64,000 nucleotides of DNA from Pseudomonadota bacterium. GTDB lineage: Bacteria > Bdellovibrionota > Bacteriovoracia > Bacteriovoracales > Bacteriovoracaceae. The position numbers and the translations under genes are program-made. Below the pieces are notes generated by a model that made no database searches, was not told where the DNA came from, and saw only the letters and a program-made list of their open reading frames with translations. Below, piece after piece: positions 1-64,000 of this stretch (positions are counted from its first letter, which is position 1; each line of letters begins with the position of its first letter). The stretch is taken from the NCBI GenBank assembly GCA_027488375.1, contig JAIYBW010000001.1:372001-436000 (forward strand), given 5' to 3'.

Positions 1-1
1 A

Positions 2-301
2 TCTGCTGTGAGAAAGGATAGACTGACTAAAGATATTGCGGAGCTGGCCCAGGGACAAATTTTTCATGGAACAGAAGCCAAAGCTTTTGGTCTCGTCGAT
101 GAAATCGGTGGTTTATGGGAAGCTGGTCGTGCGATTCATAAAGAATTAAAGTTCAAGGGTAAGTTTGGTCTCAGATATTTAAAACCTGCTCGTACTAAAT
201 TTTCTTTGAATGACCTGTTACAAGAGGGTGAAGATACACTTTCTTTTATTAGGCAGAAAGTGTCTCCTGCTAGCGGCCCAGCTTATCTCTACCAACCTTA
301 G
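2..301 (+). CDS. sppA: Signal peptide peptidase SppA (S49), C-terminal fragment; 5' end outside window
   Basis: Frame open to window edge; 'GQIFHGTEAKAFGLVDEIGG' is typical of the SppA C-terminus. Confidence 0.8.
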   Translation, partial: SAVRKDRLTKDIAELAQGQIFHGTEAKAFGLVDEIGGLWEAGRAIHKELKFKGKFGLRYLKPARTKFSLNDLLQEGEDTLSFIRQKVSPASGPAYLYQP

Positions 302-309
302 GATTATTG

Positions 310-1539
310 ATGAACTATGCCTTCCTGTTAGAATGGGGTAAAGATAATGCCTTAGCTGTTGTAGCCGTGGTGATCACGTTAGTCCTCATCTATCACTACG
401 TTATGGAGCGGGACAAAGCTGTAAAGTTATCAAAAAAATATCGTCATTCAATCTTTGAAGCTCAGTCAAAAATATTTTTAAATGCAACTCAGTATTTAAT
501 TGAAGGGAATAAAGATCTTGCAATTAAAGAGTTCCTAAATGCCGTAGATTTAAACCGTGAAACGATAGAAACTTACTTTGCTCTTGGAGGTCTTTTTCGT
601 TCCAACGGAGAAATAGAGAAAGCTATTTCAATTCATCGCTCTTTAATAGCGAGAGACAATATTTCTGAAAGCACTCGTCTCGTTGCTTTAAAAGAGCTTG
701 CTCTAGATTTTGATAAGGGCGGTTTTATAGATAAGGCCGTAGAAACTTATAAAGATGTTCTGAAGATCAACAGAGATCAACAAGATGTTATTCAATCCCT
801 TTGCCGTATATTTGAAGATGTTGAAGACTGGGATCAGGCCTATAATTACAGAATAATGCTTTCTAAAGTGGGTCAAGAAAATCAATCCGAGACCATCTCG
901 CATATTTTAGTTCAAAAAGCCAAAGCCTTATTCGAATTGGGACAATTTAAGGCCTGTGCAGAGGAACTTGAGGATGCCTTCCGATTTGCTCCTTCTGTCT
1001 CTGCAAAAATTCTTAGGCTTAAACTCTTTATTGTTCAAGGTAAAATGGAAGATGCCAATGGACTTCTGCTTGAATTGCTAAAAGAGCATCCGATGTATGC
1101 AACTTTTATTTTTGTTTCACTGGATTCATTCAGCCCCAAACTGCCTCAGGCCGAGGAATACTTTCAGAGACTAACGCAGTTAAAAGCTTATTTTTTGGGC
1201 TTGAATGATCTTGAAATGATGAATGCCCCTTCGATTGTTCTATCTAAAATTAGATTATTAAAAGATCAAAATCAAATTGATGAAGCTTTTGAATTACTAG
1301 ATAGCTGGATGAAAAATGATGGTCATTCAGATGTCTTGAAAGTGGAGTATATCAAAATTTTAATTGATACGGGTCGTTCTGAAGAGGCGCTTGTTCATAC
1401 TCGCAGCCTATTAAAAAATCTCCATAGCTCATTGTCTCGTCATTATTGTTCTCAATGTGGCTATAATTCAGATGAGATTTTCTGGAGATGCCCTCAGTGT
1501 CATAATTGGGAAACCATTCAATTTCGTTGGAAGGTTTAA
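310..1539 (+). CDS. lapB: LapB/YciM-like protein: N-terminal TM, TPR repeats, C-terminal rubredoxin-like CxxC...CPxC
   Basis: N-terminal TM, TPR-like repeats, C-terminal 'HYCSQCGYNSDEIFWRCPQCHNWETI'. Confidence 0.85.
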   Translation: MNYAFLLEWGKDNALAVVAVVITLVLIYHYVMERDKAVKLSKKYRHSIFEAQSKIFLNATQYLIEGNKDLAIKEFLNAVDLNRETIETYFALGGLFRSNGEIEKAISIHRSLIARDNISESTRLVALKELALDFDKGGFIDKAVETYKDVLKINRDQQDVIQSLCRIFEDVEDWDQAYNYRIMLSKVGQENQSETISHILVQKAKALFELGQFKACAEELEDAFRFAPSVSAKILRLKLFIVQGKMEDANGLLLELLKEHPMYATFIFVSLDSFSPKLPQAEEYFQRLTQLKAYFLGLNDLEMMNAPSIVLSKIRLLKDQNQIDEAFELLDSWMKNDGHSDVLKVEYIKILIDTGRSEEALVHTRSLLKNLHSSLSRHYCSQCGYNSDEIFWRCPQCHNWETIQFRWKV

Positions 1540-1932
1540 ATGTTTTTTTTGTTCTTCTTAAGTTTTTTAAGTTTCGCCGATACGACACCAACTGATGAAA
1601 AGGTTGTTGGGGTATTTTACATGACCCCCATTTTCGGTCATATCCACCAATCTTCATCAAGAGCGTCAGCTAGTTTGACAACGATACAGTGTGCTCATCC
1701 AGTCAAAGTGATTGAGTCGACAAAAGTCTTGGTCTCTCCGGAGTGGGCCTATGTCCAAGTTGCTGATTATAAGGGATTCATTTTAAAGAGCTTTCTTAGT
1801 GAAAAAAGACCTGATTGCTTACAAGGCAAATATCCTAAATTTTTTGATTCATTAAATTTAGATCTCGCTGAACTCTATTACTGGGGACGTCTTCATGACC
1901 ATTTTCTACAAGGTGAAACTCGCGTTCATTAG
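1540..1932 (+). CDS. Small secreted protein, possible SH3-like domain
   Basis: Signal-peptide-like N-terminus; 'VSPEWAYVQVADYKGFILKSFLS' resembles bacterial SH3. Confidence 0.5.
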   Translation: MFFLFFLSFLSFADTTPTDEKVVGVFYMTPIFGHIHQSSSRASASLTTIQCAHPVKVIESTKVLVSPEWAYVQVADYKGFILKSFLSEKRPDCLQGKYPKFFDSLNLDLAELYYWGRLHDHFLQGETRVH

Positions 1933-2791
1933 TCTATCCCTAATAAGCGCCACCATTTGTTTTTCTCAAACAGCTAAATTTCAAGAAGAAAAAGAACTTG
2001 AGGTGGTGAATTTTTTAAGCATCCAAAAAGTTTTAAAAAAAGACGGACTATCACAGTCTGCAGAAATGAAAAAGAAGCAAGTTTCTGTCATGAAGACTGA
2101 GCAAAAAAATTTAGATCGCGCCCGCTATAATTATCCAACAGAGGATGAAATATGGGGGTTGGCAACAGATTACTGGCTTATTAAGAATGCTCAAGTTTTA
2201 GGTTGGGATTTTGAAAAGCCGGATTTTGGAATTGAGAATTCTTTTAAAGGTGTATTAGAGAATTTAGGATTCTACCAAAAAAAATTTAAAATTTTAGTCT
2301 TAAATACCTCCTCAATTATTCGCGGAGCTTTACCAGGTCTTGATGGAGAGATTGTCTATATTATATCCCTGCCATTTATCCGTTCACTTGATCTTAGCAA
2401 ACTTGAAATAGCTATTTTCCTTTTGGAGGATTACTTTCGGTATGAAGCTGGTTATTTCAAAAAAGCAGTTGGTACTGAAAAATTAAAGAAAATGGCAGGA
2501 AGTTCATTTTATGAACAGAAAGTAGATCTTAGCCTTATGGAAGAGTTAGTGAAGAACTACGGACAGCAAATTGAGAATAAAGGTTTTTCATTTCAACAAC
2601 AATTTGAAACGACAAAGAAGATGGATACTTTTCTAAAGTCGCACCCGGAATTTTGGAATGTTTATTTCCGCTTATTAGGTAAGATTCAAAATTTTGTTAA
2701 AACCAATCATCAATATAAAGATTATATTAAGCTTTATCCGTCACCTGAAATGCAATTGAAGTGGCTTTCTCCTGATGAGAAGGCTTTGTAA
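1895..2791 (+). CDS. Hypothetical secreted protein
   Basis: ORF with signal-peptide-like N-terminus, overlapping its neighbours in an operon. Confidence 0.6.
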   Translation: MTIFYKVKLAFISLSLISATICFSQTAKFQEEKELEVVNFLSIQKVLKKDGLSQSAEMKKKQVSVMKTEQKNLDRARYNYPTEDEIWGLATDYWLIKNAQVLGWDFEKPDFGIENSFKGVLENLGFYQKKFKILVLNTSSIIRGALPGLDGEIVYIISLPFIRSLDLSKLEIAIFLLEDYFRYEAGYFKKAVGTEKLKKMAGSSFYEQKVDLSLMEELVKNYGQQIENKGFSFQQQFETTKKMDTFLKSHPEFWNVYFRLLGKIQNFVKTNHQYKDYIKLYPSPEMQLKWLSPDEKAL

Positions 2792-3633
2792 TGATTCTTA
2801 GTAAATCTCAAATAGCTGATCTTGTTACGCATTTGAAATATTATTTTATTTTTCAACTGATTTTTGTCATCTTTGTCATTCTTTTGAGTTCCCTCGGAGC
2901 TTTCTTTCATTTCTTATTAGATCATGAAATCAGTATCGTTGAGAGCTGGCTTCATCACAATCAATGGGAAATACTCATTATATCTAAGCTTATTTCTTTA
3001 TTTCTCATTAATAAGTGGTTTAAGCTTCGTCTCTATGAATTTAAAAATTTTTCAATTCTATTAAAAGAATCATTTTCTTGGCCTGATTCAAAAGCCATTG
3101 TTGTGGCGGTCTTTATGCTTATTGGCCTCATAACATTAAATCGTCCAAGTTTTGTTGATCATAATGCAGGTCATTGGTATTACTTGCTGGTTTCTTTTTT
3201 TGGGATTAGTTTTTTCCTTGGAATTGAATTTGTCTTAATGGGGTACCTTGAAGATATTCTTAATTTTAAATCCAGACCTTCCAAAATTCATTTGGGTCTT
3301 TCTTACGGAATTTTGTTTGCTATCGCCTTTAAATTAAGTGTTCCAGATTTTTATGGAATGATGGGCTATATTTTACTTTGTTATTCTGCCCTTATATTTT
3401 TAAGCGGCGACAATTTTAAAAATTGGAGTAATGTTTTTTGTTTTCTTATTCTTTTTGTTGCCCCTATGGCGAGTCTCTTTGGACTGGATCCTATTTGGGG
3501 TGATGATTTTTCGCCCTTTAAGCTTGGTAGGAAACCTAACTTCGCTTTTCTAGCTGTTATTTGGATGATATCTTTTTTCTATTATAGTTATAGAGAAAGA
3601 GTCATTTTATTAGCGAGAAAATTAGTTAGATAG
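2791..3633 (+). CDS. Hypothetical multi-pass membrane protein
   Basis: Many hydrophobic segments; 1-bp overlap with upstream gene. Confidence 0.6.
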   Translation: MILSKSQIADLVTHLKYYFIFQLIFVIFVILLSSLGAFFHFLLDHEISIVESWLHHNQWEILIISKLISLFLINKWFKLRLYEFKNFSILLKESFSWPDSKAIVVAVFMLIGLITLNRPSFVDHNAGHWYYLLVSFFGISFFLGIEFVLMGYLEDILNFKSRPSKIHLGLSYGILFAIAFKLSVPDFYGMMGYILLCYSALIFLSGDNFKNWSNVFCFLILFVAPMASLFGLDPIWGDDFSPFKLGRKPNFAFLAVIWMISFFYYSYRERVILLARKLVR

Positions 3634-3642
3634 AGGTGCTGT

Positions 3643-4344
3643 ATGCATGGTGGATTGAACATTTGGCAAATACTTTGGGAATCAGGTTTAGTTGTAAAGG
3701 TCGTGCTTTTATTACTTCTTTTGTCTTCAGTTCTTTCTTGGACAATTATTCTTCAAAAATACAAACAATTAAAACTAATCATTGAATCCAATGAGAAGTT
3801 CAATCAATTTTTTAAAGGTAGTAATTCTCTTGCTGAAATAAACAGAGAAGCCAGTGAGAACCCAGACTCTACGATGAGCTTAATGTTTAGACGTGGATAT
3901 GAAGAGTTAAATAAAGTCGGTGAAAAGTTAGCAGCTTCTGGTAAAGGAGCTGTGGCCCAACACTTTGCAGAGCATGGATTTCAATCCTTAGAGCGTGCCT
4001 TAAAAACAGGATTTAATTCCGCAAATGAAAAAATGGATGTGAGAGTTTCAACTCTTGCTTCTATTGGCTCAATTACTCCTTTTATTGGTCTATTTGGCAC
4101 GGTTTGGGGAATTATCGATGCTTTTAGTGGTCTTTCAACTGGTGGAGGCTCTATTGAAGCCGTTGCCCCAGGGATTGCAGAGGCACTAGTTGCAACGGCC
4201 GTTGGTCTTGCTGCTGCAATTCCTGCTGTTTGGTTTTTCAATATTTTTAATAATAAAATTTCTCTGATCAATTCACAGATGGAATCATTTTCTCAAGATT
4301 TTTTAAATCTTATTGAAAGATCAATCTTAACTCGTAAGGAATAA
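3643..4344 (+). CDS. tolQ: TolQ / ExbB / MotA-family proton channel protein
   Basis: 'ASIGSITPFIGLFGTVWGIIDAF' and 'APGIAEALVATAVGLAAAIPAV' signatures; followed by tolR, tolA, tolB. Confidence 0.92.
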   Translation: MHGGLNIWQILWESGLVVKVVLLLLLLSSVLSWTIILQKYKQLKLIIESNEKFNQFFKGSNSLAEINREASENPDSTMSLMFRRGYEELNKVGEKLAASGKGAVAQHFAEHGFQSLERALKTGFNSANEKMDVRVSTLASIGSITPFIGLFGTVWGIIDAFSGLSTGGGSIEAVAPGIAEALVATAVGLAAAIPAVWFFNIFNNKISLINSQMESFSQDFLNLIERSILTRKE

Positions 4345-4348
4345 TCAA

Positions 4349-4768
4349 ATGGCGATGAGTTCTCAGTCAGGTAAAAAAGGACCTGTTGCTGATATTAATG
4401 TCACCCCACTTGTTGATGTCATGCTTGTTTTGCTCGTGATATTCATGGTGACTGCCCCCATGTTATTTAGTGGTATTGACCTTAAATTACCTAAAACTCA
4501 AAAAGTTAATAATGTAGGCCTTAATCAGGAGCTCGTGATCTTGTCTGTAACGGGCAGCGAGCAGTATTATTTAGGAAAGAATTTGATAACTCAAAAAGAT
4601 TTAATTCCTTCAATCCTCAAGCAATTCAAAACTCAAAAGACTGAAGTGGTTTATTTGCGTGCCGATTATTCATTGAAATATGAAAAGGTTGCGAAATTGA
4701 TTGCCAACTTAAAGAAAGCTGGAATTAGTCAAATTGCTCTTGTCACAGAAGTGGAGAAGCAGCCTTAA
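4349..4768 (+). CDS. tolR: TolR / ExbD-family protein
   Basis: '[25 protein letters not shown]' signature. Confidence 0.92.
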
Positions 4769-5560
4769 ATGTTCGCTAAAATGGAAGATCGAAATTTTTA
4801 TCATCATTTTGCCATGTCTCTAGGGGTACATCTTTTGATTCTTATCCTGGCATGGATCGGTGGTACATGGGTTTCAAAAATCTTTAAAAGTAATAATCAA
4901 GTCGAGATTATAAGAGCATCTGTCAGGGTTGATGTGGTTGGGATGCCAAAGTTTACTGTAAAAGAATTAAAACAGATGCAGGCGGAACCGGTGGCCAAAG
5001 CTGAGCCAGAAGCTGCTGGTGCAAAAGAAGCCGCAAGAGTCAAAGAAGAGCCTGAGGATAAAATTAATAAGGGAGATATTGTCATTCAAGAAAAAGGTGA
5101 GAAGAAAAAATCATCTTTCATGAATTTGATATCTGATTATTCGAGTAAAAAAGTGGCTCCGAAAGAGAGGAAAGAAGGTACTAAGAAAGGATCTAAGGAT
5201 TTAGATTCTTTGATCCTTGAGGGGAATAGGCTTTCGAAAGGCTCTGCTCTTGTGGGGGACTATTCTGATGAGCAAAATTCAGAATTCTCATCTTATGTTC
5301 AATCTTTACCGGATTTAGTTCGTAGTCAGTGGAAATTGCCAAGTTACCTAAAAGAAAAGAATTTGAGATGTCGGATCGCTGTTTATTTATCATCATTAGG
5401 TCAAGTGCTAAAAACTGAGCTTTTAGAGTCTTCTGGTCAAAGTGAATTTGATGCTCGTGCAGAAAAAGCTATTCGTGATGCAGCACCATTTCCTAAGCCT
5501 TCTCAAACAGTTGCTTCAAGATTAACATCTTCTGGAGTCATTCTTCGCTTTCCTCTTTAA
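4769..5560 (+). CDS. tolA: TolA/TonB C-terminal-domain protein
   Basis: N-terminal TM, charged middle, TonB-like C-terminal domain; location between tolR and tolB. Confidence 0.8.
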   Translation: MFAKMEDRNFYHHFAMSLGVHLLILILAWIGGTWVSKIFKSNNQVEIIRASVRVDVVGMPKFTVKELKQMQAEPVAKAEPEAAGAKEAARVKEEPEDKINKGDIVIQEKGEKKKSSFMNLISDYSSKKVAPKERKEGTKKGSKDLDSLILEGNRLSKGSALVGDYSDEQNSEFSSYVQSLPDLVRSQWKLPSYLKEKNLRCRIAVYLSSLGQVLKTELLESSGQSEFDARAEKAIRDAAPFPKPSQTVASRLTSSGVILRFPL

Positions 5561-5568
5561 GGATCATT

Positions 5569-6930
5569 ATGAAATATTTAATTCTTGCTCTTATTTTATT
5601 ATTTCCTCACGTATTAATCGCCCAAGACTCAGTCGCAGAAATTGCGGTTGGGGAAGCTGGGGTTGATAAAGATAAATTTGTGATTGATGATCCAGAGTTA
5701 AAATCATTAAGTGGGCGAGAAACAAATTTAAGTAAAGAATTCATAGATATTCTAAGAAATAATTTCAGCTTTTACCGCCATAAATTTAATAATGTAGATT
5801 ACTCTGAAAAAGGAAAAGATAGTTTTTCTTCACCTCAACTCGCCAAATGGAAGGAGGGTGGGATCACTTACTTTATTGCTTCCCAATTCTCTTCAGAAGG
5901 CTCATCAGTAGAAGCCCGAGTTAAGGCCTGGAGTGTTTTGACAGGGAAAGAGTTATTTTCTGAAAAAATTAAATTTGATCAATCAAATTTACGTCCAAAA
6001 GTTCATCATTTAGCCGATGGGATTTACAAGGCCATTACGGGTAAAACCTCTATCTTTAATTCGAAAATAGTTTTTGTTTCAGACCGAGCGACTTTTGGAA
6101 AAGATACGATTAAGGAACTCTATCTCATGGACTTTGATGGAAATAGAGTAGAAAAGCTTACAAATTTTCAGTCCGTTGTGATTTCTCCCTCCGTTGCCCC
6201 TGATAATTCAAAAATTATGTTTTCTCTCATCGCCAGTCATAAAGAAGTTTCTCGCTCTAGAGTGAAGATCACTAAGAATATTGACCTCAAAATGTATGAT
6301 CTTAAGAAGAGAAGCTTTTCTACCATCTCAGATAAACCTGGTATCAATTCTGGTGCGATCTTTAGTGCGAACGGATCGGTGATTTACCTCACTCTTTCTT
6401 TTAGTGGCAATGCTGATGTTTATGAAATGAATTTGGCCTCTGGTTCAATGAGAAAGGTCACTTCTCATTATGCTGATGATGTTGACCCCTCTATTACTCA
6501 GGATGGATCGCTTATGACTTTCTTGTCTAATCGTTCTGGCCGAGCTCACATCTATACAATGAATCCGACACAGACTGAAAAAGACGTTAAGCGGATTTCT
6601 TTTGTGGGGCAATTCAATGCGACACCTCGATTCTCACCAGATGGACGGGAAATTGTTTTTACCTCATGGGTTGATGGTGGTTTTGATTTGTACCGGATCA
6701 GTTCTGATGGCAACAATCTCTCACGATTGACTAAAAGTTTTGGATCTAATGAGGAACCTGTGTTTTCACCGGACGGCGAATTCATTGTTTTTACTAGCAA
6801 AAAGATCATTTCAAGGTCTAAGGCCGTTCAAGATATATACATTATGAATAGGGATGGTGAAATTTTGGGTCAATTAACCCAGGATTTTGGCCGCTGCTTC
6901 TCTCCTCAGTGGACTAACATATTGAAATAA
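5569..6930 (+). CDS. tolB: Tol-Pal system beta-propeller protein TolB
   Basis: Repeated 'FSPDGREIVFTS..DGGFDLYRISSDG' propeller motifs; tol operon context. Confidence 0.93.
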   Translation: MKYLILALILLFPHVLIAQDSVAEIAVGEAGVDKDKFVIDDPELKSLSGRETNLSKEFIDILRNNFSFYRHKFNNVDYSEKGKDSFSSPQLAKWKEGGITYFIASQFSSEGSSVEARVKAWSVLTGKELFSEKIKFDQSNLRPKVHHLADGIYKAITGKTSIFNSKIVFVSDRATFGKDTIKELYLMDFDGNRVEKLTNFQSVVISPSVAPDNSKIMFSLIASHKEVSRSRVKITKNIDLKMYDLKKRSFSTISDKPGINSGAIFSANGSVIYLTLSFSGNADVYEMNLASGSMRKVTSHYADDVDPSITQDGSLMTFLSNRSGRAHIYTMNPTQTEKDVKRISFVGQFNATPRFSPDGREIVFTSWVDGGFDLYRISSDGNNLSRLTKSFGSNEEPVFSPDGEFIVFTSKKIISRSKAVQDIYIMNRDGEILGQLTQDFGRCFSPQWTNILK

Positions 6931-6973
6931 CTGTAAAAAATGCAGAAAAATTAAACACTGCAGCAAAATAGTC

Positions 6974-7002
6974 TTGTAAAAAATTCAGGCATCGTGTAAG
7001 AT
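6974..7002 (+). promoter_or_regulatory. Candidate sigma70-type promoter: TTGTAA - 17 bp - TAAGAT (with TG extension)
   Basis: Read directly; 17-bp spacer, upstream of the ORF at 7067. Confidence 0.45.
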
Positions 7003-7066
7003 CTTCCTACTAACGCACCGTATAAAAATTAAACGGTTTAAATTAAAAAGTGTAAAGGGGATCAAC

Positions 7067-8557
7067 ATGAAAACAGCTGCTAACCTAAATGAGATTGCTA
7101 CTCTTTCAACAGTTCTTCTTTCAAATCTCGATGAAGTTGTATTCTTTTCAAAGCTTTCTGGTTTTGTTCAAGAGTTAACAGGTGAGCATAAAGTTCTTGG
7201 TTTTGAAGCCCTTTCTGATGGATCAACTCGTTTAATCTCTGAAAACGGTCAGGCGCTTTCTTCGGCTAAATTACTTAATAAAGGTCAAGGCCTTTCTGGA
7301 TATGTGGCACGCATGAAAAGAGCTTACTACTCTAATTCTGTTAAGCGTGATCCTATTGCTTCAACAGGTATTCGTGAAGAATCAATTGAAGCTGAGCTTT
7401 GTGTTCCTGTGATGATCGAAGGCTCAGTGATTGGAACGATTAATGTTCAGTCTGTTAAAAAAGACAGAAATTTCAATGAATCAGATATTGCTGCTATTAA
7501 CGAACTTTTAGCTCAGTTACAGTCTCCAATCCGTAATATGCATCTTTTTCTTATGGCGAAAAATCTTAATCGTGATCTTCTCTCTCGTATTGAAGCTAAG
7601 GAAAAAGAGCTTTCCAACAGAGTTGAAATTCAAGTTATTAAAGGTTTCGAAGACCAGTCTCAAATGATTGGCCATTCAAAAAATTTCCTCGAAGTTGTTC
7701 AAACAGCTAAGAAAATTGCTGGTCAAGATTTCCCAGTACTTCTTGAGGGTCAGCATGGAGTTGGTAAAAAAATTCTTGCTAAAAAGATTCATGGTTGGTC
7801 AGGTCGTAAAGGCGGATGTGTTGTGGCTTCATGTTCTGCTCTGAATGAAGCTCAATTAGATCGCGAACTTTTCAGCTCAAAAGGCTTAATGGTTCAGGCC
7901 AATGGTGGAACTCTAATTATCGATGATATCTCTAATACAACACTTCATATCCAAACAAAGCTTTTAAGAGCTCTTGTTGCTGGTGAAATGATCACAGTTG
8001 ATACTGAAGAGAAAATTGCATTAAACGTAAGAATTATCGCTACTTCAAAATTTGATCTTAAAAAACTTGTTGAAGAAGGAACTTTTAAAGAAGAGCTTTT
8101 CTACCGTTTAAATACAATTGCACTAAGAATCCCTTCACTACGTGAGCGTCATGAAGATATTAAAGTTATGGCCGAGCTTTTCCTTAACCAAGGTAAATCT
8201 GAGTCAAAGATTCTTACGAGTGGTGCTCTTGAGAAGTTAACTGCTTACTTTTGGCCAGGAAATGCTCATGAACTAAAAAATATCATGGAGCGTACTTATA
8301 TCTTAACAGATGGTCAGTATATTGAAGCTTCTCACCTTCCTGAGTTTGCTCAAGAAGTTAAAGTTGAAAAAGTAGAAGCTCCAGTAAAGTATGTTGAGTT
8401 CACACTATTTGATCTTGAGAAAAAACATATAATTGACACTCTTGATCATTTACAAGGTAACAAGACTCGCGCAGCTAAAACACTTGGAATTACAGTAAAG
8501 ACTCTTTATAACAAGCTTCATAGCTACGGCCTCATTGAAGCAAGAGATCAACAATAA
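7067..8557 (+). CDS. GAF / AAA+ / Fis-HTH protein of the bacterial enhancer-binding protein type, lacking the GAFTGA loop
   Basis: GAF-like N-terminus, 'GQHGVGKK' Walker A, 'GGTLIIDDIS' Walker B position, 'YRLNTIALRIPSLRERHEDI', C-terminal Fis-type HTH 'GNKTRAAKTLGITVKTLYNKL'. Confidence 0.88.
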   Translation: MKTAANLNEIATLSTVLLSNLDEVVFFSKLSGFVQELTGEHKVLGFEALSDGSTRLISENGQALSSAKLLNKGQGLSGYVARMKRAYYSNSVKRDPIASTGIREESIEAELCVPVMIEGSVIGTINVQSVKKDRNFNESDIAAINELLAQLQSPIRNMHLFLMAKNLNRDLLSRIEAKEKELSNRVEIQVIKGFEDQSQMIGHSKNFLEVVQTAKKIAGQDFPVLLEGQHGVGKKILAKKIHGWSGRKGGCVVASCSALNEAQLDRELFSSKGLMVQANGGTLIIDDISNTTLHIQTKLLRALVAGEMITVDTEEKIALNVRIIATSKFDLKKLVEEGTFKEELFYRLNTIALRIPSLRERHEDIKVMAELFLNQGKSESKILTSGALEKLTAYFWPGNAHELKNIMERTYILTDGQYIEASHLPEFAQEVKVEKVEAPVKYVEFTLFDLEKKHIIDTLDHLQGNKTRAAKTLGITVKTLYNKLHSYGLIEARDQQ

Positions 8558-8611
8558 GAAATGTTGAAGAGTTAGATTGAAAAAAGTAAAATAACACGAC
8601 TAGGAGTATAT

Positions 8612-8824
8612 ATGTCTAAAACAGTAAATCTAGATGAGAAACCAGGACAGGCCCCGGAAGTGATGACGATTAAGAATTTCCGCTCGAATGGTGATATTGA
8701 AAACTTTTATCGCTACATCCATGACAATGGTTTGCGTCGCGAAGCTTTCATGCTGATGGAATACGCAATCAGCAAAGTTGCAAAGGCACGCAAAGGAAAA
8801 AGAAAAGCGACAACATTACAATAA
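8612..8824 (+). CDS. Small hypothetical protein (70 aa)
   Basis: Good RBS (AGGAG) and strong terminator directly downstream. Confidence 0.65.
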   Translation: MSKTVNLDEKPGQAPEVMTIKNFRSNGDIENFYRYIHDNGLRREAFMLMEYAISKVAKARKGKRKATTLQ

Positions 8825-8835
8825 AGAAAATTTCA

Positions 8836-8858
8836 GGGCCCAAGGTTGGGCCCTTTTT
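8836..8858 (+). terminator. Rho-independent terminator GGGCCCaaggttGGGCCCTTTTT
   Basis: Perfect 6-bp GC stem followed by T run. Confidence 0.85.
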
Positions 8859-8874
8859 AGCTTAGACAGGGCAC

Positions 8875-10302
8875 ATGGAAGTTAGTTCAAAAAAGAAAAT
8901 CATCTTTGATCCACTCTACGGTTTCATTCACCTTACAAACTTAGAATGGGAAATCATTCATACTCCTTTTTACCAGAGACTTCGCTGGATCAAGCAGCTG
9001 GGTTTTACTTTTTATACATTCCCCGGAGCTGAGCACTCACGCTATGGGCACTCCATTGGAGTGATGTTTAATGCCCATAAGATTCTGCAACGTTTAGGAC
9101 GAGGTGTGCCTGAGCAAGATCTTTTTGATGATCAAGTTCAATCACCTGAAAAAGCATTTCATCAAAGTCTTAGGCTTGCAGCTTTATTGCATGACCTTGG
9201 AACTTTTATGTTCTCCCATACGACAGAGATGGCCTATATTCGCTATGGTGAAACAACTCATGAAAAAAATGGAAAAGGTCACCCTGATGATCATGAGCAT
9301 CTTGGTTCCTACATCATAAAAAACACCGACTATGACGGTGGTATAACTTTTCTTTTAAAAAAATATAGAATTGATCCTCAGAAAATATCAAATCTTGTGA
9401 AGGGAAATGATTCAAGTATTTTGGCCAATCAAATTCTACACTCTGAAGTTGATTGCGACAGAATGGATTACTTACTTCGAGATGCGCACTATTCCGGTAT
9501 TCGTTACGGCACTTATGACAGAGATTATTTATTACATCACTTTCGAGTTGCAACAGTTAACGGACAAGAGATCGTTGCTATCAATCACAATGCTCTCCAT
9601 GCTGTTGAGGATTTTTTAATGGCCCGCTTTGCTTGGTACTCTCAAGTGATTCGCGCCCCTCGTGGAGCACGATTTGATGCTATCGCTGAAGAACTATGCT
9701 TTTACATGCTAGAGAAAGGCAAGATTTATACCTATTCGCAATTGATGGACATGATTGCAAATCATCCTGAGCAGTTCTATACGTTTAATGATCAGTATTT
9801 TATGACTCAAGTTCATAAGTACTATACGAATGGTGAGTTTGATAAAAATCCTAGGATTAAGGATCTTGCTCGTTGTTTATTATTTGGTATCGATCCTCGC
9901 ACAGTTAAATGTGAAGAATTCAAGCAACGAATTCTCAATCAAGATGAAGATCATGTTTATGATAAAATCATGAAGCGGGCCGAAGATAAAATTAAAGAAA
10001 TCAAAGAAATTCTTAAAAAGAAAGGCACTGATAAGGATTGGATCGTAGAAGATCTGCCAAATAAGCATATTGTTTTTGTGAAATCTCGACGTAAGTTAGT
10101 TAAGTCAAAGACAAATGAAAATCTCCTCCTTGAAAGAGATCCCGTTAAAATTCTTTTAGATAACGGTGATGTAAAACTCTTAGGGGATGTAGAGAACTCT
10201 ATCATCAGTGACCTTCAGACTAAGTTCAATTTTGTTCCAAATGTTTTTTGTTCGGAATCTGCCTACGAGCTGCTTAGAGCAGAGGGTATTATTACTGGAT
10301 AA
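8875..10302 (+). CDS. HD-domain phosphohydrolase, SAMHD1/dGTPase-like family
   Basis: 'FYQRLRWIKQLGFTFYTFPGAEHSRYGHSIGV' and 'LHDLGTFMFSHTTE' plus 'HSEVDCDRMDYLLRDAHYSG'. Confidence 0.88.
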   Translation: MEVSSKKKIIFDPLYGFIHLTNLEWEIIHTPFYQRLRWIKQLGFTFYTFPGAEHSRYGHSIGVMFNAHKILQRLGRGVPEQDLFDDQVQSPEKAFHQSLRLAALLHDLGTFMFSHTTEMAYIRYGETTHEKNGKGHPDDHEHLGSYIIKNTDYDGGITFLLKKYRIDPQKISNLVKGNDSSILANQILHSEVDCDRMDYLLRDAHYSGIRYGTYDRDYLLHHFRVATVNGQEIVAINHNALHAVEDFLMARFAWYSQVIRAPRGARFDAIAEELCFYMLEKGKIYTYSQLMDMIANHPEQFYTFNDQYFMTQVHKYYTNGEFDKNPRIKDLARCLLFGIDPRTVKCEEFKQRILNQDEDHVYDKIMKRAEDKIKEIKEILKKKGTDKDWIVEDLPNKHIVFVKSRRKLVKSKTNENLLLERDPVKILLDNGDVKLLGDVENSIISDLQTKFNFVPNVFCSESAYELLRAEGIITG

Positions 10303-10423
10303 TTTTGCTCCGGTGTTTGATTGAGTCAAAGCCTTTACTTCCTTTGTAAAAAATCGGTACAATGATTGCATCATGACTCTGTGGATCTATGAATGGATCC
10401 CAATTTGAAGGCAGGTTTCAAGG

Positions 10424-11125
10424 ATGCTAACCGGTCGAACAATTCAATCCAAAGGTGGTACAAATCACCAGAATTACTTATTTCACCTCGACAATTTGTC
10501 TGTGGAGTATGGTAATTTAAAAGCTTTAAAGTCTGTTCAGCTCACAATTTATCCTGGTGAAATTCTTTTTGTGACAGGTCCTTCTGGTGCCGGAAAGACA
10601 TCACTTTTAAATATTCTTGGTGGAAATTTAACACCAACTTCAGGTAAAGCGGTTTTACCTCACGAACGATCTGCAAAGCATTTCGTGGCTTCTGTTTTCC
10701 AAGATTTACGTTTGCTTCAAAAGAAAAGTTGCGAAGATAATGTTTGGATGGCCTATGACAGCAGCCTTTATACGAATAAAAATGAGTTCTATAAAGAGTT
10801 AGAAGATCTTGCTCGGATCTTAAATCTCTATGATCATTTGAATAGAAAGATAGAGGATTGTAACGGTGGTCTTAAGCAAAAGGTCGCTATGATCCGGGCC
10901 CTCATGTCCAAACCTACGGCACTTCTCGCCGATGAGCCGACAAGTTCATTAGATAAAGAAAATTCATACAGACTGTTTGAAGTTCTGAATCATTACAATC
11001 ACAAAAAAGGGCTTACGCTTGTTTGGGCCACACATAATAAAGAGCTGATTAAACAGTTCCCTGGAAAAATTGCTCATCTAGATCAAGGCCGTTTAGTTTA
11101 TTCGGGGCATGCATGTTTTATTTAA
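10424..11125 (+). CDS. ftsE: Cell division ABC transporter ATPase FtsE-like
   Basis: Walker A 'GPSGAGKTSLLNILGG', 'LLADEPTSSLD'; followed by FtsX- and EnvC-like genes. Confidence 0.82.
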   Translation: MLTGRTIQSKGGTNHQNYLFHLDNLSVEYGNLKALKSVQLTIYPGEILFVTGPSGAGKTSLLNILGGNLTPTSGKAVLPHERSAKHFVASVFQDLRLLQKKSCEDNVWMAYDSSLYTNKNEFYKELEDLARILNLYDHLNRKIEDCNGGLKQKVAMIRALMSKPTALLADEPTSSLDKENSYRLFEVLNHYNHKKGLTLVWATHNKELIKQFPGKIAHLDQGRLVYSGHACFI

Positions 11126-11913
11126 TTGAATTCGTAAAATCGATTGGAGAAAGTCTTATAAGAGGCTTTAGCTTTTTATTTTTTTCATGCTTACTCGCAT
11201 TTAGCTTAACTCACAGACCGTGGATTGCGAGTACAGTGGAAAAAATTTCACCTGAGAAAATGGCAAATCCCTATTTCGTTGCAGTGATTGATCCCCAAGT
11301 AAGCTCAACAAAGCTAAAGTCATTGGTGAGTTCACTACCTGGAGTCGTTGCAATTTTAGAAAAGTCTAGTGCTGAACATGAAACTAAAATAGGTCAGCTG
11401 CTTACTCAGCTTGGTAGTGACTATCAAGTGAGTTCTGATCTTTTACAATTTAAGTCTTTAAAATTTATACTAAGTCCCTCGCTATCTGAGGAGAGTCTTT
11501 CTTTTGTCAGAGAGCAAGTGATTAAATACGGTGGTAAAACACATGTTAATGCCACAGATATTAAGTATCCTGAAGTAACCCAAATTATGAAAACACATCC
11601 TTTTTATCATGCTCTCGGTGATTATGGAGATTGGCTTGTGATTTCCATTATGGGCATTTTTTGGGTGATAAGTTTTTGGCTTATTTATGATTCATTTCGG
11701 ACCCGTTCATATATCATTGAAAAATTTCAACGGAAAAAAGATGTTGCCTCAAAAGCAATTGCTTCAGGACTTGGAGCCATCGTGCTCCTGTTCTCTGCTT
11801 TTGGTGTGGTTAATGGCACAGTGAAGTTTTTTGATCTCATCATCTTATTGATGGTTTTCTCTATTTTTTGGTCTTTCTCTCTCAAAAATTGGACATGGAA
11901 ATCACTGAGATGA
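11113..11913 (+). CDS. ftsX: FtsX-like permease
   Basis: Four predicted TMs with a periplasmic domain between TM1 and TM2; overlap with ftsE. Confidence 0.8.
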   Translation: MFYLIEFVKSIGESLIRGFSFLFFSCLLAFSLTHRPWIASTVEKISPEKMANPYFVAVIDPQVSSTKLKSLVSSLPGVVAILEKSSAEHETKIGQLLTQLGSDYQVSSDLLQFKSLKFILSPSLSEESLSFVREQVIKYGGKTHVNATDIKYPEVTQIMKTHPFYHALGDYGDWLVISIMGIFWVISFWLIYDSFRTRSYIIEKFQRKKDVASKAIASGLGAIVLLFSAFGVVNGTVKFFDLIILLMVFSIFWSFSLKNWTWKSLR

Positions 11914-12923
11914 AAAATGTTCTGTGTGTATTAATTCTTTTTAACACTGTCTCAAGTTTTGGTGCTGTGGCCCGTAAGTCAGGTGATGAGCTTGTTCGAT
12001 ATCGATCGGAAGTGATGGAGTTAGGTTCCCGATTATCTAGTCTTGAAAAGGAAATTGGGGCGAAAAGTAATTTGTATATTTCAAGCGTTGAGCAAATTAA
12101 ACAATTTGAAAGTGATATTAAGCTCTATAAAGATAAGCTCAGTGATTTGCATAAAGAAGTGAGAGAAGCTCAAGTAGAGAATAAAAAAATTATTCAAAGT
12201 TATTTAATTGAATCTGATGGGGAAGCTGCTGAAGCTTGGCAAGTCAAAGTTCACCTAGAGCTTCTTAAGCAAGCACAATTAAAATTAAAAAACAAAGAAT
12301 CAGAACTTATCTCTTTTGAAAATAAAGTCGCGGAATTCGATAAAACATTAGCTTCACTTAAAGTTGATGAAGAAGAACTTTCTATGGTTATCAAAGAACT
12401 TGAAAATCGAAAGAAAGAAACCATGGCCATTTATCTCACGAAAGTGGAGTCAAAAAGAATTGCAGAGAATAAAGTCGAAAAAAATAAAATTTTAAAGAAA
12501 GTTTCTGAAATAAAGAAATCATTTTCTAACGCTCCTGTGGTTTTAAATAAACCGGAGAGAGTTTTCAAACTACCAGTTACAGATTTTGTGACTTATACCC
12601 CAAGTCCAAAAGGTGTAACTTTCAAGTTCAAAGCGGTACAACCTGTTAAAGCTGTAGGCGCAGGCAAAGTTGTATTTGCTGGGGATTTGGCGAGCTATGG
12701 GCAAGTTGTTTTAATTGACCATGGTAAGGACCTTAGAACTGTCTTACTCGGGAAAATGGATGTTAAAGTAAAAAAGAATGACATTGTTGGAGATGGAGAT
12801 ATCCTGGCCTATACTCAAAAAATTTCCACTGATGATCAAACTTTATATTTTGAAGTTCGTAAGAAAAATACAGCTCAAAACACTATTTTGTGGTTAGACC
12901 AGAAGGGAGTGAGTAAAATCTAA
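11910..12923 (+). CDS. envC: EnvC-like murein hydrolase activator: coiled coil plus non-catalytic LytM/M23-like domain
   Basis: ATGA overlap with ftsX, so start at 11910 is preferred over 11868; coiled coil; LytM fold lacking catalytic His, 'LYFEVRKKNTAQNTILWL' like EnvC 'LYFEIRR'. Confidence 0.78.
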   Translation: MKNVLCVLILFNTVSSFGAVARKSGDELVRYRSEVMELGSRLSSLEKEIGAKSNLYISSVEQIKQFESDIKLYKDKLSDLHKEVREAQVENKKIIQSYLIESDGEAAEAWQVKVHLELLKQAQLKLKNKESELISFENKVAEFDKTLASLKVDEEELSMVIKELENRKKETMAIYLTKVESKRIAENKVEKNKILKKVSEIKKSFSNAPVVLNKPERVFKLPVTDFVTYTPSPKGVTFKFKAVQPVKAVGAGKVVFAGDLASYGQVVLIDHGKDLRTVLLGKMDVKVKKNDIVGDGDILAYTQKISTDDQTLYFEVRKKNTAQNTILWLDQKGVSKI

Positions 12924-12949
12924 GTAGTTCATTCTGCTTAGGAGATTTC

Positions 12950-14353
12950 ATGTTTCTTCGTCCATTTTTTTACAGCCTCATTATTATTTCAAGCTTACTG
13001 TCTTCCAGTCTTTATTCAAAAGAAAACAAAAACTCCTCTAAGTTAAACGACAATAAGTCGAGATTTGAGCAGCTTGAACTTTTCAATAAAGTTCTCCACC
13101 TCGTTGAGACCCAATACTATCGTCAGGTGGATACAGAAAAGTTGATTGAGGGAGCCCTTAAAGGAATGATGGATACACTTGACCCTCATTCTGCCTTTTT
13201 AAATAAAGATTTTTTTGAGAAAATGCAAAATGACACTCAAGGAGAGTTTGGAGGCTTGGGACTGGAAGTCACTCAAAGGGATGGTATCATTTTTGTTGTC
13301 ACTCCGATTGATGATACTCCCGCTTTTCGTGCTGGTCTTAAGGCCCGAGATCGCCTGGTTGAGATTAATAATGAGCCGATTGTTGGTTTGTCGCTCGAGC
13401 AAGCAATTGAAAAAATGCGTGGTAAGATAGGTGAGACAATTAATCTCGGCATTTCTCGAGAAGGAGTTGAGGGCGTAAAGTATTACTCCCTCAAAAGAGA
13501 GCTCATTAAAGTAAAGCCTGTTAAAGCAGAACTTTTGAACGATCATTTTATTTACCTAAGATTAACTCAATTTCAAAAAAGATCTGCTGAATCTATGGAA
13601 GAGGCGATCAAAAATTTAAAAAATAAATCAAAATCACAGATTGAAGGGATCATCTTGGATTTAAGATCAAATCCGGGTGGATTACTAGATCAAGCCGTTG
13701 ATGTGTCTTCGATCTTTTTAAAAGAAGGGATTGTGGTTTCAACAGAAGCTAGGGATCCTCAGAATAAAGACATCAGATATGTTAAAAAATCTGGCTATAA
13801 AGATCTAGATACACCGATGGTTGTTCTAATAAACGGATCATCTGCTTCTGCCTCAGAGATTGTTGCAGGAGCTCTTCAAGATTATAAGCGGGCCATTATC
13901 ATGGGCTCACAATCATTTGGTAAGGGTTCAGTGCAGACTGTTGCACAATTAGATCAGGAGACAGGAGTCAAGCTTACAATTGCTCAGTATATGACCCCAA
14001 AGAATAGAAAAATTCAAGCGGTAGGGATAATGCCGGATGTGATCCTGGAAGAAGTGGATAAAGATTTATTTGAAAAAAATTTAAAAGAAGATCGTTATAT
14101 TAGAGAGAAAGATTTAAAAAATCATTTAACAGCAACGATTGAAACTGAGGAAGAGAAGAAAGATCGATTATTAATCGAAAAAGAAGATCGTATCCGTAAA
14201 ATGAAGAATTTGGAGAAAAAGAAGACCACTAAAAAAGATGATGAAGAAGAACTTTTTAAAGTCGATCGTCCTAGCGAGGATTACCAAGTGACTCAGGCCA
14301 TAAGGCATCTCCAGGGTTTTAATGTTTTTAAAGAGATGAAGAAGAATAATTAA
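12950..14353 (+). CDS. ctpA: S41 C-terminal processing peptidase with PDZ domain
   Basis: 'GIILDLRSNPGGLLDQAVDVSSIF', 'LINGSSASASEIVAGALQDYKRA', 'QSFGKGSVQTV'. Confidence 0.93.
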   Translation: MFLRPFFYSLIIISSLLSSSLYSKENKNSSKLNDNKSRFEQLELFNKVLHLVETQYYRQVDTEKLIEGALKGMMDTLDPHSAFLNKDFFEKMQNDTQGEFGGLGLEVTQRDGIIFVVTPIDDTPAFRAGLKARDRLVEINNEPIVGLSLEQAIEKMRGKIGETINLGISREGVEGVKYYSLKRELIKVKPVKAELLNDHFIYLRLTQFQKRSAESMEEAIKNLKNKSKSQIEGIILDLRSNPGGLLDQAVDVSSIFLKEGIVVSTEARDPQNKDIRYVKKSGYKDLDTPMVVLINGSSASASEIVAGALQDYKRAIIMGSQSFGKGSVQTVAQLDQETGVKLTIAQYMTPKNRKIQAVGIMPDVILEEVDKDLFEKNLKEDRYIREKDLKNHLTATIETEEEKKDRLLIEKEDRIRKMKNLEKKKTTKKDDEEELFKVDRPSEDYQVTQAIRHLQGFNVFKEMKKNN

Positions 14354-14354
14354 A

Positions 14355-15614
14355 ATGCAAGCCGCTAGTGTTTCAGATTTAGTTATTTCGATTAAAAATC
14401 TTCTTGAAGATCAGTTTCAAGAAGTATTTGTAGAAGGGGAAGTCACAAATCTTTCACTCTCATCTAGTGGCCATTGGTATTTTAATTTGTCAGATGCTTC
14501 TTCTTCAATCTCATGCGCTTTATTTAAGTTAGAGGCATTACGAAATCCCTTGATTCGAAATTTAAAGGATGGGGACAAGATCATTATTCTGGGCCCAGTG
14601 AGCGTCTATCAAAAAAGAGGATCTTTTCAGGTTATAGTAAAACGACTTTTTCCTGCGGGTGTTGGCCAGTTGAAAATTCAACTTGAAAGGTTGAAATCAA
14701 AGTTGTCACAAGAGGGGTTGTTTGATTTAGATAAAAAAAAATCAATACCTAAATTCCCCAAAAGAATTGCTATTATTACGGCCGAACATGGAGCCGCTTT
14801 ACAAGATTTTTTAAATGTCTATAAAAGGCGCAGTCTTTGGCAAGATATCTTGATCATTCCTTCCCTTGTCCAAGGAGATGGGGCCGCCAAAAAATTATTA
14901 ATGGCCTTAAAAACGGCTCAAAAAATTGAAGGAATTGATGTCATTGTTCTTACCCGCGGTGGGGGAAGTCTTGAAGATCTTTGGGCCTTTAATGACGAGG
15001 ATTTAGTTCGTGAGATTTCAAACTGTCCGATCCCTGTGATCAGTGCTGTTGGGCATGAGATCGACTATACGTTATGTGATTTTGTCGCTGATCATCGCTC
15101 TGAAACTCCGAGTGCTGCTGCAGAATTTTTGTCTCAACCTCATACAGAACTCAAATCACGCCTTTATTTTTGTCATACACATCTCAAATCTGAAATGATA
15201 AAAATTCAACAGAGGTTTCAAATCATAAGAGAGAAATCACATCCCTCTGAGATGATTCATCTCATAAAGAAAAATTTTATCCAGGCGCAACTAAAACTAA
15301 GTCAAGTTCGATTAATGGATCGAGGTTTTGAACTCATGGGCCTGAATGAAAAGAGAAGAGAGCTTGATGAGCTCGAAATGCGAATAAAACATACTTCAGA
15401 AGTTAAGATTAATTCATGGAAAGACAAACTCATACGTTATGAGCAAGTCTTAACGGCCATTGATCCTAAACGAGTGTTGAATAGAGGTTATAGCTATATC
15501 CAAGATGATAATAAGATAGTTATTACTAACTTCAGTGATTTTCAAAAGCTTAAAGAAAAGACTCATATAAATATTCACTTTAAAGATGGGATTGGGAATG
15601 TTCAGAAAGTTTAG
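14355..15614 (+). CDS. xseA: Exodeoxyribonuclease VII large subunit
   Basis: 'VFVEGEVTNLSLSSSGHWYFNLSD', 'RGGGSLEDLWAFNDEDLVREI', 'ISAVGHEIDYTLCDFVADHRSETPSAAAE'. Confidence 0.95.
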   Translation: MQAASVSDLVISIKNLLEDQFQEVFVEGEVTNLSLSSSGHWYFNLSDASSSISCALFKLEALRNPLIRNLKDGDKIIILGPVSVYQKRGSFQVIVKRLFPAGVGQLKIQLERLKSKLSQEGLFDLDKKKSIPKFPKRIAIITAEHGAALQDFLNVYKRRSLWQDILIIPSLVQGDGAAKKLLMALKTAQKIEGIDVIVLTRGGGSLEDLWAFNDEDLVREISNCPIPVISAVGHEIDYTLCDFVADHRSETPSAAAEFLSQPHTELKSRLYFCHTHLKSEMIKIQQRFQIIREKSHPSEMIHLIKKNFIQAQLKLSQVRLMDRGFELMGLNEKRRELDELEMRIKHTSEVKINSWKDKLIRYEQVLTAIDPKRVLNRGYSYIQDDNKIVITNFSDFQKLKEKTHINIHFKDGIGNVQKV

Positions 15615-16467
15615 TTTTTTGAAAGTTAGTTTTCATATTGTTTTAATTTTTCTCTTCACTTCTTGTGCCCTTCGCGCACAGGATACAAAAGGGATGGCCA
15701 ATCAATATGTCATCGCCCCAGGTGAAGTTCGTTTAGTCGATTTTCCAGTCAACTCGAAAGAATCAAAGTTTTTATGTCGTGGTAGCGAAGTTAAGTTCGC
15801 TCAACGTAACGGCAGAGGTCTTGCTTTCGTTATGGAGAGTTACTTCTCAAATTTAACTTCATTTGGTTGTCAGTTGATTGAGGGATCAAAAGAGATTTAT
15901 TCTATTAATTTCAGTGTCGTTGATAAACCATACAAAGCTGAACAACTCAAAGTTGATTCAAAAAAAATAAAATTATCTCCCAAAGATGAGTTAAGAGTGG
16001 CAAAAGAACAAGCCATTTTGAATAAGATTTATCAGTCAAGTATACCTGATTTTTTATTTACTGAAGCTTTCAAACAACCCATGGATAGTCTCATCACGAG
16101 TGTTTATGGAACGAGAAGAGTTTATAATAAGCAAAAGAAGGGACAACATTTAGGAATTGATTATAGGGCAGCTATTGGTGATAAAGTGCCTGCATCAAAT
16201 GCTGGAAAAATTGTATATTCTGGAGATTTATTTTATACCGGTTGGACAGTTATTATTGATCATGGATTAGATATTTTCAGCGTCTATGGCCATTTATCTA
16301 AGACTCTTGTGAGCGATGGCGATATTGTTAGAAGAGGTGATATCATAGGACTTTCTGGTAATACTGGTCGAACTTCAGGGCCTCATCTACACTGGGGAAC
16401 AAAAGTTCAAGGGCAGTATATTGATGGCCTGGTCTTAATAGATGAGAGTAAAAAGTATTTTAAATGA
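15598..16467 (+). CDS. M23 family metallopeptidase, secreted, catalytic residues intact
   Basis: 'HLGIDYRA' and 'SGPHLHWG' motifs; ATG at 15598 follows the signal peptide better than the start at 15586. Confidence 0.85.
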   Translation: MFRKFSFLKVSFHIVLIFLFTSCALRAQDTKGMANQYVIAPGEVRLVDFPVNSKESKFLCRGSEVKFAQRNGRGLAFVMESYFSNLTSFGCQLIEGSKEIYSINFSVVDKPYKAEQLKVDSKKIKLSPKDELRVAKEQAILNKIYQSSIPDFLFTEAFKQPMDSLITSVYGTRRVYNKQKKGQHLGIDYRAAIGDKVPASNAGKIVYSGDLFYTGWTVIIDHGLDIFSVYGHLSKTLVSDGDIVRRGDIIGLSGNTGRTSGPHLHWGTKVQGQYIDGLVLIDESKKYFK

Positions 16468-18179
16468 TGAACTCTGATATATTTTCAGGATTAGTTGAAT
16501 TCAAAATAGATTCTACTCTGTCACTTGACTTGAGGAAAGCTATTGAGGGGGCAATTAGTCACTATAAAAACGCCCCCATTTCTCTTTACTCACCAGGAGA
16601 AGATTTTTCTTCAAGTCGCGTAATTATAGTCGAACTTATTTCAGAATTTTCTCTTGAAAAATTAGTCAAAAGAAATTCTTTAAAAATTTGTTTTACAGAT
16701 AAAAACCAAGATCTTTTTAGTTTTGGTCAGAATATTGAAAATTCAAATATTGATTTAGTCTTAGATGATACTGTTGATCGCACTCAAATTGATAGAATTC
16801 TATCTCCTGAATTTTTTAAAATAGTATCTCAAAAGCAAAGTTCCTTAATGGCCCAAGGAGCTAAAAATCTGAGAAAACTTGAATCTTGGGCAAAAAATGT
16901 AACTCAGAAGTCACTTGCTTCTGGCCATACTTTAACATCAATTGAAATTCTAAAATATGCTCAGGCCCTCGTTGATCTTGAGAGAGATCTGATTCATACC
17001 GATGATCTTATTAAATGCGAGAAAATATTAAAGCAGTTTGTGAAGAATCACATTAATAAAGAAAAATTTTGCCTAATAACTAGTCAAAATATTTTTGATC
17101 GATATGAATCATTTTTACCATTACCAAATTATAAAAGTGAGTTCATTGGTATTGAAATAGATTTCTTGGAGGAAGACTTTTTAAAGCTAATTCAGAAAGT
17201 CTTTTTTTATTATACGATAGTTAATTTTTTGAATTCAAAACAAACTTTGATTGATCCGTTTTCTGATGACTCTCTCTGGGAAAGTATGTTAGATGCCCTT
17301 CCATTTCCTGTCGCATTACTTTCACGTGAAGGTGAGATTTATCAGCATAATACTTTATTTTCCAAACTTAATCTTGCTCCCCAGGATTGCTTACATTACC
17401 AACTCCGAGAAAAAATATTAGTTAATGATATCCCTTACAATATTTATCGAAAAAATATTCAGCACCTGGATGAAGTGAAAGTCCTGCTCGTTTTTTTTAC
17501 AGAAAGCTTTTTTCTCAAAGGCGAGGGTAATCTCACACCCTCTGGCCAAGAACTTGGGATCATCAGCTCCAGTATTGCTCACGAACTTAATAATCCAATT
17601 GCAGGCATCCAGGCCGCCATAGGCTTACTTATGCTTGATGAGAAAATGATTGATGAGGGCAAGCAGACTCTAATTGAAATGAAAAATGGAGCTCATCGAT
17701 GTAAGCAATTAATTGAGACGTTCCTAGGCTTTTCAAGGGCCAATCCCCAGCAGGTTTCTCAGATGGATATAAAATTAAGTCCAGTTGAAGTTTCTTATCA
17801 ACAGGCCCAGAATTTATTGCGCTTTAGAACTGTTGAAAGCGGTATCCGTTTTTCTTGGAATTTTTCTCAGCACTCCGCTTTTAGGGCGCAGATTAATCTT
17901 AGTCTCTTGACGATGACTTTTTATCTGATATTGGGTGAGCTTATGACTCTATATTCTCACCATTTACTTATAAGTGATAAAAATCAAATTGAAAAAGTTA
18001 TCAAGGGTGAAATTATTGAGTCTTCACAGGAAATTCAGATCCAACTTCATGAGCTGAATATTTCTAATTTGATATTGTCGAAGCTTGTTCAAAATTTATT
18101 AACTATAGAGAACTTCGTTTTACAAGTTTCAGATTATTCACTTCGATTTATCTACAATCCGCCTAAAGGTGAAGTTTAG
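16464..18179 (+). CDS. Histidine-kinase-like protein with H-box but degenerate ATPase region
   Basis: 'SSSIAHELNNPIAGIQAAIGLL' H-box; no N-box or DxGxG/GxGLGL motifs visible. Confidence 0.75.
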   Translation: MMNSDIFSGLVEFKIDSTLSLDLRKAIEGAISHYKNAPISLYSPGEDFSSSRVIIVELISEFSLEKLVKRNSLKICFTDKNQDLFSFGQNIENSNIDLVLDDTVDRTQIDRILSPEFFKIVSQKQSSLMAQGAKNLRKLESWAKNVTQKSLASGHTLTSIEILKYAQALVDLERDLIHTDDLIKCEKILKQFVKNHINKEKFCLITSQNIFDRYESFLPLPNYKSEFIGIEIDFLEEDFLKLIQKVFFYYTIVNFLNSKQTLIDPFSDDSLWESMLDALPFPVALLSREGEIYQHNTLFSKLNLAPQDCLHYQLREKILVNDIPYNIYRKNIQHLDEVKVLLVFFTESFFLKGEGNLTPSGQELGIISSSIAHELNNPIAGIQAAIGLLMLDEKMIDEGKQTLIEMKNGAHRCKQLIETFLGFSRANPQQVSQMDIKLSPVEVSYQQAQNLLRFRTVESGIRFSWNFSQHSAFRAQINLSLLTMTFYLILGELMTLYSHHLLISDKNQIEKVIKGEIIESSQEIQIQLHELNISNLILSKLVQNLLTIENFVLQVSDYSLRFIYNPPKGEV

Positions 18180-19473
18180 GGAATTGATAGGGATCGTTTT
18201 TTGTCATGGATAGCTTTTCTATCTTTTCAGCGTAAGCTTTTTTATCATCCTTAATCTCAGAGTTCCTTAAACAAACATAAAGATCAGGCGCAGATTTTAG
18301 GGCATGACTAAATAAACTTAAAAAGATTTCTCTGAGATCATTCTGAATAAAAACTTTTCTCTTCCCTTTCTGCTGTAGTTCAAAACGATTAATCTGGCCT
18401 AGAAGAAATTGATGAAGCTTCTTCTTATGAGCAGGGAATTTGAAAATTAATTGAGAGTATGTCGTAAAGTTTAAGAATGAATAAACGATGAACTGACCAC
18501 TTATGAGGTGGGGAGTGATGACAAAATCATGCTCATCCAATAAGTGTGGTGCTGGTGGAAATTGATGTCTTTCTTTTAAAAAATCAATCGTCTTTTTACG
18601 GTACTGCTCTGGGATTTTTACAAAATGAGCATTCATGTAAAAGAGCCCTTCTATAAATGGGCCACACAGTCTTATATGAATTTGGCTCCATCTGTAGCCC
18701 TCCAAAAAATTGTGAATATCGGAGTACTCTTCATTTGGATTTTTGATTGGAATGATGGTTAAGATCACACCATTATCACCTTTCACTGAGAGGACACACG
18801 GGAGCGTGATTTTCTTCAGACTTTCAATAACTTCAATGAGACCTGAGGATTGATCAATAATGATTCTATCAAGTTCAAATTTATTTCTTGGGTAATAGAG
18901 TTGATTTACTTTTCTAATTTTCTTTTCTTCAAAAATATCGAGATATTTTAAGAGTAGCATGGCGGTTGCTCGAGCATCTTCTATTGCACGATGGGCCTGG
19001 GAATGTGAAATTCCAAATATGTCAGACATATACTGCAAGTTTGAACTCATGATGTCCGGTATGAGATACTTTGTCATGATGTTAGTACAGATGACCTTGT
19101 TCTCTACCGTGGGTCTTTGGAGTTTCTTTAAAACACCATTTAAAAAAGGGATATCAAATGAGGTGTTGTGGGCAACTAAGATTGAGTCTCCAATAAATTG
19201 TACGATTTCATCAATGACCTCTTCAATTCGAGGGGCAAATTCAACATCCGCCTTCTTAATACCAGTAAGCTTTTGGACAAATTCAGGGATATCTTTTTCT
19301 GGATTAATAAGAAAACTTCTTTCTTCTGTGATCTTTCTGTTTTCAATTCTTAATATTCCGACTTCAATAATCTTTTCAGTCTCTGGATTACCTCCAGTCG
19401 TTTCAAGATCAATGACGCAAAATTTTAAAGATTCGAGAAGTTCATTTGAACTGTTATAGATTTTTTCTTGCAT
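18163..19473 (-). CDS. DnaQ-like 3'-5' exonuclease domain with long uncharacterised C-terminus
   Basis: 'FCVIDLETTGGNPETEKIIEVG', 'LVAHNTSFDIPFL', 'AHRAIEDARATAML' exonuclease motifs. Confidence 0.85.
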   Translation of the reverse strand: MQEKIYNSSNELLESLKFCVIDLETTGGNPETEKIIEVGILRIENRKITEERSFLINPEKDIPEFVQKLTGIKKADVEFAPRIEEVIDEIVQFIGDSILVAHNTSFDIPFLNGVLKKLQRPTVENKVICTNIMTKYLIPDIMSSNLQYMSDIFGISHSQAHRAIEDARATAMLLLKYLDIFEEKKIRKVNQLYYPRNKFELDRIIIDQSSGLIEVIESLKKITLPCVLSVKGDNGVILTIIPIKNPNEEYSDIHNFLEGYRWSQIHIRLCGPFIEGLFYMNAHFVKIPEQYRKKTIDFLKERHQFPPAPHLLDEHDFVITPHLISGQFIVYSFLNFTTYSQLIFKFPAHKKKLHQFLLGQINRFELQQKGKRKVFIQNDLREIFLSLFSHALKSAPDLYVCLRNSEIKDDKKAYAEKIEKLSMTKNDPYQFPKLHL

Positions 19474-19514
19474 TTTAATAAAAGGAACATTCGCTCCTTC
19501 CTTAGTTTAATTTT

Positions 19515-19907
19515 TTATTTTTTCAGGTGTTCTGGAGTAAAAGCATGAGTCAACATTTCTCCAAGTTTCCTGGTTTTTTCAATCCCGTCTTTATTTCCAA
19601 ACGTGATTTCAAGATTGAGATCAGAAAATTCCGTCATGACTTGAAGACACATGCCACAAGGAGGCCATCCATCAACGGTATAGACATAAATCTTTTTTAA
19701 CTTTTTATGACCTTCAGAAACAGCTTTCCAGATCGCGACTCTTTCAGCACAAACTGTTCCGCCAAAACTTGAATTCTCTACATTACATCCTTGGAAAATA
19801 GATCCATCCTCAGTGACTACACTTGCTCCAACCTTGGCCAGAGAGTAGGGTGAGTAAGAGAATTTCGAGGCTTCAATGGCAAGATCTCTCAGCTTATTTT
19901 CACTCAT
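19515..19907 (-). CDS. cdd: Cytidine deaminase
   Basis: 'GCNVENSSFGGTVCAERVAIWKAVSEG' and 'PPCGMCLQVM'. Confidence 0.93.
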   Translation of the reverse strand: MSENKLRDLAIEASKFSYSPYSLAKVGASVVTEDGSIFQGCNVENSSFGGTVCAERVAIWKAVSEGHKKLKKIYVYTVDGWPPCGMCLQVMTEFSDLNLEITFGNKDGIEKTRKLGEMLTHAFTPEHLKK

Positions 19908-20738
19908 CTAGATTTTTCCCAGTTTTTTTAGTTCACCAATAGTTTCAGTTAAAATAGTTGCAAAACCAACCATGGCTTTTTCTGCCACTAGTTTAACATC
20001 GGCATGACTCAGTTTTTCGGCTTTAATCCCTGCCGCATAATTTGTGATACATGCGACTCCGGCCACTTTTAAACCTAGGTGGTTAGCCGCAATAACTTCT
20101 GGAACTGTACTCATTCCTACCATGTCCCCGCCGATAGTCCGAAGCATTCGAATTTCTGCAGGAGTTTCATAGGAAGGTCCTAAAACCGAGCAATAGACTC
20201 CAGTCTTCATGTTAACGTGATGTGATTTGGCAACAGCATGCATGACCTCAATAAGAGAAGGATCATAGGCCTGAGTCATATCCGGAAATCGTGGACCAAG
20301 TTCAGCAATATTTGGGCCCTGAAGTGGATTTCTTCCAGATAGATTTATATGGTCATTAATAGTGACGAGGTCTCCGGGATGAAAGTCGAGATTGATACCA
20401 CCAGAGGCATTAGTTAGAATAAGGATCTCAATTCCTAATGCTGCTAGCACTCTCACAGGATGAACAATTTCTTCCATCGGGTGACCTTCATAAGCATGAA
20501 TTCGCCCTTGTAAGGCTGCAACTGGAACACCGTGAACATCACCTAAAATGAGGCAACCCTGATGACCTTCAACACTCGTGCGTTTAAAGTGAGGAATGTC
20601 CTGGTAGGGGATGATTGTTTTGTTTTGAATTTGATCGACATATATTCCTAAACCAGAACCAAGGACAAGTCCGATCTTAGGCTTGGTTTTATAACGGGAT
20701 TGAATATATTGGGCCGATTCAAGAATTTTAGACATCAT
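19908..20738 (-). CDS. punA: Purine nucleoside phosphorylase
   Basis: 'IGLVLGSGLG', 'GRIHAYEGHP', 'NASGGINLDFHPGDLVTINDHINLSGRNPLQGPN'. Confidence 0.92.
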   Translation of the reverse strand: MMSKILESAQYIQSRYKTKPKIGLVLGSGLGIYVDQIQNKTIIPYQDIPHFKRTSVEGHQGCLILGDVHGVPVAALQGRIHAYEGHPMEEIVHPVRVLAALGIEILILTNASGGINLDFHPGDLVTINDHINLSGRNPLQGPNIAELGPRFPDMTQAYDPSLIEVMHAVAKSHHVNMKTGVYCSVLGPSYETPAEIRMLRTIGGDMVGMSTVPEVIAANHLGLKVAGVACITNYAAGIKAEKLSHADVKLVAEKAMVGFATILTETIGELKKLGKI

Positions 20739-20747
20739 AGCTTTTCC

Positions 20748-22070
20748 TTAGCTGATTTTTTCAATAATAAGTTTTGGCGTTTTGACTTTAGTTGCTGATA
20801 GAGTGAGAACTTCTTTGAGGAAAGTTGATTTTATATTTTCAGCAATTTCTTTCTGGTTGGCATGGTGATGAATTTCAAAAATTGTTTCACCTTTTTTTAC
20901 CTTATCACCAATTTTCTTTTTAAATTCGAACCCAACTCCGTGATCAATCATGTCGCTTTTCGTTTTGCGTCCCCCACCTAAATCAATAAGGAGGAGTCCG
21001 ATTTGATCATTTTTAAACATTTTAATAAAACCATTCTTGGGAGCCGTCACAAGAGTCACATCTTTGGCCATAGGAAGTATCGAGTAGTCTTCAATCACAT
21101 TCTCGTTACCACCTTGCGCTTTGATGAGTTTTTTAAATTCATCCAGAGCTTTTCCTGAGCTCACCATGAGCTGAGCTTTTTTAAAGGCTTTATCATATGT
21201 TTTTTCAATACCCGCTAAATGGATCATATGGGCAGCAAGTGCTAAAGAAAGATCTGTAAGATCTTTTGGTCCTCGACCTTTAAGAGTTTCTATGGATTCT
21301 ATGAGCTCGTTTGAGTGACCGACAGAATTACCTAGAGGTTGATTCATGTCAGTGATTAAAGCAACGGCTTTTTTCTTGAAACGCTTTGAAGTTGTGATGA
21401 GGCTTTTACCTAAATTGCGAGCATCCTTGGTGGTACGCATGAAGGCGCCGGTCCCAGTTTTAATATCAAAGACTATTCCGTTTGCCCCTTCGGCCAACTT
21501 TTTACTCATAATAGATGCAGTGATAAGAGGAATAGAATCAATAGTTGCTGTGACATCCCTCAAAGCATAAATGAGTCTATCTGCAGGAGCTATTTCTGGG
21601 GTCTGACCAATAAGGACAAGCCCGTCTTTATTCAGTCTTTTTTCAAATTCAGCAAGATCTAGTGATGTTTTAAAGCCCTTAATCGCTTCAATTTTATCTA
21701 CAGTCCCACCGGTATGACCAAGACCACGACCTGCAATCATCGGAACCTTTACCCCCGCTGCTGAAGCAATCGGCGCCAAAATAAATGAGGCTTTATCCCC
21801 AATTCCGCCAGTTGAGTGCTTGTCTATTACATTTGAGCCAGAAAATTTGAGTTGTTTACCAGACTCAAGCATCGCATCGGTAAGGGCTGCGGTTTCAGCT
21901 GGGTCCATACCTTTAATGAACATGGCCATCAGCATGGCCGACATTTGATAATCTTCAATTTTTTTATCGGTATAATTTTGAATAAACCACTTAATTTCGT
22001 TGTGGGTAAGTTTCTGACCCTTCTTCTTCTTATCAATCAGGGGGTAAACTTGGAAAATATCCTTAGTCAT
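20748..22070 (-). CDS. deoA: Thymidine / pyrimidine-nucleoside phosphorylase
   Basis: 'DKHSTGGIGDKASFILAPIASAAGVKVPMIAGRGLGHTGGTVDK' family signature. Confidence 0.93.
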   Translation of the reverse strand: MTKDIFQVYPLIDKKKKGQKLTHNEIKWFIQNYTDKKIEDYQMSAMLMAMFIKGMDPAETAALTDAMLESGKQLKFSGSNVIDKHSTGGIGDKASFILAPIASAAGVKVPMIAGRGLGHTGGTVDKIEAIKGFKTSLDLAEFEKRLNKDGLVLIGQTPEIAPADRLIYALRDVTATIDSIPLITASIMSKKLAEGANGIVFDIKTGTGAFMRTTKDARNLGKSLITTSKRFKKKAVALITDMNQPLGNSVGHSNELIESIETLKGRGPKDLTDLSLALAAHMIHLAGIEKTYDKAFKKAQLMVSSGKALDEFKKLIKAQGGNENVIEDYSILPMAKDVTLVTAPKNGFIKMFKNDQIGLLLIDLGGGRKTKSDMIDHGVGFEFKKKIGDKVKKGETIFEIHHHANQKEIAENIKSTFLKEVLTLSATKVKTPKLIIEKIS

Positions 22071-22168
22071 AGCGTCTCACTAGTAAATATCTGATTTGCC
22101 AACTTTAAGATGGGAACTTATCATAGACTTAAGGTTTCCCGCTTGGCAAACATTGAGTAAGGATCGAC

Positions 22169-22573
22169 ATGAAAAGATGGATTTCTGCATTAATTTGTTC
22201 TCAACTTCTCCTCTTGAATTTTGCTTCGGCCCAGTCTGAGGATGATATTATTAAGAATACCCAGCAAGACATGATCACTGTTGTCGCTGCTGGGGCCGGG
22301 GGAGCCATTTTAGGCTTATCCACCCTTTCTTTTTATGAAACGCCTTCAAAAAGTCTTCGGAATATATGGACTGGTGCAGCAATCGGGATTATCGCCGGAG
22401 TTATTTTTGTGGCTTATAATAGTGCTCAGAAGGGCTCAGAGGATTTAGTTGGCCAATCCCCCTCAAGAAAATTTTCGACCTCTGATCGTTTGGCCTGGCA
22501 TCAAAGTGAAATTATTTCAAATACTTCTGTAAATTCTGAAATTGAATCGGAATTTTTTCACTTCTCTTTCTAA
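22169..22573 (+). CDS. Small hypothetical membrane protein
   Basis: Signal-like N-terminus, two hydrophobic Gly/Ala-rich segments. Confidence 0.55.
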   Translation: MKRWISALICSQLLLLNFASAQSEDDIIKNTQQDMITVVAAGAGGAILGLSTLSFYETPSKSLRNIWTGAAIGIIAGVIFVAYNSAQKGSEDLVGQSPSRKFSTSDRLAWHQSEIISNTSVNSEIESEFFHFSF

Positions 22574-22655
22574 AAAGCGGACTTTTCCTTGCCATCCGAG
22601 TGTTCCTGTCGGATAACTTTTGATGTTACGCTAAACATTATTTGGGGATCCGTAT

Positions 22656-23873
22656 ATGGAAAAACTAGTTTCTTTATTAGGGCTATTTGTCATGGTTGTT
22701 ATCGCTTATCTATTAAGTGAAAACAAAAAAGCCATTCAATGGAGAACAGTCATTACAGGTATCCTTCTACAAGTCGTTTTTGGTCTTTTGATTCTTAAGA
22801 CCCAAATTGGCCATGATGTTTTTGATTCTATTGGCCGAGGTTTTAATGCCATCCTTGGTTACACGGCTGAAGGTGCAAAATTTCTTTTTGGATCGCTGGC
22901 CACTCCTTCTGATAGCTTAGGATTTATTTTTGCGACGATGGTACTCCCAACAATTATTTTTATGAGTGCTCTCATGTCTGTCCTTTACCACGTAGGTATC
23001 ATGCAGAAAGTGGTTGAGGTTGTTGCTAGAGTCATGATGTGGGCGATGAAAACATCAGGGGCGGAATCTCTGGCCGCTGCTGCTAATATTTTTGTAGGTC
23101 AAACTGAAGCCCCACTAGTGATTAAACCTTTTGTAGGTCAGATGACGAAGTCTGAGATTATGTGTCTTATGACGGGTGGAATGGCGACTGTGGCCGGTGG
23201 TGTTTTAGCGGCTTACGTAGGCTTTGGAATTGATGCTGGTCACTTACTTGCCGCTTCTGTGATGAGTGCTCCTGCTGCTCTTGTATGTGCTAAATTAATG
23301 GTTCCTGAAACTGAAGAATCTGTAACTGCCGGAGTGGTAAAAGTAGATCTTCCAAAAGTTTCAGCTAACGTCGTTGATGCTGCTGCTTCTGGAGCTTCGG
23401 ATGGTTTAAAACTAGCTGTAAATGTGGCGGCCATGCTTATGGCCTTTATCGCTCTCATTGCAATGCTTAATGGAATTTTAGGTGGAGTAGGGAATTTCCT
23501 TGGAATCCCAGGACTTTCGTTTGAGCTACTCATGGGCTATGTGAATGCACCAGTTGCTTGGCTTCTAGGAGTTCCTTGGGAAGATTGCTTAAAGGTTGGA
23601 GCGATTCTTGGTAAAAAACTCGTTTTAAATGAATTCGTCGGATACTTAGATTTAATTGCTGCCAAAGGCCAGATTTCTGAACGCTCGACCATTCTTGCTA
23701 CTTATGCGCTTTGTGGATTCTCTAACTTCTCATCAATTGCTATTCAGCTTGGTGGGATTGGGACAATGGCCCCAGAAAAGCGTCCAATTCTTGCCAAATA
23801 CGGCATGTATTCGCTCATCGGCGGAACTCTCGCTTGCTACATGACAGCATGTATTGCCGGTCTTTTTATTTGA
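22656..23873 (+). CDS. nupC: NupC-family concentrative nucleoside transporter
   Basis: 'NIFVGQTEAPLVIKPF', 'MTGGMATVAGGVLAAYVGFG', 'YALCGFSNFSSIAIQLGGIG'. Confidence 0.93.
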   Translation: MEKLVSLLGLFVMVVIAYLLSENKKAIQWRTVITGILLQVVFGLLILKTQIGHDVFDSIGRGFNAILGYTAEGAKFLFGSLATPSDSLGFIFATMVLPTIIFMSALMSVLYHVGIMQKVVEVVARVMMWAMKTSGAESLAAAANIFVGQTEAPLVIKPFVGQMTKSEIMCLMTGGMATVAGGVLAAYVGFGIDAGHLLAASVMSAPAALVCAKLMVPETEESVTAGVVKVDLPKVSANVVDAAASGASDGLKLAVNVAAMLMAFIALIAMLNGILGGVGNFLGIPGLSFELLMGYVNAPVAWLLGVPWEDCLKVGAILGKKLVLNEFVGYLDLIAAKGQISERSTILATYALCGFSNFSSIAIQLGGIGTMAPEKRPILAKYGMYSLIGGTLACYMTACIAGLFI

Positions 23874-23937
23874 TATAAATAAAGGTATTCTGATTCTAAT
23901 TACAGTTTAAAAGTTTTTAGAATTAGGACATTTTTTC

Positions 23938-25515
23938 ATGGCAAAAGAACTTGTGGTCAACCAGACTCACAATGAGTCGCGTATTGCGCTCATTGAGAAT
24001 GGTGAGATCTTGGATTTTCTCATTGAGCGACATCCCCAAAATAATGAATCAGCTCCCATTGTTGGAAATATTTATCTCGGTAGAGTTTTAAGAGTTCTAC
24101 CTGGAATGCAGTCAGCTTTTATCGATATTGGGCAGGAGCGAGCTGCTTTTCTTTACGTGGACGATGCCTATTTACCCACTCTTGAAGAGCAGCGAGAGAT
24201 GCAAAGTCGGATCGAGGCATCTGAAAAACAAAGTAAGCGTCTTGGTGAAGTGATTCCGGATGAATTTTCTACTCTCACAGAATCTGTGGATATGAAGTTT
24301 CGTCCTGATGTTAAAATTCAAGACTTTCTTAAAGAAGGTGATGAGATCGTGGTTCAAATTGCGAAGGAACCGATTTCAACTAAGGGACCAAGAGTCACTC
24401 GTCATATCACGTTAGCAGGTCGCCATATTGTGTATATGCCCTTTATTGAGCACACCGGTGTCTCCCGACGAATTGAATCTGAAGAAGAAAGAAAACGACT
24501 AAAAGATATTTTAGATTCAATACGCCCTGAAGGTATTGGAGTCATTGCGAGAACAGTTGCTGAAGGGCAAAGTTATAAAGTTCTAAAGAATGATTACAAT
24601 AATCTTGTGAAAATCTGGAAAGATGTTCAAAAGAAAATGGAGAAGGCGAAAGCACCATTAGAGCTCCATCAAGATCTCTCTTTTGTTCAAAGGGCACTTA
24701 GAGACATCATGGATGAAGATGTTGATTCTTTAGTGGCCGATAATAAAGCTGCGATTAAACAAATTGAAAAATTTATTCAACGTTTTAGCCCTAACCACAA
24801 AGCCAAAATTAAATTCTATGATTCTGATATTCCAATGTTTGAACATTATGGAATTGATATTGAAATTGAGCGCGCACTCTCGAATCAAGTTTTTTTAAAG
24901 TCTGGTGGCTCAATTAATGTTGATCAAACCGAAGCTCTGGTTTCGATCGATGTGAATACAGGTAAGTTTGTTGGTAAAAAAACACTTGAGGAGACGATCC
25001 TTAAAACAAATCTAGAAGCCGTTAAAGAAATTTCCTATCAGCTACGTTTAAGAAATTGTGGTGGGATTATTATCATCGATTTCATTGATATGGAAAAAGA
25101 AGAGCATCGAACCCAAGTTTATTCTGCTCTTTTAGAAGCCTTAAAAAAAGATCGCTCTAAAACAAATGTTCTTCCTATTTCAGGCCTCGGACTTGTGGAA
25201 ATGACGAGAAAGAGAACGAGAGACACACTTATTCGTACCATGTGTGAACCATGTCCTTATTGTGAGGGAGTGGGGAGAGTCAAGTCTGTTGAAACTGTGA
25301 GTTTTGAAGTTATCCGAGAGCTTCAAAAGGTGATGAAAAGAACCACAGCTCCAAAAATCACTCTATTCGCCCATCCTGAAGTCTGCGCCAAACTTTCTTC
25401 AGAGGACTTTGGGCTCATAGAAGTCTTAGAGGAGCAGTTTAATAAAACTCTTCTCGTGAGGGCCGATAATAATTATCATTCTGAGCAGTATGAGATCTAT
25501 GTTCCAGAGGCTTAA
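23938..25515 (+). CDS. rng: Ribonuclease G/E family protein
   Basis: S1 domain 'GNIYLGRVLRVLPGMQSAFIDIG', 'VSIDVNTGKFVG', 'GGIIIIDFIDM', 'CEPCPYCEGVG'. Confidence 0.93.
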   Translation: MAKELVVNQTHNESRIALIENGEILDFLIERHPQNNESAPIVGNIYLGRVLRVLPGMQSAFIDIGQERAAFLYVDDAYLPTLEEQREMQSRIEASEKQSKRLGEVIPDEFSTLTESVDMKFRPDVKIQDFLKEGDEIVVQIAKEPISTKGPRVTRHITLAGRHIVYMPFIEHTGVSRRIESEEERKRLKDILDSIRPEGIGVIARTVAEGQSYKVLKNDYNNLVKIWKDVQKKMEKAKAPLELHQDLSFVQRALRDIMDEDVDSLVADNKAAIKQIEKFIQRFSPNHKAKIKFYDSDIPMFEHYGIDIEIERALSNQVFLKSGGSINVDQTEALVSIDVNTGKFVGKKTLEETILKTNLEAVKEISYQLRLRNCGGIIIIDFIDMEKEEHRTQVYSALLEALKKDRSKTNVLPISGLGLVEMTRKRTRDTLIRTMCEPCPYCEGVGRVKSVETVSFEVIRELQKVMKRTTAPKITLFAHPEVCAKLSSEDFGLIEVLEEQFNKTLLVRADNNYHSEQYEIYVPEA

Positions 25516-25523
25516 AATAAAAA

Positions 25524-25549
25524 AACCGGGTTTCCCCGGTTTTTTTTTA
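25524..25549. terminator. Bidirectional Rho-independent terminator AACCGGGtttCCCCGGTT with A/T runs on both sides
   Basis: Between convergent rng (+) and the 760-aa gene (-); stem flanked by A run and T run. Confidence 0.85.
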
Positions 25550-27829
25550 TTGCTGAGATCCAGTTGATGATTTGTTCTTTTTATCTTTCTTATCCTCAGA
25601 AGACTTATCCGTTATTATAGTACTGCTATTACAACCTGCCTCAGGTGTTGGCCCCAAACCTAATGTAGGATTGTCTAAGACTTCAGGAAATTCTTTTTGT
25701 AGATATTTCTCGAGAGCATCCTCCTGATCTTTGGCATCAAGTTTGTTCCAATTAGGATGATATTTTTCAAGATCATGTTTTGTAATTTCTCGGCGACCTT
25801 TAACTTTTAAAGCTCCACCCCAATTAACATAACTACTGATGAAGCCCTTGGTTGCCCTCCAGGCGCTCTTACGACTACTTTTACTTAAATTCAGTTGAGT
25901 CAGATCTCCAATAGCAAAAAATCTTGGTAGTTTTCCGCCAGGCTCACTACATCCTCGACAAAAGACTCCGATGGCCGTGTTGACTGGAGTGAGTGCCAAT
26001 ACCCCGGCGCCAGCACCAACGGCAACCACAGGAAGAGTGAGGACGGTGGCCACTTTTAATGGAAATTTTAAAATGCCCTCTAATCTTGCCTTTTTGGTTT
26101 GTATGGGTTGAAGATTGCAAGTATAAGTTCGCAGTGCCATAAGTTCTTTAACTGTGAGTGCAATCTCTGGATCAAACTGCTCGATAGGTTCGATATCAAC
26201 ATCCTCTGTTGCAGGGCTAGAAGCTGTAATCCGCGCCATTTTAAAGCTGTTAAAGAGTTTTTCATCCCACTCAGAACGATTTCTATTCGGGCCAGAGGCA
26301 TAAAACTCTTGCAGGAGCTTTTTCTTTTCAATTGTTTTTGATGCAAAAGAAGCAAGGCGGTTATTACTAACAACAAGCTTTTGCTCTAAAATATCTTTTT
26401 TCTTCATGAGTAAATGCTTATCAGAATAATTTGACATGGTTTGGTTGCCAATATTGGCAAGGATCTGCTGAGATGAGTCCACAAATGTCTGATCGAATTT
26501 TTTCATGTTTTCCACTTGTTTCTTCGCATCGTCATAGGACTTTTTTAAAGTGATAGTTTCTTTATCCTGAGTTTTGATTTGTTTTTTTAAATCTTCAATT
26601 TGTTTTTTTATATCAGCAATTTCTTGCTTCAATTCAGCTTCTTCGCGAGCGAGATTTTGAGAAAATTTATACTCTTCCGCCTTTATTTCTGGATCCGTCG
26701 TTGCATAAGGGCTTGGACCATAATCACCTTGGTTCCATTCCTTGAAATTTTCTTCACCTGATCCGTAAACTGGCAGTTTGACATCAACAACGGAGTCAAA
26801 GCCCTTTTCATAAGTTTCCCCCTGGAGATCACAATTTTTTTTAAGATGCCAGCTTAGGTACTTTTGAACAAATAAGCCTCTCTTATAGGCGAGTTGTGGG
26901 GTGAGATCATTATAAAGATTTCGGGATGTCTCTACAGTAAAGTGAGGCTCATCACCGGCCTGGATTTGTTTACAAACATCTTGGGCAAGTTTATTTATTT
27001 TGGTGAGATCATTATTACCTTTGTCATTATTTTTTGTCATGTCTGGCTGGCAGTACTGTTTCCTGTCTTTAGGCGAGACTTGCAGAATTTCTTTTAGAAC
27101 GACTTCTTCAGTGAGGCCTGAGCTTCGATCAACCATGTAGGAGCAATCATTTGTAAAACTACTCATAATGTCGAGAGGTTCACAACCGACACATTCAGGC
27201 TTCTCATAGTCTGGTTCATTGGGAAAATCTTTAGCTTTTACGGTGCAAGAGACACCTTTTCCATCATTAATCGAAATATTAAACGGAATTGTTTTTGAAT
27301 GATTTGTGATCGTTGTGTTACCTTTTTTCACGCTTTCTGGATTTATTTTAGCAATCTCATCTTTTATTAGTTTTTTAAGTTGTTCAGAACTAAGTCCAGA
27401 AATATCTTGTTTGATTGTTGAATCTAAACCATTCTTACCAATTATTTTTTTCTTTCTTTTAAAGAGTGCTTGTAGGGCCTGACCAAGCTTGCCCTGCTTA
27501 AGGAGAGAATTGAAAACACTTCTCTTATAAGCCTTGGCTTCTTTTTTACAAAGCTTGGTTAGTTCTTTGAGCTTTTTCTCTCTTTCTTGTTGGCCCATTC
27601 CCTTCCAAATATCTTGGTCTTCACAGGCCTGTCCGTTGAGTTGCTCACTAATCTTTTCCAAGGTTTCATTGCCAGTATTAATGTCTTCTTGTTGACATCC
27701 ATTTTGTTTAAGCTCTGGCTCTTTTGCATCACACGTCAAAAGTTGAGGATCATCTCCGGCCACACAATCAAGATTGGCGTAAACCACAGCAGAATGAATA
27801 AGAAGTGAAAAAATAATAAGTACTTTCAA
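25547..27829 (-). CDS. Large secreted hypothetical protein with central coiled coil (760 aa)
   Basis: Signal peptide, Cys-rich N-terminal part, 'EIADIKKQIEDLKKQIKTQDKETITLKKSY' coiled coil. Confidence 0.7.
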   Translation of the reverse strand: MKVLIIFSLLIHSAVVYANLDCVAGDDPQLLTCDAKEPELKQNGCQQEDINTGNETLEKISEQLNGQACEDQDIWKGMGQQEREKKLKELTKLCKKEAKAYKRSVFNSLLKQGKLGQALQALFKRKKKIIGKNGLDSTIKQDISGLSSEQLKKLIKDEIAKINPESVKKGNTTITNHSKTIPFNISINDGKGVSCTVKAKDFPNEPDYEKPECVGCEPLDIMSSFTNDCSYMVDRSSGLTEEVVLKEILQVSPKDRKQYCQPDMTKNNDKGNNDLTKINKLAQDVCKQIQAGDEPHFTVETSRNLYNDLTPQLAYKRGLFVQKYLSWHLKKNCDLQGETYEKGFDSVVDVKLPVYGSGEENFKEWNQGDYGPSPYATTDPEIKAEEYKFSQNLAREEAELKQEIADIKKQIEDLKKQIKTQDKETITLKKSYDDAKKQVENMKKFDQTFVDSSQQILANIGNQTMSNYSDKHLLMKKKDILEQKLVVSNNRLASFASKTIEKKKLLQEFYASGPNRNRSEWDEKLFNSFKMARITASSPATEDVDIEPIEQFDPEIALTVKELMALRTYTCNLQPIQTKKARLEGILKFPLKVATVLTLPVVAVGAGAGVLALTPVNTAIGVFCRGCSEPGGKLPRFFAIGDLTQLNLSKSSRKSAWRATKGFISSYVNWGGALKVKGRREITKHDLEKYHPNWNKLDAKDQEDALEKYLQKEFPEVLDNPTLGLGPTPEAGCNSSTIITDKSSEDKKDKKNKSSTGSQQ

Positions 27830-28070
27830 GGCTTGTCCTCCAAGGGGATTTAGGCTGCTTTAAATTATAGCATCCTTTTAATCCAAGAATGGGCATTATG
27901 GTCTAGCGTAGGCTGGATATCGTATTTTCGGGGGGTTAGGGAGTAATCAAGAAATGAAATGGCAATAATTTCTTTGCAGGCAAAGGACTCAAAGGTTTAG
28001 ATACGAATCTTTATATTTGAGTCCCACCCTGCATAAGCAATGATTTTAATTCTGAGGCTTAATCTTTTAT

Positions 28071-29099
28071 TTATTGAATAAGCTCATCTATCAGCTTTTT
28101 AATTTCAATATCTTTTTCTTTAATTTCAGTTCCAGCTTCTTCTTGCTCTTGTTCAGATTGAACAATTTGAATATGTGAAAAAGCTGAGAGTAATGTCTTT
28201 TCTAGTTTTTTCTCTAGATTGATACTTGCAAGAAATTTGCGGGCCTTGAGCGAAGCCTCAAGATATTTGATGGCTTGATTTTTAGTAGATTCATTGGTCG
28301 TTGATAAAACTTCAGGAATTTGGATTGAACCAAGTTTTCCCGCTGTTATTTTAAAAATAGCGGCCTTTATTTTTTGCCCTAAATTCATTTCTCTTTTGTC
28401 AGTAAGATTTTTAAGAGCAAGAGCGGCAATCATGTCCACACGGGCCTTAATAAGCTCAGTCATGATTTCTTTATTAATACCACTCATGAGAATTTCTTCA
28501 AATTCATTGAGGGCCATACCTTGGTTATCCTTACGGAGAGCTTCCTTCACAATATCATAAAATGATAACAGCTTTACAGTTGGTCTAGCACTTACCAACT
28601 CTTCTTGGAAGTGATGGTTCATGTGCATGGTGGCCGCCAGGGCATAAAAAGCCATTTCATCATTATGTTTTTTGCCAGAATTGACTGGGCTCATCTTATT
28701 CGGTTTTATCTTAGAATAAAGATCAGATGCTCTTCTCGTAAATTCATTAACACCGTCAAGGATTAGGTCTTCACGCGTTTTATTGTCATCAAATTGAACT
28801 TGATCAGACCACAGTTGGTATTCAAAAGATTTAAAATAAACTGCAGCGGCGGCAATCTTTGAGCCAAAGTCTTCATCTTTTGATTTTAATATAATGAATT
28901 TTTTATTTCGCGTATCTTCTGCTTCTTTTGATCGGATCTGCTGATACATTACTGTCGTTGTTTCTTTCATATCATCAGTCGTTGTTGACATGAGTTCAGT
29001 GGTTGATTTCATTTCATTCATATTTTTTTCGACTTCATGAACTTTTGAACATGAGACGGTGAAGGCGAGTGTTGCCAATACGAGTAAAGAATATTTCAT
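28071..29099 (-). CDS. Hypothetical lipoprotein
   Basis: Lipobox-like 'LAFTVSCSK'; helical, charged mature part; good RBS. Confidence 0.7.
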   Translation of the reverse strand: MKYSLLVLATLAFTVSCSKVHEVEKNMNEMKSTTELMSTTTDDMKETTTVMYQQIRSKEAEDTRNKKFIILKSKDEDFGSKIAAAAVYFKSFEYQLWSDQVQFDDNKTREDLILDGVNEFTRRASDLYSKIKPNKMSPVNSGKKHNDEMAFYALAATMHMNHHFQEELVSARPTVKLLSFYDIVKEALRKDNQGMALNEFEEILMSGINKEIMTELIKARVDMIAALALKNLTDKREMNLGQKIKAAIFKITAGKLGSIQIPEVLSTTNESTKNQAIKYLEASLKARKFLASINLEKKLEKTLLSAFSHIQIVQSEQEQEEAGTEIKEKDIEIKKLIDELIQ

Positions 29100-29412
29100 T
29101 AAGACTCCTAGTTATTCCTAGGATCCTAGCTCTTTTCCTGTTTTCTTTGGGTGACCATTGAAAAAAGGTAGAGGGCCGTTAAAACTTTTTACATTTATAA
29201 ATTGTAGATTTTTCCGTTTTGACGGTATTTGAGGATTTTTACCTTCATAAAGCTTGGATTTATTCCTCCTCTTTTATCAATCTTCTTAAAGATTTCAAGA
29301 TAATGAGGTTCATAACGACCGGTTATTTTATAATCTTCGTAGAGAGATTTTAACCGGCCTGGTCCAGGAGATAATGAGAAAAAGGATGGCAAAGATGAAA
29401 TGGAATCTGATC

Positions 29413-29448
29413 ATGACTAAATTCTTCAAAAAAATTTAGTCATTTTTT
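29413..29448 (+). terminator. Intrinsic terminator on + strand: ATGACTAAATT-N9-AATTTAGTCAT-TTTTT
   Basis: Perfect 11-bp stem with T run on + strand only. Confidence 0.7.
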
Positions 29449-29673
29449 ACCCCTTGGGTCTTGAAGGAGCTAGGCTTTTTGAAAAATGTATAGACTTAAG
29501 TCCTTAAAATTATTTAGTCTTTCCTGAAGGGTCTTATGGCAATTTCCGAATGAGATAAAGACTTGGACTAAGTCGAAGCTCTGTGCTAAGTTCCCGAAGA
29601 CATTCATTTTATATATTTCATTCTTGCTCATGGCGCTAATGTCCATGGGCTTAATTATAACCCTGGAGGAAAT

Positions 29674-30285
29674 ATGATCTACGAAACGGCATTTGTCGTT
29701 CGCCCAGACGCATCCGAAGAAGTTGTAGCTTCTATTAAAAATTCCCTTTCGGAAACTTTTAAAGAGTTCGGTGCAGAAGTTCTAGTAAACGATTCATGGG
29801 GAGTAAAATCTTTTGCTCAACCAACTGAATCTGGCCTTAAAAAAGGTGCTTATCACTATTTCATGTATAAAGGTGCTGGTAACCTTAATGCTGAAATTGA
29901 GCGTAAGTTCCGTATTAACGAAAATCTTGTTCGTCATATGATCATCAAGCTCGGTAACGACAAAGATCAGGCAACTATCGTTAAAAATTACAAGAACCCA
30001 AATCACACTCAAGCTGCTCAAATCGATGATGAGTTCGCAGGTGGCGAAGAAAAAGACAAGAAAATGCACTCAAAGCGTAAATCTTGTTGGTTTTCTGCTT
30101 CTAAAACTTCACCTGATTGGAAAGATCCAAAATCTTATTCATGGTTAGTTAATGAATTCGGTAAGATTTCTCCAGCTCGTATTACTGGTCTAACTCCAAC
30201 TTTTCAGCGTCGTGCAAACGAAGCTATTAAGCGTGGCCGTAATATGCTTCTTATCAGCTATCAATCAAACGACATCGCTCGTTAA
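29674..30285 (+). CDS. rpsF-rpsR: Fused ribosomal protein S6-S18 (single ORF)
   Basis: N-term 'YETAFVVRPDASEEVV...RINENLVRHMIIKL' is S6; C-term 'KRKSCWFSASK...YSWLVNEFGKISPARITGLTPTFQRRANEAIKRGRNMLLISY' is S18; no stop between them; followed by DUF2232 gene and rplI. Confidence 0.92.
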   Translation: MIYETAFVVRPDASEEVVASIKNSLSETFKEFGAEVLVNDSWGVKSFAQPTESGLKKGAYHYFMYKGAGNLNAEIERKFRINENLVRHMIIKLGNDKDQATIVKNYKNPNHTQAAQIDDEFAGGEEKDKKMHSKRKSCWFSASKTSPDWKDPKSYSWLVNEFGKISPARITGLTPTFQRRANEAIKRGRNMLLISYQSNDIAR

Positions 30286-30295
30286 TTGGTAAGGT

Positions 30296-31276
30296 ATGAA
30301 CGCTGAGGTTATGCAAACTCCAACACTGTCAAATAGTAGATTGGCCCTCTTAGGGGTCTCGTCTGTTATTTTGTGCGTGAGTTTCATTATGTCGGTGTTT
30401 GCCCCGTTTCCGCTGGCCCTTGCTTTTATCCTTTATGGAAGAGTAAAAGGTTTTTTAACTGGTTTAGCAGGCCTTGTATTGAGTTTTATCTTTGCAAGTT
30501 TTGTTTATCAGGATCTGACTCTATTTGGTTTCTATGTTGGTGTTTTTATTTTTGGTTATGCGATTGCTGAAATTGTCATCAGGGGATTTTCTCCAGTCAA
30601 AGGGCTTGTTGCTTTTGGAATGACATTCATTTTACTCATGAGCTTTGGCTTTATGGGAATTGTTAAATCAGAGAACTCAACAGTGGAGCAGTTTGTTTTA
30701 AAACAAATAGAGAAAAGTTCGGATAAAATAGCTGAGCAGAAAAAAATAATTGAGGCAAGTTCGGAAGAGAACACAACTGAGATTCTCAATCTTTTAGATC
30801 GTCCAGATTTAATTGCTCGTGAGATGATCGCTTCACTTCCAGGCTATTTCTTCATTGGTGTTTTTTTAATGCTTTGGTTTAATATGTTTCTAGCGCTTAA
30901 AAGTCGTAGGCTTTTGTTTGCAGGGACTGATTATCCTTATTCAGAAAAAAATCTTCTGAATTTTAAAGTTCCATTCGGTTTTGTACCCTTGCTAGCCTTG
31001 GGTCTCATTATGGCCGTTTGGGGTGATAAATCGGGGATACCTTATTCTGAGGTTTGGGGATACACGATCGTTAAATGTCTTGGGATTTTTTATTTCTTCC
31101 AAGGTTTTGGCGTTTTTAGTGATCTTTTAAATTTCCTTGGAATCATGGGGTTTTTTAGAACGATTATTGTGATGATGGTTATTTTTATGGCCAACTACTT
31201 GATCGCAGCGGCCGGCTTGTTTGATAATTGGTTTGATTTTAGAAAGTATTTTGTTAAGTCAAAAATTGAAGATTAA
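30296..31276 (+). CDS. DUF2232/YybS-like membrane protein
   Basis: Multi-TM protein between S18 and L9, as in several other bacteria. Confidence 0.7.
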   Translation: MNAEVMQTPTLSNSRLALLGVSSVILCVSFIMSVFAPFPLALAFILYGRVKGFLTGLAGLVLSFIFASFVYQDLTLFGFYVGVFIFGYAIAEIVIRGFSPVKGLVAFGMTFILLMSFGFMGIVKSENSTVEQFVLKQIEKSSDKIAEQKKIIEASSEENTTEILNLLDRPDLIAREMIASLPGYFFIGVFLMLWFNMFLALKSRRLLFAGTDYPYSEKNLLNFKVPFGFVPLLALGLIMAVWGDKSGIPYSEVWGYTIVKCLGIFYFFQGFGVFSDLLNFLGIMGFFRTIIVMMVIFMANYLIAAAGLFDNWFDFRKYFVKSKIED

Positions 31277-31294
31277 GATTTTAAGGAGTCAAAT

Positions 31295-31867
31295 ATGAAA
31301 GTTATTCTCATTGAGAAGGTAAAAACTCTTGGAACAATCGGAGAAATCGTGAATGTTTCAGCTGGTTTTGCTCGTAATTATCTCTACCCAAATAAACTTG
31401 CGATTCTTGCTGATGAAAAGAACTCTAATGTTCTTAAAGATAAGCAAAAAGCTCTCGCTAAAAAAATTGATGCTGAGAAAAATGCTGCTCTTGCTGTTAA
31501 GAAAAAGCTTGAAGGTATTACTGTTGAATTGATCAAGAAAGTTGGTGCTAACGGACGCCTTTTTGGTGCTGTTACATCGACTGAAATTGCTAAAGAACTT
31601 GAAAAAGCTGGCGTAATGATCGAGCGTCGTCTTCTTTCATTTGATGGTTCTATTAAGTCTCTTGGAACATATGAAGTTAAAGCAAAACTTTTTAATGATG
31701 TTGTTGCAACATTCAATTTAAAAGTGGCGATTGATGCTGCTATGGCCGAAGAACTTAAAAAGCAACAAGCTGAAGCTCAGAAAAGAAATGCTGAGAAAAA
31801 AGCAAAAGCTGAAGCTGCTAAAGCTGCTGCTGCTGCAGAAGCTGAAGCCGCTGCAAACGCTGAGTAA
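31295..31867 (+). CDS. rplI: 50S ribosomal protein L9
   Basis: 'MKVILIEKVKTLGTIGEIVNVSAGFARNYLYPNKLA'. Confidence 0.97.
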   Translation: MKVILIEKVKTLGTIGEIVNVSAGFARNYLYPNKLAILADEKNSNVLKDKQKALAKKIDAEKNAALAVKKKLEGITVELIKKVGANGRLFGAVTSTEIAKELEKAGVMIERRLLSFDGSIKSLGTYEVKAKLFNDVVATFNLKVAIDAAMAEELKKQQAEAQKRNAEKKAKAEAAKAAAAAEAEAAANAE

Positions 31868-31879
31868 TTTTTTGTTTTC

Positions 31880-31917
31880 AATGGTCTGGGGGAGGGAAAC
31901 CTTCTTCAGACCATTTT
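31880..31917 (+). terminator. Strong hairpin (16 pairs counting G-U, GAAA loop) with short T run between rplI and dnaB
   Basis: AATGGTCTGGGGGAGG-GAAA-CCTTCTTCAGACCATT followed by TT. Confidence 0.55.
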
Positions 31918-31950
31918 AAAGACCTCGATTCCGTTTTGGAGATTCCCTCA

Positions 31951-33297
31951 ATGGCCGTCCAAGAAAATAAAAATGAACTTCCCCATGATCTTGGAGCTGA
32001 AAAAGCCCTTCTTGGATGTCTTCTCATTGATGGCCAATCATTTGATGAAATTTCAGATGTCGGTTTAACCAAGGATGATTTTTTTCATCCTCAATATGCA
32101 ATTATTTATGAATCCCTCAAAGATCTTCATCTTGAATCTCGTCCAATAGATATTGTCACTGTTTGCTCAAAATTAAATGATCATGGAAAACTAGAAAAAG
32201 TTGGTGGTCAATCAGCTTTGGTAAGCATATGTGATGAAATAGGGTCCTCTGCTAATGTTGAACATTATGCCCGAATTATTAAGCAGAAAGGTGTTTTAAG
32301 AGACGTTGTTCGGACGGCAACGAGAGTCATGCAAACAGGGACTAATTTCTCTGGAGATGTAGAGGCTTTTTTAGCAGAAGTTGAAGCTAGTTTTTTTAAA
32401 CTTACGGCCCAGTCAAAAAATAATAAGATGATCTCTTTAAAGGAAGCTCTTTATGAGAACCTTAAGGAATTAGAAAGACCTGCAAGAGCAAAAGGTGAAA
32501 TCACTGGTGTGTCCACAGGCTTTAATTCAATCGATGTCAGACTGCTTGGTTTACAACCTGGTCAATTGGTTATCATGGCCGCTCGACCTGGTATGGGTAA
32601 AACAGCTCTTGCTTTAAATTGGGCCGTGGCAGCTGCAAAGCAAACAAATCAAGCCGTTGCTGTATTTTCCTATGAGATGATGTACGCAGAATTATCGATG
32701 CGTTTACTTGCCTCAGAAGCTTGCGTTGATTCCCGTAAACTTAAGACAAAAGATTTTAATGAGATGGATCTTCGGGCCATTTCAGGTGCTATTCAAAAAT
32801 TATCTAATTTAAAACTTTATATCAATGATAATGGTTCAACCAACTTGATTGATATTCGTTCATACTGTCGAAAATTAAAAGCTGAGCAGGGTCTTGCCAT
32901 GATCATTATTGATTACTTGCAGCTCATGCCGATGCACGTAAAAAAACAAAACCGTGAGCAAGAAATTGCTGAACTTTCTCGTGGCCTTAAAATGATGGCC
33001 AGTGAGCTTGGTATACCAGTGGTCGCACTTTCTCAGTTGAACCGTTCTGCTGCTGCCCGTACTGACAGACGTCCCCAGCTCCAAGATCTTCGAGAGTCTG
33101 GTTCACTTGAGCAGGATGCTAACATTGTTGTCCTGATTCATCGTGAGGATTACTACGATGCTAATACTCCGAAGAAAGGTGTTGCAGAAGTTATCATCGC
33201 TAAGAATAGAAATGGTGAACCCGGGACAGTTGAACTTTCTTGGATAGGCTCTCAGACTAAATTTGCTGAGCTTGAGAATAATAGATCCGAGAGCTAA
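31951..33297 (+). CDS. dnaB: Replicative DNA helicase DnaB
   Basis: 'PHDLGAEKALLGCLLID', 'MAARPGMGKTALALN', 'LRESGSLEQDANIVVLIHREDYY'; ATG at 31951 preferred. Confidence 0.96.
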   Translation: MAVQENKNELPHDLGAEKALLGCLLIDGQSFDEISDVGLTKDDFFHPQYAIIYESLKDLHLESRPIDIVTVCSKLNDHGKLEKVGGQSALVSICDEIGSSANVEHYARIIKQKGVLRDVVRTATRVMQTGTNFSGDVEAFLAEVEASFFKLTAQSKNNKMISLKEALYENLKELERPARAKGEITGVSTGFNSIDVRLLGLQPGQLVIMAARPGMGKTALALNWAVAAAKQTNQAVAVFSYEMMYAELSMRLLASEACVDSRKLKTKDFNEMDLRAISGAIQKLSNLKLYINDNGSTNLIDIRSYCRKLKAEQGLAMIIIDYLQLMPMHVKKQNREQEIAELSRGLKMMASELGIPVVALSQLNRSAAARTDRRPQLQDLRESGSLEQDANIVVLIHREDYYDANTPKKGVAEVIIAKNRNGEPGTVELSWIGSQTKFAELENNRSES

Positions 33298-33299
33298 GG

Positions 33300-34457
33300 G
33301 TGATTTTTTCTCGCTTCAAATTAAATCCAGAACTTTTTCTAGAACTTGAAAATCCTATTCGTGCCTATATCTATTATCGTGATAGACGTTTTAATATTCT
33401 TACTGGATTCCCAGAGGCTTATTCAATTCAAGATCTCTGCTCAGAACTTTCTCAAATTCAGTTAGACAGTAATTTTAAGCTCCCTAAGGTTTATCATTTT
33501 TACTATGAGTTTGGTTTTGTTCACATGGGGCTTGAGCATCTTATTGATAGAGATGCTCCACTCGTTGTTGAAATTGAATATAGTCAGCAAAAAAAAGTTC
33601 GACCTAGGAAAAGTTCCTTGAAAAAAATTGAACTCAAGTCTTTAGAAAGACCAAGTTGGTCTGAGTACAAGGAAAATTTTCATTTGGTTCAAGAGCAATT
33701 AATACTTGGTAATTGCTATCAGCTTAATCTCACTTATCCTTTTGATTTTTATACGGATGAGAGTTTACATCCAAAAGATATTGCGGATTATTTTTTCAGT
33801 CAAAAAACCTTAGGTGCTTATGCCCATGCAACTTATCTTGGTCAGGAAATGATTTTAAGTAATTCGCCTGAATGTCTTTTTCAATATCGATCTAAAGAGA
33901 TTTTCACGATGCCGATCAAGGGTACAAAAAAATATTCAGGTACAAACTGGAGAAAAGTTTGGCAAGGAATGATTGATGATCCAAAAGAGTCCGCTGAATT
34001 AATCATGATTACCGACTTGCTTAAGAATGATCTTAATCGTCTTGAGCGGGCCCGTGCAAAAGTCATAAAGCTAAAAGCTCCTTTATTTGCCCCAGGAATC
34101 ATTCATCAATATTCTTTGATTTCATTACAGCTCGATCATTCCGTGAGCCTGCTAAAGGTCATGCAGTCACTCTTTCCAGGCGGCAGCATCACGGGGGCCC
34201 CTAAAAAGAAAGTGATGTCCCTTATTTCTTCATTTGAGCGCTATCAACGTGGTGCTTACTGCGGATCAACTTTGCTTTGCATTAATAAGAGGAAGTCGGC
34301 CAGTATTAATATTCGAACCGCCCTGATCGATTTTGAGCATAAGGTTTGGAGATATGGCGCCGGAGGAGGGATAACACTTCTTTCTAAGGCCCATGAGGAA
34401 TTTCAAGAGATGGAGCTTAAAGTAAGCAGCTTTACATCACTTTTCAGCAAAATCTAA
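33300..34457 (+). CDS. pabB: Aminodeoxychorismate synthase component I-like (chorismate-binding)
   Basis: 'MPIKGTKK', 'MITDLLKNDLNRL', 'LFPGGSITGAPKKKVM'; GTG start. Confidence 0.88.
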   Translation: MIFSRFKLNPELFLELENPIRAYIYYRDRRFNILTGFPEAYSIQDLCSELSQIQLDSNFKLPKVYHFYYEFGFVHMGLEHLIDRDAPLVVEIEYSQQKKVRPRKSSLKKIELKSLERPSWSEYKENFHLVQEQLILGNCYQLNLTYPFDFYTDESLHPKDIADYFFSQKTLGAYAHATYLGQEMILSNSPECLFQYRSKEIFTMPIKGTKKYSGTNWRKVWQGMIDDPKESAELIMITDLLKNDLNRLERARAKVIKLKAPLFAPGIIHQYSLISLQLDHSVSLLKVMQSLFPGGSITGAPKKKVMSLISSFERYQRGAYCGSTLLCINKRKSASINIRTALIDFEHKVWRYGAGGGITLLSKAHEEFQEMELKVSSFTSLFSKI

Positions 34458-34502
34458 CATCATCTTCTCTGACTGAAAGATCTGGAAAAATTTAATAATC
34501 CT

Positions 34503-34522
34503 GACTATTTGTAGTCTTTTTT
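34503..34522 (+). terminator. Weak candidate terminator GACTAtttgTAGTC-TTTTTT
   Basis: 5-bp stem plus T6 after pabB. Confidence 0.4.
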
Positions 34523-34649
34523 GATCAGAAGTCTAACATAAACTTACAGATGAGAGTCCATCGGTTGACTTTCTTTTTGGCCAATCGATATGCTGTGAGC
34601 AACTTATCACTCTAAGGATTTGAGTGATTGATGATTCAAGGAGTTTAGA

Positions 34650-34865
34650 ATGATGTCACAAGATCTGGGCATTAAAGGCTTAGAAGTAGAAAAAGCGAAA
34701 GTAAGTCTTGAGGCACTGGCCAAAATGACTGGCTTCCCAGTTGAAATGATCAAGGAAGAGATCTTTTCCGGGCAAAACGATCAGGAAATTTCCCTGGAAG
34801 AACTCCGTTCGGCCATGCTAAATTATATCGACTCAACTATGTTACTTGTTGGGGATGATAAGTAA
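34650..34865 (+). CDS. Small hypothetical protein (71 aa)
   Basis: AAGGAG RBS and strong downstream terminator. Confidence 0.6.
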   Translation: MMSQDLGIKGLEVEKAKVSLEALAKMTGFPVEMIKEEIFSGQNDQEISLEELRSAMLNYIDSTMLLVGDDK

Positions 34866-34887
34866 TTTTCCACCCCTCCAAATATAA

Positions 34888-34915
34888 AACCAGGTCTTTG
34901 ACCTGGTTTTTTTTT
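34888..34915 (+). terminator. Rho-independent terminator AACCAGGTCtttGACCTGGTT-T run
   Basis: Perfect 9-bp stem with T run. Confidence 0.9.
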
Positions 34916-35046
34916 GCCTTAAATTTTTACTTACTGAACCATCCTGGTCAGACTTTCGCTTTCAATCATTTCAAGAGCATCACTTAAGTTCCTTTTCTAG
35001 ATTCCGATACTTACAGCATAGTGAATTTTTATTGCTGAAGGTGTTT

Positions 35047-35811
35047 ATGGATATTTCTACAGTCGCAGGATTAGCACTCGCAACATTAGCGATCTTAGGT
35101 TCGATTCTTTATGGTTCTCCACTCTCAATTTTTATTGATGTACCCTCGGTGGTGGTGGTGATCGGTGGAGTTATCGCAACTACACTCATTAAATGGCCGA
35201 TGGAGAATGTGAAAGCTCTTGCTTCTTATTACATGAAATCAATTTTTTCTACTCCTTCTGATCCTAAAGCGATGATTGAAGAAATTCAAAAACTAGCTGA
35301 GACAGCTCGAAGAGAATCGGTTTTTGCTCTGGAGAAAGTTCCTGTAGAAGATAAGTTTTTGAAAAAAGCAGTGACTCTCGCAGCCGATAACCGTCCACCT
35401 GAAGTTATTACATCTATTTTAAGTTTAGAAATTGCAGCGATGGAAGATCGTCACACAAAAGGTGTGGATGTTCTTGAAGGTATGGGCGCGGATGGTCCGG
35501 CCTTCGGAATGATCGGAACTCTAATTGGTCTCGTGCAGATGCTTCAAAACATGTCAGACCCTTCATCGATTGGTCCGGCGATGGCCGTTGCACTCTTAAC
35601 GACATTTTACGGTGCAGTTATTGCGAACGTATTTACCATTCCTGTTGCGGCAAAACTCAAACAGCGTTCAAAACAAGAAGCGACAAAAATGAATATTATT
35701 GTTGCTGGTGTGCTCGGGATTGTGGCCGGTGAGAACCCACGCGTGATTAGAGAGAAACTAGATTCGTTCCTAGCGCCTAAAGACCGTCTTGTGGAAGAGA
35801 AAAAGGAGTAA
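35047..35811 (+). CDS. motA: Flagellar motor stator protein MotA
   Basis: 'VPSVVVVIGGVIATTLI', 'EGMGADGPAFGMIGTLIGLVQML', followed by motB. Confidence 0.9.
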   Translation: MDISTVAGLALATLAILGSILYGSPLSIFIDVPSVVVVIGGVIATTLIKWPMENVKALASYYMKSIFSTPSDPKAMIEEIQKLAETARRESVFALEKVPVEDKFLKKAVTLAADNRPPEVITSILSLEIAAMEDRHTKGVDVLEGMGADGPAFGMIGTLIGLVQMLQNMSDPSSIGPAMAVALLTTFYGAVIANVFTIPVAAKLKQRSKQEATKMNIIVAGVLGIVAGENPRVIREKLDSFLAPKDRLVEEKKE

Positions 35812-35814
35812 GCC

Positions 35815-36612
35815 GTGGCAGATGCTCCAAAGTGCCCTCCTTGTAAACCGGGGGCCCCAGGTTGGCTGGCGACATTCTCAGATCTTTGTACACTTCTTCT
35901 CACATTCTTTATTCTTCTTTTATCGTTTGCCAAAACAGAGACTGCAAAATATGAAGCGGCCATTGGCTCTTTAAGAAATGCTTTCGGAGGAAACGTTCTT
36001 AAAGCAGGTGAGGTTTTAAGACCGGGTAAATCACCTAATGATGCTCCAACAATGATTGATGCTGAATCACCCGCCAAGCCATTTCCGATAGAATTTTTAA
36101 CTTCTGAAGGTCTTCTTGATAAGCACGAAGTGAATAGAGAATCAGATGCCCAACTCAATCAGCTTAAAAAAATGTTGGCGGAAAATGAACTGGGTGAATC
36201 AGCAACGGTCTATGAAATGCCAGAAAGTATTAATGTCCGCATGAAGGACAAGATCTACTTTCGACAAGGTTCAACAGGAATTGATGACATCAATATTCAA
36301 GTTTTTGAGCGCCTCATTAAGATGCTGAGAGAGAATACTTGGCATGTCATGATTGAGGGGCATGCTGAGGCTGGAGAAGTGTCTGCAAAAGATAAATCTA
36401 CTGATGCTTATATGCTTTCATCTCAACGTGCACTGGCCGTTGCGAAATCCCTTATTCAGCGGGGGGTATCTCCGGATCGCATCACAATTGTTTTCTATGG
36501 AGACTCAAGACCTCAACAGAAAGTGAATGATAAAATTTCTGATCGTCGAGTTGAGTTCCTCGTCAAAAAGATAGATTTAAGATCAGAGGGGAAAAAAGTT
36601 GAAGCTCAGTAA
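35815..36612 (+). CDS. motB: Flagellar motor protein MotB with OmpA-like domain
   Basis: 'GWLATFSDLCTLLLTFFILLLSF', 'IEGHAEAG...SSQRALAVAKSLIQRGVSPDRI'. Confidence 0.92.
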   Translation: MADAPKCPPCKPGAPGWLATFSDLCTLLLTFFILLLSFAKTETAKYEAAIGSLRNAFGGNVLKAGEVLRPGKSPNDAPTMIDAESPAKPFPIEFLTSEGLLDKHEVNRESDAQLNQLKKMLAENELGESATVYEMPESINVRMKDKIYFRQGSTGIDDINIQVFERLIKMLRENTWHVMIEGHAEAGEVSAKDKSTDAYMLSSQRALAVAKSLIQRGVSPDRITIVFYGDSRPQQKVNDKISDRRVEFLVKKIDLRSEGKKVEAQ

Positions 36613-36617
36613 ATAAA

Positions 36618-37511
36618 ATGAAAAAAATAGAATTTCAATTTTTCAAAGCAGAAGGGTCTCTTAAGGAGGCCCTTCAGCATTTATTGGGCTGCTCCGGACA
36701 ATTACTGAAAAAATACTTTTCATCAAAAGACTTATCAAAACCAATACGAGAGAAGGAAATAGTTCATCTTCCCCTTGAATTTGTTAATCACCTCCTCATT
36801 AATCCTGAATATGAAGGGCCACAAGTTAAAATTCTTATAGATACCCTAGATTACATAGCGATCCACAAGCCAAGTGGTATTCATTCTCATCCCTTAAGTT
36901 ATGGAGATAAAAATACAGTTCTTAATTCTCTTCAGGCTTCAAATCAATTTTCAAGTCTTAATGTTAACAATCAAAACTATGATAGAGGTCTGCTCTTTCG
37001 TCTTGATTTAGAAACCTCAGGTGTACTGATTCTTGCTAAAACTGAATCTTTTTATCAAAAGATGAGACACGATTTTGAAAAAGTGATGAAGAAAAAATTA
37101 TATCTTGCGATCGTTGAGGGTGATTTTAATCAAGAGGGTGAGTGGACTCATTTTTTTCGTCCTTCAGGGCCAAAAGGCTCAAAACAAAAAGTTTCTTTTG
37201 AAAGAGAGTCTTCAAGCCATCAAGGTGATTTAAAAGTTAAAAAGATTTCTTTTTCAGGTGGAAAGTCTCTTTTGCTTGTTGAATTAAAAACTGGCTTAAG
37301 ACATCAGATTAGATCTCAATTGGCCTGCTTGGGCTATCCAATCCTCGGTGATGAGTTGTATGGTGGCAGCAAAGCAGAAAGATTATTTTTACACGCTTGG
37401 AGATATGAGTGGGATCAAATCATAGAAGATGAGCAGGCCGACTTATTTGACAGTTTCTTTGACCTGAACAGTGCTCTTCAAGTGTGTCATGATATGCTCA
37501 GAGTTCTCTAG
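36618..37511 (+). CDS. RluA-family pseudouridine synthase
   Basis: 'IHKPSGIHSHP', 'LLFRLDLETSGVLILAKT', 'LVELKTGLRHQIRSQLACLGYPILGDELYGG'. Confidence 0.92.
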   Translation: MKKIEFQFFKAEGSLKEALQHLLGCSGQLLKKYFSSKDLSKPIREKEIVHLPLEFVNHLLINPEYEGPQVKILIDTLDYIAIHKPSGIHSHPLSYGDKNTVLNSLQASNQFSSLNVNNQNYDRGLLFRLDLETSGVLILAKTESFYQKMRHDFEKVMKKKLYLAIVEGDFNQEGEWTHFFRPSGPKGSKQKVSFERESSSHQGDLKVKKISFSGGKSLLLVELKTGLRHQIRSQLACLGYPILGDELYGGSKAERLFLHAWRYEWDQIIEDEQADLFDSFFDLNSALQVCHDMLRVL

Positions 37512-37931
37512 AGTAGAAAGTTTTACAATAAATTTTCCTTCAGTGACTGCATCAATCGTCATCTTGTCGTGGACAAGATTAAACCTTACAAAAAATACTT
37601 TTTCTAAAATATCATTGGCCGAATTTCTCGCTAAAAATGCCATATGATTGGCCAGCTGACGGTAGAGAAGAGGTCTAATATTTTCCACATCCTCGGGAAT
37701 CGCGAGTTCTTTGATTTCAACTGCTAAATTATTTCCTTCGCAAAAAACCTTCCAGTTCTCTGGGATTCGTCGCTCCAAACCTACAAGAACACCTCGACAA
37801 GAGGTTGGAATTAATTTGGAATTAGCGAAAATGCCCCACTTCTCTTTGGATGCAACCTGGTACAGGAAGAGCAGGAACATGATGATCCCAATCATAAGTA
37901 CAGGCTTTTTCATTAAGGAATTCCACAACAT
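37443..37931 (-). CDS. Hypothetical membrane-anchored protein
   Basis: N-terminal TM; ORF overlaps 69 bp tail-to-tail with the RluA-like gene. Confidence 0.6.
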   Translation of the reverse strand: MLWNSLMKKPVLMIGIIMFLLFLYQVASKEKWGIFANSKLIPTSCRGVLVGLERRIPENWKVFCEGNNLAVEIKELAIPEDVENIRPLLYRQLANHMAFLARNSANDILEKVFFVRFNLVHDKMTIDAVTEGKFIVKLSTLENSEHIMTHLKSTVQVKETVK

Positions 37932-38022
37932 ATGTTTATTATCTCGTTATTTTTAATAATTTCCACTAAAGACTTCAGGAATAAAAGCCGACAAGTTTGA
38001 TCAAGAAAGCTTAGAGGGTAAA

Positions 38023-38973
38023 ATGAAAGGTTCTGGGTCAAAATTAGGAGTCGAAGTGGTTAAAAAGTTGATGGCCGTAGGTGATAAGCAAGGAACTATA
38101 AAGTTAACTGATCTCGCTGCTGAGATGGGACTTTCTACCGAGGATGCGCTAGTTTTTCTGAGGGAGTGGTTTCCGGAAGGGGGAGGAGTGGAGATCTACT
38201 CAAGCAATAACGAGTCCTTGGTTGATATAGATGCAAGTTCTCTAGAGTATATGCTTCCGCTCTCACCTTCAGAGTGGATAGGCCTGAGCCAGTTAGTCCA
38301 AAATTTAGGGCCAACTCAACTTCAAAAAACACCTGCTTTGAAATCTCTTTACCGAAAAATGACAGAAAATGAAGCCATATCCAAAGTGATGGGCCTCCTC
38401 CAGGAATTAGAATCTTGGGATCAAGAAATTAATGAAAAGCAACAGTCATTTGTAAGTCAGCTTGAGTCTGCGATAGATTCTAAGTCCCAAATTGGTTTAG
38501 TGACGACACATCATAAAAATTATCAAGTTTTTCCCTGCAAAGTCATTCATCTTGAAGGAAGATTATCACTCATTGCCGAGGACATGAATGATCATTGTTT
38601 GCTTGTTGTGCCCATGGTTGAAGTGATGGAGTTGACGACGATTCAATCGACAAAATCACCACGTGTAACGGCATTTGAGGTTGATGAGTTTATTGTTGCG
38701 ATCAGATCCATGAGTGAAAAAGAAACAAGACTGATCTTAAAAATTCATGACCCTCAGTCAGTTAATTTATTTCCGAATCATCATTTTCTTGGCAAGCCTT
38801 GTATGATCACCAATCCTCAGGGAGACTTGATCTGGGCAGCTTATGTGGAGCCCTGTGACGATCTTTTTGAATGGTTAATCAGTCTAAATGGGAATGTAGA
38901 AATACTAGATCCAACTAAATTTAAAGATGATTTTCTCATGTATTGTGAAGAAAAGTTAAGAAAAGTTGCGTAG
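38023..38973 (+). CDS. Putative WYL-domain-like regulator
   Basis: N-terminal HTH-like region; 'FPCKVIHLEGRLSLIAEDMNDHCLLVVPMVEVMEL' resembles WYL layout. Confidence 0.5.
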   Translation: MKGSGSKLGVEVVKKLMAVGDKQGTIKLTDLAAEMGLSTEDALVFLREWFPEGGGVEIYSSNNESLVDIDASSLEYMLPLSPSEWIGLSQLVQNLGPTQLQKTPALKSLYRKMTENEAISKVMGLLQELESWDQEINEKQQSFVSQLESAIDSKSQIGLVTTHHKNYQVFPCKVIHLEGRLSLIAEDMNDHCLLVVPMVEVMELTTIQSTKSPRVTAFEVDEFIVAIRSMSEKETRLILKIHDPQSVNLFPNHHFLGKPCMITNPQGDLIWAAYVEPCDDLFEWLISLNGNVEILDPTKFKDDFLMYCEEKLRKVA

Positions 38974-38984
38974 GATAAAGGGAT

Positions 38985-39551
38985 ATGACTAGTCCCTCTC
39001 AACGTAAACCATACTTCTTATTATCATTTTTACCTGCTCTCGCTTATTGGCTTCTGGAGACTTATACATCCTTAGAAATAGCTCTCTTGGGTGGAATCGC
39101 TCTCGGAGTCGTTGAAATGCTCCTTGAAAAATATTTTTCCGGTCATGTCCACACCTTGTCCAAAGTTAATTTGGCCCTCATCGTTGTCTTAGGTGGAATT
39201 GCCATTATTGCTAAAGAAGGTGTTTGGTTTCGATTACAACCAACATTGACAGGTATCGGAATTTCAGGATTTTTAATTTTTCAGAAAATTAAGGGGCGCT
39301 CACTCATGTTAGATATGCTGAAAGATATGGGACAAATACCTCCTCTTCCAGATACATTCTACAAGATCATCGAATGGCACCTTAGTTTATTCTTAATCAT
39401 ATTTGCTTTTTTCATGGCGAAGGTTGCAATCTATGATTCAACTGCGACATGGCTTTTTTGGAAAACAGCTGGATTTTATATCGCCTTCGCTGGATTCATG
39501 GTCATAGAGATTTCATATCTTCGATTTATTATGAGGAGAAAGAGGCCATGA
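38985..39551 (+). CDS. yciB: YciB/IspZ-family inner membrane septation protein
   Basis: 'KPTLTGIGISGFLIFQKIKGRSLM'-type pattern and multi-TM layout. Confidence 0.75.
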   Translation: MTSPSQRKPYFLLSFLPALAYWLLETYTSLEIALLGGIALGVVEMLLEKYFSGHVHTLSKVNLALIVVLGGIAIIAKEGVWFRLQPTLTGIGISGFLIFQKIKGRSLMLDMLKDMGQIPPLPDTFYKIIEWHLSLFLIIFAFFMAKVAIYDSTATWLFWKTAGFYIAFAGFMVIEISYLRFIMRRKRP

Positions 39552-40084
39552 AAATTTGCGTATTTTGTGGAGCAAATTCAAGTCTCGATCCGGAAGTTGA
39601 AAGAATCGCCAAGAAAATGATGGCAGATTTTAAACGTGATCAGGTTGATCTTGTCTATGGGGGAGCCGCAATAGGAATTATGGGAACACTTGCGAGTGAA
39701 CTCATGTCAATTGGAGGAGAAGTTACGGGAGTTATTCCTCAACACCTCATGACAAAAGAAGTCGCGCATCCTGGACTTACTCATCTACATGTTGTCAAAG
39801 ATATGCATGAGAGAAAGCATCTCATGTATAAGCTTTCGGATGCTTTTCTTATTCTTCCAGGTGGGATGGGTACTCTCGATGAATTATTTGAAATCGTGAC
39901 TTGGCGGCAACTTGGTTTGCATGCCAAGCCAATTGCTCTTTTAAATATAAATAATTATTTTGATCACTTATTACTTTTTTTAGATCACACTGTATCACAA
40001 GGCTTAGTCAAAGAGGTTGATCGACAGCTTATTTTTTCTTCTTCAAATTGGGATGACGTTAAAAAACATTTATTAGGGAATTGA
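39548..40084 (+). CDS. LOG-family (TIGR00730-type) protein
   Basis: 'VYGGAAIGIMGTLA' and 'LPGGMGTLDELFEIVTWRQLG'; ATG at 39548 preferred over 39449. Confidence 0.92.
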   Translation: MKICVFCGANSSLDPEVERIAKKMMADFKRDQVDLVYGGAAIGIMGTLASELMSIGGEVTGVIPQHLMTKEVAHPGLTHLHVVKDMHERKHLMYKLSDAFLILPGGMGTLDELFEIVTWRQLGLHAKPIALLNINNYFDHLLLFLDHTVSQGLVKEVDRQLIFSSSNWDDVKKHLLGN

Positions 40085-40085
40085 T

Positions 40086-40538
40086 ATGTCTCAGATAGAA
40101 TTGCGGCCGTATAATACAAAAGATGAAAATGACGCCCAGGAAATTGTTGATATTGCTAAAGAGTATTATCAAAAGTCACCCTGGCCTCCGACAAAAGAAA
40201 AAGTCATGGCCGGTGGTGTTCATTACTTCAGGGCATTCTATCAAAATAAACAAATTGGTATTACTGGCTATTATCTAAAGACTCCAACTCTTGCAGAGAC
40301 AGTGAAGACAACTGTGTTTAAAGAATTTCAAGGACAGAAGCTTGGAAGCATTTTATCACAGGCGATAGAGGATGAGTGCAAGCGAATTGGGATAAAAAAA
40401 ATTATCAGCACAGTTTATTATTTCAATCATGTGATGGTACAAATAAAATTAAAGCAAGGTTACACCATTGAAGGTTATCATCCCGATCATGAAGCCCCTG
40501 GTTATCATGAGTATAGTCTGGGGAAAATTTTAAAATGA
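40086..40538 (+). CDS. GNAT-family N-acetyltransferase
   Basis: 'TTVFKEFQGQKLGSILSQAIEDECKRIGIKKI'. Confidence 0.75.
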   Translation: MSQIELRPYNTKDENDAQEIVDIAKEYYQKSPWPPTKEKVMAGGVHYFRAFYQNKQIGITGYYLKTPTLAETVKTTVFKEFQGQKLGSILSQAIEDECKRIGIKKIISTVYYFNHVMVQIKLKQGYTIEGYHPDHEAPGYHEYSLGKILK

Positions 40539-41248
40539 TCTTTTTTGATTTTTTCAAATCATCACCTCGTTCACTTTTCTTAGAGTATTCACCTCAAGAT
40601 GCGAAGTGGCATGTCATTACCTGGAATTTTGACCTCAAAAATCTTCAGGAAAGGCTATGGACTCTTGAAATCCAGGGCAAGAATGACCAAGTGATTGAAT
40701 GGTCTAAAGCTAAAACCGAAGAGATAAGATTTTTTAGGAAAAATAAATTATTTAGAAAAAAAGATGTAAAGAGTTCACGAAATGAATACAGAGACCTGAT
40801 GAATGTGTCAGTGCATGCAACCCTCAAGCATGGTCTTGATCTTTTCAAGGATTTTCTCCTCGAGCCTTATCCTGGTGCTACAACAACAGATTATCAGAAC
40901 GAAATGAAGGCTCTTCAGTGGATTCAAGCTTCATTTGGGACATTGTTTCGTGCTCTAGATCAATTTAAGACGCGATCAGACCTTATTTTAACTGCCGCTG
41001 TCTTTTCTGGGCTAGAGCCTCAAACTGGACGTAAAGTTTTGAGAGTGATGGCGTTTAATTTAGATATATTTTGCTATTTTCAGGATGATATGAGTCTTCA
41101 GGTGACTATATTTGATGATAAAAATTTAGGCCATGGTGGAGCAAAATCGCCCACTTTTCAGCAAAATATCAAAGTTACAAAACCGCAAATCTATGATGAA
41201 ATAATCAAGCTCGTGCATAAGATAGCGACTGTTGGAGAAATCGTTTGA
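40535..41248 (+). CDS. Hypothetical protein
   Basis: Overlapping ORF in operon. Confidence 0.6.
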   Translation: MIFFDFFKSSPRSLFLEYSPQDAKWHVITWNFDLKNLQERLWTLEIQGKNDQVIEWSKAKTEEIRFFRKNKLFRKKDVKSSRNEYRDLMNVSVHATLKHGLDLFKDFLLEPYPGATTTDYQNEMKALQWIQASFGTLFRALDQFKTRSDLILTAAVFSGLEPQTGRKVLRVMAFNLDIFCYFQDDMSLQVTIFDDKNLGHGGAKSPTFQQNIKVTKPQIYDEIIKLVHKIATVGEIV

Positions 41249-41847
41249 TTACTTTTTTTGTCCTCATTATTGTTTATTTTGCTTTTTCCTGGGGATTGCC
41301 TTGGCATAAAATCCCTTCAACAATTTCTTTCTCTTATATTTTTGATCTGCTTTTTGCCCTTGGTATTTCTTTCTTCTTTAGGCTCCCTTGGAAATTTAAA
41401 TGGGATATTAATAAACAAACCTTTAAAGCCTTTGGGGAAGTTTTAGCGCTTGCGATTGGATCGATTGCCGCTATTTGGTATATGGATATAGAGATGCCTT
41501 TTAGGCTGGTTCAAAATTTAGAGTGGCATCTTTTAATTTTTGCTCCTATTTTGGAAGAATTAGTTTTCAGGCAGACTTTCCAGAGGGTTCTTATTGCAAA
41601 TGTTGGGGGCAAGAGAGTGACGTCAATGCTCGTGGCTGCCATCTTTGCCTTTTCACACCTTGTTGGGTTGATGGTATTACCTGTTGAGTATGTTCCCTTC
41701 ATCGGCTTTCAAATATTTTATACATTTGTCTTAGGCGTTATTTGTGGCCAATCCCTTTTAAAGTTTCATTCAATTCTTGCCCCAATCGCCATGCATTTCC
41801 TTTTCAATCTCTCTTTCTATGTTGCGATGCAGTTAGAGATCATTTAG
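41245..41847 (+). CDS. CPBP (CAAX-like) family membrane protease
   Basis: 'APILEELVFRQTFQRVL', 'FAFSHL', 'HFLFNLSFY'. Confidence 0.85.
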   Translation: MITFFVLIIVYFAFSWGLPWHKIPSTISFSYIFDLLFALGISFFFRLPWKFKWDINKQTFKAFGEVLALAIGSIAAIWYMDIEMPFRLVQNLEWHLLIFAPILEELVFRQTFQRVLIANVGGKRVTSMLVAAIFAFSHLVGLMVLPVEYVPFIGFQIFYTFVLGVICGQSLLKFHSILAPIAMHFLFNLSFYVAMQLEII

Positions 41848-41944
41848 ATCGTTGGGTTTACTTTACTTTAGATTGGCCAATTGCTATATTGCGCCATTAT
41901 TTACCCCCAGTCTTAGACTTAATAACTAATGTTTTGAGGGCCCT

Positions 41945-43366
41945 ATGGAAAACAATCAAATTCCAACTGTAAAAGTTGGTGAACTCGAATTTCCTCCACG
42001 CAAAGTTTGGATGAAAACCTACGGCTGTCAGATGAATTATCATGACAGTGAGCGGATCATGTCTCATTTATCAGGAATGAATTTCACGAAGACAGATGAG
42101 CAGTCTGAGGCTGATCTCGTGATTTTTAACACCTGTGCCGTGAGAGATCTCGCCAATCAAAAGTTTTACTCACACCTTGGTGAAACAAAAAAACTTAAAA
42201 CAAATCCTGAAATCAACCCTGAGACGGGTCTTAAAAAAGACGTCATCGTTGCGGCCGGGGGATGTATTGCTCAAACTGAAGGCAAGGATCTCATTGCAAA
42301 GTATAAGCAACTTGATTTTGCTTTTGGCACTGACGTTGTCGATAACATTGGAGAAATGGTTTACCGCGCCTACGCTGGTGATAAAAAATTTGCTGTGACT
42401 TCATGGGATAAGTCTGAAAATTATTCCATTGAAACAAAAATAACCCATGGTTCACCCATGGCCTTTGTTAACATCATCAAAGGGTGTGACAAATTTTGTT
42501 CTTATTGTATTGTTCCTTTTACTCGCGGACGAGAGAAGTCACGCCGCTTAGATGAAGTGGTAAAAGACGTTAAGCGGTTAGTTGAATTTTCTGGTGTACA
42601 GGAAGTGATGCTGCTTGGTCAAAATGTTAACTCATTTGGAAAAGATAACGAAGAGTCATTGGCCCAGTTAATCACGGAACTAGATAAAATTGAGGGACTG
42701 CAAAGACTTCGTTATACAACCTCTCATCCTTATGACGTAACAGATGATCTTGTTGAGGCCCATCGTTCGGCTAAAAAACTAGCGAATCATCTTCACCTTC
42801 CGGTTCAGTCGGGCTCAAATACAGTTCTTCAGAGAATGCTTCGTGAATACACGATTGAGCACTATATGACTTTGATTCAAAAAATGCGTGCAGCAAATCC
42901 TGAGATGATTATTTCAACAGATATCATTGCAGGTTTTCCAAATGAGACTGAAGAGGAGCATCAAGCAACCTTAAAGCTGCTTGATGAAGCCCAGTTCGAT
43001 TTCATTTATGCTTATTCATTTTCGGCCCGCAAGGGAACTAAAGCGGCGCGAATGAGCGATGTTTTAACTGATGATATTCGCGGTCGACGCCTAAGAGAAA
43101 TTCAAGACAAACAATTAAAAATTCAGGCCAATATTCGAAGCCAAATGATTGGCAAAACTTATCGAATCTTGGTTGAAGAAAAAGGTTTGAATAAAGGGAT
43201 CTTAAAATGGACAGGGCGTACGAGTTGTTACCGTCTTGTGCATTTTGAGCCAGAGACTGAAGGAAAAGATTATCAGTGGCATTGGGTTGATGTTGAGATC
43301 ACTTCTGCCACCGCCTTATCAACTCAAGGCAAAGTCATAAGAGATTTAGGTAAAAATATTCAGTGA
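41945..43366 (+). CDS. miaB: tRNA-2-methylthio-N6-dimethylallyladenosine synthase MiaB
   Basis: 'KTYGCQMNYHDSERI', 'CDKFCSYCIVPFTRGREKSR', TRAM-like C-terminus. Confidence 0.95.
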   Translation: MENNQIPTVKVGELEFPPRKVWMKTYGCQMNYHDSERIMSHLSGMNFTKTDEQSEADLVIFNTCAVRDLANQKFYSHLGETKKLKTNPEINPETGLKKDVIVAAGGCIAQTEGKDLIAKYKQLDFAFGTDVVDNIGEMVYRAYAGDKKFAVTSWDKSENYSIETKITHGSPMAFVNIIKGCDKFCSYCIVPFTRGREKSRRLDEVVKDVKRLVEFSGVQEVMLLGQNVNSFGKDNEESLAQLITELDKIEGLQRLRYTTSHPYDVTDDLVEAHRSAKKLANHLHLPVQSGSNTVLQRMLREYTIEHYMTLIQKMRAANPEMIISTDIIAGFPNETEEEHQATLKLLDEAQFDFIYAYSFSARKGTKAARMSDVLTDDIRGRRLREIQDKQLKIQANIRSQMIGKTYRILVEEKGLNKGILKWTGRTSCYRLVHFEPETEGKDYQWHWVDVEITSATALSTQGKVIRDLGKNIQ

Positions 43367-43725
43367 AGATTATTCTTTTTATTATCGCTTGGATTAGTTT
43401 TGGATTGGGAGTCATTGGGGCCTTCTTACCCATACTCCCTACGACACCTTTTCTTATTTTATCAGCATTCCTATTTTCAAAAACATCTCCTCGATTTCAT
43501 CGATGGATTTTAAATTTACCCATCGCTGGGCCTGCGATACTCGATTGGCGAGAAAATCGAGTCATTCATACTAAAGCAAAAATCCTCTGTGCCTCAATGA
43601 TCCTTCTTTCTTGTTCTCTTATTTGGTCTAAAGCTTCAATCCATTTGGCCATCAAAGTTTCTGTGAGTCTTGTTCTAGTCAGTGTTGGTAGCTTTGTTGT
43701 AACCAGAAAAAGTCAGGTCAAATGA
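43363..43725 (+). CDS. DUF454 (YbaN-like) inner membrane protein
   Basis: 'GVIGAFLPILPTTPFLILSAFLFSKTSPRFHRWIL'. Confidence 0.88.
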   Translation: MKIILFIIAWISFGLGVIGAFLPILPTTPFLILSAFLFSKTSPRFHRWILNLPIAGPAILDWRENRVIHTKAKILCASMILLSCSLIWSKASIHLAIKVSVSLVLVSVGSFVVTRKSQVK

Positions 43726-44804
43726 TTAAACAAATAATTCCCTTTATATTGATGATCTTCCTGATTTCCTCATGTGCGAAGCTGAGTTATCTGGCCGCTC
43801 AGGGCTTTGGACAGGCCAAACTTCAATGGAAGGGGCGAAGTAACTCTGAGATGCTTAAGGACTCAAATCTATCGCCTGCACATAAGAGAAAAATTGAGTT
43901 AGTTGAGGAATATAAAAAGTTTTTTTATTTTTATTTTAATCAAAAGCCTTCTGGTATTTATTCCAAGACGACCATCCTTGATAATAAAGCTGTGACCTAC
44001 CTTGTAGTAGCGAGCCCCCATACCAAGATGAAGGCCCATGAATTCGAGTTCCCTCTCATGGGAAGTTTTCCCTATCTCGGATTTTTTAATTTGGACTCAG
44101 CAAAATCCTTTGCGAATGATCTTGAGAAAGAAGAGCAACTCGTGACTTGGATTCGTCCTGTCTATGCTTATTCGACCTTAGGTTATCTAGAGGATCGAAT
44201 TCTTTCTTCGTTCTTTTATTATGATGATATTGAACTTGCAGAATTAATTTTTCACGAACTTTTCCATACAGTTTTCTTTATTAAAGATGAAGTTGAGTTG
44301 AATGAAAATCTTGCCAATCTTTATGGGAAAGAATTGCTTCAGGAGTTTTTTAGAAATCGTCCTGAGTTGAATGAATACCTAGAAAACGAGAGGAAGAAAG
44401 AGGCCCTTGATCGAAGGATTGTTGAGCTCATAAGTATCCTGCAAGCTGAATTTGATAAACTTGGAGTCTTCATTAATGATAAAAAAGCGGATGAACTAAC
44501 TAAACGTTTTGTTGATGAAATTTTTAAACCTGAGCTAAGAGCTTTATGTGTTGAAATGCAGCTTGAGGAAGATGATTGTGAATTTAAACAAGATTGGAAT
44601 CAGGCCACCTTTGCTGCCTTCCTGACTTATGAGGAGGAGCAAGATTTTTTAAAAGAGCTGAAAACAAATTTGGGGATGGATTTAAAAGATTTTCTTTCAT
44701 GGCTTAAAAAAGAATACAAGAATTTTAAAACGTCTAAAGATATACCCAGTTTTACTGACTATTTAAAATCAAAGGTTAAAGATGCGGCACCTCCTTCTCA
44801 TTGA
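43722..44804 (+). CDS. Predicted zinc aminopeptidase lipoprotein (DUF2265-like)
   Basis: Lipobox 'LISSCAK', HExxH motif 'FHELFHTVFF'. Confidence 0.8.
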   Translation: MIKQIIPFILMIFLISSCAKLSYLAAQGFGQAKLQWKGRSNSEMLKDSNLSPAHKRKIELVEEYKKFFYFYFNQKPSGIYSKTTILDNKAVTYLVVASPHTKMKAHEFEFPLMGSFPYLGFFNLDSAKSFANDLEKEEQLVTWIRPVYAYSTLGYLEDRILSSFFYYDDIELAELIFHELFHTVFFIKDEVELNENLANLYGKELLQEFFRNRPELNEYLENERKKEALDRRIVELISILQAEFDKLGVFINDKKADELTKRFVDEIFKPELRALCVEMQLEEDDCEFKQDWNQATFAAFLTYEEEQDFLKELKTNLGMDLKDFLSWLKKEYKNFKTSKDIPSFTDYLKSKVKDAAPPSH

Positions 44805-45735
44805 TCCTCTCGAGAAATTAAACATTAAAAAAGATTCAAGTTTAATGCTTGCTCTTGCCTTACATAAAAGAGGGATTGAAACCTACGTCTTTTTTGAAAG
44901 AGACTTTTCTATTCAGAATACTGGAGTTCAGAGTTTAAAGGTGTTTCGCTTTGAGGGAACTCATAAAAATGATGGTATCTACCTTGAGGAATTCAAGCTG
45001 AATTCATCACGAGTGATTGAATTAAATTCCCAAGATCTTATCCACATGAGATTAGATCCACCTTTTGATAGCCGTTACCAAAGGGTCCTCTGGATGCTGG
45101 ATCATCTTTGTGAGCGTGGTATTCAGGTCCTGAATCACCCAAGAGGCATTATGCTTTTCAATGAAAAGCTTTACGCCTATCGAACTCCTGGTGCAGTTGC
45201 GAGTTTTGTTGGATCAGATGTTGAGCTCGCAAGTGATTTCTTAGAAAGTCTGGCCGATAAATCCACAGACATTATTCTTAAGCCCCTAGATCTCTACAGT
45301 GGGATAGGGGTAGAGAAGTTAGCTCGTGATAAATGGAAAAATCGCTTTGTTGAAAAAGTAAGAGAACTTAATGGTCCTGTTATTTTGCAACCATTCCAAG
45401 CTTCTGTTTCCCAGGGGGAGATAAGGTCGCTTTATTTTGGAACTGAAGAGTTAGGCACCATTTTAAAAATTCCTAAGACTGGGGAGTTCCTTTCAAATAT
45501 TGCTCAAGGAGCAACTTTTCACAAGTGTGAGCTGTCCACAGTTGCAAGAGAGCGATGTGAGAAAATAGTTAAAGAACTAGAAACCTATGGAGTGTTTTGG
45601 GTTGCTTTTGATATCCTTGGAGATTCTATTAGTGAGGTTAATATCACTTGCCCGGGACTCTTAGTTGAAGTCAGTTACGCCCACCAAAAGAATTTGGCGG
45701 ACGTTCTGATTGATCTTATTATTCAAAAGTTTTAG
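44782..45735 (+). CDS. gshB: Glutathione synthetase-like ATP-grasp protein
   Basis: 'LIHMRLDPPFDSRY', 'DIILKPLDLYSGIGVEKL', 'FWVAFDILGDSISEVNITCPG'. Confidence 0.85.
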   Translation: MRHLLLIDPLEKLNIKKDSSLMLALALHKRGIETYVFFERDFSIQNTGVQSLKVFRFEGTHKNDGIYLEEFKLNSSRVIELNSQDLIHMRLDPPFDSRYQRVLWMLDHLCERGIQVLNHPRGIMLFNEKLYAYRTPGAVASFVGSDVELASDFLESLADKSTDIILKPLDLYSGIGVEKLARDKWKNRFVEKVRELNGPVILQPFQASVSQGEIRSLYFGTEELGTILKIPKTGEFLSNIAQGATFHKCELSTVARERCEKIVKELETYGVFWVAFDILGDSISEVNITCPGLLVEVSYAHQKNLADVLIDLIIQKF

Positions 45736-46810
45736 TACCATCTGCGGCCACTTCAATATCCATGGACCAACAATCAAATGAGCGAACATTTTTATAAGAA
45801 TTACAGGTTGTCCACCCTGAGGTCCAATAGTTAATCGAGCAGTTTTGATTGGCCTTCACTTGATCTACGACCACTACGATTCCCACCTGACCAGGATTCT
45901 GGTTGATGTACTGAGAAAGATCTATGGCCGATGAACATGAATTCACCCCTGTTGTGAACGGGCCTTTAGTATCAAGAAAGGTCACAGCATTCGAAGCATT
46001 CACTCCATAAACTTTTACGTAGTATTGAAGCTTCGTGTAGCCTGGAATAGTTGAACCAGGCATGTTACGTCCATAGCACATCGTATCGGTTTGAGCTGCT
46101 TGAGGTTGTGGCTTAACTTTAAAACGCACTTTAAGTGTTGAGTCTGTCATGTAAAAAACTTTTGCCTGTGCAACACTCTTGAGCATAGGAGATGTATTGA
46201 GATAATTCGGAGCTTCTGGTGCAAAGGGTGAGTAGATGATACTTCCACTGGTAAGACCAGTTCCAGTAATCGTACCTGTTCGAGTATTAAAAGCTGATTC
46301 CAAGCCTTCCGGAATTGTCGGTTCTGAACATGAGCCTTGAGGAACTCCTCCAGGGTAGTGTACACCCCAATTAGGATTCATTGTGGTTGAGGATCCAGGA
46401 CATCCACTGGCCGTTGGAGTCAGATTACAGTTTGTCCCATTAGCGAGACACCCATAGGCCCCTGGATAAACTATGCAGTAGTTAGGGCAGGTTGGTCCCA
46501 CTTGACTTACGCAGTTGCCACCGGTGGTTGAACCAGTCGTTCCACCTATCGTTGTACCTGTGGTCGTCCCAGATGTAGTACCACCAGTTGTTGTTCCAGT
46601 TGTTCCTCCAGTCGTTGAACCTGAGCAACCATAACTGGTAGGATTATATTGGCAGAAGCCTGGGCAACCTGGTGAGGTCCAATAGGCCTGACCACTACAG
46701 TTCGTATAGGGATTAGTTGAAGTTGATTTTTTAGTCACCGTTTTCTCTTGGCATGCAACCAGTGTGAGAGTGAAAATGGCCCAAAAAGTGACTTTAAATA
46801 GATGTTTCAT
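45719..46810 (-). CDS. Lipoprotein with Cys-rich repeats and Gly/Thr low-complexity tract
   Basis: Lipobox 'LTLVACQ'; 'TTGGTTGTTTGGTTSGTTTGTTIGGTTGSTTGG'. Confidence 0.7.
   Translation of the reverse strand: MKHLFKVTFWAIFTLTLVACQEKTVTKKSTSTNPYTNCSGQAYWTSPGCPGFCQYNPTSYGCSGSTTGGTTGTTTGGTTSGTTTGTTIGGTTGSTTGGNCVSQVGPTCPNYCIVYPGAYGCLANGTNCNLTPTASGCPGSSTTMNPNWGVHYPGGVPQGSCSEPTIPEGLESAFNTRTGTITGTGLTSGSIIYSPFAPEAPNYLNTSPMLKSVAQAKVFYMTDSTLKVRFKVKPQPQAAQTDTMCYGRNMPGSTIPGYTKLQYYVKVYGVNASNAVTFLDTKGPFTTGVNSCSSAIDLSQYINQNPGQVGIVVVVDQVKANQNCSINYWTSGWTTCNSYKNVRSFDCWSMDIEVAADGTKTFE
46519..46620 (-). repeat. Imperfect tandem GGN/ACN codon repeat encoding Gly-Thr-rich tract
   Basis: Repeated ACCACCNGTNGTTG-type units on + strand. 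Confidence 0.7.
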
Positions 46811-46999
46811 AAATAGCCTCTAAGAGCAGAAATATTTCCGCACGTCATTCATTGCCAGTACTTTTCGGAAGTTAGAATAAAAACTTGATAAGAGCAGATG
46901 TTTAAAAATGTAAGGCGCTGTAATTACGATATTTCCTGATATGAAGTGTCCAGTATAGGGCCCTTGTAGCCCTGTTTAAAACTTGGGTAAGATTAATAC

Positions 47000-47485
47000 A
47001 TGAATAGAACTGATTTTTTTAATTTAATACAGCCTCTTACTCCTAAACTTTATCGAGCAGGTTTTTGTTTAATGCCTGATGACCTTCAGGTAGAGCAACT
47101 TGTGATAGATGCATTTAATGGATATTTGATTCGTGAAAAGAAAAATATTTTAAATTCAAAAGAACTCAATCAAATTTCAAAAAAAGATCTGCAAGTTCAA
47201 CGACGAATACACTTTAAAGGTATTTTAAAAAATCTTGCCGAGATAGGCGTGAGAAGATCTCTTCAGTTGGCCCATCAGATGAGCCTTTCTGAACCTCAAG
47301 ATTTTAAACCATTTTTTAAACTTGATCCAAGAGTTAGACTTTCTCTTTGTCTACGCTATGATTTTCAGTTCACTACAAATGAGATTGAAGACATAACTGG
47401 CATGACCCGTTACGAAGTGATTGAGAAGCTTCATAATGGCAGATATCTCTTGTTACATGACGTTAATCAAGGAGCTCTTGTTTGA
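47000..47485 (+). CDS. Divergent ECF-sigma-like protein
   Basis: Region-2-like 'LYRAGFCLMPDDLQVEQLVIDAFNGYL'; region-4-like 'LDPRVRLSLCLRYDFQFTTNEIEDITGMTRYEVIEKLHNGRYLL'. Confidence 0.65.
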   Translation: MNRTDFFNLIQPLTPKLYRAGFCLMPDDLQVEQLVIDAFNGYLIREKKNILNSKELNQISKKDLQVQRRIHFKGILKNLAEIGVRRSLQLAHQMSLSEPQDFKPFFKLDPRVRLSLCLRYDFQFTTNEIEDITGMTRYEVIEKLHNGRYLLLHDVNQGALV

Positions 47486-47805
47486 ATCTAGAAATATCTT
47501 CAAATCAAATTTTACAGTATCAAAAGAAAGTCATGAGTTATCTTGATGGGTCTTTAAGCATAGAAGAGCAGGCCGAATTTGAAGCTCAAGTCAGAACGAA
47601 TCCAGAGCTTGAAGCCCTTGTGAAGAATAAGGAAGCTGAGATCATGCTCTTAAAAAGTCTCATCCCGGCCGGAAATATAAGCGCAGAAAGCCTTAATTCT
47701 CTTGAAGCTGAAATGAAGCTTTCTATTTTTAATTTACTTAAGAAAGAGCCTAAAACGTTAACTGATAAAGTTAAAAATATTTGGGAAGATTGGACTAACC
47801 ATTAA
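47482..47805 (+). CDS. Putative anti-sigma-like protein
   Basis: 'VMSYLDGSLSIEEQAEFEAQVRTNPELEALV' resembles anti-sigma N-termini; overlaps the sigma-like ORF by 4 bp. Confidence 0.55.
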   Translation: MNLEISSNQILQYQKKVMSYLDGSLSIEEQAEFEAQVRTNPELEALVKNKEAEIMLLKSLIPAGNISAESLNSLEAEMKLSIFNLLKKEPKTLTDKVKNIWEDWTNH

Positions 47806-48613
47806 GTTGAAGAGTGATGAAAACGGTGAATTCACCATTTTCCACCCATAGTTCTTTGGGTGGATTTTGAAGAGTATCCATTCTTTTAAGAACACTTTCA
47901 AAGAATGACTGAAGCTTATCTATATTTGTCCATCTAACCATTTTGATTTGTTTAAGGTTTCCCTGGCCATCATAAACCAAGCGACCGGTAAGCACTTGTT
48001 TCGATTCAGTTAAAGGAAAATTGAGATGAGGATTTTTAAGCTCAAACTCCTTAAGCTCTGAGGATAGAGAGGCGACATACTTCATAGCTCCACGCCTTAA
48101 AAATCCATAAAGCTTGAGTTCTGATTCATTCAATTCATCCAGTTTTTTTCCCTCTGGAAGTTCAAAATTTAAGGCCATCTTTTTTGAGTTAAGTAAGTTT
48201 TGAGTCGTAGAACTCGAAGACTCCTTGGCCATCTTTTTAAAATCATCAGAATTATACTTCAGACCATTTAAAGCTGTTTCATGAATAGGTCTAGCTCCAG
48301 GGCGAAGCATTTTTTCGGAAGGCTTCGTTATTTTTCCTGACTGTGGGACACTAAGATCAGAAAGGTTCAATGTCTTAGGAGTTTTAACTGAGGCTTTTTC
48401 TGGTTGAATGTAGACACTATTATTAGACTTTTTATTTTTCTGACCAAGGGTCAAAATCTTAAGAGGATTTGTTTTTTTTGCCGCTAATTCATTTTTAAGC
48501 TGAGAAAGTGAATTCCATGAGAAAAAGAGTAACGCTAGATGCAAAGCAACCACAGGTCCCAAAATAAAGGGAAATTTAATGGAAAAGTGTCTATTGGCCG
48601 CTTGATCCGACAT
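47795..48613 (-). CDS. TonB/TolA-like protein
   Basis: N-terminal TM, long charged linker, C-terminal domain ending 'TVFITLQLNG'. Confidence 0.5.
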   Translation of the reverse strand: MSDQAANRHFSIKFPFILGPVVALHLALLFFSWNSLSQLKNELAAKKTNPLKILTLGQKNKKSNNSVYIQPEKASVKTPKTLNLSDLSVPQSGKITKPSEKMLRPGARPIHETALNGLKYNSDDFKKMAKESSSSTTQNLLNSKKMALNFELPEGKKLDELNESELKLYGFLRRGAMKYVASLSSELKEFELKNPHLNFPLTESKQVLTGRLVYDGQGNLKQIKMVRWTNIDKLQSFFESVLKRMDTLQNPPKELWVENGEFTVFITLQLNG

Positions 48614-48767
48614 ATTGTCAGACTCCTTTCGTTTGAATCATAGCCCTTGGAGTCCCTCGTGACAACCTACCAAAGGATCTAAGTTCTTTCCATATCCTGA
48701 CTAAAAGGATTGGAAATTTTTCCTTACTTGACTCCACCAGATTGAAAAAGAGAGAATAGAAGGGGTT

Positions 48768-50192
48768 ATGAGGCTTATGAAAAGCCTTTATCGGACAATA
48801 AGGATGTTGTTTACTATGAAAAAAATACTCAGTTTTTCTACTGCAAAAATTCTACTTTTTTGTAGCATCGGTCTTTTTTCAACACTTGGGGCATTTTGGC
48901 ATCATCAATCAAATCAGCACCAACTGAATCAGATGAATATTTTAAATCAAGGTATTGGAACTTGTTTTAACCGCATCTCTCAAACATTTACGGCGATGAT
49001 GATAAAGGATATCCAGTCTCCCTACTTAAATAGAGGATTCATGGGATTATCTGATGAATGTTTGAATGAGACGATGAAAGGGATTAATCCATTTAAGCAA
49101 AATGTTGGTAAAGGATATCAGGCCCTCAATAAGTTGATTTCTGAAGTTCATTGGTTTCATGAAAGTATTTCTAGACTTCATTCACCTATGCTTTCAAAAA
49201 ATGAGCTTAATCCATCGCTCAATCCAATATCTTCAAAATTTGGACAAATGGAAAATCTAAAAGTTACTTTAATTGATGAAATAGAAGCGACAAATTCACT
49301 CCTTAGAGAAGTACAAAGAAATGACGAAGTTGTGATGGGACTTGGTCTCATTCTTTTTGTGATTGGGATTTCAGTTTTAGGTATGAAGGAGTTAAATAAT
49401 ATTCAACTCCGTCGTGAAATTGAGAATCAGGCATTAAATTTATTAAAGGCCGGTCAAACAAATGTCGGTGGTCTCGTTGATAATCTTGTCTTAAGAGGTC
49501 TTAATTCTCAGGGATTGGTTGTTAGTGGCCAAGTCTTCAAAGATTATCACGCTGAAATATTGGAAAGATTGGCCACGCAAGGCAAGGTTTACCAAGAGAC
49601 AGTAATCGAAAATAAGCATATTCCTCCGACTCCATCAGTCACTGAAATAGTCGAAGCAGCTGAACTAAATATTTATAAAGGACCTAAAACATCTTTTAAA
49701 GAAGTGCTCGTTAATCTTCAAAATATCATGACTGATGATCTCATTCAGTTCACAGATATTAGAGATGTTGAACTTGCTGTTAATACTGAAAGTTTTGAGC
49801 AGCTGATGAATGCAGCTTTAAATAAACTTGCCTCAGTTCGACATAACCAAAAAAAGATTTTAATTTCAAACCAAGTCCATGCTGACAAGTCGGTCATTAC
49901 ATTATTTCTTGGGGCCCATACCTTTACTGCTACTGAATTAGAGTTTGCCCATACTCATCAAAATGCGACAGGCGACGGCATTGATATGAATATGATGATT
50001 CTTAAAGAGATGGCATCAGAAATAAATACGCAGTGGTATTTTGAAAATAAAACCGATCGCTCGGGTGCAATAACAGGCATGTTAATTCGCTTCACAGTGA
50101 ATAGAGTTCCTAAGGATGCAAAATCCAATAAAAATTTAGTTTCTGTGGTGAAGGGAAAGAAAAAAGATATCTCTCGTGAATTAATGAACTAG
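48768..50192 (+). CDS. Membrane protein with degenerate HATPase-like C-terminus
   Basis: Two TMs flanking a sensor-like region; 'FEQLMNAALNKLA' N-box-like segment. Confidence 0.5.
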   Translation: MRLMKSLYRTIRMLFTMKKILSFSTAKILLFCSIGLFSTLGAFWHHQSNQHQLNQMNILNQGIGTCFNRISQTFTAMMIKDIQSPYLNRGFMGLSDECLNETMKGINPFKQNVGKGYQALNKLISEVHWFHESISRLHSPMLSKNELNPSLNPISSKFGQMENLKVTLIDEIEATNSLLREVQRNDEVVMGLGLILFVIGISVLGMKELNNIQLRREIENQALNLLKAGQTNVGGLVDNLVLRGLNSQGLVVSGQVFKDYHAEILERLATQGKVYQETVIENKHIPPTPSVTEIVEAAELNIYKGPKTSFKEVLVNLQNIMTDDLIQFTDIRDVELAVNTESFEQLMNAALNKLASVRHNQKKILISNQVHADKSVITLFLGAHTFTATELEFAHTHQNATGDGIDMNMMILKEMASEINTQWYFENKTDRSGAITGMLIRFTVNRVPKDAKSNKNLVSVVKGKKKDISRELMN

Positions 50193-50626
50193 AAATTTAG
50201 GGTAAAGGTCACTGGTCCATCGTTGATCAGTGACACCTTCATAAAAGATCCAAATTGTCCCTCTTTAACAATCAAACCATTTTGTCTAAGTTCTCGATTG
50301 AATAAAGCATATTTTAAACGGGCCTCTTGCGGGGCCATAGATCTTTCAAAACTTGGTCTATGTCCGCCACTTCCATCCCAGCTTAAGGTAAATTGACTAA
50401 CAGATAAAATTTCACCCTGAACTGAGTGAATGTCTAGATTCATTTTGCCCTGGGGATCATCGAAAATTCTTAATTTTGATATCTTTTCAACGCTTTTATG
50501 TATGACCGAATCATCATCACCCTGCTCAAAGCAAACGAGCAAAAGTAAGCCATTTCCAATGGATCCCATGACCTCACCATCAACACTTACTGAAGCCTGT
50601 TGAACACGCTGAATAACAATCCTCAT
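50189..50626 (-). CDS. dtd: D-aminoacyl-tRNA deacylase
   Basis: 'MRIVIQRVQQASVSVDGEVMGSIGNGLLLLV', 'LSVSQFTLSWDGSGGHRPSF', 'NDGPVTF'. Confidence 0.95.
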   Translation of the reverse strand: MRIVIQRVQQASVSVDGEVMGSIGNGLLLLVCFEQGDDDSVIHKSVEKISKLRIFDDPQGKMNLDIHSVQGEILSVSQFTLSWDGSGGHRPSFERSMAPQEARLKYALFNRELRQNGLIVKEGQFGSFMKVSLINDGPVTFTLNF

Positions 50627-53448
50627 CCATTCCTTTTATTTGATATGACATGAGTTTGGAAAACAGAGTTAATAGTGGACTGAGTCTTTTGGAGGATAGA
50701 CTCAAAAACATTTTTTAGTTCCTGTGTTGACTGTAAAACATCTTTTAAATCGTTAAAGGTAGGAAGGTATATCGCTTTCAAGATTTTTGAAAGTGGAACA
50801 TTATTGGCCTGTGCCAGAATAAAATTAAGGAAGACTAAAGTAATTTCTTCACCGTGGAGCCTTACTACCGCGTGATCATTGGAAATCAGCTCTAAGTAAT
50901 AAAACTTCAAATCTCCCTCGTGAGTCACTTTTAATTGAGTAGATGTTAAATTTTGGTGCAAATGAATCGGCGTGTAGCCTTCTGCCAATTCAAAGTACAC
51001 GTCAGGATTGTTTGGGTAGAGCGGAAGAGTTGGTTTTTTTACAAGTCGACTTTGGACTAATGGATTATTAAAACTTATCTTCTGACCATATCTTTGATCA
51101 TCCATTTTCCAGATTATTGATTGTAAAGTTCTTTCGAATTGAGAGTAAAAAGAGAGAATTTCACAGGCGTATCGAGGCAGAAGATCTCTTGCGATTTTGT
51201 CCGTATGATTAAAAAACTTAGTCATACTATCAACGGAACTTTCTAAAAGCTCCTCTTCTGATTTTTCAAAAAGTTCAAAAGAAGCTCTGAGGTGTGTTGG
51301 TAGCTTTTCTGTTTCAGTAAGGAATTTAGGAACAAGTAATTTACTGAGCGCACCTTTAACAAGACTGAGTCCACCAGAGAAGGTAAGATTTATAACTTGT
51401 TGGCCAATTGGAGCAACAAAGAAGTTTCTAAGTAGGTTTGGATTAAGACCTGCTATCTTCGGATTTAATTGGAAATAACAACAAAGAGTCTCTCCGTAAT
51501 CTGAATGTATTGATCTAAAGGTATCCATTGGGTGAAGCTCTAATTGAACTTCAGGCTTTCTGAAATCAACAAGGAGAAAATAAGAAATATCTTTTTTGAA
51601 TCCTATATTAAATGTCAGATCTTGGTGATCAATAAGCTCTTTACCATTCATTGATTTAATATCAAAAAGTGTATCGAGTGTTGTGCAAGAATTTAATAGT
51701 CCTTTAAAAAATGCAGGATGAGTGATGCGAGAAGAATCTTCTGAAGCGGAATGAATCAGCATCCCATTAACAATGGCTTCTTGATAATATTCAATCCTAA
51801 ATGTATCCGGAAATTCAAGATGGGCCATGGCCGGTAATTCCTCAAGATGAGAGAGGAAAAAAGATCTTAAATAATCAGTAATTGGAGCAAACGATTGGAA
51901 TGTCTTAAGTTCAGCTGAAACTCTAAAGTAGGAACATAATTGACGGTTAATGTTTTTTTGCTGATCTCTCTTTCTAAAGATGTAAACGTATGAACCAAGT
52001 TCACCTTTACCTTTGATATTTTCAAAGTCAAAGATAGCCTCAGTTTTTAGTTCCTTCACAAGGGGATCAAGCCTGTCTCTCAAAGAAGGAACGAAAAGTT
52101 TTTTTGATGAAAGAACAAAAAGATAACCCTGAGGCTTCAGATATTTAACTTGCTCTAGAATTTGTGACATTAAAAAATGTTGTGGATTATTTTTTGGAAA
52201 GTGACACAAATTAAGAACGACCCTATCATAGGTCGAAGAGTAGAATGGATTTTCTTCAAGTAATGAAACTTGTCTTTGGTGGCTGTTCTTCCTATTTCGA
52301 AAATGGCTTCCCATTATTTTAGAAATATAATCGATTGGTTTCTTATTCTGATGCTCGGCTTTGTTAACAAGGAAAGTAAGGAACTGTAGTTCATTACAAA
52401 TTTTTGTAAAAACGCCCGAAATAAAATCAAAACCTTTAAAGTCTGGGCATAGAATCTGATCCCAGTGGCCATTTAGATTATTTTCTTGGGCCAGCCAGTG
52501 TGAAAGTGATAATGATTCTAGATAATCACCAAAATACTTACAGCTAATTATTTCTTCATCTTCAAAACGATCGGAATAGGCTGGTTTTCCCTCAATAGTA
52601 TCAAGCCATAAAGGGAAATTAATTTGGAGAGAATTTAAAAATAAGCCTAAACTAACTTGAGAGAGTGCATGGGAATAAAGTCTATTCTTCTCTTGAGCAA
52701 CCTGGGTTCTTCCTGAGACATTTTTTATAATTTCAGTAATCGCAAGTTCTTGAGAAAGCTTTAAAAGCTCTCTCATGGACTCTTTCATCGACTCTTGTGG
52801 CCTGTACCAACTATAAAGATTTGTTTCAAGCGCTCTTGAGTTCAGTTCTGTGGCGCTACCTTTTTTAAAAAATTGAGAAATAAATGAAGTAGGCGAAAGT
52901 AATGCTCGGTCAGTAAGTTCTAGGCCACATTTTGAAGTTAAAGTTCCAATAAACCGGAGCTTTAAAAAGGTAATTGTGGCAATCCTGCCACAATAGATAT
53001 CGAGGAAATTCGTTATATGAGTGTCTTGTTCATCAGCATTTTGATGAAGAGTTTGCCAGAATTTCCCAAAATCATCTAATCCGTCAAAATGCAGACCTAG
53101 GCTTTCAGCAAAAGAAAGAAACTCAGTATAAAGCCCCATTTTAATGGTGCGGGGAAAATCTTTTGTTTTGAGAAGTTCATGGCGGACATCATCTTGAATA
53201 CTTTTTAAAAGTTTTTCAAATTGAACAACCTCCCTAGAGCTTAATGAGTCTCCTTTCCAGCCTGGAACAAAACAATTTGCTGGGGAGAATTTTGATTCAT
53301 CAAAATTGAGGGGAGCTTTTGATTTCTTAATATGAGTAAAGGATGGAAAAATTTTATTCTGAGGTGATTTATGTGGTTGTTGAACTTCCTCCGGATGACC
53401 GGCCTCAGTTTGGAACCATTGTTGAGCAATAAAAGTCTTCTTGGTCAT
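50623..53448 (-). CDS. Large protein resembling a degenerate N6-adenine DNA methyltransferase with specificity-like C-terminus
   Basis: See finding; 'ILCPDFKGFDFISGV', 'YDRVVLNLCHFPKNN', 'QVKYLKPQGYLFVLSSKKLF'. Confidence 0.5.
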   Translation of the reverse strand: MTKKTFIAQQWFQTEAGHPEEVQQPHKSPQNKIFPSFTHIKKSKAPLNFDESKFSPANCFVPGWKGDSLSSREVVQFEKLLKSIQDDVRHELLKTKDFPRTIKMGLYTEFLSFAESLGLHFDGLDDFGKFWQTLHQNADEQDTHITNFLDIYCGRIATITFLKLRFIGTLTSKCGLELTDRALLSPTSFISQFFKKGSATELNSRALETNLYSWYRPQESMKESMRELLKLSQELAITEIIKNVSGRTQVAQEKNRLYSHALSQVSLGLFLNSLQINFPLWLDTIEGKPAYSDRFEDEEIISCKYFGDYLESLSLSHWLAQENNLNGHWDQILCPDFKGFDFISGVFTKICNELQFLTFLVNKAEHQNKKPIDYISKIMGSHFRNRKNSHQRQVSLLEENPFYSSTYDRVVLNLCHFPKNNPQHFLMSQILEQVKYLKPQGYLFVLSSKKLFVPSLRDRLDPLVKELKTEAIFDFENIKGKGELGSYVYIFRKRDQQKNINRQLCSYFRVSAELKTFQSFAPITDYLRSFFLSHLEELPAMAHLEFPDTFRIEYYQEAIVNGMLIHSASEDSSRITHPAFFKGLLNSCTTLDTLFDIKSMNGKELIDHQDLTFNIGFKKDISYFLLVDFRKPEVQLELHPMDTFRSIHSDYGETLCCYFQLNPKIAGLNPNLLRNFFVAPIGQQVINLTFSGGLSLVKGALSKLLVPKFLTETEKLPTHLRASFELFEKSEEELLESSVDSMTKFFNHTDKIARDLLPRYACEILSFYSQFERTLQSIIWKMDDQRYGQKISFNNPLVQSRLVKKPTLPLYPNNPDVYFELAEGYTPIHLHQNLTSTQLKVTHEGDLKFYYLELISNDHAVVRLHGEEITLVFLNFILAQANNVPLSKILKAIYLPTFNDLKDVLQSTQELKNVFESILQKTQSTINSVFQTHVISNKRNG

Positions 53449-53658
53449 TTTTCCAAGTAAAGTAAAAGTATTTGATTTAATTGTTAAAAGGGTCCCAGAT
53501 TTTGGCTTATCCTGGTGTTTTTGTCATGGAAAAAATGTCCAAAAAAAGGGGGAAGATTCTAAAGTTTTATCTGGTTTTTCCGATCAGGCACGTAAGTATT
53601 GGATTCACTGAGTCTAAAAAACCGTAAATCTAAATAAAAATCATGTCCGGGGGACGCT

Positions 53659-54063
53659 ATGGATAAGAGTTTTAATGATCAAGAACTTTCCGACATCATG
53701 AAAGAGATTGAGGCTTTAGAAGAAGAATATACTTCTGAAGATGATGTGAAGGCCCAATCTGTTGAGGTGATGGAGGAATTAGTTGAGATGGAGGAAGAAA
53801 AATCTATCCCAATTGAATCCAAGCATGATCCTGAAGTTATTGCCTTTGAGCCTCGGCCAGCTCCTAAGCTTTCAAAATCTAGTGCTCCCGCTACCATGTC
53901 ATTCAAAGTACAGGGCGAAATGAATCTTGAGCTTCAGTTTGAGATTGGGGCCAAAACCATTCAATTAGAAGTTTCAGAGTCAGGTCTGGCCATTAAGATG
54001 GATGGTGGAATGACATTCACTGTTCCAGTTCATGAAACAAGTGCTCTAAAGAAAGCCGTTTAA
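53659..54063 (+). CDS. Small acidic hypothetical protein
   Basis: ORF with 'GGGGGA'-type RBS, 7 bp upstream of rsmD. Confidence 0.6.
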   Translation: MDKSFNDQELSDIMKEIEALEEEYTSEDDVKAQSVEVMEELVEMEEEKSIPIESKHDPEVIAFEPRPAPKLSKSSAPATMSFKVQGEMNLELQFEIGAKTIQLEVSESGLAIKMDGGMTFTVPVHETSALKKAV

Positions 54064-54069
54064 ATTTCC

Positions 54070-54648
54070 ATGATAAAAATACTTGGTGGAGTTGCTCGTG
54101 GTTTTCCACTTGCAACTCCTCAGGGTGATTCCACTCGTCCAACATCAGTGATGGTCAGAAGAAAATTATTTGATTGGCGCCAGAATTTAGAAGGCTACAG
54201 ATTCATTGACCTTTTCAGTGGTTCTGGATCCGTTGGATTTGAAGCTCTGTCCCGTGGAGCGGAGCAAATTCATTTAAATGATTCTAACCGACAAGCTTTT
54301 TATGCTTTAAAACAAAACCAAGAAAAAATATGCAAAGCTTTTAGCTTTGCCAAAGACTCAATTGTTATTGGCCAATACGATGCGAAGATTTGGCTCCAGA
54401 AGGAGTTTAAATATTCCTTTAGTACTTCCTCTGATGTTATTCTTTATTTAGACCCCCCCTATGAACTTCATAAGCTGTATTTTGACGTGATAGAGCTTTT
54501 AAAAAATTTAAAATTTGAAGGCGAGTTGTGGTTGGAATCTGACCGCTTGAAGGGCCCAAAAAAAGAAGAACTCGTCGAATTATTTTCTTCCGTTGTCAAA
54601 GTTATTGAGCAAGGAGATCATTTTGTCGTCGTTGGAAAGTTAGGGTAA
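54070..54648 (+). CDS. rsmD: 16S rRNA (guanine966-N2)-methyltransferase RsmD-like
   Basis: 'IDLFSGSGSVGFEALSRGAEQIHLND', 'LYLDPPYE'; adjacent to coaD. Confidence 0.9.
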   Translation: MIKILGGVARGFPLATPQGDSTRPTSVMVRRKLFDWRQNLEGYRFIDLFSGSGSVGFEALSRGAEQIHLNDSNRQAFYALKQNQEKICKAFSFAKDSIVIGQYDAKIWLQKEFKYSFSTSSDVILYLDPPYELHKLYFDVIELLKNLKFEGELWLESDRLKGPKKEELVELFSSVVKVIEQGDHFVVVGKLG

Positions 54649-54678
54649 GATAGTCCTAATAAAGTCGAAGGATAAATT

Positions 54679-55161
54679 GTGGAAAAGAAAAAAGCACTCT
54701 ATGCCGGAACATTTGATCCCTTTACGAATGGTCATCTTGATATTGTTCAAAGAGCGATAAAAATTTTTGATGAATTAACAATTCTTGTGGCCGTCTCACC
54801 AACAAAAAAACCCTTCATGTCGACAGAGTCAAGACTTGAAGTCTTGGCAAAATTATTTGCTCATGAATCAAAAGTTAAAGTTGATAGCTGGAATGGGTTA
54901 GTCGTTGATTATGCAAAGAAAAATAATATCGGTTCAATTGTCCGTGGTCTAAGACCCACTGGTGATTTTGAAATTGAGTTTCAGATGGCTTCGATGAATA
55001 GAAAAATAAATCATGATTGCGATACCGTTTTTCTTATGACAAGTGAAAAACTTTATTACATTTCAAGTTCTCTTGTTAAAGAAGTTTATAATCACCAGGG
55101 AGACATCACATCTTTTGTGCCTCCCTTAGTGTTAGATGAGATGAAAAAGATTAAATCCTAG
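54679..55161 (+). CDS. coaD: Phosphopantetheine adenylyltransferase
   Basis: 'ALYAGTFDPFTNGHLDIVQRA', 'ISSSLVKEV'. Confidence 0.96.
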   Translation: MEKKKALYAGTFDPFTNGHLDIVQRAIKIFDELTILVAVSPTKKPFMSTESRLEVLAKLFAHESKVKVDSWNGLVVDYAKKNNIGSIVRGLRPTGDFEIEFQMASMNRKINHDCDTVFLMTSEKLYYISSSLVKEVYNHQGDITSFVPPLVLDEMKKIKS

Positions 55162-55175
55162 AGAGAAAATTACTT

Positions 55176-56393
55176 ATGCTGTTAAGTTCTAGAGTCAAGG
55201 GAATTACAGATAGTATTACGATGAAATTAAATGAAAAGGCCCTTAATCTTAATGATGAGGGGAAAGTCATTTATAATCTTTCTGGTGGACAGCTTCCCAT
55301 TAAGCCTTTACCTGAATTTATTGAAAACATTCATCATCAATTAAATTTCTTAAAAAGTTATCAGTATTCACCAGTGCTTGGATTTCCCGCTCTAAGAAAA
55401 AAGCTTTCTGCCCATATGGCCGAGCAGAGACATTTGCCTCTCGATATTTTTGAAAATGATTATGATTGCATTATAAGTAATGGTTCAAAACATTCGATTT
55501 ACAATTGTCTTGGAGCTTTACTTGATTCTGGAGATGAAGTTATTCTCCTTGCTCCCTACTGGGTGAGTTATCCTGAGATGATTAAATTCTGGGGAGGAAT
55601 TCCGACAGTCGTAAAATCGAATGTCTTTGATGCTTTTGTGCCCTCTATTGATGATATTAAAAAAGCAATTTCTCCTAGGACTAAAGCAATTATTGTTAAC
55701 AGTCCAAATAATCCCTCTGGTATTCATTATTCCGAAGCCTGGATGAGAGATTTTGCTGCTTTCCTCTTAGAGTTTCCTGATTTGATTGTTATTAGTGATG
55801 AAGTTTATTCGGAGATTTCATACTTTGATCCTAAGCCTAGTTTCTTTTATCAGTATGATCACACTCTACTTTCTCGAACAATCATTATTCAGGCGATTTC
55901 AAAATCACTGGCCTCAACTGGATTAAGATTAGGATATGCCATTGGCCCAAGTGCGGTGATTGGTGCCATGGGAAAAATTCAAGGTCAGACAACTTCTGGC
56001 CCCAATAGTCTCATTCAGCGTGCTCTCTTAGATTTTGATTTCAAGTTGATTGATTCTTTTTTAATGCCCGTTAAGTTTCATGTTCGACAAAATGCTGCAA
56101 CTTTAAGAGAAAAATTTCGTGAAGCTAATCTTGGACATTGTTGGTATCAGTCGACTTCTGCTTTTTACTTCATGTTGGATTTTTCTAGGACTCCAATGTT
56201 TGCTCGTTTCGAAGGTGAGCAACAGGATTTTTCTTATAAAATCGCAGATGAACTTTTGAATGATGAGGGAATAACAGTTGTTCCTGGTTCAGATTTTGGT
56301 ATCCCGAACTCGGCAAGAATTTCCCTTGTTATCGAAGAAGTCCCTTTTACGGAAGCTATAATTAAAATCGTCAAGTATTTGAAGCGAGTTTAG
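55176..56393 (+). CDS. Class I pyridoxal-phosphate aminotransferase (aspartate aminotransferase-like)
   Basis: 'IVNSPNNPSGIHYSEAWM', 'ISDEVYSEISY', 'AISKSLASTGLRLGYAIGP'. Confidence 0.92.
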   Translation: MLLSSRVKGITDSITMKLNEKALNLNDEGKVIYNLSGGQLPIKPLPEFIENIHHQLNFLKSYQYSPVLGFPALRKKLSAHMAEQRHLPLDIFENDYDCIISNGSKHSIYNCLGALLDSGDEVILLAPYWVSYPEMIKFWGGIPTVVKSNVFDAFVPSIDDIKKAISPRTKAIIVNSPNNPSGIHYSEAWMRDFAAFLLEFPDLIVISDEVYSEISYFDPKPSFFYQYDHTLLSRTIIIQAISKSLASTGLRLGYAIGPSAVIGAMGKIQGQTTSGPNSLIQRALLDFDFKLIDSFLMPVKFHVRQNAATLREKFREANLGHCWYQSTSAFYFMLDFSRTPMFARFEGEQQDFSYKIADELLNDEGITVVPGSDFGIPNSARISLVIEEVPFTEAIIKIVKYLKRV

Positions 56394-56472
56394 CTCCATT
56401 TTCTAGGCACATTTCTCCCTTACTCAATATTATTTTCTCTCTGAGATAAAATAAATAGTAAGGGGGAGTGCA

Positions 56473-57453
56473 TTGCGCTCATTACTATTTTTATCACTTT
56501 TATTTTTAATTGGTGGCTGTGCTAAAACGGCTCCGGAAAAAATCGATGAAGCCATCGATCTGGCACTCACTTATCTTACTCAGGAAAAATGTCAGAAGGC
56601 GATTGATGTTCTAGAAGATGTTGGCCCAGATACTGATAATCCTGTTTACCTCCAAGTGCTCGCTTCCGCTTATGCCTGTAGAGCTGGATATAATGAAGTA
56701 ACTTTTCTTAGCACTGATATTCCTCTGATTAGTTCGGTTGCTGCGAATTTTATGAAATCCCTAACGAAACTCTCACTTTCAAGTGAGACTGAAGCTGATT
56801 CAGATTCATATAATGATTTGCTTGCTGCTTTGAATACAATACTTGATGTAGATGGTAACCAGCCCAGTTATACTGCCAGAGTTGCAAAGTATGGAGCTCG
56901 AAAGGCTGGAGATATGGGTGTTCAGACCTTATTTTTAGCGCTCACTCAACTTGGAAAATTTATTCATTTTTATGGCAACGTCGATAGTAATGGTGTTAAA
57001 GGTGCCGGTGCGGCCAATACAGATGAGCAGGGAGCAACACCTTCTAATTGTTTTCTAGAATATACTGACGCTCGAGTAATCACTGTTCTTGGGCCCCTAG
57101 GTGGAACTTGTGATGATCTCTCAAGCGATGACGGACATCCCAATTTATCATTTGCTCCAGCAAGTTTAACTGCGACAAAAAAGAAGATGTGCCAAGGACT
57201 TGTTCTCGTTACAAATGTGATTGATATTTTAGAAAATATGACTCTTCCTGCGAGTAATTCGTATGGAGATCTTGTAGGTTTGTCGACAACAGTTGGAGCT
57301 TTTAAAACCTCTATTATCGGAGCCGATCCAGACCTCGAAGAATTAATTGAAACAACTTCTCAAACTGTTTGTGAAGGATTGGTCGCCGATGCGACTAAGT
57401 TTGGTCATCTTCAGTACATTTATGCGTTGTTATTTGAAGTAGGTCTTCCATGA
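56473..57453 (+). CDS. Hypothetical lipoprotein
   Basis: Lipobox 'LFLIGGCAK'; 4-bp overlap with next gene. Confidence 0.7.
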   Translation: MRSLLFLSLLFLIGGCAKTAPEKIDEAIDLALTYLTQEKCQKAIDVLEDVGPDTDNPVYLQVLASAYACRAGYNEVTFLSTDIPLISSVAANFMKSLTKLSLSSETEADSDSYNDLLAALNTILDVDGNQPSYTARVAKYGARKAGDMGVQTLFLALTQLGKFIHFYGNVDSNGVKGAGAANTDEQGATPSNCFLEYTDARVITVLGPLGGTCDDLSSDDGHPNLSFAPASLTATKKKMCQGLVLVTNVIDILENMTLPASNSYGDLVGLSTTVGAFKTSIIGADPDLEELIETTSQTVCEGLVADATKFGHLQYIYALLFEVGLP

Positions 57454-58568
57454 GAAGATTTACTTTAGGATTTTTTTTATTATTAAGTTTTTCTGCTTAT
57501 GCCTTTGAGTATCCTTATACATTGCGATCGCCCAAGGCTTTACTGATGGGAGATGCCTATACAGCCGTGAATGATGATGAGTATTCTCTTTTTTATAATC
57601 CTGCCACTTTAGGTCGCCATAAACATGATCTTACTTTACATCCCTTTAGTGGTCAGTTGTCGGCGACTAATGTTATTCAAGATATGGATCGCTTTCAAAA
57701 TTTTCCAGACACAGCGACTGGTGCCGCAGACGTGTTAATGGATTACCCTGTGCACGCAGGTGCAGGTGTGGCCCCTGGGTTTAAACTTTTTAATTTTGGT
57801 ATCTCATTTATTTCATCGCAAAGTTTTGATGCTCTTTTAAGAAATAAGTCTCATCCGATGCTGGACGTTGATTTACGTTCGGATAAGGGAGTGGCCATGG
57901 GCTTTGCTTTGCCAATTGGCCCATCCCGAATTTCAAAATCATCTTCGAGCGGTTCTCAGACCTCGCTTGGGATAGGAACAAAATACATTGAGCGTACCGG
58001 AGTTAAGGATACCTTATCACTTTCTGGTCCTACAGTTATTGGGGCCCTGGGTCAAAGTGAGCTTCAGGACATTATGAACTCACTTGGGAACGTTAAAGGT
58101 AGTGGTTGGGGTTTCGATGCGGGAATTGAGCATGTTCTTAGAAGTGGAAACTCACAAATAGTGATGGGACTTTCTGCCCTTGATATTACTGGGACAGAAT
58201 TTACTGTGAATAATAATGCCAATAAAATGAAAGTCGCCAATATCAGGGACCAAGTGAACTTTGGACTCGCGGCCGGGCAGGATCTCACACTTTTTCATTA
58301 TATCGTGTCTGCGGACGTAAGAGCATTGAATGAGCAAATTGAGTTTGGGCGACGACTTCGTCTAGGGGCCCAGGTTGGGATTCCTGGAATCTCAGTTATG
58401 GCCGGTATGAATAGTGGATATTACAGCTATGGAGCTGAGCTCGACCTTGCTTTTTTAAAAATAAGTGCTGGATTTTATGATGTTGAACTCGGTTCCCAGT
58501 ACAAACAGACAAAAAGTAAACGCTTCATTATCTACTTAAGCTTATTTGACTTTTCATTCGATGCTTAA
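57450..58568 (+). CDS. Outer-membrane beta-barrel-like protein
   Basis: 'SPKALLMGDAYTAVNDDEYSLFYNPATLGR', typical of FadL/PorV-like barrels. Confidence 0.75.
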   Translation: MRRFTLGFFLLLSFSAYAFEYPYTLRSPKALLMGDAYTAVNDDEYSLFYNPATLGRHKHDLTLHPFSGQLSATNVIQDMDRFQNFPDTATGAADVLMDYPVHAGAGVAPGFKLFNFGISFISSQSFDALLRNKSHPMLDVDLRSDKGVAMGFALPIGPSRISKSSSSGSQTSLGIGTKYIERTGVKDTLSLSGPTVIGALGQSELQDIMNSLGNVKGSGWGFDAGIEHVLRSGNSQIVMGLSALDITGTEFTVNNNANKMKVANIRDQVNFGLAAGQDLTLFHYIVSADVRALNEQIEFGRRLRLGAQVGIPGISVMAGMNSGYYSYGAELDLAFLKISAGFYDVELGSQYKQTKSKRFIIYLSLFDFSFDA

Positions 58569-58624
58569 TTTTTTATCCTAAAACCAACACACACCCAAGG
58601 CCCCCCACGGAATAGGAGGAGTTT

Positions 58625-59944
58625 TTGAATAAAACGTTCATTTTGGACACCAATGTCCTGTTGCTTGATCCTCTAGCTATTAACAAATTCGGTCCGGATA
58701 ACAAAGTCTTTGTTCCCCTCACTGTCATTGAAGAACTTGATCGATTTAAAAAAGATCAAAATGAAAACGGAAGAAATGCTCGTTATTTCTCTCGATTGAT
58801 TGATGGTTTTCGAGGTGCTGGATCCTTGTTTAAAGGAATCAAACTCGACAATGGCGGAACTCTTCAAGTCAGTGTCACAAAAGAATATCAGGGGAGTGCA
58901 AACTCTGGGCTGAAATTAGATCTAAACGATAATCTTATTCTGGCTTCTGCTCTTACTCTTAAAGAAGCTGGCGAGAATGTTATTTTGATTACGAAGGATA
59001 TTAACCTTCGCTTGAAATCAGATGCGGTTAATATTCATGCCGAAGATTATGAAACCACTGATGTTACTGTTGATGAGCTTTATTCAGGTCAGCGTGTTGT
59101 TCAATTTGATCTGGTAAAAATTGAAGAGTTCGAGAAAGATCGATTTCTCAAGCTTGAGCCAGGTGATATCCCAAGTATTTATCCCAATGAGTATCTGGTT
59201 CTTGTAGATAAAAATAATCCTTTCAAAAAAGTTTTAGGACGATTCCATGCTAAAAAAGGTGGTATTGTTCCTTTGATTAAGCCAAAGGAAGGAGTTTGGG
59301 GGATTCACCCTAAAAATATTGAGCAACAATTTGCCCTCGATGCACTATTGAATAATGAAATTAATCTTGTTTCTCTTGTTGGTAAGGCCGGAACTGGTAA
59401 AACGCTCTTGGCGATTGCTGCTGGACTGGAATGCGCCATCACGAAGCAAAATTATTCTCGAGTTCTTGTTTCACGACCAATTGTACCAATGGGGCGTGAC
59501 CTTGGATTTTTACCAGGTGATATCAATGAAAAACTTGGCCCCTGGATGCAGCCGATTTTTGATAACATTGATTTTCTTTTCGGGAATCAACGTGCTCGTA
59601 ATGAAATGACAACTTGGGATGAACTCATTAACCAAGGTCTTCTTCACGTGGAGCCACTGACATATATTAGAGGTCGTTCACTTCCTCAACAGTATATGAT
59701 TGTTGATGAGTCTCAAAACTTAACTCCGCATGAGATTAAAACGATTATTACGAGAGCTGGAGAGGGAACAAAAATCGTTCTCACGGGTGATTCTGAGCAG
59801 ATTGATAACCCATATCTAGACTCATTAAACAATGGCCTTGTTTATACTATTGATAAGCTCAAGGGTGAAGAGATTGTGGCCCACGTTAAACTACAAGTAG
59901 GTGAGAGATCGCCACTCTCTGAGATTGCTAGTAAATTGTTATGA
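58625..59944 (+). CDS. PIN domain fused to PhoH-like ATPase
   Basis: 'FILDTNVLLLDP' PIN; 'GKAGTGKTLLAIAAGLE', 'MIVDESQNLTPHEIKTIITRAGEGTKIVLTGD' PhoH; TTG start. Confidence 0.93.
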   Translation: MNKTFILDTNVLLLDPLAINKFGPDNKVFVPLTVIEELDRFKKDQNENGRNARYFSRLIDGFRGAGSLFKGIKLDNGGTLQVSVTKEYQGSANSGLKLDLNDNLILASALTLKEAGENVILITKDINLRLKSDAVNIHAEDYETTDVTVDELYSGQRVVQFDLVKIEEFEKDRFLKLEPGDIPSIYPNEYLVLVDKNNPFKKVLGRFHAKKGGIVPLIKPKEGVWGIHPKNIEQQFALDALLNNEINLVSLVGKAGTGKTLLAIAAGLECAITKQNYSRVLVSRPIVPMGRDLGFLPGDINEKLGPWMQPIFDNIDFLFGNQRARNEMTTWDELINQGLLHVEPLTYIRGRSLPQQYMIVDESQNLTPHEIKTIITRAGEGTKIVLTGDSEQIDNPYLDSLNNGLVYTIDKLKGEEIVAHVKLQVGERSPLSEIASKLL

Positions 59945-60510
59945 GATCAAAAAACTATCAGCGTAAACACCTAAGGGCCCCTTTTAAGGAGTCAGTGATC
60001 TACGCTGATGGTGATTTTGTTTTGAAGGCCCATTCTTTGAATATATCTGAAGGGGGCCTACTCCTAGATGAATTACCTAGTTTCCCCGAAGCGGACGAGG
60101 TTTCGTTACTTTTTTGCTTACCACTCATTCCAAGTTTAAAAAACTTTTCAGTCTTTAAAATGCAAACTTTTAATAAAGAGATTTTTGGAAAAAAAGTTAT
60201 TCGAGCACGAGCAAAAATGGTTCGTCGTGAGCAACTGACTCAAAATTTAGATAATATTTTTAGATCAAAGTTTGGGCTTCAGTTTACTCAAATAAGTGAA
60301 GCTGATCAGAAATATATAGATGAATATGTGCTAAATTTTGCAGCTAACCTCGTTTTCCTACAGACTTTAATAGATTCATTTAATTCAGATGAGGAAACTA
60401 AAATTAAGGCCAGAATGCTTGCCGGTATTTTGGGCTATAAAGAAGTTGATCGTATAGCTCACTTGCGCTCAGTTGTTGGTCAAGATTACAAAAGCCTTCA
60501 GTGGCTATAA
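59941..60510 (+). CDS. PilZ-domain protein
   Basis: 'QRKHLRAPFKESV' (RxxxR) and 'LNISEGGLLL' (N/DxSxxG). Confidence 0.78.
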   Translation: MRSKNYQRKHLRAPFKESVIYADGDFVLKAHSLNISEGGLLLDELPSFPEADEVSLLFCLPLIPSLKNFSVFKMQTFNKEIFGKKVIRARAKMVRREQLTQNLDNIFRSKFGLQFTQISEADQKYIDEYVLNFAANLVFLQTLIDSFNSDEETKIKARMLAGILGYKEVDRIAHLRSVVGQDYKSLQWL

Positions 60511-61044
60511 GTCTACTTCCAGCATTTCACATTCTTTTTTCATGGGAAGTGAGTCGAATTGTCTTGGGATGATTTTAATAACTTTGCAGTCTTTTTTCTT
60601 ATACTTTTTAAGTTTTAAATTCTTGTAGCTTTCGCTCTTTAGTCCTTCAAATCCATAGTTGCATTCAACAACGACTTTCATAAGTTCAGCTTTTGATTCT
60701 TTTTCAAAAATTTCAAGTTGATACCTTTCATGATAATAAGACCAGTAACCCACATAAAGGGGATTATCTGTATAGTTACTAGAGTTTTCTATAAGCTTCG
60801 GTTCAATATCAATCTTTTTTTCATCAAGGATGATGTGACTTTTTAAATAGGCTAAACCTTCAAGATTTCCATAAAGGCAAAGGGCTTCTCTACCAGTTGC
60901 TTCGATAAATGACTCCGGATCTAGATCTTGGACTGAATTAAAGGCCTTATCTAAGACATAAGCAGGGTTATTTTTAAATCCAAATCCATACGGATCGCAG
61001 GCCTGCAAAAGAGTGAGGAATAGGATTGTTCCAAAAAATCTCAT
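60505..61044 (-). CDS. Hypothetical lipoprotein
   Basis: Lipobox-like 'LTLLQACD'. Confidence 0.6.
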   Translation of the reverse strand: MRFFGTILFLTLLQACDPYGFGFKNNPAYVLDKAFNSVQDLDPESFIEATGREALCLYGNLEGLAYLKSHIILDEKKIDIEPKLIENSSNYTDNPLYVGYWSYYHERYQLEIFEKESKAELMKVVVECNYGFEGLKSESYKNLKLKKYKKKDCKVIKIIPRQFDSLPMKKECEMLEVDL

Positions 61045-61269
61045 CTATAGTCTCCAGATGATCAAGGGTGGACTGATGAAACATATTAGACTCATTTTTT
61101 AATCTTTGGGGACCCTTTGAAAGGATTCCAGGGGGCCGTTAAGTAAATTGACAGTTATTGTAAATTCAATCAATTAGGTTATTTAGCTCTTTTTATCTTT
61201 GGTTGATCTTCACGAACAGAGGATCTAACATCGCCTTCAGTAAGGCCCTTAACTTTTCACGTGGTTATT

Positions 61270-61548
61270 ATGCAAGTTCCAGTAGAATTAAAAAGAAAAT
61301 ACATTGAACGAAGACTCGTTGATCTAGAACATCTACACACATGCTTAGAAACTGAAGATTATTCTCCGGCCTTGAGGATTGGTCACCAAGTTAAAGGTAA
61401 CGCCCTCACATTTGATTTTCCTCAAATGGCGCCCATTGCTGAGAGAATCGAATTTGCGGCAAAAAATAAGGATAAGGAGACTCTGAAAGATTTAATAGAA
61501 CTGATGTCCTATGAACTTCAGAAGGCGAGTCATACTTTTATCCATTAA
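61270..61548 (+). CDS. Histidine phosphotransfer (HPt) domain protein
   Basis: 'ALRIGHQVKGNALTFDFPQMAPIAERIE' (HxxKG). Confidence 0.8.
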   Translation: MQVPVELKRKYIERRLVDLEHLHTCLETEDYSPALRIGHQVKGNALTFDFPQMAPIAERIEFAAKNKDKETLKDLIELMSYELQKASHTFIH

Positions 61549-61750
61549 GCCTTAAGACATCATAATTTGTTCTTTTTTGCCCCATTGAACTGACTAGACT
61601 CAATTATATTTTCCATCAAACTGGCCCTGTTATTGCTTTAGGGACTACGAGTCTAAGTAAGGAGAGAAAATGAGTGCTTCATTATTATGGCAATTTCTTG
61701 GTGATGGTCTCGTTAAAGATTCTTGAATAATTTAAAAGAGAGTTATAGCT

Positions 61751-62875
61751 GTGCTTGATGAAAATAAAAAATCAGAAGCTATTCGAGAGCAAATGCTCGC
61801 AGTTGTGTCTCATGACATAAAAAATCCACTATCCATTATTCAACTTGAAGCGCAAATGATTCTTAAGTTGACAGAAAAGTATGATAGAGAAGGCGTTCAA
61901 GAAAAAATTAAAATTCAGGCAAAAAGGATTTTGAAAACATCAGAGAGAATGAAAGAACTTATCTCTGATCTTTTGGATAGACATCGTGTACAGGATGGAC
62001 TGAGCGCTATTTATAAAAAAAAATGTCGTTTTTCTGAACTCATAAGAGATGTGATTGATTATAATTTGCCTCTTATGAAACAACGATCTCTCTCCGTCGA
62101 TTTTGAAAGTGATTTTGAACAAGAAGTCTCATTAGATTCAAATAAGATGGTTCAAGTCCTTTCAAATCTTTTAAGTAACGCTATAAAATTCTCTCCTCCT
62201 TTTGGGAAAATAAAAATAAAACTCTGTCAAAATGATGAGAATGTGTTGTTTAGTATTTCTGACCAAGGGCCAGGGATCAAGGATTCAGAGTTGCCATTCG
62301 TATTTAAAAAATACTGGAATGGCGGTATCAGTGGTTGTTCTGAGACTGGACTGGGGCTCTTTATTTGCAAAACAATTATTGAAGCTCATGAGGGGCAGAT
62401 TCATGTAGAGAATTTAAATGGCGAAGGAGCTTCTTTCATCTTTTCAATTCCTCTAGATTATGGAGAGGGGCAAAAGAATTGGATTAAAGATAGAATAAGA
62501 AAAATTCTTGTTATTGATGATGATGAGGACTTAAGAGATGTCATTTGTTGGGCGCTAGAAAAGTCTGGCCATTCTGTTCATGGGTATGGAAATCCGCAAG
62601 AGGCCCTTGAGGGGTTAGAGCAGGGCAGACATGATCCAAAACTTATTATTGTAGATTTTCAAATGGATGAGTTGGATGGATTTCAATTTATTCAGGCCAA
62701 AAGACAGATTCATGCTGATGGTATTGCAGACTGTCCTGTGATGATTATTTCAGCTTCAGCGGATTGTCATCATTCCATGACAGATGGTGAGGATCTTAAA
62801 GAAATACTCACAAAACCTTTAGACCTAGAAGCTCTTCTGGAAAAAGTGTCACTTTTGACGACATCAATTAATTAA
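61751..62875 (+). CDS. Hybrid histidine kinase with C-terminal receiver domain
   Basis: 'VVSHDIKNPLSII', 'NLLSNAIKFSPP', 'SDQGPGIKD', 'TGLGLFICKTIIEAHEG', receiver 'ILVIDDDEDLRDV...LIIVDFQMDELDG...LTKPLD'; GTG start. Confidence 0.92.
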   Translation: MLDENKKSEAIREQMLAVVSHDIKNPLSIIQLEAQMILKLTEKYDREGVQEKIKIQAKRILKTSERMKELISDLLDRHRVQDGLSAIYKKKCRFSELIRDVIDYNLPLMKQRSLSVDFESDFEQEVSLDSNKMVQVLSNLLSNAIKFSPPFGKIKIKLCQNDENVLFSISDQGPGIKDSELPFVFKKYWNGGISGCSETGLGLFICKTIIEAHEGQIHVENLNGEGASFIFSIPLDYGEGQKNWIKDRIRKILVIDDDEDLRDVICWALEKSGHSVHGYGNPQEALEGLEQGRHDPKLIIVDFQMDELDGFQFIQAKRQIHADGIADCPVMIISASADCHHSMTDGEDLKEILTKPLDLEALLEKVSLLTTSIN

Positions 62876-63644
62876 GAATTGAACAGAGTCTCTCAGCAAA
62901 GTCTCTGGCTGCTTCTCCACAAATGTGGGCATTATCATTCGTCGCAGCTCCCATACATCCCGATCTTCCTTCAATAGGGACTCTTTTTAGAAGTTCCTGG
63001 CCATCAAAGTAGGGAGAGTTTTTCATAACTTCAAAACTATCTATAAATTGACAGTGATTTTGAATTTCATTTTCTATGATACTGCCAACTCTTTTCATAT
63101 TTTTGTAATTTTTGAGAGGCACATTTCGTTTAGTTGAAACTTCCATCTCGAATGTCTGGTGGATGAAAAAACAATTTGATTTCGAGATTTCCTTAGATTG
63201 AATCAACTTCACCAGATTTTGAATGTCTTTGCGAATAAAATCATCCGTTTGAGAAATGTAATTACCACCAAATTCAAAGGCAATTTTTTGAGGATTGTGG
63301 GTCTCAATCATTTTCTCAAATCGTTTTTTACAATCAGGGACTTTTTCTTTTGATCCAATATTAAGATGTTCATTTTGGGGATCTCTTTGAATTGTCTCAA
63401 TATGATCCATGCTTCCCTGGCCTAACCAGTCTCTGGGGATGGTTCCTCCTCTTGCATAAAGCACAAAATCTTTTTTGAGGCATTGTTGAAGGAAGTTACC
63501 AGTATAGCTACGTGCCCAAGTTGCCCCAAATTGTGAGTCTCCCACGATCAGGAGTTCAACTGGCCGATGGCAGTCCTGAGCATAAGCACCGAAAGCGAGA
63601 TAGAAGCTAGAGAGGCTTATCAACATGAATCTTTTTAAAATCAT
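62868..63644 (-). CDS. Secreted SGNH-hydrolase-like protein
   Basis: 'LLIVGDSQFGATWAR', 'FEFGGNY', 'NDNAHICGEAA' block pattern. Confidence 0.65.
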   Translation of the reverse strand: MILKRFMLISLSSFYLAFGAYAQDCHRPVELLIVGDSQFGATWARSYTGNFLQQCLKKDFVLYARGGTIPRDWLGQGSMDHIETIQRDPQNEHLNIGSKEKVPDCKKRFEKMIETHNPQKIAFEFGGNYISQTDDFIRKDIQNLVKLIQSKEISKSNCFFIHQTFEMEVSTKRNVPLKNYKNMKRVGSIIENEIQNHCQFIDSFEVMKNSPYFDGQELLKRVPIEGRSGCMGAATNDNAHICGEAARDFAERLCSILN

Positions 63645-63706
63645 GAGCGCATATTAATAGAGGTCATGGTCTCTGCCTAGGGGAGGCGGAATTTTATATA
63701 GGATTT

Positions 63707-64000
63707 TTATGCTTGATGGGCAATTAAGCTTCTCAGCATCCATGCATTCTTTTCATGGACTTGCATTCTTTCAATCATAAAATCCGCAGTGACTTCATCA
63801 TCGCAAGAGTCAGAAAGGGCAATAATATTTTTTGCACAGCTTAGCACTGTTTCATTCGAATGAACTAAGTTATGAATCATCTCATTTGCCGAGGGTACTC
63901 CGGATTCTTCTTTGATTGAGGAGAGCTTTGAGAAAGCGACAAAAGAACCGGGAGCAAATTCCCCAAGGGCCCGTATTCTTTCAGCGATGAGGTCAATCGC
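63707..64000 (-). CDS. dps: Dps/ferritin-like DNA-protection protein, C-terminal part; 5' end outside window
   Basis: Minus-strand translation 'AIDLIAERIRALGEFAPGSFVAFSKLSSIKEESG...DDEVTADFMIERMQVHEKNAWMLRSLIAHQA*'; not in the supplied ORF track. Confidence 0.82.
   Translation of the reverse strand, partial: AIDLIAERIRALGEFAPGSFVAFSKLSSIKEESGVPSANEMIHNLVHSNETVLSCAKNIIALSDSCDDEVTADFMIERMQVHEKNAWMLRSLIAHQA

What the first reader, a model, noticed from the sequence alone, without database searches (positions are those of the whole stretch)
29674..30285. Ribosomal proteins S6 and S18 encoded as one fused polypeptide
The 203-codon ORF carries a full S6 domain (about codons 1-100), an acidic linker 'NPNHTQAAQIDDEFAGGEEKDKK', and a full S18 domain from about codon 131, with no intervening stop. 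In most bacteria rpsF and rpsR are separate genes, often with ssb between them; here ssb is absent and DUF2232-rplI-dnaB follow. S6 and S18 are established partners that form a heterodimer on the 30S platform, so a covalent fusion is structurally plausible. Codon 131 is an in-frame ATG (30064), so S18 might alternatively be made by internal initiation.
Basis: partly seen in the sequence, partly recalled or inferred. Interest (0 to 1): 0.85.

Follow-up and report, generated by a model that had tools for sequence, protein, structure and literature searches.

The report
Fused ribosomal proteins S6 and S18
In nearly all members of one bacterial family (Bacteriovoracaceae), two ribosomal proteins that are separate partners in other bacteria (S6 and S18) are encoded as a single joined protein, and the joined form has lost the zinc-binding site that the unjoined relatives keep, which offers a natural test of how ribosome parts can be merged.

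Summary
Window 29674-30285 is one open frame of 203 codons with a full S6 domain, a 34-residue linker and a full S18 domain; no other rpsF or rpsR was found in the genome. It is not an assembly error. By comparing two searches, 115 of 122 resolvable genomes of the family (Bacteriovoracaceae, about 40 genera) carry the same frame; six have separate genes and one has a stop in the linker. The linker is under purifying selection. Internal initiation at codon 131 is unlikely: that ATG lacks a Shine-Dalgarno sequence in nearly all 26 genus members, whereas the S6 start has a strong one, and 36 of 96 fused genes have no ATG, GTG or TTG between the domains. Best reading: one polypeptide acts as a covalent S6-S18 heterodimer in 30S assembly. 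New here: every fused S18 that could be scored lacks the C-x-x-C...C-x-x-H zinc site; all six unfused family members keep it. A conserved covarying hairpin precedes the gene and is not matched by Rfam's RpsF_leader. The number of origins is unresolved. I found no description in the open papers searched; annotation databases could not be checked. Protein-level proof is missing.

The parts
29674..30285 (+). rpsF-rpsR fusion gene, 203 aa plus stop
29680..29949 (+). S6 domain (aa 3-92, PF01250)
   Evidence: structure model matches solved S6 chains, TM up to 0.92 by target length
29962..30063 (+). linker, aa 97-130 (NDKDQATIVKNYKNPNHTQAAQIDDEFAGGEEKDKK with its flank); predicted helical start, then disordered from aa 113
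   Evidence: dN/dS pN/pS 0.22 in the genus; pLDDT below 50 at aa 113-138
   Evidence: no Shine-Dalgarno sequence upstream; absent from most fused relatives
30070..30264 (+). S18 domain (aa 133-197, TIGR00165), zinc ligands lost: C-W-F-S and T-P-T-F in place of C-x-x-C and C-x-x-H
29665..29669 (+). Shine-Dalgarno GGAGG of the fusion gene
29626..29650 (+). leader hairpin GCUCAUGG-loop-CCAUGGGC, conserved with compensatory changes in the family
30296..31276 (+). DUF2232 membrane protein, next gene of the conserved cluster
31295..31867 (+). rplI (L9)
31951..33297 (+). dnaB

Best explanation
The gene makes one polypeptide in which S6 is joined to S18 by a flexible, charged linker of about 35 to 50 residues. 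It is the cell's only S6 and S18. It folds as two domains that dock on each other as the usual S6:S18 heterodimer and bind the 30S platform as one unit, which fixes a 1:1 ratio and removes the dimerisation step. Shown: the open frame, its spread and age, purifying selection on the linker, absence of separate copies, no ribosome-binding site at the internal ATG, loss of the S18 zinc site in every fused member scored, and a conserved leader hairpin. Inferred: that the chain stays uncut in the ribosome, that the domains dock as in other bacteria, and that the leader serves autoregulation by the fused protein.
For: Both domains score above curated cut-offs in one frame, and no second copy was found. 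All 24 genus genomes are fused. By my comparison, 115 of 122 family genomes where both domains could be placed are fused. The linker has pN/pS 0.22, against 0.16 in S6 and 0.06 in S18. Of 96 fused genes, 46 have no ATG and 36 have no ATG, GTG or TTG between the S6 domain and the S18 cysteine. At the S6 start the run matching AGGAGG is 5 or 6 bases in all 26 genus genomes; at codon 131 it averages 2.2. The structure model has an S6 fold and S18 helices joined by a disordered linker. S6 and S18 are known to form a heterodimer before binding the rRNA-S15 complex (PMC4647458).
Against: No protein-level evidence was available. Cleavage of the linker after translation cannot be excluded from sequence. 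One genome (G112) has a TAA in the linker and no start codon for S18, which is either an error or something that complicates the picture. Six family members live with separate genes, so the fusion is not required in the family.
Confidence: 0.88

Rival explanations
1. The fused chain is made but is cut in the linker after translation, so that the ribosome holds ordinary separate S6 and S18.
For: The linker is predicted disordered and is rich in lysine next to the S18 start, so a protease could reach it. Six family members work with separate proteins.
Against: No cleavage motif is conserved across genera, and the linker varies in length and sequence. The need for a dedicated protease would have to be kept in about 40 genera. 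No processing of this kind is known to me for S6 or S18.
Confidence: 0.08
2. S18 is also made separately by initiation at the in-frame ATG of codon 131 (30064).
For: The ATG and the following HSKRKSC are invariant in the 26 genomes of the genus.
Against: In nearly all of the genus the ATG has no Shine-Dalgarno sequence (two genomes have a 4-base match), while the S6 start has 5 or 6 matching bases in all. Most fused relatives have K, R, L or another residue at that place, and 36 of 96 have no usable start codon in the linker. The conserved sequence can be explained by S18 protein constraint.
Confidence: 0.04
3. Assembly or sequencing artefact that hides a stop or a frameshift.
For: The genome is a draft in 11 contigs at 91% completeness.
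Against: The same open frame occurs in 24 of 24 genus genomes and in about 115 family genomes, including assemblies of 1 and 2 contigs. The linker shows codon-level selection.
Confidence: 0.001
4. The fusion is selectively neutral: loss of one stop between adjacent genes for equimolar partners, with no functional gain; the zinc-site loss is an unrelated event on the same branch.
For: E. coli S18 also lacks the site without being fused. Zinc-independent S18 forms are known in other bacteria (PMC5912738). L31 has also lost its cysteines in many fused genomes, so zinc sites are lost here for other reasons too. The number of independent events is one to a few.
Against: The fusion and the zinc loss go together without exception in the family (0 of 95 fused against 6 of 6 unfused), while L36 keeps its cysteines in every genome checked. 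The fused state has persisted through deep divergence with a selected linker.
Confidence: 0.45

Closest known systems
Separate bS6 (rpsF) and bS18 (rpsR), which act as a heterodimer in 30S assembly
   Same: Same two domains, same operon neighbourhood with rplI, single copy, domain scores above the curated cut-offs
   Different: Here one polypeptide with a linker; no free S6 C-terminus and no free S18 N-terminus; zinc ligands of S18 lost
L10-L12 fusion of Candidatus Sulcia muelleri DMIN (PMC2859065)
   Same: Two interacting ribosomal proteins encoded as one chain, checked by several sequencing methods in that paper
   Different: Reported from one reduced symbiont genome; here the fusion is the normal state of a family of non-reduced genomes (mostly 2.4 to 5.6 Mb)
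Eukaryotic ubiquitin-ribosomal protein fusions (for example ubiquitin-L40, PMC7674629)
   Same: A ribosomal protein made as part of a longer chain
   Different: Those are cut to release the ribosomal protein (general knowledge); here both halves are ribosomal proteins and no cut is indicated
Zinc-independent (C-) S18 of mycobacteria (PMC5912738)
   Same: Loss of the S18 zinc ligands
   Different: There it is a second, separate gene used under zinc limitation; here it is the only S18 and it is joined to S6
RpsF_leader, the S6:S18 autoregulatory RNA (RF02893; PMC4647458)
   Same: A hairpin just upstream of rpsF
   Different: Rfam's model finds the E. coli leader but nothing in five related loci or in the window

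Membership tests
Ribosomal protein bS6 | Scores above curated Pfam and NCBIfam cut-offs over the full model | tested here: met
   70.3 bits against 27; TIGR00166 54.9 against 42.9, model positions 2-93 of 95
Ribosomal protein bS6 | S6 fold | tested here: met
   AlphaFold model aligned to solved S6 chains, TM by target length up to 0.92
Ribosomal protein bS6 | Free C-terminus, the site of RimK glutamylation in E. coli | tested here: not met
   The S6 domain runs on into the linker. RimK-family genes exist in the genome but the family model does not separate S6 modification from other uses
Ribosomal protein bS18 | Scores above curated cut-offs over the full model | tested here: met
   50.3 bits against 21; TIGR00165 51.8 against 38.75, positions 3-68 of 70
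Ribosomal protein bS18 | Only copy in the genome, as expected for the ribosomal one | tested here: met
   One match each in the held genome, which is 91% complete
Ribosomal protein bS18 | Incorporation in the 30S subunit | not testable with these tools
   Needs ribosome proteomics or cryo-EM
Zinc-binding (C+) S18 | C-x-x-C and C-x-x-H ligands | tested here: not met
   Window has C, S, T, F at the four places; 0 of 95 fused members keep all four
RpsF_leader (RF02893) | Match to the Rfam model | tested here: not met
   No match in window 29100-29800 up to E = 5; positive control in E. coli 110 bits
RpsF_leader (RF02893) | Binding of the S6:S18 complex | not testable with these tools
   Needs a binding or reporter assay

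The most novel reading that the evidence does not exclude
Covalent tethering replaced metal binding: S18 of this family could drop its zinc ribbon because the joined S6 stabilises it, and this happened more than once, each fusion going with loss of the zinc site. The best-scoring trees place the fused genomes in two groups separated by unfused, zinc-site lineages, although a single origin is not rejected.
Probability: 0.2. Interest if true: 0.8.

Novelty: new variant of a known kind. Interest (0 to 1): 0.6.

Why it matters
S6 and S18 are a textbook pair in ordered 30S assembly, where dimerisation comes before binding to the rRNA. A family in which nature has joined them, next to close relatives in which they are still apart, makes it possible to ask what covalent tethering does to assembly order, stoichiometry, autoregulation and zinc dependence. 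It also matters for annotation: pipelines may name such a gene as S6 or S18 only, so that the other looks missing in completeness or marker-gene counts.

Tried and rejected
Fusions in other classes: G026 and G035 looked like candidates, but reading their DNA shows a stop codon between the two genes, with a start for S18. A phylum survey listed no S18 frame above 155 aa outside the family, but its list was cut off for weaker matches, so this is not exhaustive. RimK and RimI as linked losses: both searches were uninformative, because the family models match many paralogues. Known leader: Rfam gave no RpsF_leader hit in the window or in five related loci. General zinc saving as the sole cause: L36 keeps its cysteines in all genomes checked, but L31 has lost them in many fused ones and kept them in others, so zinc saving is only partly excluded. 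A single origin of the fusion could be neither shown nor rejected: AU p 0.052 with DnaB+L9, 0.207 with RpoB, 0.116 combined. Literature searches for an S6-S18 fusion found no paper. Two key papers on the leader were not held.

Full report
What is there. Window 29674-30285 (+) translates into 203 residues and a stop. The first part is ribosomal protein S6 and the last part ribosomal protein S18, each above the curated cut-off of Pfam and NCBIfam. The residues between the domains hold no stop. The next genes are DUF2232, rplI and dnaB. The window lies at G000:C8:372001-436000. The whole genome as held gives one S6 match and one S18 match, both in this frame. With 91% completeness a second copy in the missing part is possible but is made unlikely by the survey below, where each genome also has one S18 match.

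Not an artefact, and old. All 24 genomes of the genus that were searched carry the full frame without a stop. Two searches of the same 132 genomes of the class, all in one family, were compared by hand. In 122 genomes both domains could be placed relative to each other; 115 have them in one open frame, six have two genes, and one (G112) has a single TAA in the linker. G127 is split by contig ends, G051 has only S6 at a contig end, and eight drafts lack both. The fused state covers about 40 of 46 genera with a match. Record titles of the named relatives are mostly Bacteriovoracaceae. Among 379 genomes of the phylum no S18 frame longer than 155 codons was listed outside this family, though weaker matches were not printed. 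In other classes rpsF and rpsR lie side by side, with a stop and a new start, and DUF2232 and rplI follow in several of them, so the fusion needed only the loss of a stop between neighbours in frame.

One polypeptide. In 26 genomes of the genus the linker has pN/pS 0.22, compared with 0.16 in the S6 part and 0.06 in the S18 part. Synonymous sites are near saturation, so the ratios are rough, but the linker evolves as coding sequence. The start of the S6 part has 5 or 6 bases matching AGGAGG in all 26; the ATG of codon 131 has a mean run of 2.2, with 4 in two genomes. Outside the genus and a few close genera the Met is replaced, as in EKDKKRFSRRKSCWF. Of 96 fused genes, 46 have no ATG and 36 have no ATG, GTG or TTG between the S6 domain and the S18 cysteine. 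Internal initiation is therefore not how S18 is made in those genomes, and is unlikely in the window. Cleavage of the finished chain cannot be judged from sequence.

Shape. A model from 25 sequences has mean pLDDT 77 and pTM 0.72. The S6 part is confident, residues 113-138 are below 50, and the S18 helices are mostly at 70-85. Foldseek matches the S6 part to solved S6 chains, TM by target length up to 0.92. By sequence, the Protein Data Bank matches shown each cover only one of the two domains. A disordered stretch of about 26 residues can span the distance between two touching proteins (inference). That S6 and S18 form a heterodimer before joining the rRNA-S15 complex is established (PMC4647458).

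Linked loss of the zinc site. S18 of many bacteria carries C-x-x-C and C-x-x-H. In the alignment of 112 S18 sequences none of 95 fused members with all four places readable keeps them, while all six unfused members of the family do, as do seven of the eight members of other classes looked at. G112 and G127 are of the fused type. L36 keeps its cysteines in all 27 genomes where it was found. L31 keeps them in the unfused genomes and in some fused ones and has lost them in the others. E. coli S18 lacks the site without fusion, and mycobacteria have a second zinc-free S18 (PMC5912738). So the loss does not require a fusion. The association is perfect in this family, but rests on few independent events and may be coincidence of ancestry.

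History. Unfused members have S6 ending shortly after NYK-x-P and an S18 with an acidic extension ending in DKDRRMF, which resembles the linker of the fused members. This fits a path in which both tails existed before the stop was lost, but a later split would look similar. Trees of DnaB+L9, RpoB, and all three place the unfused genomes near the base or between two groups of fused ones. A single fused clade is not rejected (AU p 0.052, 0.207, 0.116). One origin with gene replacement or misplacement, or two origins, both remain open.

Leader. Upstream of the fused gene lies a hairpin, window 29626-29650. In 49 leaders seven of its eight pairs show compensatory changes. A covariance model built from them gave only weak matches (E about 0.04) in two genomes of other classes; matches in family members include sequences used to build it. 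Rfam's RpsF_leader finds the E. coli leader but nothing in the window or in five related loci. Because S6:S18 represses its own mRNA in E. coli (PMC4647458), autoregulation by the fused protein is a fair guess, not a result.

Novelty. Searches of open papers found no S6-S18 fusion; the nearest is L10-L12 in one symbiont (PMC2859065). Protein annotation databases and the rest of the bacterial tree were not searched, so earlier records may exist. I rate it a new variant of a known kind.

Noticed in passing
L111 (G112), junction of S6 and S18: One TAA in the linker and no ATG, GTG or TTG before the S18 core. Either an error in a draft genome, readthrough, or an unusual start; S18 is of the zinc-free, fused type.
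   Followed up: partly
window 29626-29650 and the same place in 48 relatives: Conserved covarying leader hairpin upstream of the fused gene, not matched by Rfam's RpsF_leader. Leaders of the unfused genera g35 and g36 look different, with a CCG before the hairpin.
   Followed up: partly
linkers of most fused genera outside the window's clade: A conserved block K-T-P-F-S-K-K-Y-x-G-S-V-x-D sits just after the S6 domain; its role is unknown.
   Followed up: no
L234-L263 (L31 loci): L31 occurs with and without the zinc cysteines within the family; the window's genome has the form without.
   Followed up: partly
L112 (G115:C102:487-744): A second, different S6 on a short contig of G115, with a long charged tail; possibly contamination.
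   Followed up: no
G000: No rpoB match was found in the window's genome, probably because the draft is incomplete.
   Followed up: no
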